This document shows, piece after piece, positions 1-30,868 of a stretch of DNA of 30,868 nucleotides. The notes under the pieces are model-generated. The model did no database searches. It was not told where the DNA came from and was given only the letters and a program-made list of their open reading frames with translations. Made by a program: the position numbers and the translations under genes. The stretch is taken from IMG/VR virus record IMGVR_UViG_3300037247_001856, positions 1-30,868 of that record; one strand, 5' to 3'. How positions within the stretch are numbered: the stretch's first letter is position 1; each line of letters opens with the position of its first letter. This DNA is from a virus.

Positions 1-1269
1 CCACGAGTCACCGCGGCCGTCAAAGAGCAATTCGACCGGGATCATGCCGCCGACATCCTCGTCCTTTCCCGCGAGGCCGAAAAAGAACCAGTCGTCCGAC
101 GCGTCCCGCAATCTCTCATCATCAACGTCATCGGGGCCCTAGAAGGGCTGACGATCATCCCGTCGGCCACGCCCCAGCCATCTTGGTTGACTTCCGGCCA
201 GCCCATTGAAATGCCTGTGGTTGCCCTCCAAAACGGCCTGCTGCATATTGATCAGCTCCTGGCCGGCAAAGATGACTTCCTTCGCCCGCATTCCCCGCGA
301 TGGTTCTCCACGGTCTGCTTACCCTTTGAATTCAACCCAGAGGCCACGGCTCCCAAGTGGAACGCCTTTCTGGAACACAACCTTGAAATGGACCCTGAGC
401 GGATTAAGCTCCTCCAGGAGTGGGCCGGCTATCTCTTGACCCCAAGCACCGATCATCAAGCTTTTCTCATCTTGGAAGGCGAGGGCGCTAACGGCAAATC
501 GGTCTACTGCGCGGCTATTGAGGCCATGCTCGGCCCTGAAAACGTTTCCCACGTCTTCCTGGAGATGTTTGGCGTTCAGTACGCCCTGACTGACACGCTC
601 GGAAAACTGGCAAACATCGTGGCCGACTGCGGGGAAATCGACAAGATTTCCGAGGGATTTCTGAAAGCGTTTACCTCTGGCGATGCCATGCAGTTCCTCC
701 GGAAATACCTTGATGGTGTGAATGTCGTTCCGTCAGCTCGGCTCATGCTTGCGACCAATAATCTCCCTCGCTTTGCCGATCGATCATCCGCAATTTGGCG
801 ACGGATGATCCTGGTCCCATGGCGAGTAGAAATACCAAAAAACAAGCGAATTCTCGGCATGGATTCGATCCAATGGTGGCAAGATTCCGGCGAACTGCCG
901 GGCATTTTCAACTGGGCCCTCGTCGGCTTGCACCGGCTTCGAAAGCAGAAACAATTCACTGTATCCGAACTGTGCGAAGATGCCCTGAAAACCTACAACG
1001 CAGAATCTAACCCCGCTGGCCTGTTTCTCGCCGAAGCCTGCCGAGCCGACGAAGCCGGCCGGGTCGAGTGCCGCGAACTGTACAATTCCTACAAGAAATG
1101 GGCCAAAGATAGTGGATACAAACCCCTCGGAGAAAGGATGTTTGGCAAAGAAGTCAGGCGAAAATTCCCACTGGTCGAACGCCGGCGGATCGGATCAGTG
1201 GTTACGCGGTCATGGACTTACTGCGGTGTGCATTTTCTTGGATTACCAGAAGATTCACTTACTCCATAG
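1..1269 (+). CDS. Phage/plasmid primase-helicase (D5/P4 family), 3' part
   Basis: The frame is open from the first base of the window, so the gene starts upstream; the TTG at 187 is internal. It would unwind DNA, and possibly prime it, during phage replication. The ATPase core is visible: Walker A GEGANGKS (bases 478-501), an acidic Walker B-like stretch IVADCGEID (around 616-642), and a sensor-like LATNNLPRF (around 748-774). These match superfamily 3 helicases of the D5_N/P4 C-terminal group. The last 90 or so residues, rich in Lys and Arg with KKWAKDSGY, resemble the small winged-helix end of such proteins. The primase catalytic part, if present, lies outside the window. The gene ends just before a repeat-rich region. 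Family assignment is confident; the full domain layout is not visible. Confidence 0.88.
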   Translation, partial: PRVTAAVKEQFDRDHAADILVLSREAEKEPVVRRVPQSLIINVIGALEGLTIIPSATPQPSWLTSGQPIEMPVVALQNGLLHIDQLLAGKDDFLRPHSPRWFSTVCLPFEFNPEATAPKWNAFLEHNLEMDPERIKLLQEWAGYLLTPSTDHQAFLILEGEGANGKSVYCAAIEAMLGPENVSHVFLEMFGVQYALTDTLGKLANIVADCGEIDKISEGFLKAFTSGDAMQFLRKYLDGVNVVPSARLMLATNNLPRFADRSSAIWRRMILVPWRVEIPKNKRILGMDSIQWWQDSGELPGIFNWALVGLHRLRKQKQFTVSELCEDALKTYNAESNPAGLFLAEACRADEAGRVECRELYNSYKKWAKDSGYKPLGERMFGKEVRRKFPLVERRRIGSVVTRSWTYCGVHFLGLPEDSLTP

Positions 1270-1317
1270 GCCACACAGGACATTAGCAACCCACTTTACT
1301 TAATTTACGCAGAGTGT

Positions 1318-1455
1318 GTCCTATATGTCCTATTGTCCTATGTTTCTAAACTGTGCTCAGTTTGAGAATACTAATCTACGGTAGATTGCAATGTATGACA
1401 AGCGCATATAGTAAACAGTAGGAAAGCATGGTCCAATAGGCCAATAGGACATATA
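1318..1455. repeat. Inverted repeat with GTCCTAT copies (possible origin or operator)
   Basis: Bases 1322-1341 and 1436-1455 are inverted copies matching at 19 of 20 positions, including a perfect 14-base arm (1322-1335 against 1442-1455). GTCCTAT occurs three times in direct order on the left (1318, 1327, 1335). ATAGGCC (1436) and ATAGGAC (1444) form the right side. The 94 bases between the arms are A+T-rich and contain two smaller palindromes. There is no gene between 1270 and 1480. Repeats beside a primase-helicase gene are typical of replication origins or of operators for replication genes; which applies here is inference. Confidence 0.6.
1348..1387. promoter_or_regulatory. Two small palindromes inside the repeat region
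   Basis: AAACTG-TGCT-CAGTTT (1348-1363) is a perfect 6-base stem with a 4-base loop. AATCTAC-G-GTAGATT (1373-1387) is a perfect 15-base dyad of the kind bound by dimeric repressors. Both lie between the arms of the larger inverted repeat, upstream of the zinc-ribbon gene at 1481. No clear -35/-10 pair is seen. Operator function is inferred. Confidence 0.4.
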
Positions 1456-1480
1456 CCCCAGTTTAATAGGGCTACCTAAA

Positions 1481-1840
1481 ATGACAACACTCAAATCTAT
1501 GATTGCGGCCAATACTCCAACTCAAAAAACACCACTGGTAACGCCTTGCCCGATCTGCGGGTCGGCCGTTCTTTGGATCGACCCCTACGGCAATGCTCAT
1601 TGCCCTGGTTGCGATCCACCGGCGGCCGTGGCGATGATCCGCCGGAAGGTAGTAGTCCAGCACGGAACCGGGCCCGGCGGGACTGATCGGCTGGTTGACC
1701 TGGAAGAGGTGAGGCGGGGGCAGGGTAACGGACAGGGTAACGGGGCGGCTGAAACCCGGCCGGAGGCTCATGCCGTGGGCCCGCCGCCGGGCGTTGGTTA
1801 TGACGAGTGGTTCGACAGCAGGGCGAGCGGTTCGCCTTGA
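1481..1840 (+). CDS. Small zinc-ribbon protein
   Basis: This 119-residue protein has one likely zinc site, CPICGS (residues 23-28) and HCPGC (about 41-45), separated by a hydrophobic strand containing WIDPYGNA. The second half is Gly, Arg and Pro rich and probably disordered. Such short zinc ribbons often bind nucleic acid or act as adaptors in phage early regions, but no family-specific function can be read. The ATG follows the repeat region directly and has only a weak Shine-Dalgarno (AGGG about 10 bases upstream). It may be the first gene of a transcript starting in the repeat region. Confidence 0.7.
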   Translation: MTTLKSMIAANTPTQKTPLVTPCPICGSAVLWIDPYGNAHCPGCDPPAAVAMIRRKVVVQHGTGPGGTDRLVDLEEVRRGQGNGQGNGAAETRPEAHAVGPPPGVGYDEWFDSRASGSP

Positions 1841-1886
1841 CAAATGAGGTGAAAGGGACTAAGAATTCCAGAAAGCGGAGGTCACA

Positions 1887-2366
1887 ATGAGCGGGAAAGA
1901 ATTTCAGGCGGGTGAAGAGGTGTACGTGCGGGCGAGGGTTCGAGATAAACTTGAGCCGATTGATTCAGACGGCGATTTGGAATTGGAGACTTCGGTTTCA
2001 GGGGATTGTCAGAAAACTTGGGCCGATCCTTCTACCGTCATCTCCGCCGCTGATGTCGAAGCCGCCCTTCAGGCCAAGGCCACTCTCGACACGTTGCATT
2101 CGGACATTGGCGACCGGGAGGTAATGGCCGGCAGGCTTGCGATCGAAGGGCTCGCTGATCTTGGTGTTGAGCACGCCATGGCCGCCATCTATCGCCCGGA
2201 GCCGGCGAAGCCAGAACCAAACAGACTTACGGTGACGTTCAAAAACTTTGTCACCGAAGAGTTGGAAAAGGCTTTCGGGGCGGGGTTTAGCACTCTGGGC
2301 GATGTTGTCGCACGGGCTCTTGAAAAGGCGGCCAGCCGCGTCGACGAACTGAAGGCGGTCGAATAA
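1887..2366 (+). CDS. Hypothetical protein, 159 residues
   Basis: I do not recognise this protein. The start is supported by GGAGGT five bases upstream of the ATG. The first 50 residues (GEEVYVRARV, then an acidic stretch and WADPSTVISA) read as a small beta-rich domain. Residues 54-95 contain an Ala-rich helix, and the C-terminal third (FKNFVTEELEKAFG to the end) is amphipathic helix. It has no cysteine pairs or membrane segment. The frame, start and length look like a genuine gene; its position suggests an early or accessory phage role. Confidence 0.65.
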   Translation: MSGKEFQAGEEVYVRARVRDKLEPIDSDGDLELETSVSGDCQKTWADPSTVISAADVEAALQAKATLDTLHSDIGDREVMAGRLAIEGLADLGVEHAMAAIYRPEPAKPEPNRLTVTFKNFVTEELEKAFGAGFSTLGDVVARALEKAASRVDELKAVE

Positions 2367-2405
2367 CAACCAACTCACAACTCATTCTTTAGGAGTTATT
2401 CCAAA

Positions 2406-2654
2406 ATGAAAACACGCCAGCAAATTCGAGCCGCGTTCCTTGTCGTGGTGATGATGGTTCTCGGAGCCATCTTCGCTACACTGGCCGACGCCCAGTGCAT
2501 GAGCGGAGTGTGTCCGATACAACGGTCGGTGCGTCGGCATGTTCAGCGGGCACACATGCACGACCACGTGCAGAACGTAACGCGGTATCGTGGCGGCAAG
2601 GTCAAAGTCTGGCGGGTGTGGGGCGTTCGGCGGCGGGTGCTGCTGGCGGAGTGA
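2406..2654 (+). CDS. Small secreted basic protein with signal peptide
   Basis: The 82-residue product starts with a typical signal peptide: charged MKTRQQIR, a hydrophobic core FLVVVMMVLGAIFATL, and a cleavage site after ADA. The mature part starts QCMSGVCPIQRS, with two cysteines four apart that could form a disulphide, and continues very rich in Arg and His. A Shine-Dalgarno AGGAG lies about ten bases upstream of the ATG. It would act outside the cytoplasm. Function is unknown; a role in host-envelope change or lysis is possible but unsupported. Confidence 0.6.
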   Translation: MKTRQQIRAAFLVVVMMVLGAIFATLADAQCMSGVCPIQRSVRRHVQRAHMHDHVQNVTRYRGGKVKVWRVWGVRRRVLLAE

Positions 2655-2698
2655 TCGTGTACTGACCAAGTTACCCACTTTAACAGGAGACACGAACG

Positions 2699-2953
2699 AT
2701 GGAATGGATCTTGCTGATCGAGAAGATTATCGAGCTGATCCAAAAGTGCCGCGAGAACCGCTCCCGGTCTGAGATCGAAGGCGGGCTCAAGCGGCCCGGT
2801 CGCCTTGAGCGATGGGCTTTGCGACGGGTCCTCAAGCAAGAGACAAACTTGCGGGGCAGGGTTTTACGCGACAAGGTGGACGAAGGTATCGACGAGCTAC
2901 GGTCGCTTGATGCCGATGACATCGAGTTCCTAATGGACGAGGCAGAGAAGTAG
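2699..2953 (+). CDS. Hypothetical helical protein, 84 residues
   Basis: The ATG is preceded by AGGAGA at about eight bases. The product is almost wholly charged amphipathic helix: MEWILLIEKIIELIQKC, a basic middle (RPGRLERWALRRVLKQ) and an acidic end (DADDIEFLMDEAEK). The first 16 residues are hydrophobic enough to lie on a membrane but are too acidic for a clear transmembrane helix. No family is recognised. It sits in a run of small genes between the zinc-ribbon gene and the lysis-like region. Confidence 0.55.
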   Translation: MEWILLIEKIIELIQKCRENRSRSEIEGGLKRPGRLERWALRRVLKQETNLRGRVLRDKVDEGIDELRSLDADDIEFLMDEAEK

Positions 2954-2962
2954 AACGGGCTG

Positions 2963-3042
2963 AAGCGGCGGCGGCGCGTTCACTCATGCCGGCGACGAAA
3001 AGTGCCGATCGCGGGATTAGATACCCTGCCGGCCCGCCGCTT
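2963..3042 (+). other. Hairpin-bounded intergenic element with a 16S rRNA-like 15-mer
   Basis: The gap between genes (2954-3091) holds complementary arms AAGCGGCGG (2963-2971) and CCGCCGCTT (3034-3042), followed by TGTTTT. The 62-base loop contains inner GCCGGC copies and GGATTAGATACCCTG at 3014-3028. That 15-mer is identical to the universally conserved 16S rRNA segment around E. coli position 790. The arms plus T-run could be a weak terminator or a structured leader for the gene at 3092. The rRNA match may be chance; no other rRNA sequence flanks it. Confidence 0.35.
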
Positions 3043-3091
3043 TGTTTTGAAAGAAAATCTAAGCCAACGAACACAGGCAAGGAAAACAATT

Positions 3092-3364
3092 ATGTCAGTA
3101 TCAGATTGCTTGGCAGCCAAGCAGACTCCATTGGAGGCGGTGACCAGCAAACTCAGCGACTCCGTGGACCAACTAGAGTCGGCATACAATTCGATAGCGA
3201 TGAAGCTCACACCTTTATTGCAACCCGAACCGCCCGGCGAAGACGATTGCGGACAAGATTGTCCGTCTTGTGGCCCCCATGTGGGCAACCTGCTTAACCT
3301 GAAAAATAAGATATTGGCCGTCGCCAACCAAATGGGCGGATTGAGTGATCGACTGGACTGCTGA
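3092..3364 (+). CDS. Hypothetical coiled-coil protein with CxxC, 90 residues
   Basis: I place the start at the ATG at 3092, which has AAGGAA about nine bases upstream. The longer in-frame start at 3002 would lie inside the hairpin element. The product has an N-terminal helix (LEAVTSKLSDSVDQLESAYNS), a Pro- and Asp-rich turn with CGQDCPSCG (possible metal or disulphide site), and a second helix (LLNLKNKILAVANQMGGLSDRL). Helix-turn-helix hairpins of this size are common in small phage proteins. No specific family is recognised. Confidence 0.55.
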   Translation: MSVSDCLAAKQTPLEAVTSKLSDSVDQLESAYNSIAMKLTPLLQPEPPGEDDCGQDCPSCGPHVGNLLNLKNKILAVANQMGGLSDRLDC

Positions 3365-3385
3365 TACCAAAATGGAGCCAGCAAA

Positions 3386-3454
3386 ATGATCACCGGTCTG
3401 ATTATCGTGCTTGTGCTGCTTGCCGTTGTAAGGCGACTCGATACGGAGTGGTGA
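3386..3454 (+). CDS. 22-residue membrane microprotein
   Basis: A GGAG motif (3374-3377) stands eight bases before this ATG. The peptide is essentially one transmembrane helix (MITGLIIVLVLLAVV) followed by RRLDTEW, which predicts the C-terminus in the cytoplasm. It is the first of several tiny membrane ORFs before 3800. Single-helix microproteins near a lysis region can be holins, antiholins or regulators. With no homology visible, the call rests on the start site and hydrophobicity only. Confidence 0.4.
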   Translation: MITGLIIVLVLLAVVRRLDTEW

Positions 3455-3546
3455 ACATGGACCCACGATCGTCAAGGCCCTGATCGTCGCCGCGTCGCCG
3501 CGTTGGCAATCGGGGTTTTCGCGTGGCTGATGTGGAGGGCGGGATA

Positions 3547-3654
3547 ATGGCAGACGATTGGCGGCTGACTGTAGCGTTTGTATGTTTTGCGGCGGTCCCC
3601 ATCCTGTTCGCGATTGCTTTCGTTATCGATTTATTGAGGATACCACGAAGGTGA
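3547..3654 (+). CDS. 35-residue membrane microprotein
   Basis: The ATG overlaps an upstream TAA as TAATG. The peptide, MADDWRLTVAF then a hydrophobic run to VIDLLRIPRR, has one strong transmembrane helix (about residues 8-28), an acidic N-terminus and a basic C-terminus, so the C-terminus should be cytoplasmic. The 92 bases before it (3455-3546) contain hydrophobic reading frames without a good start, which may be a decayed or misread neighbour. A membrane role is clear if the peptide is expressed; function is unknown. Confidence 0.4.
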   Translation: MADDWRLTVAFVCFAAVPILFAIAFVIDLLRIPRR

Positions 3655-3658
3655 CGAT

Positions 3659-3796
3659 GTGACTTGGGAATTCTGGTTGATAGTCGGCGGCATTCTGTTT
3701 GCGATATTCGCCGTGGGCCATCTCGTGGCAGACCTCAAAGATTGGGAAACGAAGATGATGGGAGGGCACCGATACAATGACAAAAATGAATCGTAA
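3659..3796 (+). CDS. 45-residue membrane microprotein
   Basis: Translation from a GTG with GAAGGTGA just upstream gives MTWEFWLIVGGILFAIFAVGHL, one transmembrane helix, then a charged tail (ADLKDWETKMMGGHRYNDKNES). The gene follows the 35-residue ORF by four bases and overlaps the start of the next gene (3777) by 20 bases, which suggests translational coupling. It is a candidate small holin or membrane regulator by context alone. Confidence 0.45.
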   Translation: MTWEFWLIVGGILFAIFAVGHLVADLKDWETKMMGGHRYNDKNES

Positions 3797-4154
3797 CCCA
3801 ACCCCACCCAGCCGGGACCGAGCCCGCCAGCAGCGAGTCAGGCGGGAAATCAAGCGAGGGGCTGAGTTTCGAGGCCATAAAATATATGAGCGTGATGGGC
3901 ATTGGTATTTTCTTGATACCAATGAAGCCGTAGCCACCACCTGGAGGACTCGTGCCTGTGGCCATTGTAATATGGAGAACACGCCAGAGGGACACGATGG
4001 GTGTATTGGCTACCTGTCCGCCGTGATGAACGCCTGTTGTGGACACGGCGAGTCGGCAGCAGCATACATACAATTTATTGACGGATCGATTATTCAAGGG
4101 CTTCAAGCTATCGAAAGGATGAACGATGTCGAACGAAAGTTGTGCCATGCGTAG
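3777..4154 (+). CDS. Conserved phage protein with ACGHCN/CCGHG motifs
   Basis: This 125-residue protein has a basic N-terminus (RDRARQQRVRREIKR), a small beta segment (KIYERDGHWYFLD), and a conserved-looking core. The core is CGHCNMENTPEGHDGCIG, then VMNACCGHG, then AYIQFIDGS. From memory, this Cys/His pattern recurs in hypothetical proteins of many tailed phages, where the function is unknown. The spaced Cys and His residues suggest a metal site. The start lies inside the preceding microprotein gene, and its last 29 bases overlap the next gene, so the cluster reads as one operon. Confidence 0.65.
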   Translation: MTKMNRNPTPPSRDRARQQRVRREIKRGAEFRGHKIYERDGHWYFLDTNEAVATTWRTRACGHCNMENTPEGHDGCIGYLSAVMNACCGHGESAAAYIQFIDGSIIQGLQAIERMNDVERKLCHA

Positions 4155-4686
4155 CCTAATCCTACTTGCCGCGTTGATCCTAACGACGCCCGCACTCGCT
4201 GAAGAGCCGCTCGCGTACTCGGCAACTCCCGTCACCGGCGTCGTGATCGATGTCGATGGGAACGTGGTCTTGTGGCTCCGCTACAAGGGCGTAGTGGGCG
4301 AGTACAAGTTCGAGCTACGCGACACGCCACCGAGGGCACCTGATCCGCCTGATGACCCTGCCCCGCCCGAGACCGACCTTACCGCGTTTGTCGCGCGACT
4401 GACGGCCGACGTGGAGGCGTCCGACCACGAAAGCGTCGCCGATATCTTTCGAGCCATTGCCGACAGAATCGCCAGCGGAGACCTACGAGGAAGTACAGCC
4501 ATCGGGGCCGCAACTGCCGACTCGCTCCTCGGAGCGAAGGATAAGAAGGGCAACAGGCCGAACCGGGCTGCTTGGGCGCCGTGGTTCTCGGCGTTGATGA
4601 CGCACCTGTTCGTTGACGTCCAACTCGTGACGCAGACCCAGTGGGAGAAAGCATACCGCGAGATTGCGAAGGTGGTGAAGCCATGA
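4126..4686 (+). CDS. Secreted protein of unknown function upstream of the metalloprotease
   Basis: A signal peptide is evident: MRSLILLAALILTTPALA, preceded by seven residues if the ATG at 4126 is used. That start has AAAGGA at a good distance; the ATG at 4147 has none, so 4126 is preferred. The mature part has a short beta domain (VTGVVIDVDGNVVLWLRYKG), a Pro/Asp-rich linker (residues 69-84), and an Ala-rich helical domain with several Trp residues (AAWAPWFSAL, TQWEKAYREIAK). The stop overlaps the protease start as ATGA, so the two proteins are probably made together. A partner or periplasmic cofactor role for the protease is possible. Confidence 0.6.
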   Translation: MSNESCAMRSLILLAALILTTPALAEEPLAYSATPVTGVVIDVDGNVVLWLRYKGVVGEYKFELRDTPPRAPDPPDDPAPPETDLTAFVARLTADVEASDHESVADIFRAIADRIASGDLRGSTAIGAATADSLLGAKDKKGNRPNRAAWAPWFSALMTHLFVDVQLVTQTQWEKAYREIAKVVKP

Positions 4687-5588
4687 GTATGAACGCGAGC
4701 CAGATTATCGAGTTGCTCGACTCGACGGGCCACCTCGATTACCCGTACGGGAAATGGCAAGAGCGTCCCCCGGCGTCCACGGGCTTGGATGTTTCGGGGG
4801 TTCAGCGAGCCATCGCCAGCTACCAAGACTTCAACATGGCGGCGCTCGAGCCGCTTTGCCAGTGCCACCACTCCCGGCCACCACAAGCGAACGGCGAGAT
4901 TGGCCCCGCAACCCGCGAACTCTTCAAAAGCCGTATTTGCGGCTGCCCGGATTACGGCGAGAAGGTGTTGCCAGTCGTGGGCAAGGGTAGCTGGAAAGAG
5001 TGCCACGGAATTGGCAAATACCACGCGGCCACGGTGTACATCGACGAAAGCGGGATGCCGGGTTTTCTCAAGCCACTGTTTGATGAAATTTGGGGCCGAG
5101 TGGTCCGCTCATACGAGGACATCGGGCTTCGGTGGATTCGCACGACCAAACGGGACGCGAATATCGATTTCCGGTTCGTCAACCGCGGTGCGGGCTGGAT
5201 TGGGCTGGCCATCGTCGGGCAAGGTCAATCATGCGGTAGCCAGATTTGGTGCAAGTACGTTTCCGGATGGCACCCAAGCAACGTAGTACCCGCGTGGACC
5301 GAGTTGATTCAACATGAACTGGGACACAACTGCGGTTTGCAGCACAGCCGCGGCGGCAAGATGAACGCCAGCCTGATCATTGGCGGCGACCCCACGTGGC
5401 GAGGCGACCCGTCAGAATCGATCCTGAAGCGGCTATACGGAGGCGTGCCGATACCTGCACCTGAACCGCCCGTGCCGCCAGGACCGCCGCCGGGCGAGGA
5501 AGATCCGCGCACGTTCTCGGGCATCCTGACAAACAAACTGAAGGAGCAAGTCGACGTTATCATCCGCCCGCGGGAGACCCCCGACTAG
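4683..5588 (+). CDS. Matrixin-like zinc metalloprotease with peptidoglycan-binding-like prodomain
   Basis: The ATG at 4683 overlaps the previous stop (ATGA) and has GAAGGTGG upstream, so it is preferred over the longer frame from 4641. The zinc site HELGHNCGLQH (residues 211-221) and a following Met (M227) give the metzincin signature HExxHxxGxxH plus Met-turn. Residues 35-80 resemble a peptidoglycan-binding-like fold (VQRAIASYQ, GEIGPATRELF). It is followed at once by RICGCPD (84-90), close to the cysteine switch (PRCGVPD) that keeps matrix metalloproteases inactive. Residues 255-280 are Pro-rich. No signal peptide is seen. It might act on host envelope protein at lysis, or on virion proteins; the substrate is unknown. 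Confidence 0.82.
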   Translation: MSMNASQIIELLDSTGHLDYPYGKWQERPPASTGLDVSGVQRAIASYQDFNMAALEPLCQCHHSRPPQANGEIGPATRELFKSRICGCPDYGEKVLPVVGKGSWKECHGIGKYHAATVYIDESGMPGFLKPLFDEIWGRVVRSYEDIGLRWIRTTKRDANIDFRFVNRGAGWIGLAIVGQGQSCGSQIWCKYVSGWHPSNVVPAWTELIQHELGHNCGLQHSRGGKMNASLIIGGDPTWRGDPSESILKRLYGGVPIPAPEPPVPPGPPPGEEDPRTFSGILTNKLKEQVDVIIRPRETPD

Positions 5589-5597
5589 GAGACCGTC

Positions 5598-5801
5598 ATG
5601 TCCGGCAAGATCGTCCTATGCCTGGAAGCACACGACACGGGGACGGGTGAAGCGATCGAGGATGTGTTGACGCTAGATAGGGACAAGCTGCTTGCACACG
5701 ACCGAGACGAATGGGCGGAGTTTTATCGGTGGAATTCGACCGTGCCTGATGCGCTGATGAGGCAGATACTTGCGGGCAACGGTGGGGAAACGACGGAGTA
5801 G
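5598..5801 (+). CDS. Hypothetical protein, 67 residues
   Basis: The short acidic protein starts ten bases after the protease stop with AGGAG upstream. It opens with a beta-strand-like stretch (KIVLCLEAHD) and contains EDVLTLDRDKLLAHDRDEWAEFYRW, then a helical end. No family is recognised. Its place between the protease and two membrane proteins suggests an accessory role in the same operon. Confidence 0.5.
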   Translation: MSGKIVLCLEAHDTGTGEAIEDVLTLDRDKLLAHDRDEWAEFYRWNSTVPDALMRQILAGNGGETTE

Positions 5802-5806
5802 AAACG

Positions 5807-6061
5807 ATGGATACTATCCAGATAATTGTCGTTGTGGCCCTTGGTTTTTACGCTGGTGGGTTCATCGCTACTTTTCCGCACATTGCATTCATGCTTGTTC
5901 AGCTAACAAAAGAAGACTGGCCAGTCTGGAGGTGTATTTGGCAGGCGTTTTGCGTTTCATCTTTCTGGCCGGGAGCAGTGGGACTACTGGCTTTTTATTT
6001 TGTTCTAACACTGAGGGACAGAAAACTATGTCGCTCGGTGTGGATACGATTACGTGATTAG
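5807..6061 (+). CDS. Two-helix membrane protein, possible holin
   Basis: This 84-residue protein has two hydrophobic segments, roughly residues 5-32 (IIVVVALGFYAGGFIATFPHIAFML) and 50-68 (WPGAVGLLAFYFVLTL), and ends with a basic tail (RDRKLCRSVWIRLRD). The short, positively charged C-terminus is typical of class II-like holins, which open the membrane at the end of infection. A shifted ORF overlaps it (5770-6057), but this frame has the clean membrane topology. Position next to another holin-like gene supports a lysis role; sequence alone does not prove it. Confidence 0.5.
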   Translation: MDTIQIIVVVALGFYAGGFIATFPHIAFMLVQLTKEDWPVWRCIWQAFCVSSFWPGAVGLLAFYFVLTLRDRKLCRSVWIRLRD

Positions 6062-6075
6062 CAGGGAGGCCGATC

Positions 6076-6285
6076 ATGGGGTACGAATGGATAGCTGGGG
6101 TTATTATTGCCGGCATGGTCTCGGCCAGTCCGATCGTCACGGCGGCCATCGTGAAGATGATTCCGCGAAACACGAATGGACTTAGCAAGCGTGTCGGCAA
6201 GGTGGAGCAAGAGCAGGCTGCAAACACTGTACGGTTTCAAGAGATTCTTCGTCGCCTGAAAAGTATCGAGGACAAGATGGAATGA
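6076..6285 (+). CDS. Membrane-anchored coiled-coil protein, holin-like
   Basis: The start has GGGAGG upstream. The 69 residues comprise an N-terminal transmembrane helix (WIAGVIIAGMVSASPIVTAAIVKMI) and a charged amphipathic helix (GLSKRVGKVEQEQAANTVRFQEILRRLKSIEDKME). One membrane helix followed by a coiled coil is seen in several small phage holin or BhlA-like families. The stop overlaps the next ATG (ATGA). Lysis is the best guess because of the neighbour at 5807. Confidence 0.5.
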   Translation: MGYEWIAGVIIAGMVSASPIVTAAIVKMIPRNTNGLSKRVGKVEQEQAANTVRFQEILRRLKSIEDKME

Positions 6286-7076
6286 AGCACCCATTCATAC
6301 AGCCCGGCGGAACGATCCTGCGTCGCCAGCAGCGAATGGAATCGTCGGGCATAGACGATCCATTTCAAGGCGACACGCTCCACCTGGATCCACGCAAGGG
6401 CCTCAAGCTAACGTCCGGTGTCGTGGAGGACTGGGCAGATATCGTCCGTGGCGTTCATACGGCGACACAAGCGACGGCATCAAAGCGGCCGACGCCAGGC
6501 ACGGCACCAGTCCAGCTTTCGTTCGATGCGACTGACTGGCTCAACGTACCGGATTCGAGCGACTTGCGTTTTTTGAACGGTGTCGATTTTTCCATCATGT
6601 TCTGTATCGAATATATCTCCGGGGACTTCGGCGGACCAATGATGGTTGGGGCACCGGGCGTCAGGATTGCGGCTAACGTTGGCTACAACGGCTTTGATAC
6701 ATCCATAGATTCCGGCAACAGTGGCCGCATGTCTATTCGATGCCGTGATGATAATGATGATTTTGTGCAGCCCACGGCTTTTACTGGTCTTACCGGCGAT
6801 GGATTCAACGTCTTCTCTGCGACGTTCGATTGGTCTGGTAACTTGAGCATCTACAAAAACGGAGGAACGCCCAACACCGCCAGTATGGCGGGGTTGACCG
6901 GTGATCTAACGGCCGGCAACGGTTTGACGATCAGCAAGTCGAACATTGGCGACAACGATACTGTGATGAACGTCACCCATATCGTGCTCGCTCGCCGGCT
7001 TTGGACGGTCGACCAACACAATGCCCGGGGTCGTTTCCTTGCGGGCGAGGTGGGGAAAACCTGGGTGGACGTGTAA
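6282..7076 (+). CDS. LamG/concanavalin A-like virion protein
   Basis: The 264-residue product has a central beta-sandwich pattern typical of laminin-G-like lectin folds: LSFDATDWLNVPDSSDLRFLNGVDFS, SIMFCIEYIS, FNVFSATFDWSGNLSIYKNG, and a final LARRLWTVDQHNARGRFLAG. Phages use such domains for surface-glycan binding or virion decoration. The N-terminal 60 residues (LHLDPRKGLKL, VEDWADIVRG) resemble the short lead-in of other structural proteins. It is coupled to its neighbours by ATGA and TAATG junctions. The fold call is from pattern only; the ligand is unknown. Confidence 0.62.
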   Translation: MKHPFIQPGGTILRRQQRMESSGIDDPFQGDTLHLDPRKGLKLTSGVVEDWADIVRGVHTATQATASKRPTPGTAPVQLSFDATDWLNVPDSSDLRFLNGVDFSIMFCIEYISGDFGGPMMVGAPGVRIAANVGYNGFDTSIDSGNSGRMSIRCRDDNDDFVQPTAFTGLTGDGFNVFSATFDWSGNLSIYKNGGTPNTASMAGLTGDLTAGNGLTISKSNIGDNDTVMNVTHIVLARRLWTVDQHNARGRFLAGEVGKTWVDV

Positions 7077-7414
7077 TGAACGCCGTAGACTTTCAACGCT
7101 GGGTAGGAATCGTTTCGGCTGCCGACCGCGATGCCGCGAACAATGCACTGGCCGCCCTTGGGTATGGGCCAGATAATTTTTCGATGGCGCTGATCGCAGT
7201 GCTATCGGCCAGCGATGCTCCGGCCGTTGACTACCTCACCGATTGGGGAGGTGGCGACGAAACGGAATGGGCTGCTCGAAAGGCGGCGGTTGCTCACCTG
7301 GATGTCACCTGGCACGATGAGGGCCTACTGGTCGACCGGCGAGAAGACAAAGACAAGGGGTTGTCTCCATTGCTCGGCCGGCGGAATCAGAAACCGAAAC
7401 TCACTTCCACGTAA
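7076..7414 (+). CDS. Hypothetical protein, 112 residues
   Basis: I use the ATG at 7076, which overlaps the previous TAA (TAATG), instead of the in-frame start at 7001 inside the upstream gene. The protein is helical at its N-terminus (VDFQRWVGIVSAADRDAANNALAAL) and ends in a charged tail (DRREDKDKGLSPLLGRRNQ). It contains DYLTDWGGGDETEW. It has no recognised family. Placement among small virion genes suggests a structural or chaperone role. Confidence 0.55.
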   Translation: MNAVDFQRWVGIVSAADRDAANNALAALGYGPDNFSMALIAVLSASDAPAVDYLTDWGGGDETEWAARKAAVAHLDVTWHDEGLLVDRREDKDKGLSPLLGRRNQKPKLTST

Positions 7415-7425
7415 GGGAACTTTCC

Positions 7426-7716
7426 ATGGCTCAACTTGTAAACGACGCCAGCTTGATCTACGCCGGCGATTACGAACAACTGACCGGCCTTTCATCGGCC
7501 AAGCGGTTGCAATCGATTCCCGCGGGGGCTCGCGTGGCGTTGATTCAGGCGACTGATCAAAACGTTCGGTGGAAAGACGACGGCAACGATCCGACAACTA
7601 GCACGGGCATGCAGTTGGCCGCCGGCAAGGATCTGTTCTACACCGGCAACCTGGCGAATCTCTCGTTCATCGAGGAAACGGCGACGGCTAAACTGAACGT
7701 GCTTTACTACCAGTAG
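7426..7716 (+). CDS. Small virion-associated beta protein
   Basis: Residues 30-60 (PAGARVALIQATDQNVRWKDDG, then PTTSTGMQLAAGKDLFYTG) and the end (ATAKLNVLYYQ) match a pattern I associate with roughly 100-residue proteins in tailed-phage structural modules. They are all-beta, with an Ala-Leu-Ile-Gln strand, an RWxDDG turn and a terminal LNVxYY strand. The Shine-Dalgarno GGGAA lies about eight bases before the ATG. It may decorate the capsid or tail. The family resemblance is from memory, not a search. Confidence 0.6.
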   Translation: MAQLVNDASLIYAGDYEQLTGLSSAKRLQSIPAGARVALIQATDQNVRWKDDGNDPTTSTGMQLAAGKDLFYTGNLANLSFIEETATAKLNVLYYQ

Positions 7717-7725
7717 GTGGCTGGC

Positions 7726-8244
7726 ATGGGCAGGAGGATTTCCAACGATTTGCTCTGCAAGGCGATCGCGAAAGCCGGCGGCTACGTTGCCGATGCGGTC
7801 AAGATAGTCGGTTGCGACAACGGCGTTTTTCATCGTCGCGAGCGCGAACGCGGTGAAGACGGGGACAAATACCGGGCGTGCTTGGAAGCCGCGAGACTGA
7901 ATATCGTCGACAATGCCGAATCCGGCTTGGCTCAACTCGTGGAGGATGGAAATGTTGCCGCCATTATCTTTACGCTGAAATGCCACGGTCGGCAACGAGG
8001 ATGGATTGAACGAATCGAATCGTGTTCAATCAATCTCAATTTCACTTCGGAAGATTTACAGAAGATGAACGATGACGACTTTTACGACCTCGCCAAACAG
8101 CTACAGGGCCAAGCAAGAGTTGTGCTTGAGAGTCCTAGTGGAGGAGGAGAGACGCCGGCGAAAAAGAGAAAAGGAACGTACCTCGGCCCTCCCGGAGCTA
8201 ACGGAAACGGTCGCGACAACAATGGGGAAGTATTGCCCGATTGA
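7726..8244 (+). CDS. Terminase small subunit-like protein
   Basis: This gene sits directly before the large terminase. The N-terminus (ISNDLLCKAIAKAGGYVADAVKIVGCDNGVFHRRER) reads as a helix-turn-helix that would recognise phage DNA for packaging. It is followed by helices (RACLEAARLNIVDNAESGLAQLVEDGNVAAIIFTLKCHG), a common small-terminase pattern. I choose the ATG at 7726, with AGGTGG upstream, over the GTG at 7717. The last 57 codons overlap the long version of the large subunit and encode a Gly/Lys/Asn-rich tail of low complexity. Function is by context and pattern. Confidence 0.7.
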   Translation: MGRRISNDLLCKAIAKAGGYVADAVKIVGCDNGVFHRRERERGEDGDKYRACLEAARLNIVDNAESGLAQLVEDGNVAAIIFTLKCHGRQRGWIERIESCSINLNFTSEDLQKMNDDDFYDLAKQLQGQARVVLESPSGGGETPAKKRKGTYLGPPGANGNGRDNNGEVLPD

Positions 8245-9688
8245 CCCGTGGCCGAAGCAACAAGCATTTCTCAGGCTGGATTGTCAGGAGGCGTTTTTCG
8301 GCGGGGCGGCCGGCGGTGGAAAAAGTTTCGTTCTGTTGATGGCAGCCGTCCAGCACGTCCACGTCTCGGGATATCGGGCCATCATTCTCCGCAAGACACT
8401 CCAGGTGATGAAGGGCGGCAAGGCTGTTCTCGACATCGCCAAAGAGTGGTGGATGAAAAAGCCTGGCGTGAAATTCAACGGCTCCGATAACATCTTCACG
8501 TTTCCGAGTGGAGCCACGATTAAATTCCAACAGTGCCAGACGCCGGATGATCGATTTTTATTTGCCGGCACCTCCTACCATTTTATTGGCTGGGATGAAC
8601 TGACGGAGTTTTTCGGGATGTCTGACGGCGAGCAGAATCCGTATCTTTACTGCTTTCGCTCGCAACGACTTTCGACCGAAGACAGGGCAGCTGGCGTTCC
8701 TTTGCGTGTTCGTTCAACCGGCAACCCGGGCAACGTCGGGCACATGTGGGTGAAGAATCGCTTCATTACCGACGAAGCCCACGAGGTCTTAATAGCCGGC
8801 GGCGATGGCGTTTTTTGGGGGAATGGACGTGCGTTTGTTCCGTCCAGGATCTCCGACAACCCTGCCCTGGACGAAGAGGAATACAGACGAAGCCTTTCAC
8901 ACTTACCGCCGGTCACTCGCGAACGGTTGATGAACGGCGACTGGTCGATCCAAGAGGATTCGGTCATTCAGGAGCATTGGCTCCGCTACTTTCGGATGCA
9001 AGGTGAGAATTTGGTTGGCATTGATCCTAACGGAGTCAACCAGATCATTGTCGACCAGCGAAACTGCCAGCGGTTCGCGACGATCGATACCGCTGGTACC
9101 AGCAAACAAAAAGCACAAGAGCAAAAGGGCAAGTCGCCCTCCTGGTCGGTGTGCATGATCTGGGATATGTGGTCGCCATCGAAGATCCTTTTCCTTCGGC
9201 ACACTTGGCGGGCACGGGTTGGGTTCATCGACCTGGTTGCCAGTGTGAAAGGCGTGTTGGGCAAGTGGAAATGCCAAAAGGCGGTAATCGAACATGCCCA
9301 CGTTGGGTACGCGCTGGGCGAGGAATTGAAACGGCACGGGCATTTCCCGCAACTTGTACCGACCAAACTGCCTGGAATGAAGACGTCCGGATCATCGGGC
9401 ACGGGTACGGGCGGGGCGAAGTTAGAGCGAGCAGTTGCAAGTGGCTTGCTCAAAAAGCTGGAAGCCGGCGAAATCTTCCTACCCAAGCCGGACGCCATCG
9501 AAGGCGTTCTAGCCTGGCTAGCCATCCTTCAATCGGAATGGCTCGGCTGGACCGGCATGGACGAAGAGACGGCCGATCAGGTCGACACGGCGAGCTACGC
9601 GGCGAACGAATGCCGAACCCCGGCCGGCGGAGGCTGGGGCGGCGTTGTCAATGTCACCAACGAGAAAGGAATGAGGGCGTCATGGTAA
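8072..9688 (+). CDS. terL: Terminase large subunit
   Basis: This is the ATP-driven DNA packaging motor and nuclease. Walker A is GGAAGGGKS (residues 77-85 from the ATG at 8072). Walker B is HFIGWDE, with D175 and E176. A coupling motif-like RSTGNPG follows. The nuclease half shows ATIDTAG (D339), IEHAHVGYALGEELK and, near the end, ADQVDTASYA with a last acidic residue. Length, 538 residues, is normal. The start is uncertain: 8072 overlaps the small subunit by 173 bases and gives a basic EEERRRRKREKER N-terminus; 8222 (M51) would give a clean 23-base overlap but has a poor Shine-Dalgarno. Confidence 0.95.
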   Translation: MTTFTTSPNSYRAKQELCLRVLVEEERRRRKREKERTSALPELTETVATTMGKYCPIDPWPKQQAFLRLDCQEAFFGGAAGGGKSFVLLMAAVQHVHVSGYRAIILRKTLQVMKGGKAVLDIAKEWWMKKPGVKFNGSDNIFTFPSGATIKFQQCQTPDDRFLFAGTSYHFIGWDELTEFFGMSDGEQNPYLYCFRSQRLSTEDRAAGVPLRVRSTGNPGNVGHMWVKNRFITDEAHEVLIAGGDGVFWGNGRAFVPSRISDNPALDEEEYRRSLSHLPPVTRERLMNGDWSIQEDSVIQEHWLRYFRMQGENLVGIDPNGVNQIIVDQRNCQRFATIDTAGTSKQKAQEQKGKSPSWSVCMIWDMWSPSKILFLRHTWRARVGFIDLVASVKGVLGKWKCQKAVIEHAHVGYALGEELKRHGHFPQLVPTKLPGMKTSGSSGTGTGGAKLERAVASGLLKKLEAGEIFLPKPDAIEGVLAWLAILQSEWLGWTGMDEETADQVDTASYAANECRTPAGGGWGGVVNVTNEKGMRASW

Positions 9689-10020
9689 AAGGAAAGAGTC
9701 CAATTGGACCGGGGGCAACCCCGTCGCCACCGCCATCGGCATCGATAACGCCGGATACAGGATCTCCGCCAACGCGGGATCAAAGTCCGCCAACGTCTCC
9801 ACCGCCTTCGGAGAGTCCTCCGGCAACCCACGAAGACGATCCGTTTCTGACACCGGAGGAAGTTGGCCGAAAGATCGGAAAGAGTGGCCGGACTATTCGG
9901 CGGTGGTGTGACGAGGGAGTGATGGAGGCGGCCCGAGTGTCAGGCAGGGGCTGGATGATTCGCACCTCAATCGTCAATCGATTCCTCGCCGGTACGAATC
10001 TGCCCATGCAGAAAATCTAA
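9682..10020 (+). CDS. Helix-turn-helix protein with Pro/Ser-rich N-terminus
   Basis: The ATG at 9682 overlaps the terminase stop, so the longer frame from 9151 is ignored. Residues 1-55 are a disordered Pro/Ser/Thr stretch. Residues 58-105 form an excisionase/MerR-like helix-turn-helix: FLTPEEVGRKIGKSGRTIRRWCDEG, then GWMIRTSIVNRFL. Proteins of this type bind DNA as regulators, excisionases or terminase helpers. Its place right after terL suggests packaging-site recognition or control of late genes. The stop shares bases with the stop of the reverse-strand gene that follows. Confidence 0.7.
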   Translation: MVKGKSPIGPGATPSPPPSASITPDTGSPPTRDQSPPTSPPPSESPPATHEDDPFLTPEEVGRKIGKSGRTIRRWCDEGVMEAARVSGRGWMIRTSIVNRFLAGTNLPMQKI

Positions 10021-11324
10021 GGCCCGCTGATACCAACGTCCCTGCCCGGTCCGAAGTCCAGAATGAAGTCGGACTGCTTGGCTGGTCCGATGTCGATGTC
10101 GTTTGACCAAACGGTTTTCGCGCTTGGATCGTTGATCGTAGCCGTGCCGGACAACCCGCCTTGCAAGGTGGTGTTGGTGATGGTGACCGTTCCAACGGCA
10201 TCGGCGGTGTTGAACACGCTGCCCGGGCCCATTATCAGGTTGGTGATCGTTGGGGCTCCGGTTGGCGAAAGGTTGAATGCACCGGAGAAGATGTTCAGGT
10301 TGGTGATGTCGTCGGCCGCCTTGCTGTTGATCGTGCCGCCGCGGATGTTGATCGTGACTAAGGGATTCGATGCAAAGTCAGCAGGAAGAGTGAGAATCGC
10401 GGCTCCATTGACGTTGAATGTTGTATTGTTGCCGCTAAACACACCAATAAGAGACACATCCGAATCACCTTCGACGTTCAGTGCAATAATGGAGCCATTC
10501 CCTTCGCTGTCGTTGAATTCAATGGAACCGCCGAAGATATTGGCAACAGCAATGCCGGGCCCGTTCTGCGTATACTCGACTGTTTTCTGGTCGTCTGAAG
10601 ATGATCCTGTTGAAAACACCGTGAAGGTTGTCACTTCGTCGTTCCGTCGTAACCGGATCTTTGCACTTCCGGCCCCTTCTCCCTTTCCAATTTCGATGAC
10701 ATCCGCATCGATGACCAATGCTCTTGTCCTGTATTCGTTGTAGTCGGTATCGCCGTCTTCGTTCGTTGCGGGTAATCCAACTTCGCCGGTGTAGCTCGCT
10801 TCGAATTGCAATGTCAAGTCGCTCGCGACCCCTGACTGGTCGAGATTGTATTTCATGTCCACGTCAGAATCGCGGAAGATTACGATGTCACTTCCTGCGG
10901 GAATCGTTCCGCGTACACCATCCGTCTTGAAGTTGTTCGCCGACCAGACGTTCGGCCCATCGTTTGCAACGGCCGCTGCGACAGTAAAGTCCTGATCGTC
11001 GTACGCACCGCCGTAAACGTCTTCAAAACTGTCTACCGTAACAGTGAACGGTTTTCCAGGAGTGTCGGCGGTCAAAGTCATGCGGCCAAACTCGCCGGTG
11101 ACCTCGCAAGTGACCTCTGCGAATTCTGGAATCGTTGAAGCGTTCCACGCGGCGGCAATTTGCACAGCCACGGTAGCGGCGTCCGTGCTGGCCGCCACAA
11201 CGTCCACGTTCTTTCCGTTGATGGTCATTCGGAAAAGGTCGCCCACTTCGATCGTTCCGAACACGACCAGGCTATTCACCTGTGCGATTGCGATTGCATC
11301 ACCGGAAAAAATTCGCGTGGCCAT
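10017..11324 (-). CDS. Reverse-strand beta-rich virion or fibre protein
   Basis: Encoded on the reverse strand against all neighbours. I set the start at the ATG whose complement is 11322-11324, with GGAG seven bases upstream, giving 435 residues. The N-terminal 100 residues (MATRIFSGDAIAIAQVNS, VGDLFRMTINGKNVDV, AATVAVQIAAAWNAS, FGRMTLTADTPGKPFTVTV) match a module I know from phage structural proteins. Residues 250-420 repeat short Gly/Asn/Thr strands (GSIEFNDSEGNGSIIALNVEG, LVTINIRGGTINSKAADDITNLNIFSGAF), as in a beta-helix. It is probably a fibre or surface decoration. The stop (TAG) overlaps the stop of the forward HTH gene. Confidence 0.75.
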   Translation of the reverse strand: MATRIFSGDAIAIAQVNSLVVFGTIEVGDLFRMTINGKNVDVVAASTDAATVAVQIAAAWNASTIPEFAEVTCEVTGEFGRMTLTADTPGKPFTVTVDSFEDVYGGAYDDQDFTVAAAVANDGPNVWSANNFKTDGVRGTIPAGSDIVIFRDSDVDMKYNLDQSGVASDLTLQFEASYTGEVGLPATNEDGDTDYNEYRTRALVIDADVIEIGKGEGAGSAKIRLRRNDEVTTFTVFSTGSSSDDQKTVEYTQNGPGIAVANIFGGSIEFNDSEGNGSIIALNVEGDSDVSLIGVFSGNNTTFNVNGAAILTLPADFASNPLVTINIRGGTINSKAADDITNLNIFSGAFNLSPTGAPTITNLIMGPGSVFNTADAVGTVTITNTTLQGGLSGTATINDPSAKTVWSNDIDIGPAKQSDFILDFGPGRDVGISGP

Positions 11325-11395
11325 GATATTCTCCAAAAAGAGAGGCTTCTCCGGTAATCGTAGGTGCAATCGCAAAAACGTTCAATGCGGACTGC

Positions 11396-11431
11396 CTGGA
11401 CATTCTGGACATTCTGGACATTCTGGACATA
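11396..11431. repeat. Four tandem 9-base repeats
   Basis: CTGGACATT occurs at 11396, 11405 and 11414, and as CTGGACATA at 11423, with no spacing. The array lies in the 158-base gap between the divergent starts of the reverse-strand virion gene (11324) and the forward gene at 11483. Nine-base spacing is short of one helical turn, so it is not a typical cooperative operator. It could be a protein-binding site or a slip-prone repeat that tunes one of the two promoters. Confidence 0.75.
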
Positions 11432-11447
11432 AAATTTTTAACCGGTC

Positions 11448-11474
11448 TTGAGGGATTTGGTTTTCGTGCATAAT
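11448..11474 (+). promoter_or_regulatory. Possible promoter for the capsid operon
   Basis: TTGAGG (11448-11453) and CATAAT (11469-11474) are separated by 15 bases, shorter than the best 17. If used, the transcript would begin about at the ATG at 11483, so the first gene would be leaderless. That agrees with the absence of a Shine-Dalgarno there. The short spacer makes the call weak. Confidence 0.3.
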
Positions 11475-11482
11475 CTTCGGGC

Positions 11483-12808
11483 ATGGCTATGTTTGAAAAG
11501 AATATCCTGAAAGTCGGCAAGTATCAGTCGCCGGACGGTGAGTTGAACATTACGCCCGAACGGATCAAGCACTTTGCCAGCGAGTTTTCGCGGATGAAAA
11601 AGGCCGGCTTGGCCGTGCCCATGGCGTGGTCGCACCCGGACGCACTGGCTGATTCCTTGCCCGTGGTTGCCCCAAAAGATCGCCGGAGGCCGCCGCAAGA
11701 CACCGCCGGCTATCTGACGGGGTTCACGCCAGCGAAAGATGGCCAATCCGTTGACATTTGTGTTGACGTGCCGCGAAAAACCGACGCCGAAAAAGTCAAA
11801 GCCAATCTCGCTTTCGTGTCGCCGGTGATTCTCGATACGTTCAAAGACGGCCAGGGTGAAGATTATATCGATTGCATTACGCACGTTGATCTTGTCCAGT
11901 ACCCCGTCGATTCCAAACAAGGAAAGTTTTCGCCCGTTGCGACCGCGTGTGCGTTGCGGATGTGTCTTGCCGCCGACGCCAAAACCAGCCAGAAACCGAG
12001 CTATTACCGCATGGCACACGAGGACGACAAAATGGGTAAAGACCGCACCGGCAATCTGAGCGTCGACGACGGCAACAAACCGATCGTGACGGACGATTCG
12101 GACAAGTCGGAAAACAACAAGACCGACAACAACGACGATTCGACCAGCGATAATCCGGGTGAGTCAAACGAGAACAACAACGACGTCACATCCGATTTGC
12201 AAGACGGAACCGGCGAGGCCGTAAGCGATGATGCTGGTCGGCTCCGCTCGGTAATCGAGGCACTGGCCGCCCTGAAGGTCATGCTGCCCGAAGACACCAA
12301 CACCGTCAATCTTTTGCCGCGACTTGAAGCGGCTCTTTTGACCTCCGCCGCAATCACAGGAGAAGGCGACATGGGAATCCAAACCGGCACCGCGGGGCTG
12401 GAAACAGAGAGTCCGGTCTTGGCGGCAATGTCGCTTCAGGCCCGGTCCGCTCATGCGTATGCGTCGAATCAGCATCGAGAGGCCATCAGCAAGCGGCTTT
12501 CGCTGTTGCTCGAAATCGGTCGATGCACGCCGCATGAAGCGAAAGAACGCGGCGAGATGGTAAAGGCCGTGCGGCTTTCCCTGGACGACAAGGGCAGGCC
12601 GGCTGTCGGCGACCTGGAGAAGTGGATCGAGTGTCGGGAGGCTTGTCCGGCCGGTACGCACTGGGACCCGGAAATGCGGACGCGAATGTCCACGCTGGAA
12701 GTTGGCAACCCGCCGGCAGGCCTGACCGGTCCGTTGTCCGACGAGGAAGCAGAAGAACTTGCCGACGAAGTTTGCGGGAAGCCCAAGGCAACCGCTGGCA
12801 CGAAGTAA
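11483..12808 (+). CDS. Capsid protease/scaffold-like protein
   Basis: The 441-residue protein stands just before the decoration and major capsid genes, where phages carry a maturation protease and scaffold. Residues 8-155 form one domain (NILKVGKYQSPDGELNITPERIKHF, VPMAWSHPDA, YLTGFTPAKDGQSVDICVDV, KANLAFVSPVILDTF, CITHVDLVQYPVD). These resemble the N-terminal part of Mu I-type head proteases; a catalytic triad cannot be assigned by eye. Residues 183-245 are an Asp/Asn/Ser-rich disordered linker, and residues 250-441 are helical and acidic. The start ATG has no Shine-Dalgarno, but two in-frame internal ATGs do. Confidence 0.65.
   Translation: MAMFEKNILKVGKYQSPDGELNITPERIKHFASEFSRMKKAGLAVPMAWSHPDALADSLPVVAPKDRRRPPQDTAGYLTGFTPAKDGQSVDICVDVPRKTDAEKVKANLAFVSPVILDTFKDGQGEDYIDCITHVDLVQYPVDSKQGKFSPVATACALRMCLAADAKTSQKPSYYRMAHEDDKMGKDRTGNLSVDDGNKPIVTDDSDKSENNKTDNNDDSTSDNPGESNENNNDVTSDLQDGTGEAVSDDAGRLRSVIEALAALKVMLPEDTNTVNLLPRLEAALLTSAAITGEGDMGIQTGTAGLETESPVLAAMSLQARSAHAYASNQHREAISKRLSLLLEIGRCTPHEAKERGEMVKAVRLSLDDKGRPAVGDLEKWIECREACPAGTHWDPEMRTRMSTLEVGNPPAGLTGPLSDEEAEELADEVCGKPKATAGTK
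12371..12808 (+). CDS. Possible nested scaffold protein from an internal start
   Basis: An in-frame ATG at 12371 has a perfect AGGAG (12358-12362) eight bases upstream, better than the start of the full gene. It would give a 145-residue protein, MGIQTGTAGLETESPVLAAMS to the shared C-terminus. A second in-frame ATG at 12032 has GAGG at the same distance and would give 258 residues, starting right after the protease-like domain. Lambda C/Nu3 is the known precedent for a scaffold nested in a protease gene. No direct evidence of expression. Confidence 0.4.
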   Translation: MGIQTGTAGLETESPVLAAMSLQARSAHAYASNQHREAISKRLSLLLEIGRCTPHEAKERGEMVKAVRLSLDDKGRPAVGDLEKWIECREACPAGTHWDPEMRTRMSTLEVGNPPAGLTGPLSDEEAEELADEVCGKPKATAGTK

Positions 12809-12864
12809 ACGAATCGCTCCGCACGAACGAACATCAACACGGCCAAGAGGCCGACAGGTGAAAT

Positions 12865-13659
12865 ATGGGTGCTTTTCCAGGTGTTCCGGGTGCAGCTGCT
12901 GACCGCACAACGATCGAACGCCAATTGTTCTGGGGCGGCAGACCTGCCCTCGATACAGTGCTTTGGATCAATGCGATCATCTTGTCTTCGACCGTCGACA
13001 GCGGAGCCTCGCCGACGACGATCCTTCGTCCCGGCCTGATCATGGGTAAGATCACGGCCAGCGGGAAATACACCGTTTGGGATATCACGGCCACCGATGG
13101 ATCTGAAATTGCCGTCGCGTTACTGGCACGAGAACTGAAGATGACCGACGATGATGGAACGGCCGTCGATCATGCCTTAGAACTTGCCGCCAGTGGTCCG
13201 GTCGTCAACCGAGAGCTCATCGGCCTGACGCAGATGGCCCGGGCCCACATGCACCCGCGTTTCATCTTCGACGATGACTTGCACGGTAACCGCAATCCCT
13301 GGATCAATACGGTTGCCAAGACCGCCGACTACACCGTGGTGTTTGGTGACAACAACAAACTGTTTACGAATCAGGGAGCAACCGGCATCGTCATTTTCAC
13401 GCTGCCGACGCTCACAGGAGCACGTGGCACGCGATTCCGTTTCTTCGCCGAAGCCGACTTCGACCTGAGAGTCAGTTCAGTTGTCGCTGATACCATGGTG
13501 GCATTCAACGACGCCGCGGCTGACTCAGTCTACTTCAGCGAAACAAACAGCGAAGTCATCGGTGGCGGCTTCGAGATTGTACCCAACGCCGATGAGACCA
13601 AGTGGCTCGTCATGCCGATCTTCGGATTCGAGGACCAGACCCTCACGATTGTCACGTAA
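12865..13659 (+). CDS. Head decoration protein with extra C-terminal domain
   Basis: The start has AGGTGA five bases upstream. Residues 40-100 (TVDSGASPTTILRPGLIMGKITASGKYTVWD, GSEIAVALLARELKM) match the lambda gpD-like decoration fold (HDPD), which binds the expanded capsid at three-fold sites. Unlike the usual 110-140 residues, this one is 264. Residues 145-264 form an added beta domain (TADYTVVFGDNNKLFTNQG, GIVIFTLPTLTGARGTRFRFF, GFEIVPNADETKWLVMPI) that resembles a virion-surface jelly-roll or fibre-tip repeat. The added domain would project from the capsid. Position between protease and major capsid gene supports the call. Confidence 0.75.
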   Translation: MGAFPGVPGAAADRTTIERQLFWGGRPALDTVLWINAIILSSTVDSGASPTTILRPGLIMGKITASGKYTVWDITATDGSEIAVALLARELKMTDDDGTAVDHALELAASGPVVNRELIGLTQMARAHMHPRFIFDDDLHGNRNPWINTVAKTADYTVVFGDNNKLFTNQGATGIVIFTLPTLTGARGTRFRFFAEADFDLRVSSVVADTMVAFNDAAADSVYFSETNSEVIGGGFEIVPNADETKWLVMPIFGFEDQTLTIVT

Positions 13660-13721
13660 GCGACCCGGTGACAGCCGGACAGTAGTAGAAAAATTAAGCA
13701 CAACCAACGGAGGGTTTTCCC

Positions 13722-14903
13722 GTGGCTGCACTAAGTCAAATACTCGAAGCACTTGTTCTCACGAAAGTCGTTTCGAGAATCGCGGCGGCCAATGATGCCG
13801 TCTTGAATTTCATGGGCTTCCAGCCCGGCGGATTCAACGAGCAAAACTTCGGCCACGGGCGGATCGGTTCTTACCACGTCTTCAACAACGCGAGAACGAT
13901 CGCCCTTGGCCGGGCTCCTGGCACGGCTGCGGGTCGATCGCGTAAGCAGGTGATGATCGAGGTGGCGTTTACCTATCCGCGAATGCACGATTCGATTGAT
14001 CTGCTTGCCGAGCAGATTCACAACATCTCGAAGATCGACAACTTGGCCGCCCGCGACGTTGCCGGTGCTCAAATGATTTCCCGGCAGACTCGGTTCCTTG
14101 GCCAGAAGGCGGCTAACTGGCGGACTGCAATGACGGTCGGAATGCTGAGGGGTTCGCTTTTCCTTCAGCAGGAAGATCAAGACTGGTACTGGACCTATAC
14201 GTCCGGTACGCCGTCGGCCGCCGTGACGGTCGCCGAAGTCAACTTCCGGATGCCGGCCGGCAACAAAGATCAGTTGAACATGACGGACCGGGCCGGCAAC
14301 TCGATCTTCTCAGGCAACATCATCGATGTTTCGTGGGACAACGCGAGCGCCAACATCCCGCTTCACATCAAAAAGATCAACGAGGCTCGCGAAAATGTGG
14401 GCATCGGCCCCTTGACCGATATCCACCTCGGCAGTTCGCTTTGGGACAACGTGAGTCAGAACGATGCTGTTTCCAGCCAAGCTGGTATCGCGAATCCGCC
14501 GTTCACAACATTCGAGCGAGAAGTCGGAACGCGGCCGGACGGTTCGCCGATGCAAGAGATGATCGGCCGGATCAACTCTGCCCCGGGCCTCGACTGGCAC
14601 ATTTCGGATGCCGGGCTTGAACTCGGCACGCCCGGTAGCGAAACGTTCACCAAGCACTGGCCGACCGAGAGTGCGATTTTCATGGGCACGCCCCGGGCCA
14701 CGGACAACTTCTCGATGTTGCTCGGATCGGAACCGATTGCCGAATTCGACGGCGGGCCGGAGGTGTTGAAAACCGGCCTGAATAGCTGGAGTGTCAAGCG
14801 GTCAGATCCGACATTGACGCAGTTGATGGCTCTCGACAACGCCCTGGCGGTGAACCACGATCCGTTCAGCATCGCCCATGGTACGGTGGTGTTCAGCGGC
14901 TAG
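13722..14903 (+). CDS. Major capsid protein
   Basis: The gene starts with GTG after a strong GGAGGG, consistent with high expression. The 393-residue protein reads as an HK97-fold capsid protein of the lambda gpE group. The N-terminal arm is ALVLTKVVSRI; PRMHDSIDLLAEQIHNI and WRTAMTVGMLRGSL follow as helices; YWTYTSGTPSAAVTVAEVNF and the later SIFSGNIIDVSWDNAS fit the domain core; and the C-terminus contains DPFSIAHGTVVFSG. The order protease, decoration, capsid is the lambda order. About 400 copies would be expected per head for a T=7 shell; that number is family knowledge and is not read from the sequence. Confidence 0.85.
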   Translation: MAALSQILEALVLTKVVSRIAAANDAVLNFMGFQPGGFNEQNFGHGRIGSYHVFNNARTIALGRAPGTAAGRSRKQVMIEVAFTYPRMHDSIDLLAEQIHNISKIDNLAARDVAGAQMISRQTRFLGQKAANWRTAMTVGMLRGSLFLQQEDQDWYWTYTSGTPSAAVTVAEVNFRMPAGNKDQLNMTDRAGNSIFSGNIIDVSWDNASANIPLHIKKINEARENVGIGPLTDIHLGSSLWDNVSQNDAVSSQAGIANPPFTTFEREVGTRPDGSPMQEMIGRINSAPGLDWHISDAGLELGTPGSETFTKHWPTESAIFMGTPRATDNFSMLLGSEPIAEFDGGPEVLKTGLNSWSVKRSDPTLTQLMALDNALAVNHDPFSIAHGTVVFSG

Positions 14904-14963
14904 GCCGAACAAACGATAACGACAGCCGACAAATCAAACCGATCAAATCGACAGAGGCAAGCC

Positions 14964-15386
14964 ATGGGCAACGCCCGAGGATTCATCAACCGAATTCCGA
15001 ACGTTTACACCAAAACAATCACGTTCGATGGTGACGCCGGATCGGGAGCGGTCGGCACGGTGGCGGTCGGCACGGTTACCGGCTCGATTTTGTTTCACCA
15101 CCTGACCGCTCGCGTTCTGACAACGCTAGTCGGGGCGGCCACGTTGGAGATGGGGGTTGCGGGCAACACGGCAGCACTCATCGCCCAAGTGGCCGATGCG
15201 ACCGACCTGGTCGACGGCGACTTCTGGACAGGTGCCAATTCGCCAGCCGGCGTTGGTGGAGCGATCATCGATAAAGGCGTTGAGGGCAACATTATCTTGA
15301 CCGTGGCGTCGGTGCCGATTACGGCTGGCAAGATCGAAGTGGTTGGGTTCTGGTTGCCGCTGTCGGCGGATGGACAACTAGCCTAA
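14964..15386 (+). CDS. Small structural protein, paralogue 1
   Basis: The 140 residues are rich in Gly, Val, Ala and Thr and look wholly beta-stranded: TITFDGDAGSGAVGTVAVGTVTG, HHLTARVLTTLVGAATLEMGVAGNTAALI, and NIILTVASVPITAGKIEVVGFWLPLSADG. The next gene is a clear copy. A location immediately after the major capsid gene suggests a capsid or neck decoration. I do not recognise a named family. Confidence 0.7.
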   Translation: MGNARGFINRIPNVYTKTITFDGDAGSGAVGTVAVGTVTGSILFHHLTARVLTTLVGAATLEMGVAGNTAALIAQVADATDLVDGDFWTGANSPAGVGGAIIDKGVEGNIILTVASVPITAGKIEVVGFWLPLSADGQLA

Positions 15387-15412
15387 GAGCCTTTGTTGAA
15401 TTGAGATTTGCC

Positions 15413-15838
15413 ATGGGAGCGTCACGGAGATTACTAACTCACACGCCGAACATCTTCGAGAAATCGATTACGTTTGATAGCGGTGCAGGATCTGGAGCGC
15501 TTGGTACAGTAGCGATTGGCACGGTTACTGGGTCCATTTTGATTACTCGGTTAACGGCTCGCGTTCTGACAACGCTGATTGGTATATCTACACTGGAGAT
15601 GGGCGTTGCTGGAAACACGGCAGCACTTATTGCTCAAGTGGCCAATGTGACCACCCTGGCGGACGGTGATTGGTGGACGGGTGCAAATTCGCCGGTTGGA
15701 ATCGGCGGGGCAATCATCGACAAAGCAGTTGAGGGTGATATCATCTTGACGGTGGCAGGGGTAACCTTCATTGGAGCTGGAAAAATCGAATTCATCATAG
15801 AGTGGTTTCCTCTTTCGGCAGACGGAAACTTGGGGTAA
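15413..15838 (+). CDS. Small structural protein, paralogue 2
   Basis: The ATG at 15413 aligns with the start of paralogue 1, so the upstream TTG is not used. Over about 125 residues the two proteins are by eye around two-thirds identical, with identical blocks such as GTVTGSIL, LTARVLTTL, LEMGVAGNTAALIAQVA and GGAIIDK. The N-terminal 20 residues and the end of the protein differ, so the copies may have different partners. Paralogue 2 has a weaker Shine-Dalgarno and a more A+T-rich sequence. It is followed by a terminator. Confidence 0.7.
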   Translation: MGASRRLLTHTPNIFEKSITFDSGAGSGALGTVAIGTVTGSILITRLTARVLTTLIGISTLEMGVAGNTAALIAQVANVTTLADGDWWTGANSPVGIGGAIIDKAVEGDIILTVAGVTFIGAGKIEFIIEWFPLSADGNLG

Positions 15839-15872
15839 CGAATTCTTTCTTGGCTGGTGATGATTCCGCGGG

Positions 15873-15908
15873 AAAGGCGGTCCGTACTGCGGGCCGCCTT
15901 TTCTTTTT
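15873..15908 (+). terminator. Strong intrinsic terminator
   Basis: AAAGGCGGTCCG (15873-15884) pairs with CGGGCCGCCTTT (15890-15901) over 12 base pairs, one of them G-U, around the loop TACTG. TCTTTTT follows. This is a textbook Rho-independent terminator and should end the capsid transcript or reduce it before the tail genes. Confidence 0.9.
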
Positions 15909-15925
15909 GGAATTGGAGAGGTTGA

Positions 15926-18082
15926 ATGAGCGGCTATTTCGGTGATATCGCGGAAGACGCAACGATCGACATCGGCTTCAATACGGCCGATACCGGTAAT
16001 GTGCCGTTCACGTTGGCCGGTTCGCCCGTGATTTCTGTCTACAAAGCGAACGACGACGGGCAATCGACATCGGGTGTTACGCTGGAAGTTGATGCCGATT
16101 CTTTGACCGGATTCAATCGGGTTCGGATCGATGCATCAGCTGCTGCCTTCTACGCAGTGGCGAACGATTATAAAATTGTAATTACCACGGGCACAGTTGA
16201 TGGAGTAAGTGCGGTCGGCCGGATCGTTGGCGAATTTTCAATTGAGAATCGCGGTGGCATTGTTGAGCGAGTCTGGGATCAACAACTGACCGGAGCAAAC
16301 CACAATATATCGACATCTGCTGGGCGACGCTTACGGCAGATTCAAGAAAACCTCGGTTACGCAAACGGCGCGATTTGGATCGACACCGCGAATGGTACAT
16401 CAGGTACCGAGACCTTTGAAAATGGCACCGTTGACAACCCCGTTGACAATATCGCCGACGCAAACAGTCTGGCAACAAGTCTTGGCATTGCTCGTTTTCA
16501 GATTCTTCCAGGATCATCTATTGACTTCGCTGACCCTGGAGCAGACCAAGAGAATCAAGAATTTATTGGGAAGCGATGGACTCTTGCACTTGGCGGTCGA
16601 TCGGTATCGGGGTCGTATTTTGAGAATGCGGACGTTTCTGGTGTCTGTACTGGAGCCAGCGAGCCAGAGTTCTTTCACTGCCACATGGGGGCCGTCACGT
16701 TGCCGCCGAGCGATTGCGAACAATGTCTCTTAGAGGGCACGGTAACGATAGGATCGGCTGGCGATTTCTTCTTTGAGGATTGCAAAAGCGGAGTTGCTGG
16801 TACTACCACGCCGGTCTTGGATTTCGGCTCGGGCCTGAATGCCAGCAACGCAAACTTCCGTAGCTATTCAGGTGGTATCGAAATTCAGAACATGGGAACT
16901 GGCGCTGGCTCTTATAATATGAGCCTTGAAGGCGATGGGCAACTTGTTGTCAATGCGAACTGTTCGGCAACGTCTGAAATTTCGATACGTGGTCACTTTC
17001 CTATCAGCGGAGATGCAACGGCTATTGCAGCAATTGCATTTTCTGATGACGCGAGATTTACGCGGTCAGAAATGGCTGATGACGTGTGGGATGAGATAAT
17101 TAGCACAAGTGCTCACAACACTGCGCAGTCTGCCGGTAAGCGACTTCGACAACTTGCGTCTGTTGTGATTGCAAATGATACCGCGGAAGTAAGTAACAGT
17201 CCAGCAATAAACCAGATTCAACTAGCGAGCGGAGAAAGCAGCACCGATGGTACGTTTGATCCTGGACTCGTTGGTCTCGTTGGTGGCACCGGAGCCGGAC
17301 AAAGCAGACTAATTTTGGAGTATGAAGGCAGTACAAGATTGGCAACACTCAATCGCGATTGGAAAGTCGCACCCGATGGTACGACAGAATACATTGTCAT
17401 GGCGAGTGCGGGAGGGATACATGTTAATGAGGGCCTCGCACAAGCCGGTGGAGCATCGTCTATCACGTTAAACACACTCGGATCATCTATTGATGATGTG
17501 TATAACGGTCAACTTGTTTTTCTTGTCAGTGGCACCGGACAAGACCAGGTCGGGCGTGTTATGACTTATAACGGAACAACAAAAGTTGCAATAATTGAGA
17601 CAACTTCAGACGGATGGGCAACTCAACCAGATGCGACAACTGGTTATATCATGCTTCCGATTTTGGACATTATAGCTAATCGGTTTACGGGCATGACATC
17701 GATGACTGAGTGGCTTGGTTTGCTCGCTGGAAAGCAGGCCGCTGATGCAACGGCGTTAACGGAAATTAAAGCAACTGGAGCGGGGAGCGGAACCTACAGC
17801 GAGACAACCGATTCCCTGGAAGCGATTCGGAACAATCACGAAGGCGGAGGTGCCGACACCGTTACCGTTAACATTAAGGTCGGCGGTGTCGGCTTGGAAA
17901 ACGCACAAGTCTGGATTACAACGGACGCGGCTGGAGCGAATATCTTCGCTGGTACATCTTTGACCGATAGCAATGGAGATATCACGTTCCTCTTGGACGA
18001 CGGTAACACTTATTTCCTTTGGGCACAAAAGGGCGGGTTCAATCTCCCACAAGGTGAATCCTTTGTAGCTGAGGCGGATTGA
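15926..18082 (+). CDS. Large modular virion protein (fibre or appendage)
   Basis: The 718-residue protein starts after a GGAGAGG motif. The N-terminal 100 residues are a beta domain (ATIDIGFNTADTGNVPFTLAGSPVISVYK). A motif VWDxx...HN...SAGxRLRQ occurs twice, from residues 116 and 387. Residues 150-370 include a Cys-containing, parallel beta-helix-like part. Residues 420-580 hold two similar beta repeats (VGGTGAGQSRLI...APDGTTEYIV and VSGTGQDQVGRV...QPDATTGYIM). Residues 643-718 are an Ig/CarboxypepD_reg-like domain (VNIKVGGVGLENAQVWIT, LTDSNGDITFLL). Such modular proteins form tail fibres or head appendages; receptor binding is inferred. The coding sequence is more A+T-rich than its neighbours, which may mean recent acquisition. 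Confidence 0.72.
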   Translation: MSGYFGDIAEDATIDIGFNTADTGNVPFTLAGSPVISVYKANDDGQSTSGVTLEVDADSLTGFNRVRIDASAAAFYAVANDYKIVITTGTVDGVSAVGRIVGEFSIENRGGIVERVWDQQLTGANHNISTSAGRRLRQIQENLGYANGAIWIDTANGTSGTETFENGTVDNPVDNIADANSLATSLGIARFQILPGSSIDFADPGADQENQEFIGKRWTLALGGRSVSGSYFENADVSGVCTGASEPEFFHCHMGAVTLPPSDCEQCLLEGTVTIGSAGDFFFEDCKSGVAGTTTPVLDFGSGLNASNANFRSYSGGIEIQNMGTGAGSYNMSLEGDGQLVVNANCSATSEISIRGHFPISGDATAIAAIAFSDDARFTRSEMADDVWDEIISTSAHNTAQSAGKRLRQLASVVIANDTAEVSNSPAINQIQLASGESSTDGTFDPGLVGLVGGTGAGQSRLILEYEGSTRLATLNRDWKVAPDGTTEYIVMASAGGIHVNEGLAQAGGASSITLNTLGSSIDDVYNGQLVFLVSGTGQDQVGRVMTYNGTTKVAIIETTSDGWATQPDATTGYIMLPILDIIANRFTGMTSMTEWLGLLAGKQAADATALTEIKATGAGSGTYSETTDSLEAIRNNHEGGGADTVTVNIKVGGVGLENAQVWITTDAAGANIFAGTSLTDSNGDITFLLDDGNTYFLWAQKGGFNLPQGESFVAEAD

Positions 18083-18092
18083 GGGTTAGATC

Positions 18093-18665
18093 ATGGGTAA
18101 CGATTTTACAGGCGAAGCAGCCGGCGACCTTGGCGATGATCTTGTTGGGTTGTTGGATACCACATACTGCACGGTTACGGAACTACGTCGGTATTTGTCG
18201 GCTCAGGGAGTGACGGACTTTGCCGACCATAACCAAGACGGAGCGGCTGATAGTCAGGTGGTTGCCGATTCTATCAATTGGGCAACTCAGGAAATCGACA
18301 TGCTGGCCTTGATGAGGTACAGCGTGACCGGCCTGACCGGTAGCAACATAATCGGCAAGTGGTGTATCGTAATGTCGGCATACTTCCTTTGCCAGCGCCG
18401 TGCCAACCCAGTACCTAATTCTATCCTGAATGAATTTGAGCGAATCACGGGCATGCCGGATGGACTACTTACGAAGATTTCAGACGGCCGGATGCAACTT
18501 CCAGGTGTGCCACTCCGTGCGGATCTATCGCCGTCATTCAGTAATCTGACGGTTGATCGAAGATGGCCGCACAGTACGATTCGCGTAACGCGGGAGAACA
18601 GCAGTGATTCGCCAACCGAACTAACGCAAGATGTTCATCGGCATCATCACCGGGGCATAGGCTGA
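18093..18665 (+). CDS. Head-tail connector protein (Mu gp36/DUF1320-like)
   Basis: The 190-residue protein carries the usual pattern of this adaptor group. An N-terminal YCTVTELRRYLSAQGV leads into a DHNQDGAADSQVVADSINWATQEIDML segment, followed by a helical middle (IIGKWCIVMSAYFLCQRR). It would sit under the portal and join head to tail. The C-terminal 50 residues are basic, His/Arg-rich and probably disordered, which is longer than usual. The following genes for tail completion and terminator support the assignment. Confidence 0.68.
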   Translation: MGNDFTGEAAGDLGDDLVGLLDTTYCTVTELRRYLSAQGVTDFADHNQDGAADSQVVADSINWATQEIDMLALMRYSVTGLTGSNIIGKWCIVMSAYFLCQRRANPVPNSILNEFERITGMPDGLLTKISDGRMQLPGVPLRADLSPSFSNLTVDRRWPHSTIRVTRENSSDSPTELTQDVHRHHHRGIG

Positions 18666-18666
18666 C

Positions 18667-19479
18667 ATGGCCGCAATCAACTTCAGGGGCTCGCGAGCCG
18701 ACGTTTCCAGAATCGCCCAGCAGTTGGCGGGGATTCTGTCGGGTCGCGAACCGGACACGCTGGGAATCGGCCGCGGGTTTCTACTGGCGTTAGGTTTTGC
18801 GGTTCTGTCGAGTGTGAAAGAGGCTTACGTCATCAAGGCCCGTGGCGGTACGGATGCGATGGGCATCAAGTGGCCGAAGTTGAAGCCACAGACCATTGCA
18901 AATCGACGGGTTGGGCCGGGCGACATCCGGAGCAGTGCCTTGATTCGGGAACGAGAGAAGGTTAGGAAACGGGAACTGGCCAGGATCAAACGGGAATTCG
19001 CCCGGCAAGAGGGGCGGCTGTTCGAGCGGTTCCTGCTTTCGCTAGACGCAAAGGAAGCCCGGAAGCGTGCCCGGCAGATGGCATCGGCCAGGGCGACACG
19101 GGCGACTGGACTGACGAAAGTGCAAACGCTGGGGGCCCGAATGGTTGAAATCTTACGGGATACCGGCGTGCTGCTGAATAGCCTTTCCCCTGGCCGATTA
19201 GCCGGCGAAGGGGCGAACGTGGTCTATAGCAAGCCAGGCGGAGAAGGCGGCCAGGATCAGGTTGTTGACGTATCGCCGGGCGAGTTGATTGCCGGAACGA
19301 ATGTTGCTTACGCGGCTACTCACCAATTCGGTGACCCAAGCCGAAACATTCCTCGCCGGCAAATCCTGCCTGACAACGAAAGCCAGGTGCCTGAAGTTTG
19401 GTGGGAGGATTGGTTGGATATAGCCGTACGGTCACTGGAAGCCGGAACGCGGCTGCTGTTCGCCCAGGGTGCTCGATGA
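18667..19479 (+). CDS. Tail completion/morphogenesis protein (Mu gpG/HK97 gp10-like)
   Basis: Residues 165-250 carry the family signature: ILRDTGVLLNSLSPG, a beta region ending ELIAGTNVAYAATHQFGD, then IPRRQILPDNE, and an amphipathic C-terminal helix. These proteins attach tail to head or cap the tail. The N-terminal half is unusual for its length and contains an Arg/Lys-rich helix (REREKVRKRELARIKREFARQEGRLFERFL) of about 45 residues that may bind DNA or another protein. The stop overlaps the next start (ATGA). Confidence 0.75.
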   Translation: MAAINFRGSRADVSRIAQQLAGILSGREPDTLGIGRGFLLALGFAVLSSVKEAYVIKARGGTDAMGIKWPKLKPQTIANRRVGPGDIRSSALIREREKVRKRELARIKREFARQEGRLFERFLLSLDAKEARKRARQMASARATRATGLTKVQTLGARMVEILRDTGVLLNSLSPGRLAGEGANVVYSKPGGEGGQDQVVDVSPGELIAGTNVAYAATHQFGDPSRNIPRRQILPDNESQVPEVWWEDWLDIAVRSLEAGTRLLFAQGAR

Positions 19480-19997
19480 ACGACGAAAGTCAACTCTTGA
19501 CGGCGATGCGGAATCAGATCCGGACGGAACTATCAATCCAGAATCGCCAGTGTGACGTTGAATTCGACGAAGAAGTGCCGGCCATCGTGGGCGATTTTTA
19601 CATAATCGTGATGCCGGGAACGATCACGCCGGGCCCGAGACAAGATACAAGTGGCGGGGTAATCGACATAGTTATTTCTGCCGACGTTTCGGTCATGGTG
19701 AGAATCACGGCCAAGCCGGTCGACCGACAGCGGGAGAAATTTAACGCGGCCATCGGGTCGATTAACGCGAGACTACAACAGGTGTTCGACGCAATTGATT
19801 TCAGTTACGTTACGATGAACGCAGCGAATACACTCATCGGCTCGGATGCGTTTATTGAACCGCCGCGGTTTGCCGGTGTCGGTCCAGTGCGAATCAAGGG
19901 CGGTGAATTTTTCAAAGCCAGCGGGTCCGAAGAAAGGGCCGGCCTGATTCGCCGGATGAGTTTCGGCGGTGCCCGAAGCGTGAAAGTGAGAACCTAA
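19476..19997 (+). CDS. Tail terminator-like protein
   Basis: I use the ATG at 19476, overlapping the previous stop, instead of the longer frame from 19398. The 173-residue protein has an N-terminal helix (SQLLTAMRNQIRTEL), a beta core (YIIVMPGTITPGPRQD, VIDIVISADVSVMVRI) and a helix (NAAIGSINARLQQVFDAI). This layout fits small tail terminator or joining proteins placed between gp10-like and tail tube genes. Assignment is mainly by gene order. Confidence 0.55.
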   Translation: MNDESQLLTAMRNQIRTELSIQNRQCDVEFDEEVPAIVGDFYIIVMPGTITPGPRQDTSGGVIDIVISADVSVMVRITAKPVDRQREKFNAAIGSINARLQQVFDAIDFSYVTMNAANTLIGSDAFIEPPRFAGVGPVRIKGGEFFKASGSEERAGLIRRMSFGGARSVKVRT

Positions 19998-19998
19998 A

Positions 19999-20424
19999 AT
20001 GAGCGAATCGCAAATCCAACAGTATCCCTATCCGGGCCGAACTGACAAGCAGCCGCTTGTTTGGTCCTGCTCGAATCCGAAATGCGTGGAGGACTTCAAA
20101 ATCTTCACGTTTGAATCGGACCAGCCGAAATGCCCAAAATGCACTTGCGAGGGGCCACCGGTAATTCAGTTGCAGGCGTTGATTCACCTGCTCGTACCGG
20201 ATAAGGCTGGTAAGATCAGGGGCATGTATGGCCGGTACAAAATCGCTTGTGACCCCAAGCGGGCGTTCGTTTCTACCGGCAAGGAAAACGAAGTCGGCAC
20301 GGACGACATCAACGCGGCGAATTGCCCCGACTGTTTGAAGTTTGGCAAAAAATCACGGATCGTTGACGCCCTTGGCCGGCGAGTGAGCTTGGCCGATGTG
20401 TCGGTGGTTGCAGCACAGGAGTAG
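19999..20424 (+). CDS. Zinc-ribbon protein in the tail module
   Basis: This 141-residue protein has CSNPKC (residues 30-35), CPKCTC (about 51-56) and CPDC (about 115-118), with further Cys and Lys in between. It probably binds one or two zinc ions. It begins two bases after the previous stop and ends six bases before the tail-tube-like gene, so it belongs to the tail operon. The function is not known to me; a tail assembly factor or zinc-stabilised structural protein are options. Confidence 0.6.
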   Translation: MSESQIQQYPYPGRTDKQPLVWSCSNPKCVEDFKIFTFESDQPKCPKCTCEGPPVIQLQALIHLLVPDKAGKIRGMYGRYKIACDPKRAFVSTGKENEVGTDDINAANCPDCLKFGKKSRIVDALGRRVSLADVSVVAAQE

Positions 20425-20430
20425 TAAGAA

Positions 20431-20928
20431 ATGGCACCGTTTACAGCCGGAAAATATGACGGGACACTGGCCGCTGGTGCTCTTGGTCAGACCGCCGACG
20501 GACTCCGAATCCAGCACGAAGTATCCAAGCAGCTGATCATTGGCGACAACTTCGGGGATGGCGTGCAGGATGCCGTCTACCGTGGCATGAATATGTTTGC
20601 TGGTTTCACGTTGCTGGAATTTGAGGCGGCCAAAGCTCAGGCGGCGTTCTGGCCGTACAGTACGACGTGGTTGGACATGGGTGTGATTGGCCGGCTCGAT
20701 GTTGCGACTGGGAGCAATCAAGCGGCTGTGGCCGCAGCACTCATTTTTACTGCCCTTGCGAACACGCCGGCGGCTTTGGACGGCACGCCGGCAAGCTTCA
20801 CGTTTCCGGCGGCCATCTTACGGGAGAACTTTCCTGTTGAAATACTGTTCGGGCCAGTGGCCCGCGAAGTGCCCCTCTCGATGAGGCTCTATCCAAACAG
20901 CTCCGGCGTTGTTGGAACCGTCACCTAG
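20431..20928 (+). CDS. Tail tube-like protein
   Basis: The 165-residue protein is Gly/Ala and Phe-rich and mainly beta: APFTAGKYDGTLAAGALGQTADGLRIQHEV, KQLIIGDNFGDGVQDAVYRGMNMF, SFTFPAAILRENFPVEILFGPVAREVPLSMRLYP. The pattern and length suit the major tube protein, or a close relative, found after the tail terminator and before the tape measure. Shine-Dalgarno is AGGAG, seven bases upstream. Confidence rests on order and general pattern. Confidence 0.62.
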   Translation: MAPFTAGKYDGTLAAGALGQTADGLRIQHEVSKQLIIGDNFGDGVQDAVYRGMNMFAGFTLLEFEAAKAQAAFWPYSTTWLDMGVIGRLDVATGSNQAAVAAALIFTALANTPAALDGTPASFTFPAAILRENFPVEILFGPVAREVPLSMRLYPNSSGVVGTVT

Positions 20929-20939
20929 CTACTTAGTCC

Positions 20940-22085
20940 ATGGCCAAAGCATCGCTCGAAATCGTGGTAATCGATTCCGGCGGGAATGTCCCGGCCGCGG
21001 CTACCGGTCCGGGTGGGGCCGTTGGAGGCGGGCCAGCGGTCGGCGGTGGACGACTTCGGCCAGGGCGTTCACGATCTAGCCGGCCGCCGACAGGTCAGTT
21101 TGTAGATGGGCCAGGTGGCGGTGGACCGTCAAGCCTTAGAGGTGTTGCGAGGGAGTTGAGTGCGGTACCGGGGCTCGGCAGGATTTCTGGCATTGCTGGC
21201 CGAGCGGAGCAGTTGAGCAATCTTGTGACTAGGTTTGCAGGGGTTGCGGGGCCGACTGAAGCCACCGGGACGGCTGGGACGGCCGCTGGGGCCCGGGCTG
21301 CTGGGGCTGCCGGGGCAAGTGCAGTTGCCGGCAAAGCTGGGGCTGCTGGCGCTGCCGGAGCTACTGGAGTTGCATCGCTTGCTGGACCGATTGGATTGGC
21401 TGCTGCTGCATTCATAGCAGGAACAGCCCTAGCTACAGTTGCCGTGAAAAAGTTTGCGGACAATGCCGAAGTGGAAGCCCGCCGGCTTAGTCGGTTCTCT
21501 GGCGAACTTGCTCTTGCAACTGCTCAGACTGACATCCGCCGGGAAATTGCCGATCTTCGACGGGCGAGAAGGATTGGGCCAGCAGCTGCTCGATTTGAAA
21601 CTCGCCGAAGTCAATTGGAGACTGAAGTTTTCGATTTGATTACGGAAATCAAGGTTGTGGTTTTTCAGTTATTTGAGCAGGCTCAGCCATTAGTGGATTT
21701 TGTGTCTAAACAGGTGTCGGATATAGCTGGCATCCTTGCATTCTTGAATAAGTTTGAAATTGTATCTGATCTGATTAGCAATTTCATCAAAAACGTCAAT
21801 CCGTTGATTTCTCTTGTGGTCGATATCTCAGGCTGGGTCCGATTCATTGCGGAATGGTTTGGGTTTGAAGGGCAAAAAGATGAGGATTTGCTAGATCCGT
21901 TTTTCGAGCAATTCGTCGCCATGGTTCAACAGGGAGCGGTGGTTGGTCCGGACGATGCCCGGGCGGCTGACATTAAAGTGGCACCAGAATTCCCAGCGGC
22001 GGTACCGCAGATTGCCGCCAATGAACTTACGTTTTCCCAGAAACTTAAACTGGCCATGGAGGGCAAGTTGCCGAAGGGACTTTAG
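20940..22085 (+). CDS. Short tape-measure-like tail protein
   Basis: The 381 residues comprise a Gly/Pro-rich start, an Ala/Gly repeat region (residues 105-145, collagen-like GAAG and GATG units), a hydrophobic helix (IGLAAAAFIAGTALATVAV, about 150-170), a charged coiled coil (EVEARRLSRFSGELALATAQTDIRREIADLRRARR, 175-235), and more hydrophobic helices to residue 310. This is the usual make-up of tape measure proteins, which fix tail length and may enter the host membrane. At 381 residues it is far shorter than most, so it would mean a short tail, or it may be another minor tail protein. Confidence 0.5.
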   Translation: MAKASLEIVVIDSGGNVPAAATGPGGAVGGGPAVGGGRLRPGRSRSSRPPTGQFVDGPGGGGPSSLRGVARELSAVPGLGRISGIAGRAEQLSNLVTRFAGVAGPTEATGTAGTAAGARAAGAAGASAVAGKAGAAGAAGATGVASLAGPIGLAAAAFIAGTALATVAVKKFADNAEVEARRLSRFSGELALATAQTDIRREIADLRRARRIGPAAARFETRRSQLETEVFDLITEIKVVVFQLFEQAQPLVDFVSKQVSDIAGILAFLNKFEIVSDLISNFIKNVNPLISLVVDISGWVRFIAEWFGFEGQKDEDLLDPFFEQFVAMVQQGAVVGPDDARAADIKVAPEFPAAVPQIAANELTFSQKLKLAMEGKLPKGL

Positions 22086-22101
22086 CAGGTAAGCAAAACG
22101 C

Positions 22102-22326
22102 ATGGTCATTAAAAAAACAACACGGATAGACAGTCAGTTTCGGACAATCATAACTCACACAGGAACTGTTGAACGTAACAGTGATATGCGATTTCTACCG
22201 GGAAACTTAAGTCCGTTTCGTGTTTGTCCGGCAGGTTTTATTCGCAAGCAGATTTGGATTCAGAATATATTTGAGCATATTGTTTGGTTCAAGATTGTCG
22301 ATACTCAAATCATTTGCGACAATTGA
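22102..22326 (+). CDS. Possible small protein, 74 residues
   Basis: The ORF fills the 242-base gap between two tail genes, starting 17 bases after one and ending one base before the next ATG. A weak AGGTAAG lies about ten bases upstream. The product has a basic start (MVIKKTTRIDSQFR) and an aromatic, hydrophobic end (IWIQNIFEHIVWFKIVDTQIICDN). The DNA is more A+T-rich than on either side. The neat fit supports a gene; the composition and absence of any recognised pattern argue for caution. Confidence 0.4.
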   Translation: MVIKKTTRIDSQFRTIITHTGTVERNSDMRFLPGNLSPFRVCPAGFIRKQIWIQNIFEHIVWFKIVDTQIICDN

Positions 22327-22327
22327 A

Positions 22328-24085
22328 ATGACCATCGCAGGCATCCAGCCCGGCAACCTCTTGAAATACAACGGTTTCGAGTTTGACGGTGCGTCCACGA
22401 TCAACGCTGCTGTCAGATTCATTCGCGACGATGCGGACAGAGTGGTCGTTTATCAGGAAACCACAATCACGGCTAAGGCCATCGTTGTGCCCAATAGCGG
22501 CAACGCTTCTACCGACAAAGCCATGCAGGAAATCCGCCGAAAACTTGGAGCGGACGGTGGTATCTTGACTTTCAAAGATAAGGGATTTGGCCAAGATTTC
22601 GTCGTCAACAAGGGCAAGATCAAAGACGTAAAGTTTGGACCAAAACCGAAAATTCTATCCTGGAAACCGATCGGTGATACGCTGGCCGCAGAAATCGAAT
22701 GGCAAGTTGTGACGCGATTTCCGGTATGTGAGAACGCGAAATTCAAGGACGTGCTTGCTTTGAACTATGACCATACAGTCGTGATTGACGACAAAAGTAA
22801 TTCCACGCGAACCGTCACTGGTTACATCGAAATCGCACAGACGCGACGGGTCGGCCAGCAGTCGCTCACGCAGATTGCCGACAGTTTTCGCGGTCAGATT
22901 CGCGTTGTGCCACTGCCGGGGTTCAAGCGAACACAGAGCTGGAAAACGTCTCTCGACAAGTCGCGAGTTGACTTTTCGATTGTTGATGAGCAGATTAATA
23001 GCCGGAACCCATGGCCGCAATTTGTGACGGACATTTCCGCACGGCATGACGTAGCGATGTCGCGGTCGTCTGGATTTCAAAGCAGCCTGAACACACTCTC
23101 GGCCAACATTGAACTGATTCCGGGAAAGCCTGGGACCCTCGCCTACCTGATTTTTTTGCAGTTGATTCAAACTCGCATCTTGACGGCAAGGGGCAGTAGT
23201 AATCAGGTTGTCATGCTACAAAACGTAAACATCAGCGAAGACATCTTTGGCCGATCGTCGCGGTTCTCCGTGAGCTACCGCGTGTTGCACTGTTTGAAAG
23301 ATTTCATGCAGCGAACTGGACTCTGGCAACCCCTTGGTACGAACTGGCAGCAATGGGCAACGTCAGTTTCGCCGATGTTCAATAATCGCGGCAACGCTGG
23401 ACTAGCAGCCTCGGCTAGCCACGATGCGATTATCAGTCTATGCCTGCCCGGATCGACTGGCGGAGTGAATATCGATTCTCCATTACGAACGGAAAGGGAT
23501 GTGGCGAATTCCCTTCCGTCACTTCAGAACCTCCGGCCGCCGGCAGCACGAAGTTGGCTGGCCTATGAGAATATAATCCAGCTTTTTGCAGATCGGCCGA
23601 CAGTCCGGCAGTCGCCCATCCAATCGCCCGCCGATCAACTGGAGGAACAGACGGCATTGGGGACCAGCGATTTCAGTTACCCGGAGCAGTCCTCCGGCGT
23701 GAAAGAGGATATTATTCAGGAGGGCGGACAACCGACGTATTCCGCGTGGCTGATCGGCCATGCGGCCAGGGTTGGGTACAAGATCGTACAGCCGCGACTG
23801 AAGAAAATCGGCAAGGCAGCGGTTCGGGAAGTGAAAAATATCTTCACCGAAGGCTCGATAGCCAATATGTTTGGCCAGCCGGTCTTTGGTGCCTCTTGGA
23901 AAATCGGGTATATTTTAGCGGGTTCGCCGGGCAAGGTTCCGCCGGAGGACAACTTGAAAGAGTGTGTTGACGGCGGAAAGGGAACGGCGGAGAAGCCCGG
24001 CAAGACTGGAGAGGCTGCCGGAAGTCTCTCTGGCGGTGCCGGAGCCGGGGCTGGCAGCGGATTCAATGAAGTAGGGATACAGTAG
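22328..24085 (+). CDS. Baseplate or distal-tail structural protein
   Basis: I start at the ATG at 22328; the frame extends back to 22220 but into the neighbouring ORF. The 585-residue protein begins IAGIQPGNLLKYNGFEFDGASTINAAVRFIRDDADRVVVYQ and has repeated beta strands, as in distal-tail and baseplate hub proteins. Residues 360-410 are aromatic (GLWQPLGTNWQQWATSV), and residues 545-585 a Gly/Ala/Ser tail. Its place right after the tape-measure-like gene fits a tail-tip role. No enzymatic motif is visible. Confidence 0.52.
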   Translation: MTIAGIQPGNLLKYNGFEFDGASTINAAVRFIRDDADRVVVYQETTITAKAIVVPNSGNASTDKAMQEIRRKLGADGGILTFKDKGFGQDFVVNKGKIKDVKFGPKPKILSWKPIGDTLAAEIEWQVVTRFPVCENAKFKDVLALNYDHTVVIDDKSNSTRTVTGYIEIAQTRRVGQQSLTQIADSFRGQIRVVPLPGFKRTQSWKTSLDKSRVDFSIVDEQINSRNPWPQFVTDISARHDVAMSRSSGFQSSLNTLSANIELIPGKPGTLAYLIFLQLIQTRILTARGSSNQVVMLQNVNISEDIFGRSSRFSVSYRVLHCLKDFMQRTGLWQPLGTNWQQWATSVSPMFNNRGNAGLAASASHDAIISLCLPGSTGGVNIDSPLRTERDVANSLPSLQNLRPPAARSWLAYENIIQLFADRPTVRQSPIQSPADQLEEQTALGTSDFSYPEQSSGVKEDIIQEGGQPTYSAWLIGHAARVGYKIVQPRLKKIGKAAVREVKNIFTEGSIANMFGQPVFGASWKIGYILAGSPGKVPPEDNLKECVDGGKGTAEKPGKTGEAAGSLSGGAGAGAGSGFNEVGIQ

Positions 24086-24120
24086 CGGATTTTATCACTG
24101 CCAATTGAAAGGAAATGACG

Positions 24121-24486
24121 ATGGCGAAAAAAGCGAAGCGGAAAAGGGCGGGCGGAAAGAAAGCGGCAACGAAGCCAGCCGAATCAACTGACGGAGTGCC
24201 AGTCTTCTCAGATGGCCGACTGAAGTTTTGTGTCGAGGGCGGTCAATCAGACGGCAAGAGTTTTCGGGTCGACATGCTCGACGTGCAAATAGTGTCCGAC
24301 GAATTGGCGTTAAAGCACCGACTCGGTGACCGAAAGGGAAAGCCAAGCCGTGAATTTCTCGCCGACTTGGCCGGTGAATTCGACAGCCTGATTGGCAATG
24401 ACATCAAGTGTACGCCCAGTCTGGCTTACTGGATATGGCACGCTGTCTGTAGCAGGATGGAAGAGTTGCAAAAAAAAACGAACTAG
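24121..24486 (+). CDS. Tail assembly chaperone-like protein, short form
   Basis: I choose the ATG at 24121, with AAAGG at eight bases, over 24115. The 121-residue protein has a Lys/Ala-rich start (AKKAKRKRAGGKKAATK), a beta strand region (LKFCVEGGQSDGKSFRVDMLDVQIV), and a helical part (REFLADLAGEFDSLIG, SLAYWIWHAVCSRMEELQKK). It ends at TAG a few bases after a run of nine adenines. Phages use two-form chaperones of this size, one made by frameshift, to load the tape measure. The gene here lies after, not before, the tape-measure-like gene, so the role is not certain. Confidence 0.65.
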   Translation: MAKKAKRKRAGGKKAATKPAESTDGVPVFSDGRLKFCVEGGQSDGKSFRVDMLDVQIVSDELALKHRLGDRKGKPSREFLADLAGEFDSLIGNDIKCTPSLAYWIWHAVCSRMEELQKKTN

Positions 24487-24731
24487 CCGCTGACATTTCG
24501 CGTTGTTACGGATTCGACGCGACGAAACTTGACCGAGAAACGCTGGCTGGGTTTGCGGCCAACATGCCGAGAATGAAAGCACAGGCAGCACTGGAAGAGG
24601 GCAGCTATGATCCCGCAGATGATCAATCCGTGTATCGATTGGTGCTTGCGGCCACTGGGAGCATCCAGGCAGCGAAACGTGCCGAAACAGAATCACTGAA
24701 AGTTCGCGTGAAACAGTCAGAAACGAAGTGA
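24121..24731 (+). CDS. Predicted frameshift fusion product, 203 residues
   Basis: Zero-frame codons to 24477 (119 residues), then a -1 shift, add 84 residues beginning NELAADISRCYGFDATKL and ending VKQSETK. The extension has no start codon near its beginning; its first ATG (24564) leaves only 55 codons, with no good Shine-Dalgarno. The sequence is coding-like: charged, helical (RETLAGFAANMPRMKAQAALEEG, QAAKRAETESLKVRVKQ) and uninterrupted. The stop TGA is followed six bases on by the portal ATG. This matches the G/GT layout of lambda-like tail chaperones, though such extensions are also found in other phage protein pairs. Confidence 0.7.
24471..24477 (+). promoter_or_regulatory. A AAA AAA -1 ribosomal frameshift site
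   Basis: Within the adenine run 24470-24478, A AAA AAA sits in the correct phase (CAA AAA AAA ACG) for -1 slippage. Only 7 bases separate it from the zero-frame stop (TAG, 24484-24486). The -1 frame is then open for 84 codons to a TGA at 24729-24731. A possible stimulatory stem, TCGCGT (24498-24503) with ACGCGA (24517-24522), lies about 20 bases downstream, further than the usual 5-9 bases. Confidence 0.75.
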
Positions 24732-24736
24732 AAGCT

Positions 24737-27124
24737 ATGAACCTATTCGCCAGAGCCGCGACGTGGTTGAAGAATAGAGACTGGTTACTCGGAACGCCGA
24801 AGACTGCGGACTACAAAGCGATTCCGCACAATATGTTCCAGCAGCCTCGCGACCTGCCGGTCTTCACGTTTCACACGATCCACGCAATGCTCATGGACCC
24901 AACGGTCCGGCTGGGCCTTGCTATGCGAATGGCCCCGCTGACTTCGGCCGAATTCGCTTTCAAGCAAGGGACGGACGAACGCGGCCAAGCGAAATGGGTT
25001 CCCGGTGTTCAAGCGAAGAAACCGGAGGTGGCTGAATTTGTTCTCCGGCAACTTCAAAGGATCTGGCAACACGATCTGCCTAAGATTCTCTCTGCTCAGA
25101 TTTGGGGCTGGGCTGCCGGCGAAGTTGTCTTGCGATTGACGCCGGCCGGCATGGTCGAATTCGATACGATCCTGCACAGACACGCGAGGGACGTTCGGCC
25201 ACTGCTTGGGAATGGCGAAGTGAAGGCGGTTCGGTTTCTTCGGGTTCGCGGGACGTCCGGGAATGTTGAATTGAGATTCCCAAAAAGCTACTGGCACGTT
25301 TTCCGGGACGATGAGGGATCGGCCCATAATATGCCGGTTTTGCATGGAGCGTATTCGCCGTGGGCGGATAAGTGGCTGAACGGTGGGGCATTAGACGTGC
25401 GGCGGTTGTTTATGCACATGCACGCGTATGGAGGAAATGACCTTACGTATCCGCCAGGCACAACAGACGACGGCGAAGGGAACCCAATTCCTAACCGCGA
25501 TATTGCCCGTCAGATTGTGGAGCAACTCAAGGCTGGCGGGTCAACAACGCGGCCGGCACAGTTTGAACCGAATACCGGTAAGCCGATGTGGGAACTTACC
25601 CGGGCAACCGTTCCCGCAAACCCAACCCACATTCTCGAATACCCAAAGGATCTTGATGTTGAGATTCTTCGCGGCATGGAAATCCCGGATGACGTTTTGA
25701 CTTCGGAAGGGACTGGGGCGTGGCAAGGCAAGCAGGTACCCATGCAGGCGTTTTTCTCTGGGCTGAATACATGGTTGACGGTGGTCGTGCGGGTGACGGT
25801 CAAACAGATTATTGAGCCGTTGGTGTTGTTGAACTGGGGCAAGCCTGAAGAGTTTGAAGTGATGACGAAGCCGCTGGACGTTCAGGCGATGGAAATCAAC
25901 CAGAGGAATCAGCCGGAGGGGGCCGGGCAGGGCGGACAGCCGGGTCAGCCCGGGCAACCGCAGCCGGGGGCGGTGTTTGGCCAGCCGGGCCAACAACCGG
26001 GCCAGCCCGTTCGGCCGGGTCAGCCCGGGAATGGGCAGGGGCAACCGGGACAACCGGGCGTGCCGGCACCCAGAAGGCGATTCGGCCTCGATCCAATGGA
26101 CCCGGTTCAAGCAGTCGGCGAGGGCGTTCTGTCGGCCGGCGAACTGGTAACGGCGGCTAAGGAAGCAATGAGGATAAGATTAGCCCGCCCTTTTGACGAA
26201 TCGAAAATTAGTCGCGAGGGGAAAGGCACAGGCGAGGGCGGGCAATTCGCCGAGCAAGCGGGGGCAGACGTTGCAACTGAAAAGAAAGTATCAGATCGTG
26301 TATCGGCAACCATTAAAGACAAACAACTGACGCTCGGGAGCGGCGAATCCCTCCCGGGCCACTTACAAGGCTTGCGGATTCCGCCGGCGTGGCGAGATAT
26401 AACCATTTCCCTTGACCCCAATGCCGCACTTATTGCCACTGGTTTTGACGCGAAGGGTCGCAAGCAAAGCGTTTACTCGGCTGCTCACAGTCAAAGTCGA
26501 TCTGCGATGAAGTTTTCCAGGATTACGGAATTACGGCAAAAGTTCTCAGCGATTCAGGAACAAAATAGAGCGAACATCGAAAGCGAGAGCCCCTTGGTTC
26601 GCGATGCTGCTTCCGTTTCATCGCTCATTATGGCGACGGGACTCCGGCCGGGCAGCACGCGAGATACGAAAGCAGAAACACAAGCCTTCGGGGCAACGAC
26701 ACTAGAGGGTAGGCACGTTGTCGTATCTGGTACAAATGTGCGATTGAAGTTTACTGGAAAAAAGGGCGTACCTATTGACATACCAGTCAACAACCCGATG
26801 GTCGCTGCTTTGCTTCGCGAACGAAAAGAGTCCGCCGGCGATAGCGGCCGACTCTTTAATGTGAGCGATTCGCAATTAAGGGGATATGCAAAAACACTAG
26901 ATGGTGGATCATTCAAGCCAAAAGATTTTCGCACCCATAAGGGAACGAGTCTCGCTGCCAATCTCGTCAGTCGAGGCAGTGTCCCTAAATCAGAAAAGGA
27001 ATACAAGAGTCGAGTGCGAGAAGTCGCGAAGTCCGTGGCAGCGGCCCTCGGAAATACGCCGGCTGTTGCTTTGCAATCTTACATCGATCCGACAGTTTTC
27101 TCGAAGTGGAGACCAGCAGCATGA
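24737..27124 (+). CDS. Portal protein fused to type IB DNA topoisomerase
   Basis: A single 795-residue frame from the ATG at 24737 (a GTG at 24728 is possible). Residues 1-390 read as a Mu gp29/DUF935-like portal (LPVFTFHTIHAMLMDPTVRLGL, ILSAQIWGWAAGEVVLRL), the ring through which DNA enters and leaves the head. Residues 391-446 are a Gly/Gln/Pro collagen-like linker, then FDESKIS...GGQFAE (486-506). Residues 525-795 are a bacterial type IB topoisomerase: GLRIPPAWRDI, LRPGS (R637), FTGKKG (K675), KDFRTHKGT (R732), LGNTPAVALQSY (N773, nucleophile Y782). All five active-site residues align with the known family. The next gene starts within its stop codon. The fusion would put the topoisomerase at the portal vertex. 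Confidence 0.87.
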   Translation: MNLFARAATWLKNRDWLLGTPKTADYKAIPHNMFQQPRDLPVFTFHTIHAMLMDPTVRLGLAMRMAPLTSAEFAFKQGTDERGQAKWVPGVQAKKPEVAEFVLRQLQRIWQHDLPKILSAQIWGWAAGEVVLRLTPAGMVEFDTILHRHARDVRPLLGNGEVKAVRFLRVRGTSGNVELRFPKSYWHVFRDDEGSAHNMPVLHGAYSPWADKWLNGGALDVRRLFMHMHAYGGNDLTYPPGTTDDGEGNPIPNRDIARQIVEQLKAGGSTTRPAQFEPNTGKPMWELTRATVPANPTHILEYPKDLDVEILRGMEIPDDVLTSEGTGAWQGKQVPMQAFFSGLNTWLTVVVRVTVKQIIEPLVLLNWGKPEEFEVMTKPLDVQAMEINQRNQPEGAGQGGQPGQPGQPQPGAVFGQPGQQPGQPVRPGQPGNGQGQPGQPGVPAPRRRFGLDPMDPVQAVGEGVLSAGELVTAAKEAMRIRLARPFDESKISREGKGTGEGGQFAEQAGADVATEKKVSDRVSATIKDKQLTLGSGESLPGHLQGLRIPPAWRDITISLDPNAALIATGFDAKGRKQSVYSAAHSQSRSAMKFSRITELRQKFSAIQEQNRANIESESPLVRDAASVSSLIMATGLRPGSTRDTKAETQAFGATTLEGRHVVVSGTNVRLKFTGKKGVPIDIPVNNPMVAALLRERKESAGDSGRLFNVSDSQLRGYAKTLDGGSFKPKDFRTHKGTSLAANLVSRGSVPKSEKEYKSRVREVAKSVAAALGNTPAVALQSYIDPTVFSKWRPAA

Positions 27125-27279
27125 CTACCGATCCTTTTGGCACGGGTGGTGATGTTCATTTTTTCGGTAACATCCCAGATTGGAGGACGGGGCTCGACGA
27201 CGATGATCCCGACGATGAACTTGTCGAGACGCCCGAAGATGTTATCGCAGTTCTGGGTTTTGATCCGGCGATTGAATAA
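27121..27279 (+). CDS. Acidic 52-residue protein
   Basis: ATG overlaps the previous stop (ATGA) and its own TAA overlaps the next ATG (TAATG), so it is tightly coupled to both the portal-topoisomerase and the minor head gene. The peptide begins MTTDPFGTGGDVHFFGNIPDW and has an acidic centre (DDDDPDDELVETPEDV). Such a charge could mimic DNA or bind a basic partner. No family is recognised; the double coupling argues it is real. Confidence 0.6.
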   Translation: MTTDPFGTGGDVHFFGNIPDWRTGLDDDDPDDELVETPEDVIAVLGFDPAIE

Positions 27280-28301
27280 TGCCACCTGAAGCTCAAATCC
27301 CGGCCACCGATCTAATCATCGGCCAGGGTCTAATCTCGGCCGAGACCATCGCCCAAGAACTCCGTTCTCGCCTCGTCCGCCGCCTCGCTGCCGAACGCGG
27401 CACGCTCCTGCCTGATCAGCTCCTCGGCATCGCTCGGGCCACCCTGGCCGAATTCGAGCCGATTCTAGCCGACAACCTCGCGACCGCCGACCTGGCCGCC
27501 TGGATTGCCGGGTTGGACCGGGTGGCCAACCGGCTCCCGGCCGCCGTGGTCGAATCCCTTGCCGCTGTTGCCGGGGCCGCCCAGCCCTCCATTTTCACTA
27601 TATCCGGCTTGCTTGATGAACCCAGCCCAGTTATCCGATTCCCCCTAATCGACCAAGCCGCCCAATCCCTGGCCGATCGGTCGATCGTCACCCGGGCCGA
27701 ATTCGACCAGCTGGCGGACGATGCCAAGCGGCGGGCGTTCACTGTGGCCCGCCAGGGGAGCGTAGAAACGATCGAACGGATCAGAGATGTCTTGGTTCAG
27801 GACATCCGCGAGGGACCCTCACTGGCCGGATTCCGCCGGGAAATGGCCGATTCTCTGGCGTCGGGCGACATCGGGGAGGCCCACCTGGAAAACGTCTATC
27901 GGACAAACATCCAGACAGCATTCGCTGAAGGCCACGACGCCTTGGCCGACAATCCCATCGTGGTTGCAGCGTTTCCCTTCCAGGAGATCCTGCCGATTGA
28001 TGACGGTCGGGTTCGGGATACCCATTTTTCCCTGCAATTTCTCGGCCTGAATGGCACCGGCGTTTACTGGCGAAACGATCCGTTCTGGTCGCTTTTCATG
28101 CCGCCGATCGAGTGGCAGTGTCGGTGCGGCTGGAATATGCTATCAGTCAGGCAGGCAGCCCGGAAAGGCGTTCAGGCGGCCATCGAGTGGCTTCGCACTG
28201 GGGTTGAACCGGCTCACGAGTTTCGGTTACAGTTCATTCCATGGCGGCCCGATCCGGATTTCGTCGGAGGTCGTCCTAGCCGGAGTATCATCACAATATG
28301 A
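27279..28301 (+). CDS. Mu F-like minor head protein
   Basis: The 340-residue protein has the Mu F-family marks: a helical first half rich in Ala and Arg, a conserved-type helix ENVYRTNIQTAFAEGHDAL (E204 onward), the segment DDGRVRDTHFSLQF, and the terminal PPIEWQCRCGW (residues 275-285) with its Cys pair. Mu F-type proteins lie inside the capsid near the portal and may help injection. The gene order portal, F is as in Mu. No toxin or enzyme domain is attached at the C-terminus. Confidence 0.83.
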   Translation: MPPEAQIPATDLIIGQGLISAETIAQELRSRLVRRLAAERGTLLPDQLLGIARATLAEFEPILADNLATADLAAWIAGLDRVANRLPAAVVESLAAVAGAAQPSIFTISGLLDEPSPVIRFPLIDQAAQSLADRSIVTRAEFDQLADDAKRRAFTVARQGSVETIERIRDVLVQDIREGPSLAGFRREMADSLASGDIGEAHLENVYRTNIQTAFAEGHDALADNPIVVAAFPFQEILPIDDGRVRDTHFSLQFLGLNGTGVYWRNDPFWSLFMPPIEWQCRCGWNMLSVRQAARKGVQAAIEWLRTGVEPAHEFRLQFIPWRPDPDFVGGRPSRSIITI

Positions 28302-30049
28302 GCGACCGTCTCACCCTCGGTGGATTGACTTGCTGGAATCCGCGACACGCGGCCAAGGCTGCCGCCAGACTTGGAACGTCGACTGATTTCGTTGGCAAGG
28401 TTAGCGCATTCACTCTCCCGCTCGGTCGCGAGCCGGGCCGCGGTGCCGTTCTCATGGTCAGGTCCGATCTGGATTCGCTCGACCAGAACAGCTTCCAACA
28501 GTTGGTTTGGACGTCGGACTTTGACACCTTGACAATTCAGTCGCTCATAATCACGCGGGCGATTGCTCTAAACAAGGCTTTGACGACCGATCCGAATGCT
28601 CTTTTCATGGTCGAGTTGGCTGACAAGCGACACGTCTTTCCGTTTTCGTCGATCGACAGTCAGTACAACGTCCGGATGCCGGCACCTTCAGCACTCACCG
28701 GACCGAGTCTCTACTATCCTGAATCGCTCAACAGCGGGGCACTCTGGACGTGGGATACGATGGTAGGTGATATCTGGGATGAACTTCCGGATGATGCCGG
28801 GACAGCACCTTCGCTTCCGTACACACCCAATGGCGACCCTGACGGGTTCAGGTTCATCGGGGTTTCCGCGTGGCACGCCTTGCACGCAGTTTTGGACAAG
28901 TTGCAAGTTGCGGTTAGTTACGACCCGATCGAGAATGAGTTTTCTTTTGTTCGATTGGGCACGACACAATCGGGTCTTTCCGATTCTTTGGATGATCTCT
29001 TGGAAGCCGGCCGGCTGCTCTATGATTTCGATCCAACCGAATCCGATCTCGCCCGAATGCCGGAAACGATTCGCGTTTTCTTCCGACGCCAAGAGGCTCT
29101 TAATGACGAAGCATTTGCACACGGCACCGAAGACGATACGTCGCGGTCGGGCAACTGGGAATCATCGCCCTCGATATCCAAAGACGTTGCAACGGGGGTT
29201 TCCGGTGTTGCGGCCGGGAGTGTCTTGCCGGTGTGGGATGATCTTCCCGCCCTTGTTGACGATGCGGGGACAAACACGAATAGCGGTGCTCTCGTTACGC
29301 GGGCCAATGAAGTGGCTCAGAATATCGAGGCCCGGATCACGACAAGCGATGCGAGCCAGCGAAAACATTTTTCAGGTATTACGAAGGATATCCTGCCTGG
29401 TAGCGAAGTCGACTCGGTTGCTTGGCAGGATTTCGGGGGAGACCCGGGGTTGATTACAGTGATCACCCAACGGCAAACAGCTACGGGATTGCCGGATGCC
29501 AGTGGGCCACTTCGCCCGACCTGGCCGAGACTCCCGCAACTCGTTCAAGTGTTCACTTCGGGTGGGTCGGCGGGAGACATTCTCGATGCGAACGGCGATG
29601 GTTTTCACGATGCGAGGGTCGTGCGGTTTGCGGACGATAAGGTCGAGGTTTTAGACGACTGCTGGATTTTGTTCGTTGATGATTACGACAACAAAGCAGG
29701 AGCGCTAAAAGCGACTCATAGCGAGTATTACATCGGGCGGCTGTCGGGCATCGAGACTTCAAACGGTTCAACCCGGCCACTGTACTTGGCACGACGTGGC
29801 CCTTCGTCACAAGCAAGATGGGTTGAGTTTGAACTCGATGCTGCCCTTGCCATTACGGATGAAAGCCAAGAGGATTGCAACGTAAATAATTTCTGGGGCG
29901 GCACCAATCCAGGAGCTACGGTTACCGTTTTTAACCTGAATAAAAGCGGCGGTGACTTTACGTTTTTTGGCGATGCCGGCGACATTGGCCTTGCTGTCTA
30001 TGACGAAATTGACAACGTGTATCGAATCGTACAACTGGAGTGTCCATAG
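28298..30049 (+). CDS. Virion structural protein, 583 residues
   Basis: The ATG overlaps the previous stop as ATGA. The N-terminal 330 residues (GKVSAFTLPLGREPGRGAVLMVRSDL, FRFIGVSAWHALHAVLDKLQVAVSYDP) suggest a baseplate or hub fold, but I cannot name it. A dockerin/EF-like loop DANGDGFHDARVV, with Asp at positions 1, 5 and 9, occurs around residue 430 and could hold calcium. The C-terminal 150 residues are beta-rich and end GLAVYDEIDNVYRIVQLECP, a strand pattern I associate with phage tail or fibre proteins. Confidence 0.6.
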   Translation: MSDRLTLGGLTCWNPRHAAKAAARLGTSTDFVGKVSAFTLPLGREPGRGAVLMVRSDLDSLDQNSFQQLVWTSDFDTLTIQSLIITRAIALNKALTTDPNALFMVELADKRHVFPFSSIDSQYNVRMPAPSALTGPSLYYPESLNSGALWTWDTMVGDIWDELPDDAGTAPSLPYTPNGDPDGFRFIGVSAWHALHAVLDKLQVAVSYDPIENEFSFVRLGTTQSGLSDSLDDLLEAGRLLYDFDPTESDLARMPETIRVFFRRQEALNDEAFAHGTEDDTSRSGNWESSPSISKDVATGVSGVAAGSVLPVWDDLPALVDDAGTNTNSGALVTRANEVAQNIEARITTSDASQRKHFSGITKDILPGSEVDSVAWQDFGGDPGLITVITQRQTATGLPDASGPLRPTWPRLPQLVQVFTSGGSAGDILDANGDGFHDARVVRFADDKVEVLDDCWILFVDDYDNKAGALKATHSEYYIGRLSGIETSNGSTRPLYLARRGPSSQARWVEFELDAALAITDESQEDCNVNNFWGGTNPGATVTVFNLNKSGGDFTFFGDAGDIGLAVYDEIDNVYRIVQLECP

Positions 30050-30498
30050 TGAGTTGGTTTACCTGTCTATGTAAGTGTCTCGATTGCCAACTTGGTACAA
30101 CGCCCGGACAAATTCAACTTACTGTTCCAGCTGGGACGTATGCGGATGCTACGTCCCCTTGCGACGAGGGCTGCGGTGGTCTTGAAGGGACGTTTATTCT
30201 GGATCAAACTGACGATGACCCATGCGTCTGGGAGCTAAACACGGGCATTCAATGCACAATCGGAATGCAGAGCTTTGAATGGTCTTATAGGATGTTCATT
30301 GTTACGGGTGGACCTTTTTTAGTCGTTGAGTTATTTGACCCGCCAGCTGATATTCACGTTCAGTTTACAAGTCCAGATTTCTCTTTTCCCTTAGACTGTG
30401 CGTTTAGTGGGCTTGCGTCAGACCACTTTATCAATAACCTTGATATTGGTTGTGTGTCGTCTACGGGCAAGACGGTTACACTTGACCTACCGCCATGA
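30049..30498 (+). CDS. Cys-rich beta protein, probable virion component
   Basis: The GTG at 30049, overlapping the previous TAG and preceded by GGAG at eight bases, is preferred over the GTG at 30040. The 149-residue product starts MSWFTCLCKCLDC and has further cysteines (CDEGCGG, DPCVWELN, IQCTIG, LDCAF, IGCVSS). These could form disulphides. Strand-like repeats (GTFILDQTDDDPCVWEL, FLVVELFDPPADIHVQF) suggest an Ig-like fold. It probably belongs with the preceding tail gene. Function unknown. Confidence 0.5.
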   Translation: MSWFTCLCKCLDCQLGTTPGQIQLTVPAGTYADATSPCDEGCGGLEGTFILDQTDDDPCVWELNTGIQCTIGMQSFEWSYRMFIVTGGPFLVVELFDPPADIHVQFTSPDFSFPLDCAFSGLASDHFINNLDIGCVSSTGKTVTLDLPP

Positions 30499-30868
30499 CC
30501 AGCTTTTGTGTGTTTATCGCCGATGGAACTGGAATTCTGCGATGCAAGTTTTGCCCTAATAAAATTTATTCCGATGACCCGTCAACGGCTTATGCTGCTT
30601 GTAAAAATCCATCGGGACCATGCGGACAGTTAGGCGATTTTACCGGCAAGGAAGTTGACGGAAAGAGCAAGTGTGGTCGGGCACGGGCGAGGTTGTTTGC
30701 TTGCCAAACTCATGGGGAGTGTACCAAAAGGAAAAAAATCGATACGATGCCATGTTGCATTGGCTGCCAAGATTTCAAGCGAAAATCACCACCACCAACC
30801 AAGGAAATCGACTATGGCGAAAAAGTTGAAAGTAGCGTTTCTCACCCCAACACTCAATCAGACAGGCC
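30495..30868 (+). CDS. Cysteine-rich protein, partial
   Basis: ATG overlaps the previous stop (ATGA), and the frame is open to the end of the window, 124 codons. It has CKFCPNK, then FACQTHGECTKRKK, and MPCCIGCQDF near residue 90, a spacing of Cys pairs that would bind zinc or iron. From memory, this FAC..HGECT...C..C pattern occurs near glycosyltransferase genes in planctomycete-like phages. The last 50 bases overlap a possible start of the next gene, so the true end probably lies just beyond the window. Confidence 0.6.
   Translation, partial: MTSFCVFIADGTGILRCKFCPNKIYSDDPSTAYAACKNPSGPCGQLGDFTGKEVDGKSKCGRARARLFACQTHGECTKRKKIDTMPCCIGCQDFKRKSPPPTKEIDYGEKVESSVSHPNTQSDR
30814..30868 (+). CDS. 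Possible start of a glycosyltransferase gene, partial
   Basis: The ATG at 30814 has AAGGA eight bases upstream and opens MAKKLKVAFLTPTLNQTG. The KVAFLTPxL opening is typical of the first strand of family 4 (GT-B) glycosyltransferases. Only 18 codons are visible, so this is a lead and not a firm call. It overlaps the Cys-rich frame. Confidence 0.35.
   Translation, partial: MAKKLKVAFLTPTLNQTG

Follow-up and report, generated by a model that had tools for sequence, protein, structure and literature searches.

The window, that is, the whole stretch of DNA that was analysed, is an entire virus record of 30,868 bases (IMG/VR IMGVR_UViG_3300037247_001856). This tailed-phage genome has genes for a primase, a terminase, a Mu-type portal, a minor head protein and a tape-measure protein, and its structural block extends over ~11.5–30.5 kb. 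Outside this block lies a gene whose product, P0001, resembles the zymogens of the matrix metalloproteases (MMPs; Table 1). The ATG start codon at 4683 agrees with the start of a 60% identical protein encoded at locus L194 (L-numbers denote related loci which carry relatives of the protease). An alternative GTG start at 4641 would make P0001 longer by 14 amino acids.

Table 1. Coordinates of the protease gene, its domains and motifs and the neighbouring genes discussed in the text (residue numbers refer to P0001)
Feature	Position	Strand	Basis
Secreted partner (186 aa) with a hydrophobic, signal-like segment at the N-terminus, a Pro-rich linker and a C-terminal domain of five helices	4126..4686	+	Hydrophobicity, model, related loci
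Pro-MMP-like metalloprotease gene (protein P0001), 301 aa	4683..5588	+	Translation, phmmer, fold superposition, L194 start
Residues 1-85, helical prodomain-like segment (helices 5-14, 37-50, 52-61, 75-81)	4683..4937	+	AlphaFold model, aligned to pro-MMP prodomains
CGCPD cysteine-switch motif, C86-G-C-P-D90 (Cys86 codon 4938-4940)	4938..4952	+	Conservation in viral rows
Residues 91-102, low-confidence linker, candidate activation-cleavage region	4953..4988	+	pLDDT < 50
Residues 103-258, metzincin catalytic domain	4989..5456	+	Pfam, AlphaFold model, superposition
HELGHNCGLQH zinc-binding motif, residues 211-221	5313..5345	+	Sequence; zinc ligands and Glu in 74/74 viral rows
Met227, Met-turn candidate, 6 residues past the third His	5361..5363	+	Column has Met in 68/73 viral rows
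Residues 259-301, Pro-rich C-terminal tail	5457..5585	+	Sequence; pLDDT low from about residue 271 on
84 aa, two hydrophobic segments, holin candidate	5807..6061	+	Hydrophobicity; no Pfam match
69 aa, a hydrophobic segment followed by a charged stretch, holin/spanin-like candidate	6076..6285	+	Pfam XhlA E 0.092, below cut-off

The protease gene is coupled to the gene of a secreted partner protein. The stop codon of the partner overlaps the protease start codon as ATGA (4683–4686), and the same overlap is found in L045 and L098. Relatives of the partner stand at position −1 of the protease in L012, L164, L098, L179, L036 and L045 and at position +2 in L019 and L177. The match of the partner profile in L008 is weaker, and in L194 a secreted protein in the partner position was judged by eye. 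When the loci with a partner were labelled in the tree, ten of the eleven labelled rows (L194 included) fell into one branch, with an inner fork supported at 96/80, and L008 was placed outside. At E <= 0.001 the structural model of the partner matched no fold, whether TIMP-like or not. Identity of the partner with the cluster-9 protein of a clade of large genomes (contigs up to about 205 kb) was rejected, the hhalign probability being 2%. This clade has a neighbour of its own, namely an ORF of 341 aa that carries the papain-like motifs GDCVSW and NSWG and lies at positions +2 to +4 from the protease; it was recognised by motif in 30 loci, and Pfam does not confirm the assignment.

The two small hydrophobic ORFs downstream of the protease gene (5807–6285) are holin candidates without an accepted family match; in PHROGs the second of them gave only weak matches, to proteins annotated as unknown. 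No endolysin family was recognised among the window ORFs scanned. P0001 itself could be identified neither with a recognised lysis family nor as a peptidoglycan hydrolase, and its fold is that of a metzincin. Hydrophobic neighbours were not significantly enriched near the proteases (30/143 near versus 17/132 farther away, p 0.08).

Two further observations concern the gene surroundings. Near the protease we recurrently find secreted proteins of ~430–750 aa with a CxxC(H) heme-like motif (cluster 21), which adjoin the protease gene or lie close to it in L067, L102, L182, L183, L036, L175 and L018. Those of L182 and L102 have no Pfam match, and plasmids yielded no match when searched with a protein of this cluster. 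Within the window, the ORF at 24728–27124 encodes an unusual portal–topoisomerase fusion in one reading frame, with Portal_Mu (3.8e-8), Topoisom_I (DNA topoisomerase IB, 7.4e-20) and Top1B_N_bact all over the Pfam cut-off.

Motifs and predicted fold of the protease

The first-pass annotation had proposed that an N-terminal segment, a cysteine-switch-like motif, a zinc site and a following methionine occur in the order known from animal MMPs, and the translation of 4683–5588 does contain all of them (CGCPD, HELGHNCGLQH and the Met) in this order. CGxPD followed by HExGHxxGxxH at an MMP-like distance was matched a single time in the window and in none of 100 shuffled versions. The switch motif departs from the PRCGxPD consensus in that Ile precedes the cysteine, a position occupied by Arg in 67 of 73 viral rows. 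In a phmmer search against the PDB sequences the top match of P0001 was human proMMP-1 (1su3, E 0.001), and the alignment is colinear over residues 70–283, thus spanning prodomain and catalytic domain. In this alignment the Met of P0001 is two residues closer to the third His than in MMP-1, and the HELGHN core is adamalysin-like.

The best Pfam match of P0001 is Reprolysin_3 with 27.2 bits (cut-off 22.4), and the M10 family (Matrixin, PF00413) reaches 12.6 bits, under its gathering cut-off of 24. For this reason the protein is here termed MMP-like and is not assigned to M10. The L194 protein behaves in the same way, Reprolysin_3 being over the cut-off and M10 not. Among ten diverse relatives, Matrixin is over the cut-off in nine and PG_binding_1 in five. 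In P0001, for which the first-pass annotation had suggested a peptidoglycan-binding-like segment, PG_binding_1 is not recognised by Pfam, and the N-terminal part has the fold of an MMP prodomain. A PHROGs search with P0001 gave no match; its relatives found only weak matches there, three of them to the peptidoglycan-binding parts of endolysins. Judged by hydrophobicity, P0001 contains no export-like segment above threshold, and such a segment precedes the switch in 0 of 62 viral proteases (the testable ones among the 73 distinct cores described below).

An AlphaFold model of P0001 was built on 32 aligned viral sequences and has a mean pLDDT of 77 and a pTM of 0.70. The mean pLDDT is 71 at residues 81–90 and 41 at residues 91–100, and the linker 91–102 is below 50. 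When the model was searched with Foldseek, rows 1–18 were the human pro-MMP-9, -1, -10 and -7 zymogens. The best row of the VIA re-alignment was proMMP-2 (1eak) with Z 19.3 over 215 residues and an rmsd of 2.9. All of the top 14 rows are zymogens (Z 17.5–19.3, 201–215 residues, rmsd 2.8–3.9) whose alignments begin at model residue 1–7 and end at 252–260, and the MMP rows with the catalytic domain only rank below them (Z <= 15.7). The alignment of propeptide-bearing karilysin covers model residues 83–255, i.e., it runs from the switch segment onward. Since the superposition with the zymogens covers the whole chain, prodomain and catalytic domain of the P0001 model are mutually placed as in zymogens. 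In the model the helical prodomain (about residues 1–85) packs on the catalytic domain (about 103–258) with CGCPD in between, as in human pro-MMPs, and the same superposition would bring Cys86 close to the zinc. On the basis of sequence and model we consider it almost certain that P0001 has the pro-MMP fold and the zymogen layout; the earlier description of the protein as built like an MMP zymogen is thereby borne out.

The Pfam result and the adamalysin-like HELGHN core could also mean that P0001 is a reprolysin/adamalysin-type (M12B) metzincin with a convergent cysteine motif rather than a relative of the MMPs. We regard this as highly improbable, since the MMP zymogens head the structural ranking, the tree puts P0001 among viral proteins passing M10, and both the prodomain and the CGxPD motif are of the MMP type.

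The viral family and the conservation of Cys86

With a degenerate DNA pattern (CGxPD, 342–372 bases, HExGHxxGxxH), 75 stretches were picked up in contigs of uncultured viruses, each with an ORF which encodes the full motif set. Applied to 257 billion bases of genomes, the pattern gave 19 matching stretches, nine of them with a motif-bearing ORF. The viral loci are redundant: 160 loci, many of them from the same contigs, reduce to 73 distinct cores. P0001 belongs to an unannotated viral family that is widespread in uncultured viruses. Its nearest relative found is the L194 protein, with 60% identity over 252 aa and CGCPDYG retained, and in a library of viral protein structures an unannotated Caudovirales protein, A0A6J5RTD2, matched with E 2.4e-25 and 36% identity. 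P0001, L194 and L019 are joined in the tree with a support of 100/100; long branches leave the deeper joins unsure.

Sequence searches with P0001 directly gave no match in viral contigs or genome contigs and one weak match in plasmids (E 0.3). No relative of P0001, nor of the more central L067 protein, was found among 50,697 GenBank phages, and no phage record matched the window capsid protein. The three TerL relatives found were distant. A motif scan showed the protease motifs in the window only. Genome searches at 1e-20 in two phyla yielded 0 of 194 genomes (without positive control) and 1 of 151 genomes.

Some members of the collection deserve a separate mention. In L046 (11716–12390) and L059 the helical prodomain is absent and an RRYF-type, possibly twin-arginine signal lies just upstream of the switch cysteine; these may represent a short-prodomain, possibly exported version of the protease. 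The protease of L082, on a contig binned as Heimdallarchaeota, is sister to that of the viral locus L018 (100/97 in the tree), and L082 may be a viral contig within the bin or an archaeal virus. L106 encodes an unrelated large protein and was excluded from the family.

Since the first DNA pattern demanded a cysteine, its conservation was tested on sequences found without that demand. For this purpose a scan was run with the catalytic motif [IMA]xHExGH[AN][LIC]G only, and the best 80 of 113 relatives were examined. Every one of these 80 loci (58 of 58 distinct regions) has the cysteine in the switch position. Eight of the 58 regions keep the cysteine even though the rest of CGxPD is changed (CAYPD, CGCAD, CAHPD, CSCPD, CALPE, CMTPD, CGTKA and CNHPD), and L102, which came from another scan not requiring Cys, has CAVHD at this site. 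A cysteine which persists where the surrounding motif decays behaves as expected of a zinc ligand.

We also read the cysteine columns 86, 88, 190 and 217 in a 74-row viral alignment, which mixes CGxPD-selected sequences with others; only the 58 regions above stem from the Cys-independent scan. Cys86 is present in all 74 rows and thereby equals the three His and the Glu of the zinc site. Cysteine is found in only 9 of 74 rows in column 88 and in 2 of 74 in column 217, which rules out Cys88 and Cys217 as the switch, and the column of Cys190 contains Gln in 67 of 74 rows. The first-pass annotation had left the choice between Cys86 and Cys88 undecided; the invariance of the former and the rarity of the latter make Cys86 the switch candidate, and we think it very likely that Cys86 is the zinc-blocking switch. 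P0001 contains eight cysteines, and a CKWP/VC pair recurring in many relatives suggests disulphides, so that a purely structural role of the switch cysteine could be envisaged. Such a role is very unlikely in view of the invariance of this residue alone among the four columns and its place within CGxPD at MMP spacing, in a segment covered by the zymogen superposition.

Known systems and a possible role of the zymogen

Like the animal MMPs (proMMP-1, -2, -3 and -9), P0001 has a helical prodomain, CGxPD, HExGHxxGxxH and the Met in the same order and spacing, and the likeness extends to the whole-chain fold. Unlike them, it has no signal peptide and no hemopexin domain, carries Ile before the switch cysteine, has a shorter Met-turn spacing, scores below the M10 Pfam cut-off, is encoded by a phage and is coupled to a secreted partner. 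Outside the phages, the bacterial matrixin-family protein WP_202677761.1 of a Paenibacillus sonchi plasmid (NZ_CP068596.1) also carries PRCGLPD and HEFGHSLGLNH together with an extension at its N-terminus; it differs from P0001 in its long repeat C-terminus and its location on a plasmid, and in the tree it is grouped with other cellular proteins, away from the clade of the window. A Bathyarchaeum genome encodes PRCGLPD together with HELGHALGLAH. Insect viruses (granulovirus, entomopoxvirus, ascovirus, nudivirus and iridovirus) encode MMP-like folds which match P0001 by structure, more weakly (best E 2.7e-9) than A0A6J5RTD2 does. Phages are thus not alone in having this layout.

Latent metzincin zymogens are also known from bacteria. 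According to PMC6949598, mirolysin and promyroilysin use a cysteine switch and karilysin, a bacterial MMP, uses Asp. In contrast to P0001, karilysin, mirolysin and myroilysin have short prosegments (14 residues in karilysin) and no helical MMP prodomain, and they are not phage-borne. In the open-access literature we found no report of phage MMP zymogens. A broad phage family with an invariant switch cysteine and no export signal, together with a coupled secreted partner in the branch of the window, thus appears to be unreported there.

The reading that we favour, and consider probable, is that P0001 is a phage MMP-type zymogen which stays in the cytoplasm locked by Cys86, is released late into the envelope and is activated there. 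Its latency, timing and target are what we infer from the layout described above. Lacking an export signal, the zymogen would be made in the cytoplasm in the manner of a classical endolysin. In this reducing compartment the thiolate of Cys86 would act as fourth ligand of the catalytic zinc and maintain latency. A late opening of the membrane during infection would then give the zymogen access to the envelope, where the cysteine could be displaced by cleavage near residues 91–102 or by oxidation or another modification of the thiol. The active enzyme might then cut envelope proteins or the co-encoded secreted partner and in this way aid lysis or exit. Taken by itself, a role of P0001 in lysis or exit is plausible, and we propose it tentatively.

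If the switch works, phages would share the zinc–thiol lock of the animal MMPs, and proteolytic zymogens would join the known ways in which phages time their exit. The family, being large, signal-less and easily expressed, would then also be suited to studying pro-MMP activation outside animals. The origin of the MMP prodomain comes into question as well: the layout is common among uncultured viruses, and its motifs also occur in at least one plasmid of a bacterium and one genome of an archaeon (Bathyarchaeum).

P0001 could alternatively be a secreted or released ecological factor, the product of an auxiliary gene, which degrades an extracellular protein or the partner and is accessory to lysis. 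The Listeria protein Mtz is a metzincin of phage origin, and its cleavage of the co-encoded lipoprotein Tim sensitises the cells to phage lysis and increases it, as described in PMC8235301. Compared by description, both systems pair a phage-linked metzincin with a co-encoded secreted partner, and by analogy Mtz/Tim is the nearest functional precedent for P0001. The text of PMC8235301 does not contain the word 'cysteine' and so describes no switch in Mtz. Against the alternative, Mtz is secreted whereas P0001 has no export signal, and Tim is TIMP-like whereas the partner model matched no fold at the threshold given above. We therefore regard this alternative as unlikely.

A virion-associated or injected protease, acting in entry or against host proteins, would agree with a tailed-phage genome that has structural genes, and zymogen latency would protect capsid assembly too, the prodomain merely guarding this step. 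The protease gene, however, sits with the secreted partner and the small hydrophobic ORFs outside the structural block, and the linkage to the partner recurs in related loci; a virion protease is thus unlikely.

Returning to the late-activated zymogen, we surveyed the loci for possible activators. The window showed no subtilase or thioredoxin-like activator. The gene immediately downstream of the protease in L019 encodes a subtilase (Pfam S8, 3e-40), and in L194 a secreted thioredoxin (PF00085, 1.6e-12) is encoded two genes beyond it. CxxC thioredoxin-like ORFs are located three and four genes beyond the protease in L177 and L179, respectively, with weak Pfam support for L177 and none for L179. 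The L019 partner ends with a CPPC segment, for which Pfam does not support a thioredoxin assignment. Animal pro-MMPs can be activated by oxidation or glutathionylation of the switch cysteine, as stated in PMC7226053. It is conceivable, and in our view quite unlikely, that phages run an activation cascade on the cysteine-switch protease to time the breakdown of the envelope, the latent cytoplasmic pro-MMP being switched on outside by a co-encoded helper. This helper may be a second protease (the subtilase of L019) or a secreted thioredoxin-like protein (L194, L019, L177, L179), and the latter may act on the switch thiol or on the partner. Such a cascade would resemble the activation of animal pro-MMPs by proteases or by thiol modification. 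In L194 the thioredoxin gene is followed by a gene for a DUF2585 membrane protein (11845–12468, 5.9e-19).

Follow-up and report, generated by a model that had tools for sequence, protein, structure and literature searches.

A conserved two-frame gene beside the portal gene of an uncultured virus family is a probable displaced tail assembly chaperone

Does a short gene that changes frame at a run of adenines directly upstream of a portal gene yield two proteins and, if so, what are these proteins and at which step of expression is the frame changed? The gene occupies positions 24115–24731 of the window, by which is meant the whole 30,868-base record of an uncultured virus that was analyzed here; the gene and the neighbors located below lie on the + strand. 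The window also encodes a large terminase, a lambda-D-like head decoration protein, a Mu gp36-like protein, a neck protein, a Mu-type portal, and a MuF-like protein. The hosts of this virus family are probably planctomycete bacteria, given that related portals were found on two planctomycete MAG contigs. Elsewhere in the window are a D5-like primase-helicase with an RFX-like DNA-binding domain (1–1269) and a reprolysin-like metallopeptidase (4641–5588).

The zero-frame ORF (24115–24486) encodes an N domain (HMM match 24220–24480, E = 1.5e-30, the window being one of the model's own rows) and would give a short product of 123 aa, ending in ...MEELQKKTN two codons past the slip site. There, a run of nine adenines (A9, 24470–24478) is read in the zero frame as CAA AAA AAA ACG AAC TAG, with the heptamer A AAA AAA in phase at 24471–24477 and the stop codon TAG at 24484–24486. 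The −1 frame is open from 24477 for 84 codons to a TGA at 24729–24731, and its translation begins KK NELAADISRCYGFD...; this extension aligns with in-frame homologues and constitutes a C domain (HMM match 24471–24725, the window again being one of the model's own rows), so that the predicted full product comprising both domains is 205 aa long. The phase of the heptamer, the closeness of the zero-frame stop, and the span of the open −1 frame up to the portal start had all been described in an earlier note on this DNA, and each is borne out by the sequence. That note had also stated that the extension lacks an initiating codon, which is incorrect, as ATG codons occur at 24564 and 24573, a GTG at 24630, and others later, with none in approximately the first 29 codons. 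The first of these ATGs nevertheless lies deep inside the conserved domain, and independent initiation of the extension was rejected because internal codons alone are available and their use would lose the conserved head of the C domain. The end of the extension touches the start of the portal gene (GTG 24728 or ATG 24737), through which translation of the two genes could be coupled.

Neither the run nor the open frame is striking by itself. An A9 run was present in 42 of 100 shuffles of the window and was therefore dropped as evidence in its own right, and an 84-codon extension was open in 81 of 2,000 shuffles; the significance of the combination rests on its conservation among relatives. These relatives were found with portals as bait, the gene itself being too variable for searching: a search with the joined protein recovered no relative, and one alignment was too diverse to serve as a query. 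Sixteen rows are of the frameshift type, namely the window, L052, L047, L054, L055, L046, L042, L043, L048, L049, L050, L056, L065, L067, L057, and L124; L049 and L050 are near-identical, leaving 15 IMG/VR rows besides the window, or 14 if that pair is counted once. All 16 carry both domains in two frames, always with a −1 change and an in-phase A AAA AA(A/C), while a further 12 relatives encode both domains in one uninterrupted ORF. Wherever a virus contig holds enough upstream sequence, the two domains are encoded directly before the portal. The profiles were built partly from counted rows, whose E-values are accordingly not independent; L025–L041, L048–L056, L065, L067, and L124 were added later and are independent of the profiles. 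The N domain of L057 was missed by its profile, and the upstream frame and slip site of this row were read from the sequence. Another relative has two tandem copies of the N domain within the zero-frame ORF (L002:3180–3679, two HMM matches). Outside these virus contigs, a first genome scan returned no locus and a second returned two planctomycete MAG loci, one of which (L103) has no such gene upstream of its portal, while the other (L104) starts too near the portal to tell; a tblastn search of isolated-phage records gave no match for either gene.

This distribution bears directly on whether the two frames are an artefact. Homopolymers are error-prone and one clade does have a single ORF, as would be expected if a sequencing or assembly error, or a point deletion that split a pseudogene, had broken one simple frame in the window. 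The same layout, however, recurs across a large number of independent assemblies and samples, to portal identities as low as approximately 31%; the run lengths differ while the shift stays constant, and residues conserved in the extension are retained. The relatives thus rule this explanation out, and what probability it retains is negligible. Both checks that the earlier note had proposed against its own reading were carried out: an A-run of six to nine residues and an open −1 frame are present in every frameshift-type relative, and the arrangement as one simple frame is confined to one clade nested among two-frame relatives. It is also conceivable that A9 and A10 genomes toggle between the short and the long product by replicative phase variation, in keeping with the frequent mutation of long homopolymers, but no A10 appeared in any of the 13 rows with A9, nor in duplicates of these rows from other samples, which makes such toggling very improbable. 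At the level of sequence, then, the gene has two domains, a constant −1 shift, an A-run held in phase, and two frames that are both conserved as protein.

On the portal tree, the one-ORF rows form a single clade (support 100/98) with two-frame rows around it, and L057, an outgroup at approximately 31% portal identity whose long branch makes its placement uncertain, is also two-framed. Because the one-ORF rows form one clade amid two-frame rows, frameshifting appears, on grounds of parsimony, to be ancestral and to have been lost once. No conserved slip site was found when the fused clade was searched for one, including a dnaX-like reverse shift; lacking a conserved site at which to make it, these viruses may be able to dispense with the short product or may meet the need for it otherwise.

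The genes around the locus point to a tail function. Upstream of the frameshift gene lies a 621-aa conserved protein (22220–24085) that is present in 29 of 29 relatives, gave no match in family searches, and is probably a distal tail protein. It is preceded by a short tape-measure-like protein of 381 aa (20940–22085; PHROG tape measure, E = 8.7e-7) and by a tube-like gene with a 165-aa product (20431–20928), which is kept in 26 of 29 relatives and identified by its position and the look of its sequence. The AlphaFold prediction for the tube-like protein was poor (pLDDT 42), and its identity consequently stays an inferred one. The earlier note's placement of the gene after a tape-measure-like gene and beside the portal is confirmed, and the block of tube, tape measure, 621-aa protein, frameshift gene, and portal recurs in relatives. 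The tube-like and tape-measure-like genes are separated by a gap of approximately 11 nt with no chaperone gene in it, and relatives too carry an adjacent long ORF; this spacing, within a block that recurs, leaves the usual place of a chaperone gene empty. The portal itself (24728–27124) is of the Mu type and bears a C-terminal topoisomerase IB domain (Portal_Mu, E = 3.8e-8; Topoisom_I, E = 7.4e-20). In several relatives the portal is a plain one of 440–505 aa, and in others its C-terminal domain is different, among them extensions at L002:3953–6949, L021:2938–6579, and L022:2914–4797 with varied effector-like domains (2′-5′ RNA ligase-like plus ADP-ribosyltransferase, Zeta-toxin-like, and LPD3); these fit a published account of polyvalent proteins joined to portals (PMC5512222).

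The gene is probably a tail assembly chaperone with two products, like G/GT or E/E+E′, and invites comparison with both systems. The tail-gene frameshift is reported as conserved in long-tailed phages (Xu et al., 2004, as cited in PMC5009743), and the roles and ratio of lambda G and GT are described (PMC5009743). Lambda gpG/gpGT shares with the window gene its layout, the direction of the shift, and an extension that ends at the next gene; here, however, the gene order is another one, sequence similarity is undetectable, and a length-conserved A9 without a hairpin stands at the slip site. P2 gpE/gpE+E′ is alike in its short product and −1 extended product, in its tail gene context, and, less certainly, in a D-(I/V)-A-x-x-F motif soon past the slip site (a GpE similarity below cut-off). 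It differs in its slip site, which is an A-run here, and in its position between the tube and tape-measure genes, whereas the window gene lies between the tape measure and the portal and so outside the interval in which G/GT genes are found. Mu-like Pseudomonas siphophages (the D3112 group and PaMx73), for which a −1 site T TTT TTC has been proposed in the tail genes (PMC4378225), resemble the window in their Mu-type head genes and in the prediction of a frameshift in a tail chaperone, but have a different slip site.

Similarity searches give a fainter signal. The Pfam family Phage_P2_GpE (PF06528), whose model spans the extension domain of P2's tail chaperone, matches weakly in 5 of 26 members just after the slip point, the best match (8.8e-4) scoring 19.2 bits against a gathering cut-off of 23. 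Aligned by hhalign with eleven P2-type E′ sequences, the same motif was recovered over 18 columns at P = 0.014 (P = 0.65 for an unrelated control), with a probability of only 3%. No family model exceeded its cut-off and no significant relative emerged from profile and family searches. An in-frame homologue, L023, was modeled by AlphaFold with a mean pLDDT of 93.8 as two short N-terminal strands followed by helices, one of which (residues 53–84) spans the slip position; Foldseek comparison of this model with the PDB and BFVD yielded no significant fold match, one BFVD chaperone appearing at E = 1.4.

That these searches matched no chaperone significantly in sequence or in fold, and that the gene directly precedes the portal in virus contigs holding upstream sequence, would suit a different two-product protein acting in the head or in packaging, such as a small terminase subunit, a scaffold, or a portal cofactor, whose role would explain its neighbor. 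Set against this are the GpE-like motif at the expected place, the empty chaperone slot, and the conserved block of tail genes, and a head or packaging role is regarded as unlikely while keeping appreciable weight. The two-product anatomy, the weak P2 GpE motif, and the empty slot instead point to a displaced tail assembly chaperone. The gene is not filed as a member of the GpE family, and its sequence ties it at most weakly to any known family of chaperones. The resemblance to tail chaperones noticed in the earlier note thus stands as regards layout, now joined by the empty slot and the weak motif, and falls short of assignment to a family model. With moderate confidence, and by analogy, the gene is expected to work like a G/GT chaperone, the function and the ratio of the products both being inferred. 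Most expression would then give the short N-domain protein, and a minority would shift to the −1 frame at A9 to give the N plus C domains; as in lambda, the N domain would coat the tape measure and the C domain would recruit tube subunits.

How the frame is changed is less easily settled, and the run itself provides most of the evidence. It is exactly A9 in 13 of 16 rows, the exceptions being one each of A8, A7, and A6. The A9 runs occur in two phases, CAA AAA AAA ACG or NTA AAA AAA AAY, yet their length stays at nine, and the phase types interchange on the portal tree, where the sisters L056 and L067 differ. The slip-site Lys is never encoded by AAG, although neighboring portals prefer it (AAG:AAA, 156:90). 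An in-phase heptamer of the form X XXY YYZ, the hallmark of −1 ribosomal frameshifting, is present in the window, which has neither a strong downstream structure nor a conserved upstream Shine-Dalgarno-like element to stimulate it. Downstream folding is ordinary in the A8–A9 rows (mean z −0.35, minimum −1.74; window z about −1), and a Shine-Dalgarno-like element upstream (AGGA) is not conserved. Such a stimulator is not strictly needed at every known −1 frameshift site. Strong structures were found in the A6 and A7 relatives, where they start 7–9 nt past the heptamer: folding z is −6.1 in the A6 row L042 (−4.1 over 82 nt) and −2.9 in the A7 row L057 (−3.1 in the second calculation). The L042 structure, a very stable branched hairpin of −35.8 kcal/mol at L042:3119–3200 (z −4.1), begins 9 nt past A AAA AAC. 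A rank test of A8–A9 against A6/A7 folding gave p = 0.0095, a value that derives from two short-run lineages only and from a contrast noticed before testing, and the rank correlation of structure with run length over all rows was not significant (p = 0.22).

If two products are made, −1 programmed ribosomal frameshifting of the classic kind, at A AAA AAA, could operate in all lineages, the long A-run serving as an extended slippery site. It would account for the in-phase heptamer of every row and for the A6 (A AAA AAC) and A7 members, whose runs fall below the length at which polymerase usually slips and which have strong downstream structures. It accords less well with the A8–A9 members, which lack both a downstream structure and a conserved Shine-Dalgarno-like element, with the two extra A's that are kept in both phase types and that a heptamer does not need, and with the complete avoidance of A AAA AAG; its chances are put a little short of even. 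Alternatively, and again given two products, RNA polymerase slippage at A8–A9 would produce a mixed pool of mRNAs in which the long product is encoded by transcripts that have gained an A. The transcriptional hallmark, a length-conserved run of about nine A's, is found in 13 of 16 rows; a length of nine is kept while the run moves one base relative to the frame, the slip-site Lys is AAA only, there is no hairpin, and 9-A and, in some bacteria, 8-A runs are reported to be so used, a conserved A9 being treated as indicative of slippage during transcription (PMC1088944). In Thermus dnaX and in IS elements (PMC1088944), too, the frame changes at a conserved uninterrupted A8–A9, though the gene is a different one and polymerase slippage, their mechanism, is only a candidate here. 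The A6 and A7 members must nevertheless use another mechanism, and the sampled sequences are few and phylogenetically linked, so this reading too is given somewhat less than an even chance.

The preferred account combines elements of both. In the A8–A9 lineages, including the window, the run itself would drive the shift without a stimulating hairpin, by one of two routes: either RNA polymerase adds one A, or the unaided ribosome slips. In the A6 and A7 lineages, downstream RNA structure would stimulate ordinary −1 ribosomal frameshifting, which is the likely mechanism in L042 and L057 to judge from their predicted folds. Homologues of dnaX reportedly provide precedent for both slippage mechanisms (Larsen et al., 2000, as cited in PMC3711429). 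For the window, polymerase slippage and unaided ribosomal slippage are rated about equal, because bare heptamers reportedly exceed an E. coli background of about 0.055% by a factor of only 2–10 (PMC4066793), and a conserved A9 is a mark of transcriptional slippage (PMC1088944). The programmed frameshift of the earlier note is therefore retained as a conserved −1 change of frame, but the ribosome is only one candidate for the level at which it occurs, the A8–A9 lineages having no downstream structure and the constancy of nine A's across phases suiting RNA polymerase slippage at least equally. Taken whole, the explanation as a two-product chaperone with a run-driven shift in A8–A9 lineages and a structure-stimulated one in A6/A7 lineages is considered probable.

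Among the recoding genes of phages, tail chaperones with two products rank with the most widely conserved; those in the cited literature depend on the ribosome, and genes of the P2 and lambda types adjoin the tape measure. This family would present a mixture, in which the gene is displaced, most lineages have a hairpin-less A9, short-run lineages have hairpins, and one clade is fused only. More specifically, and only tentatively, it may have a tail chaperone gene that has moved beside the portal and is recoded for the most part by polymerase slippage at a length-conserved A9, its side lineages being hairpin-ribosomal or fused. The family would thus amount to a natural experiment on whether the short product is needed and on the ease with which recoding passes from transcription to translation or back.
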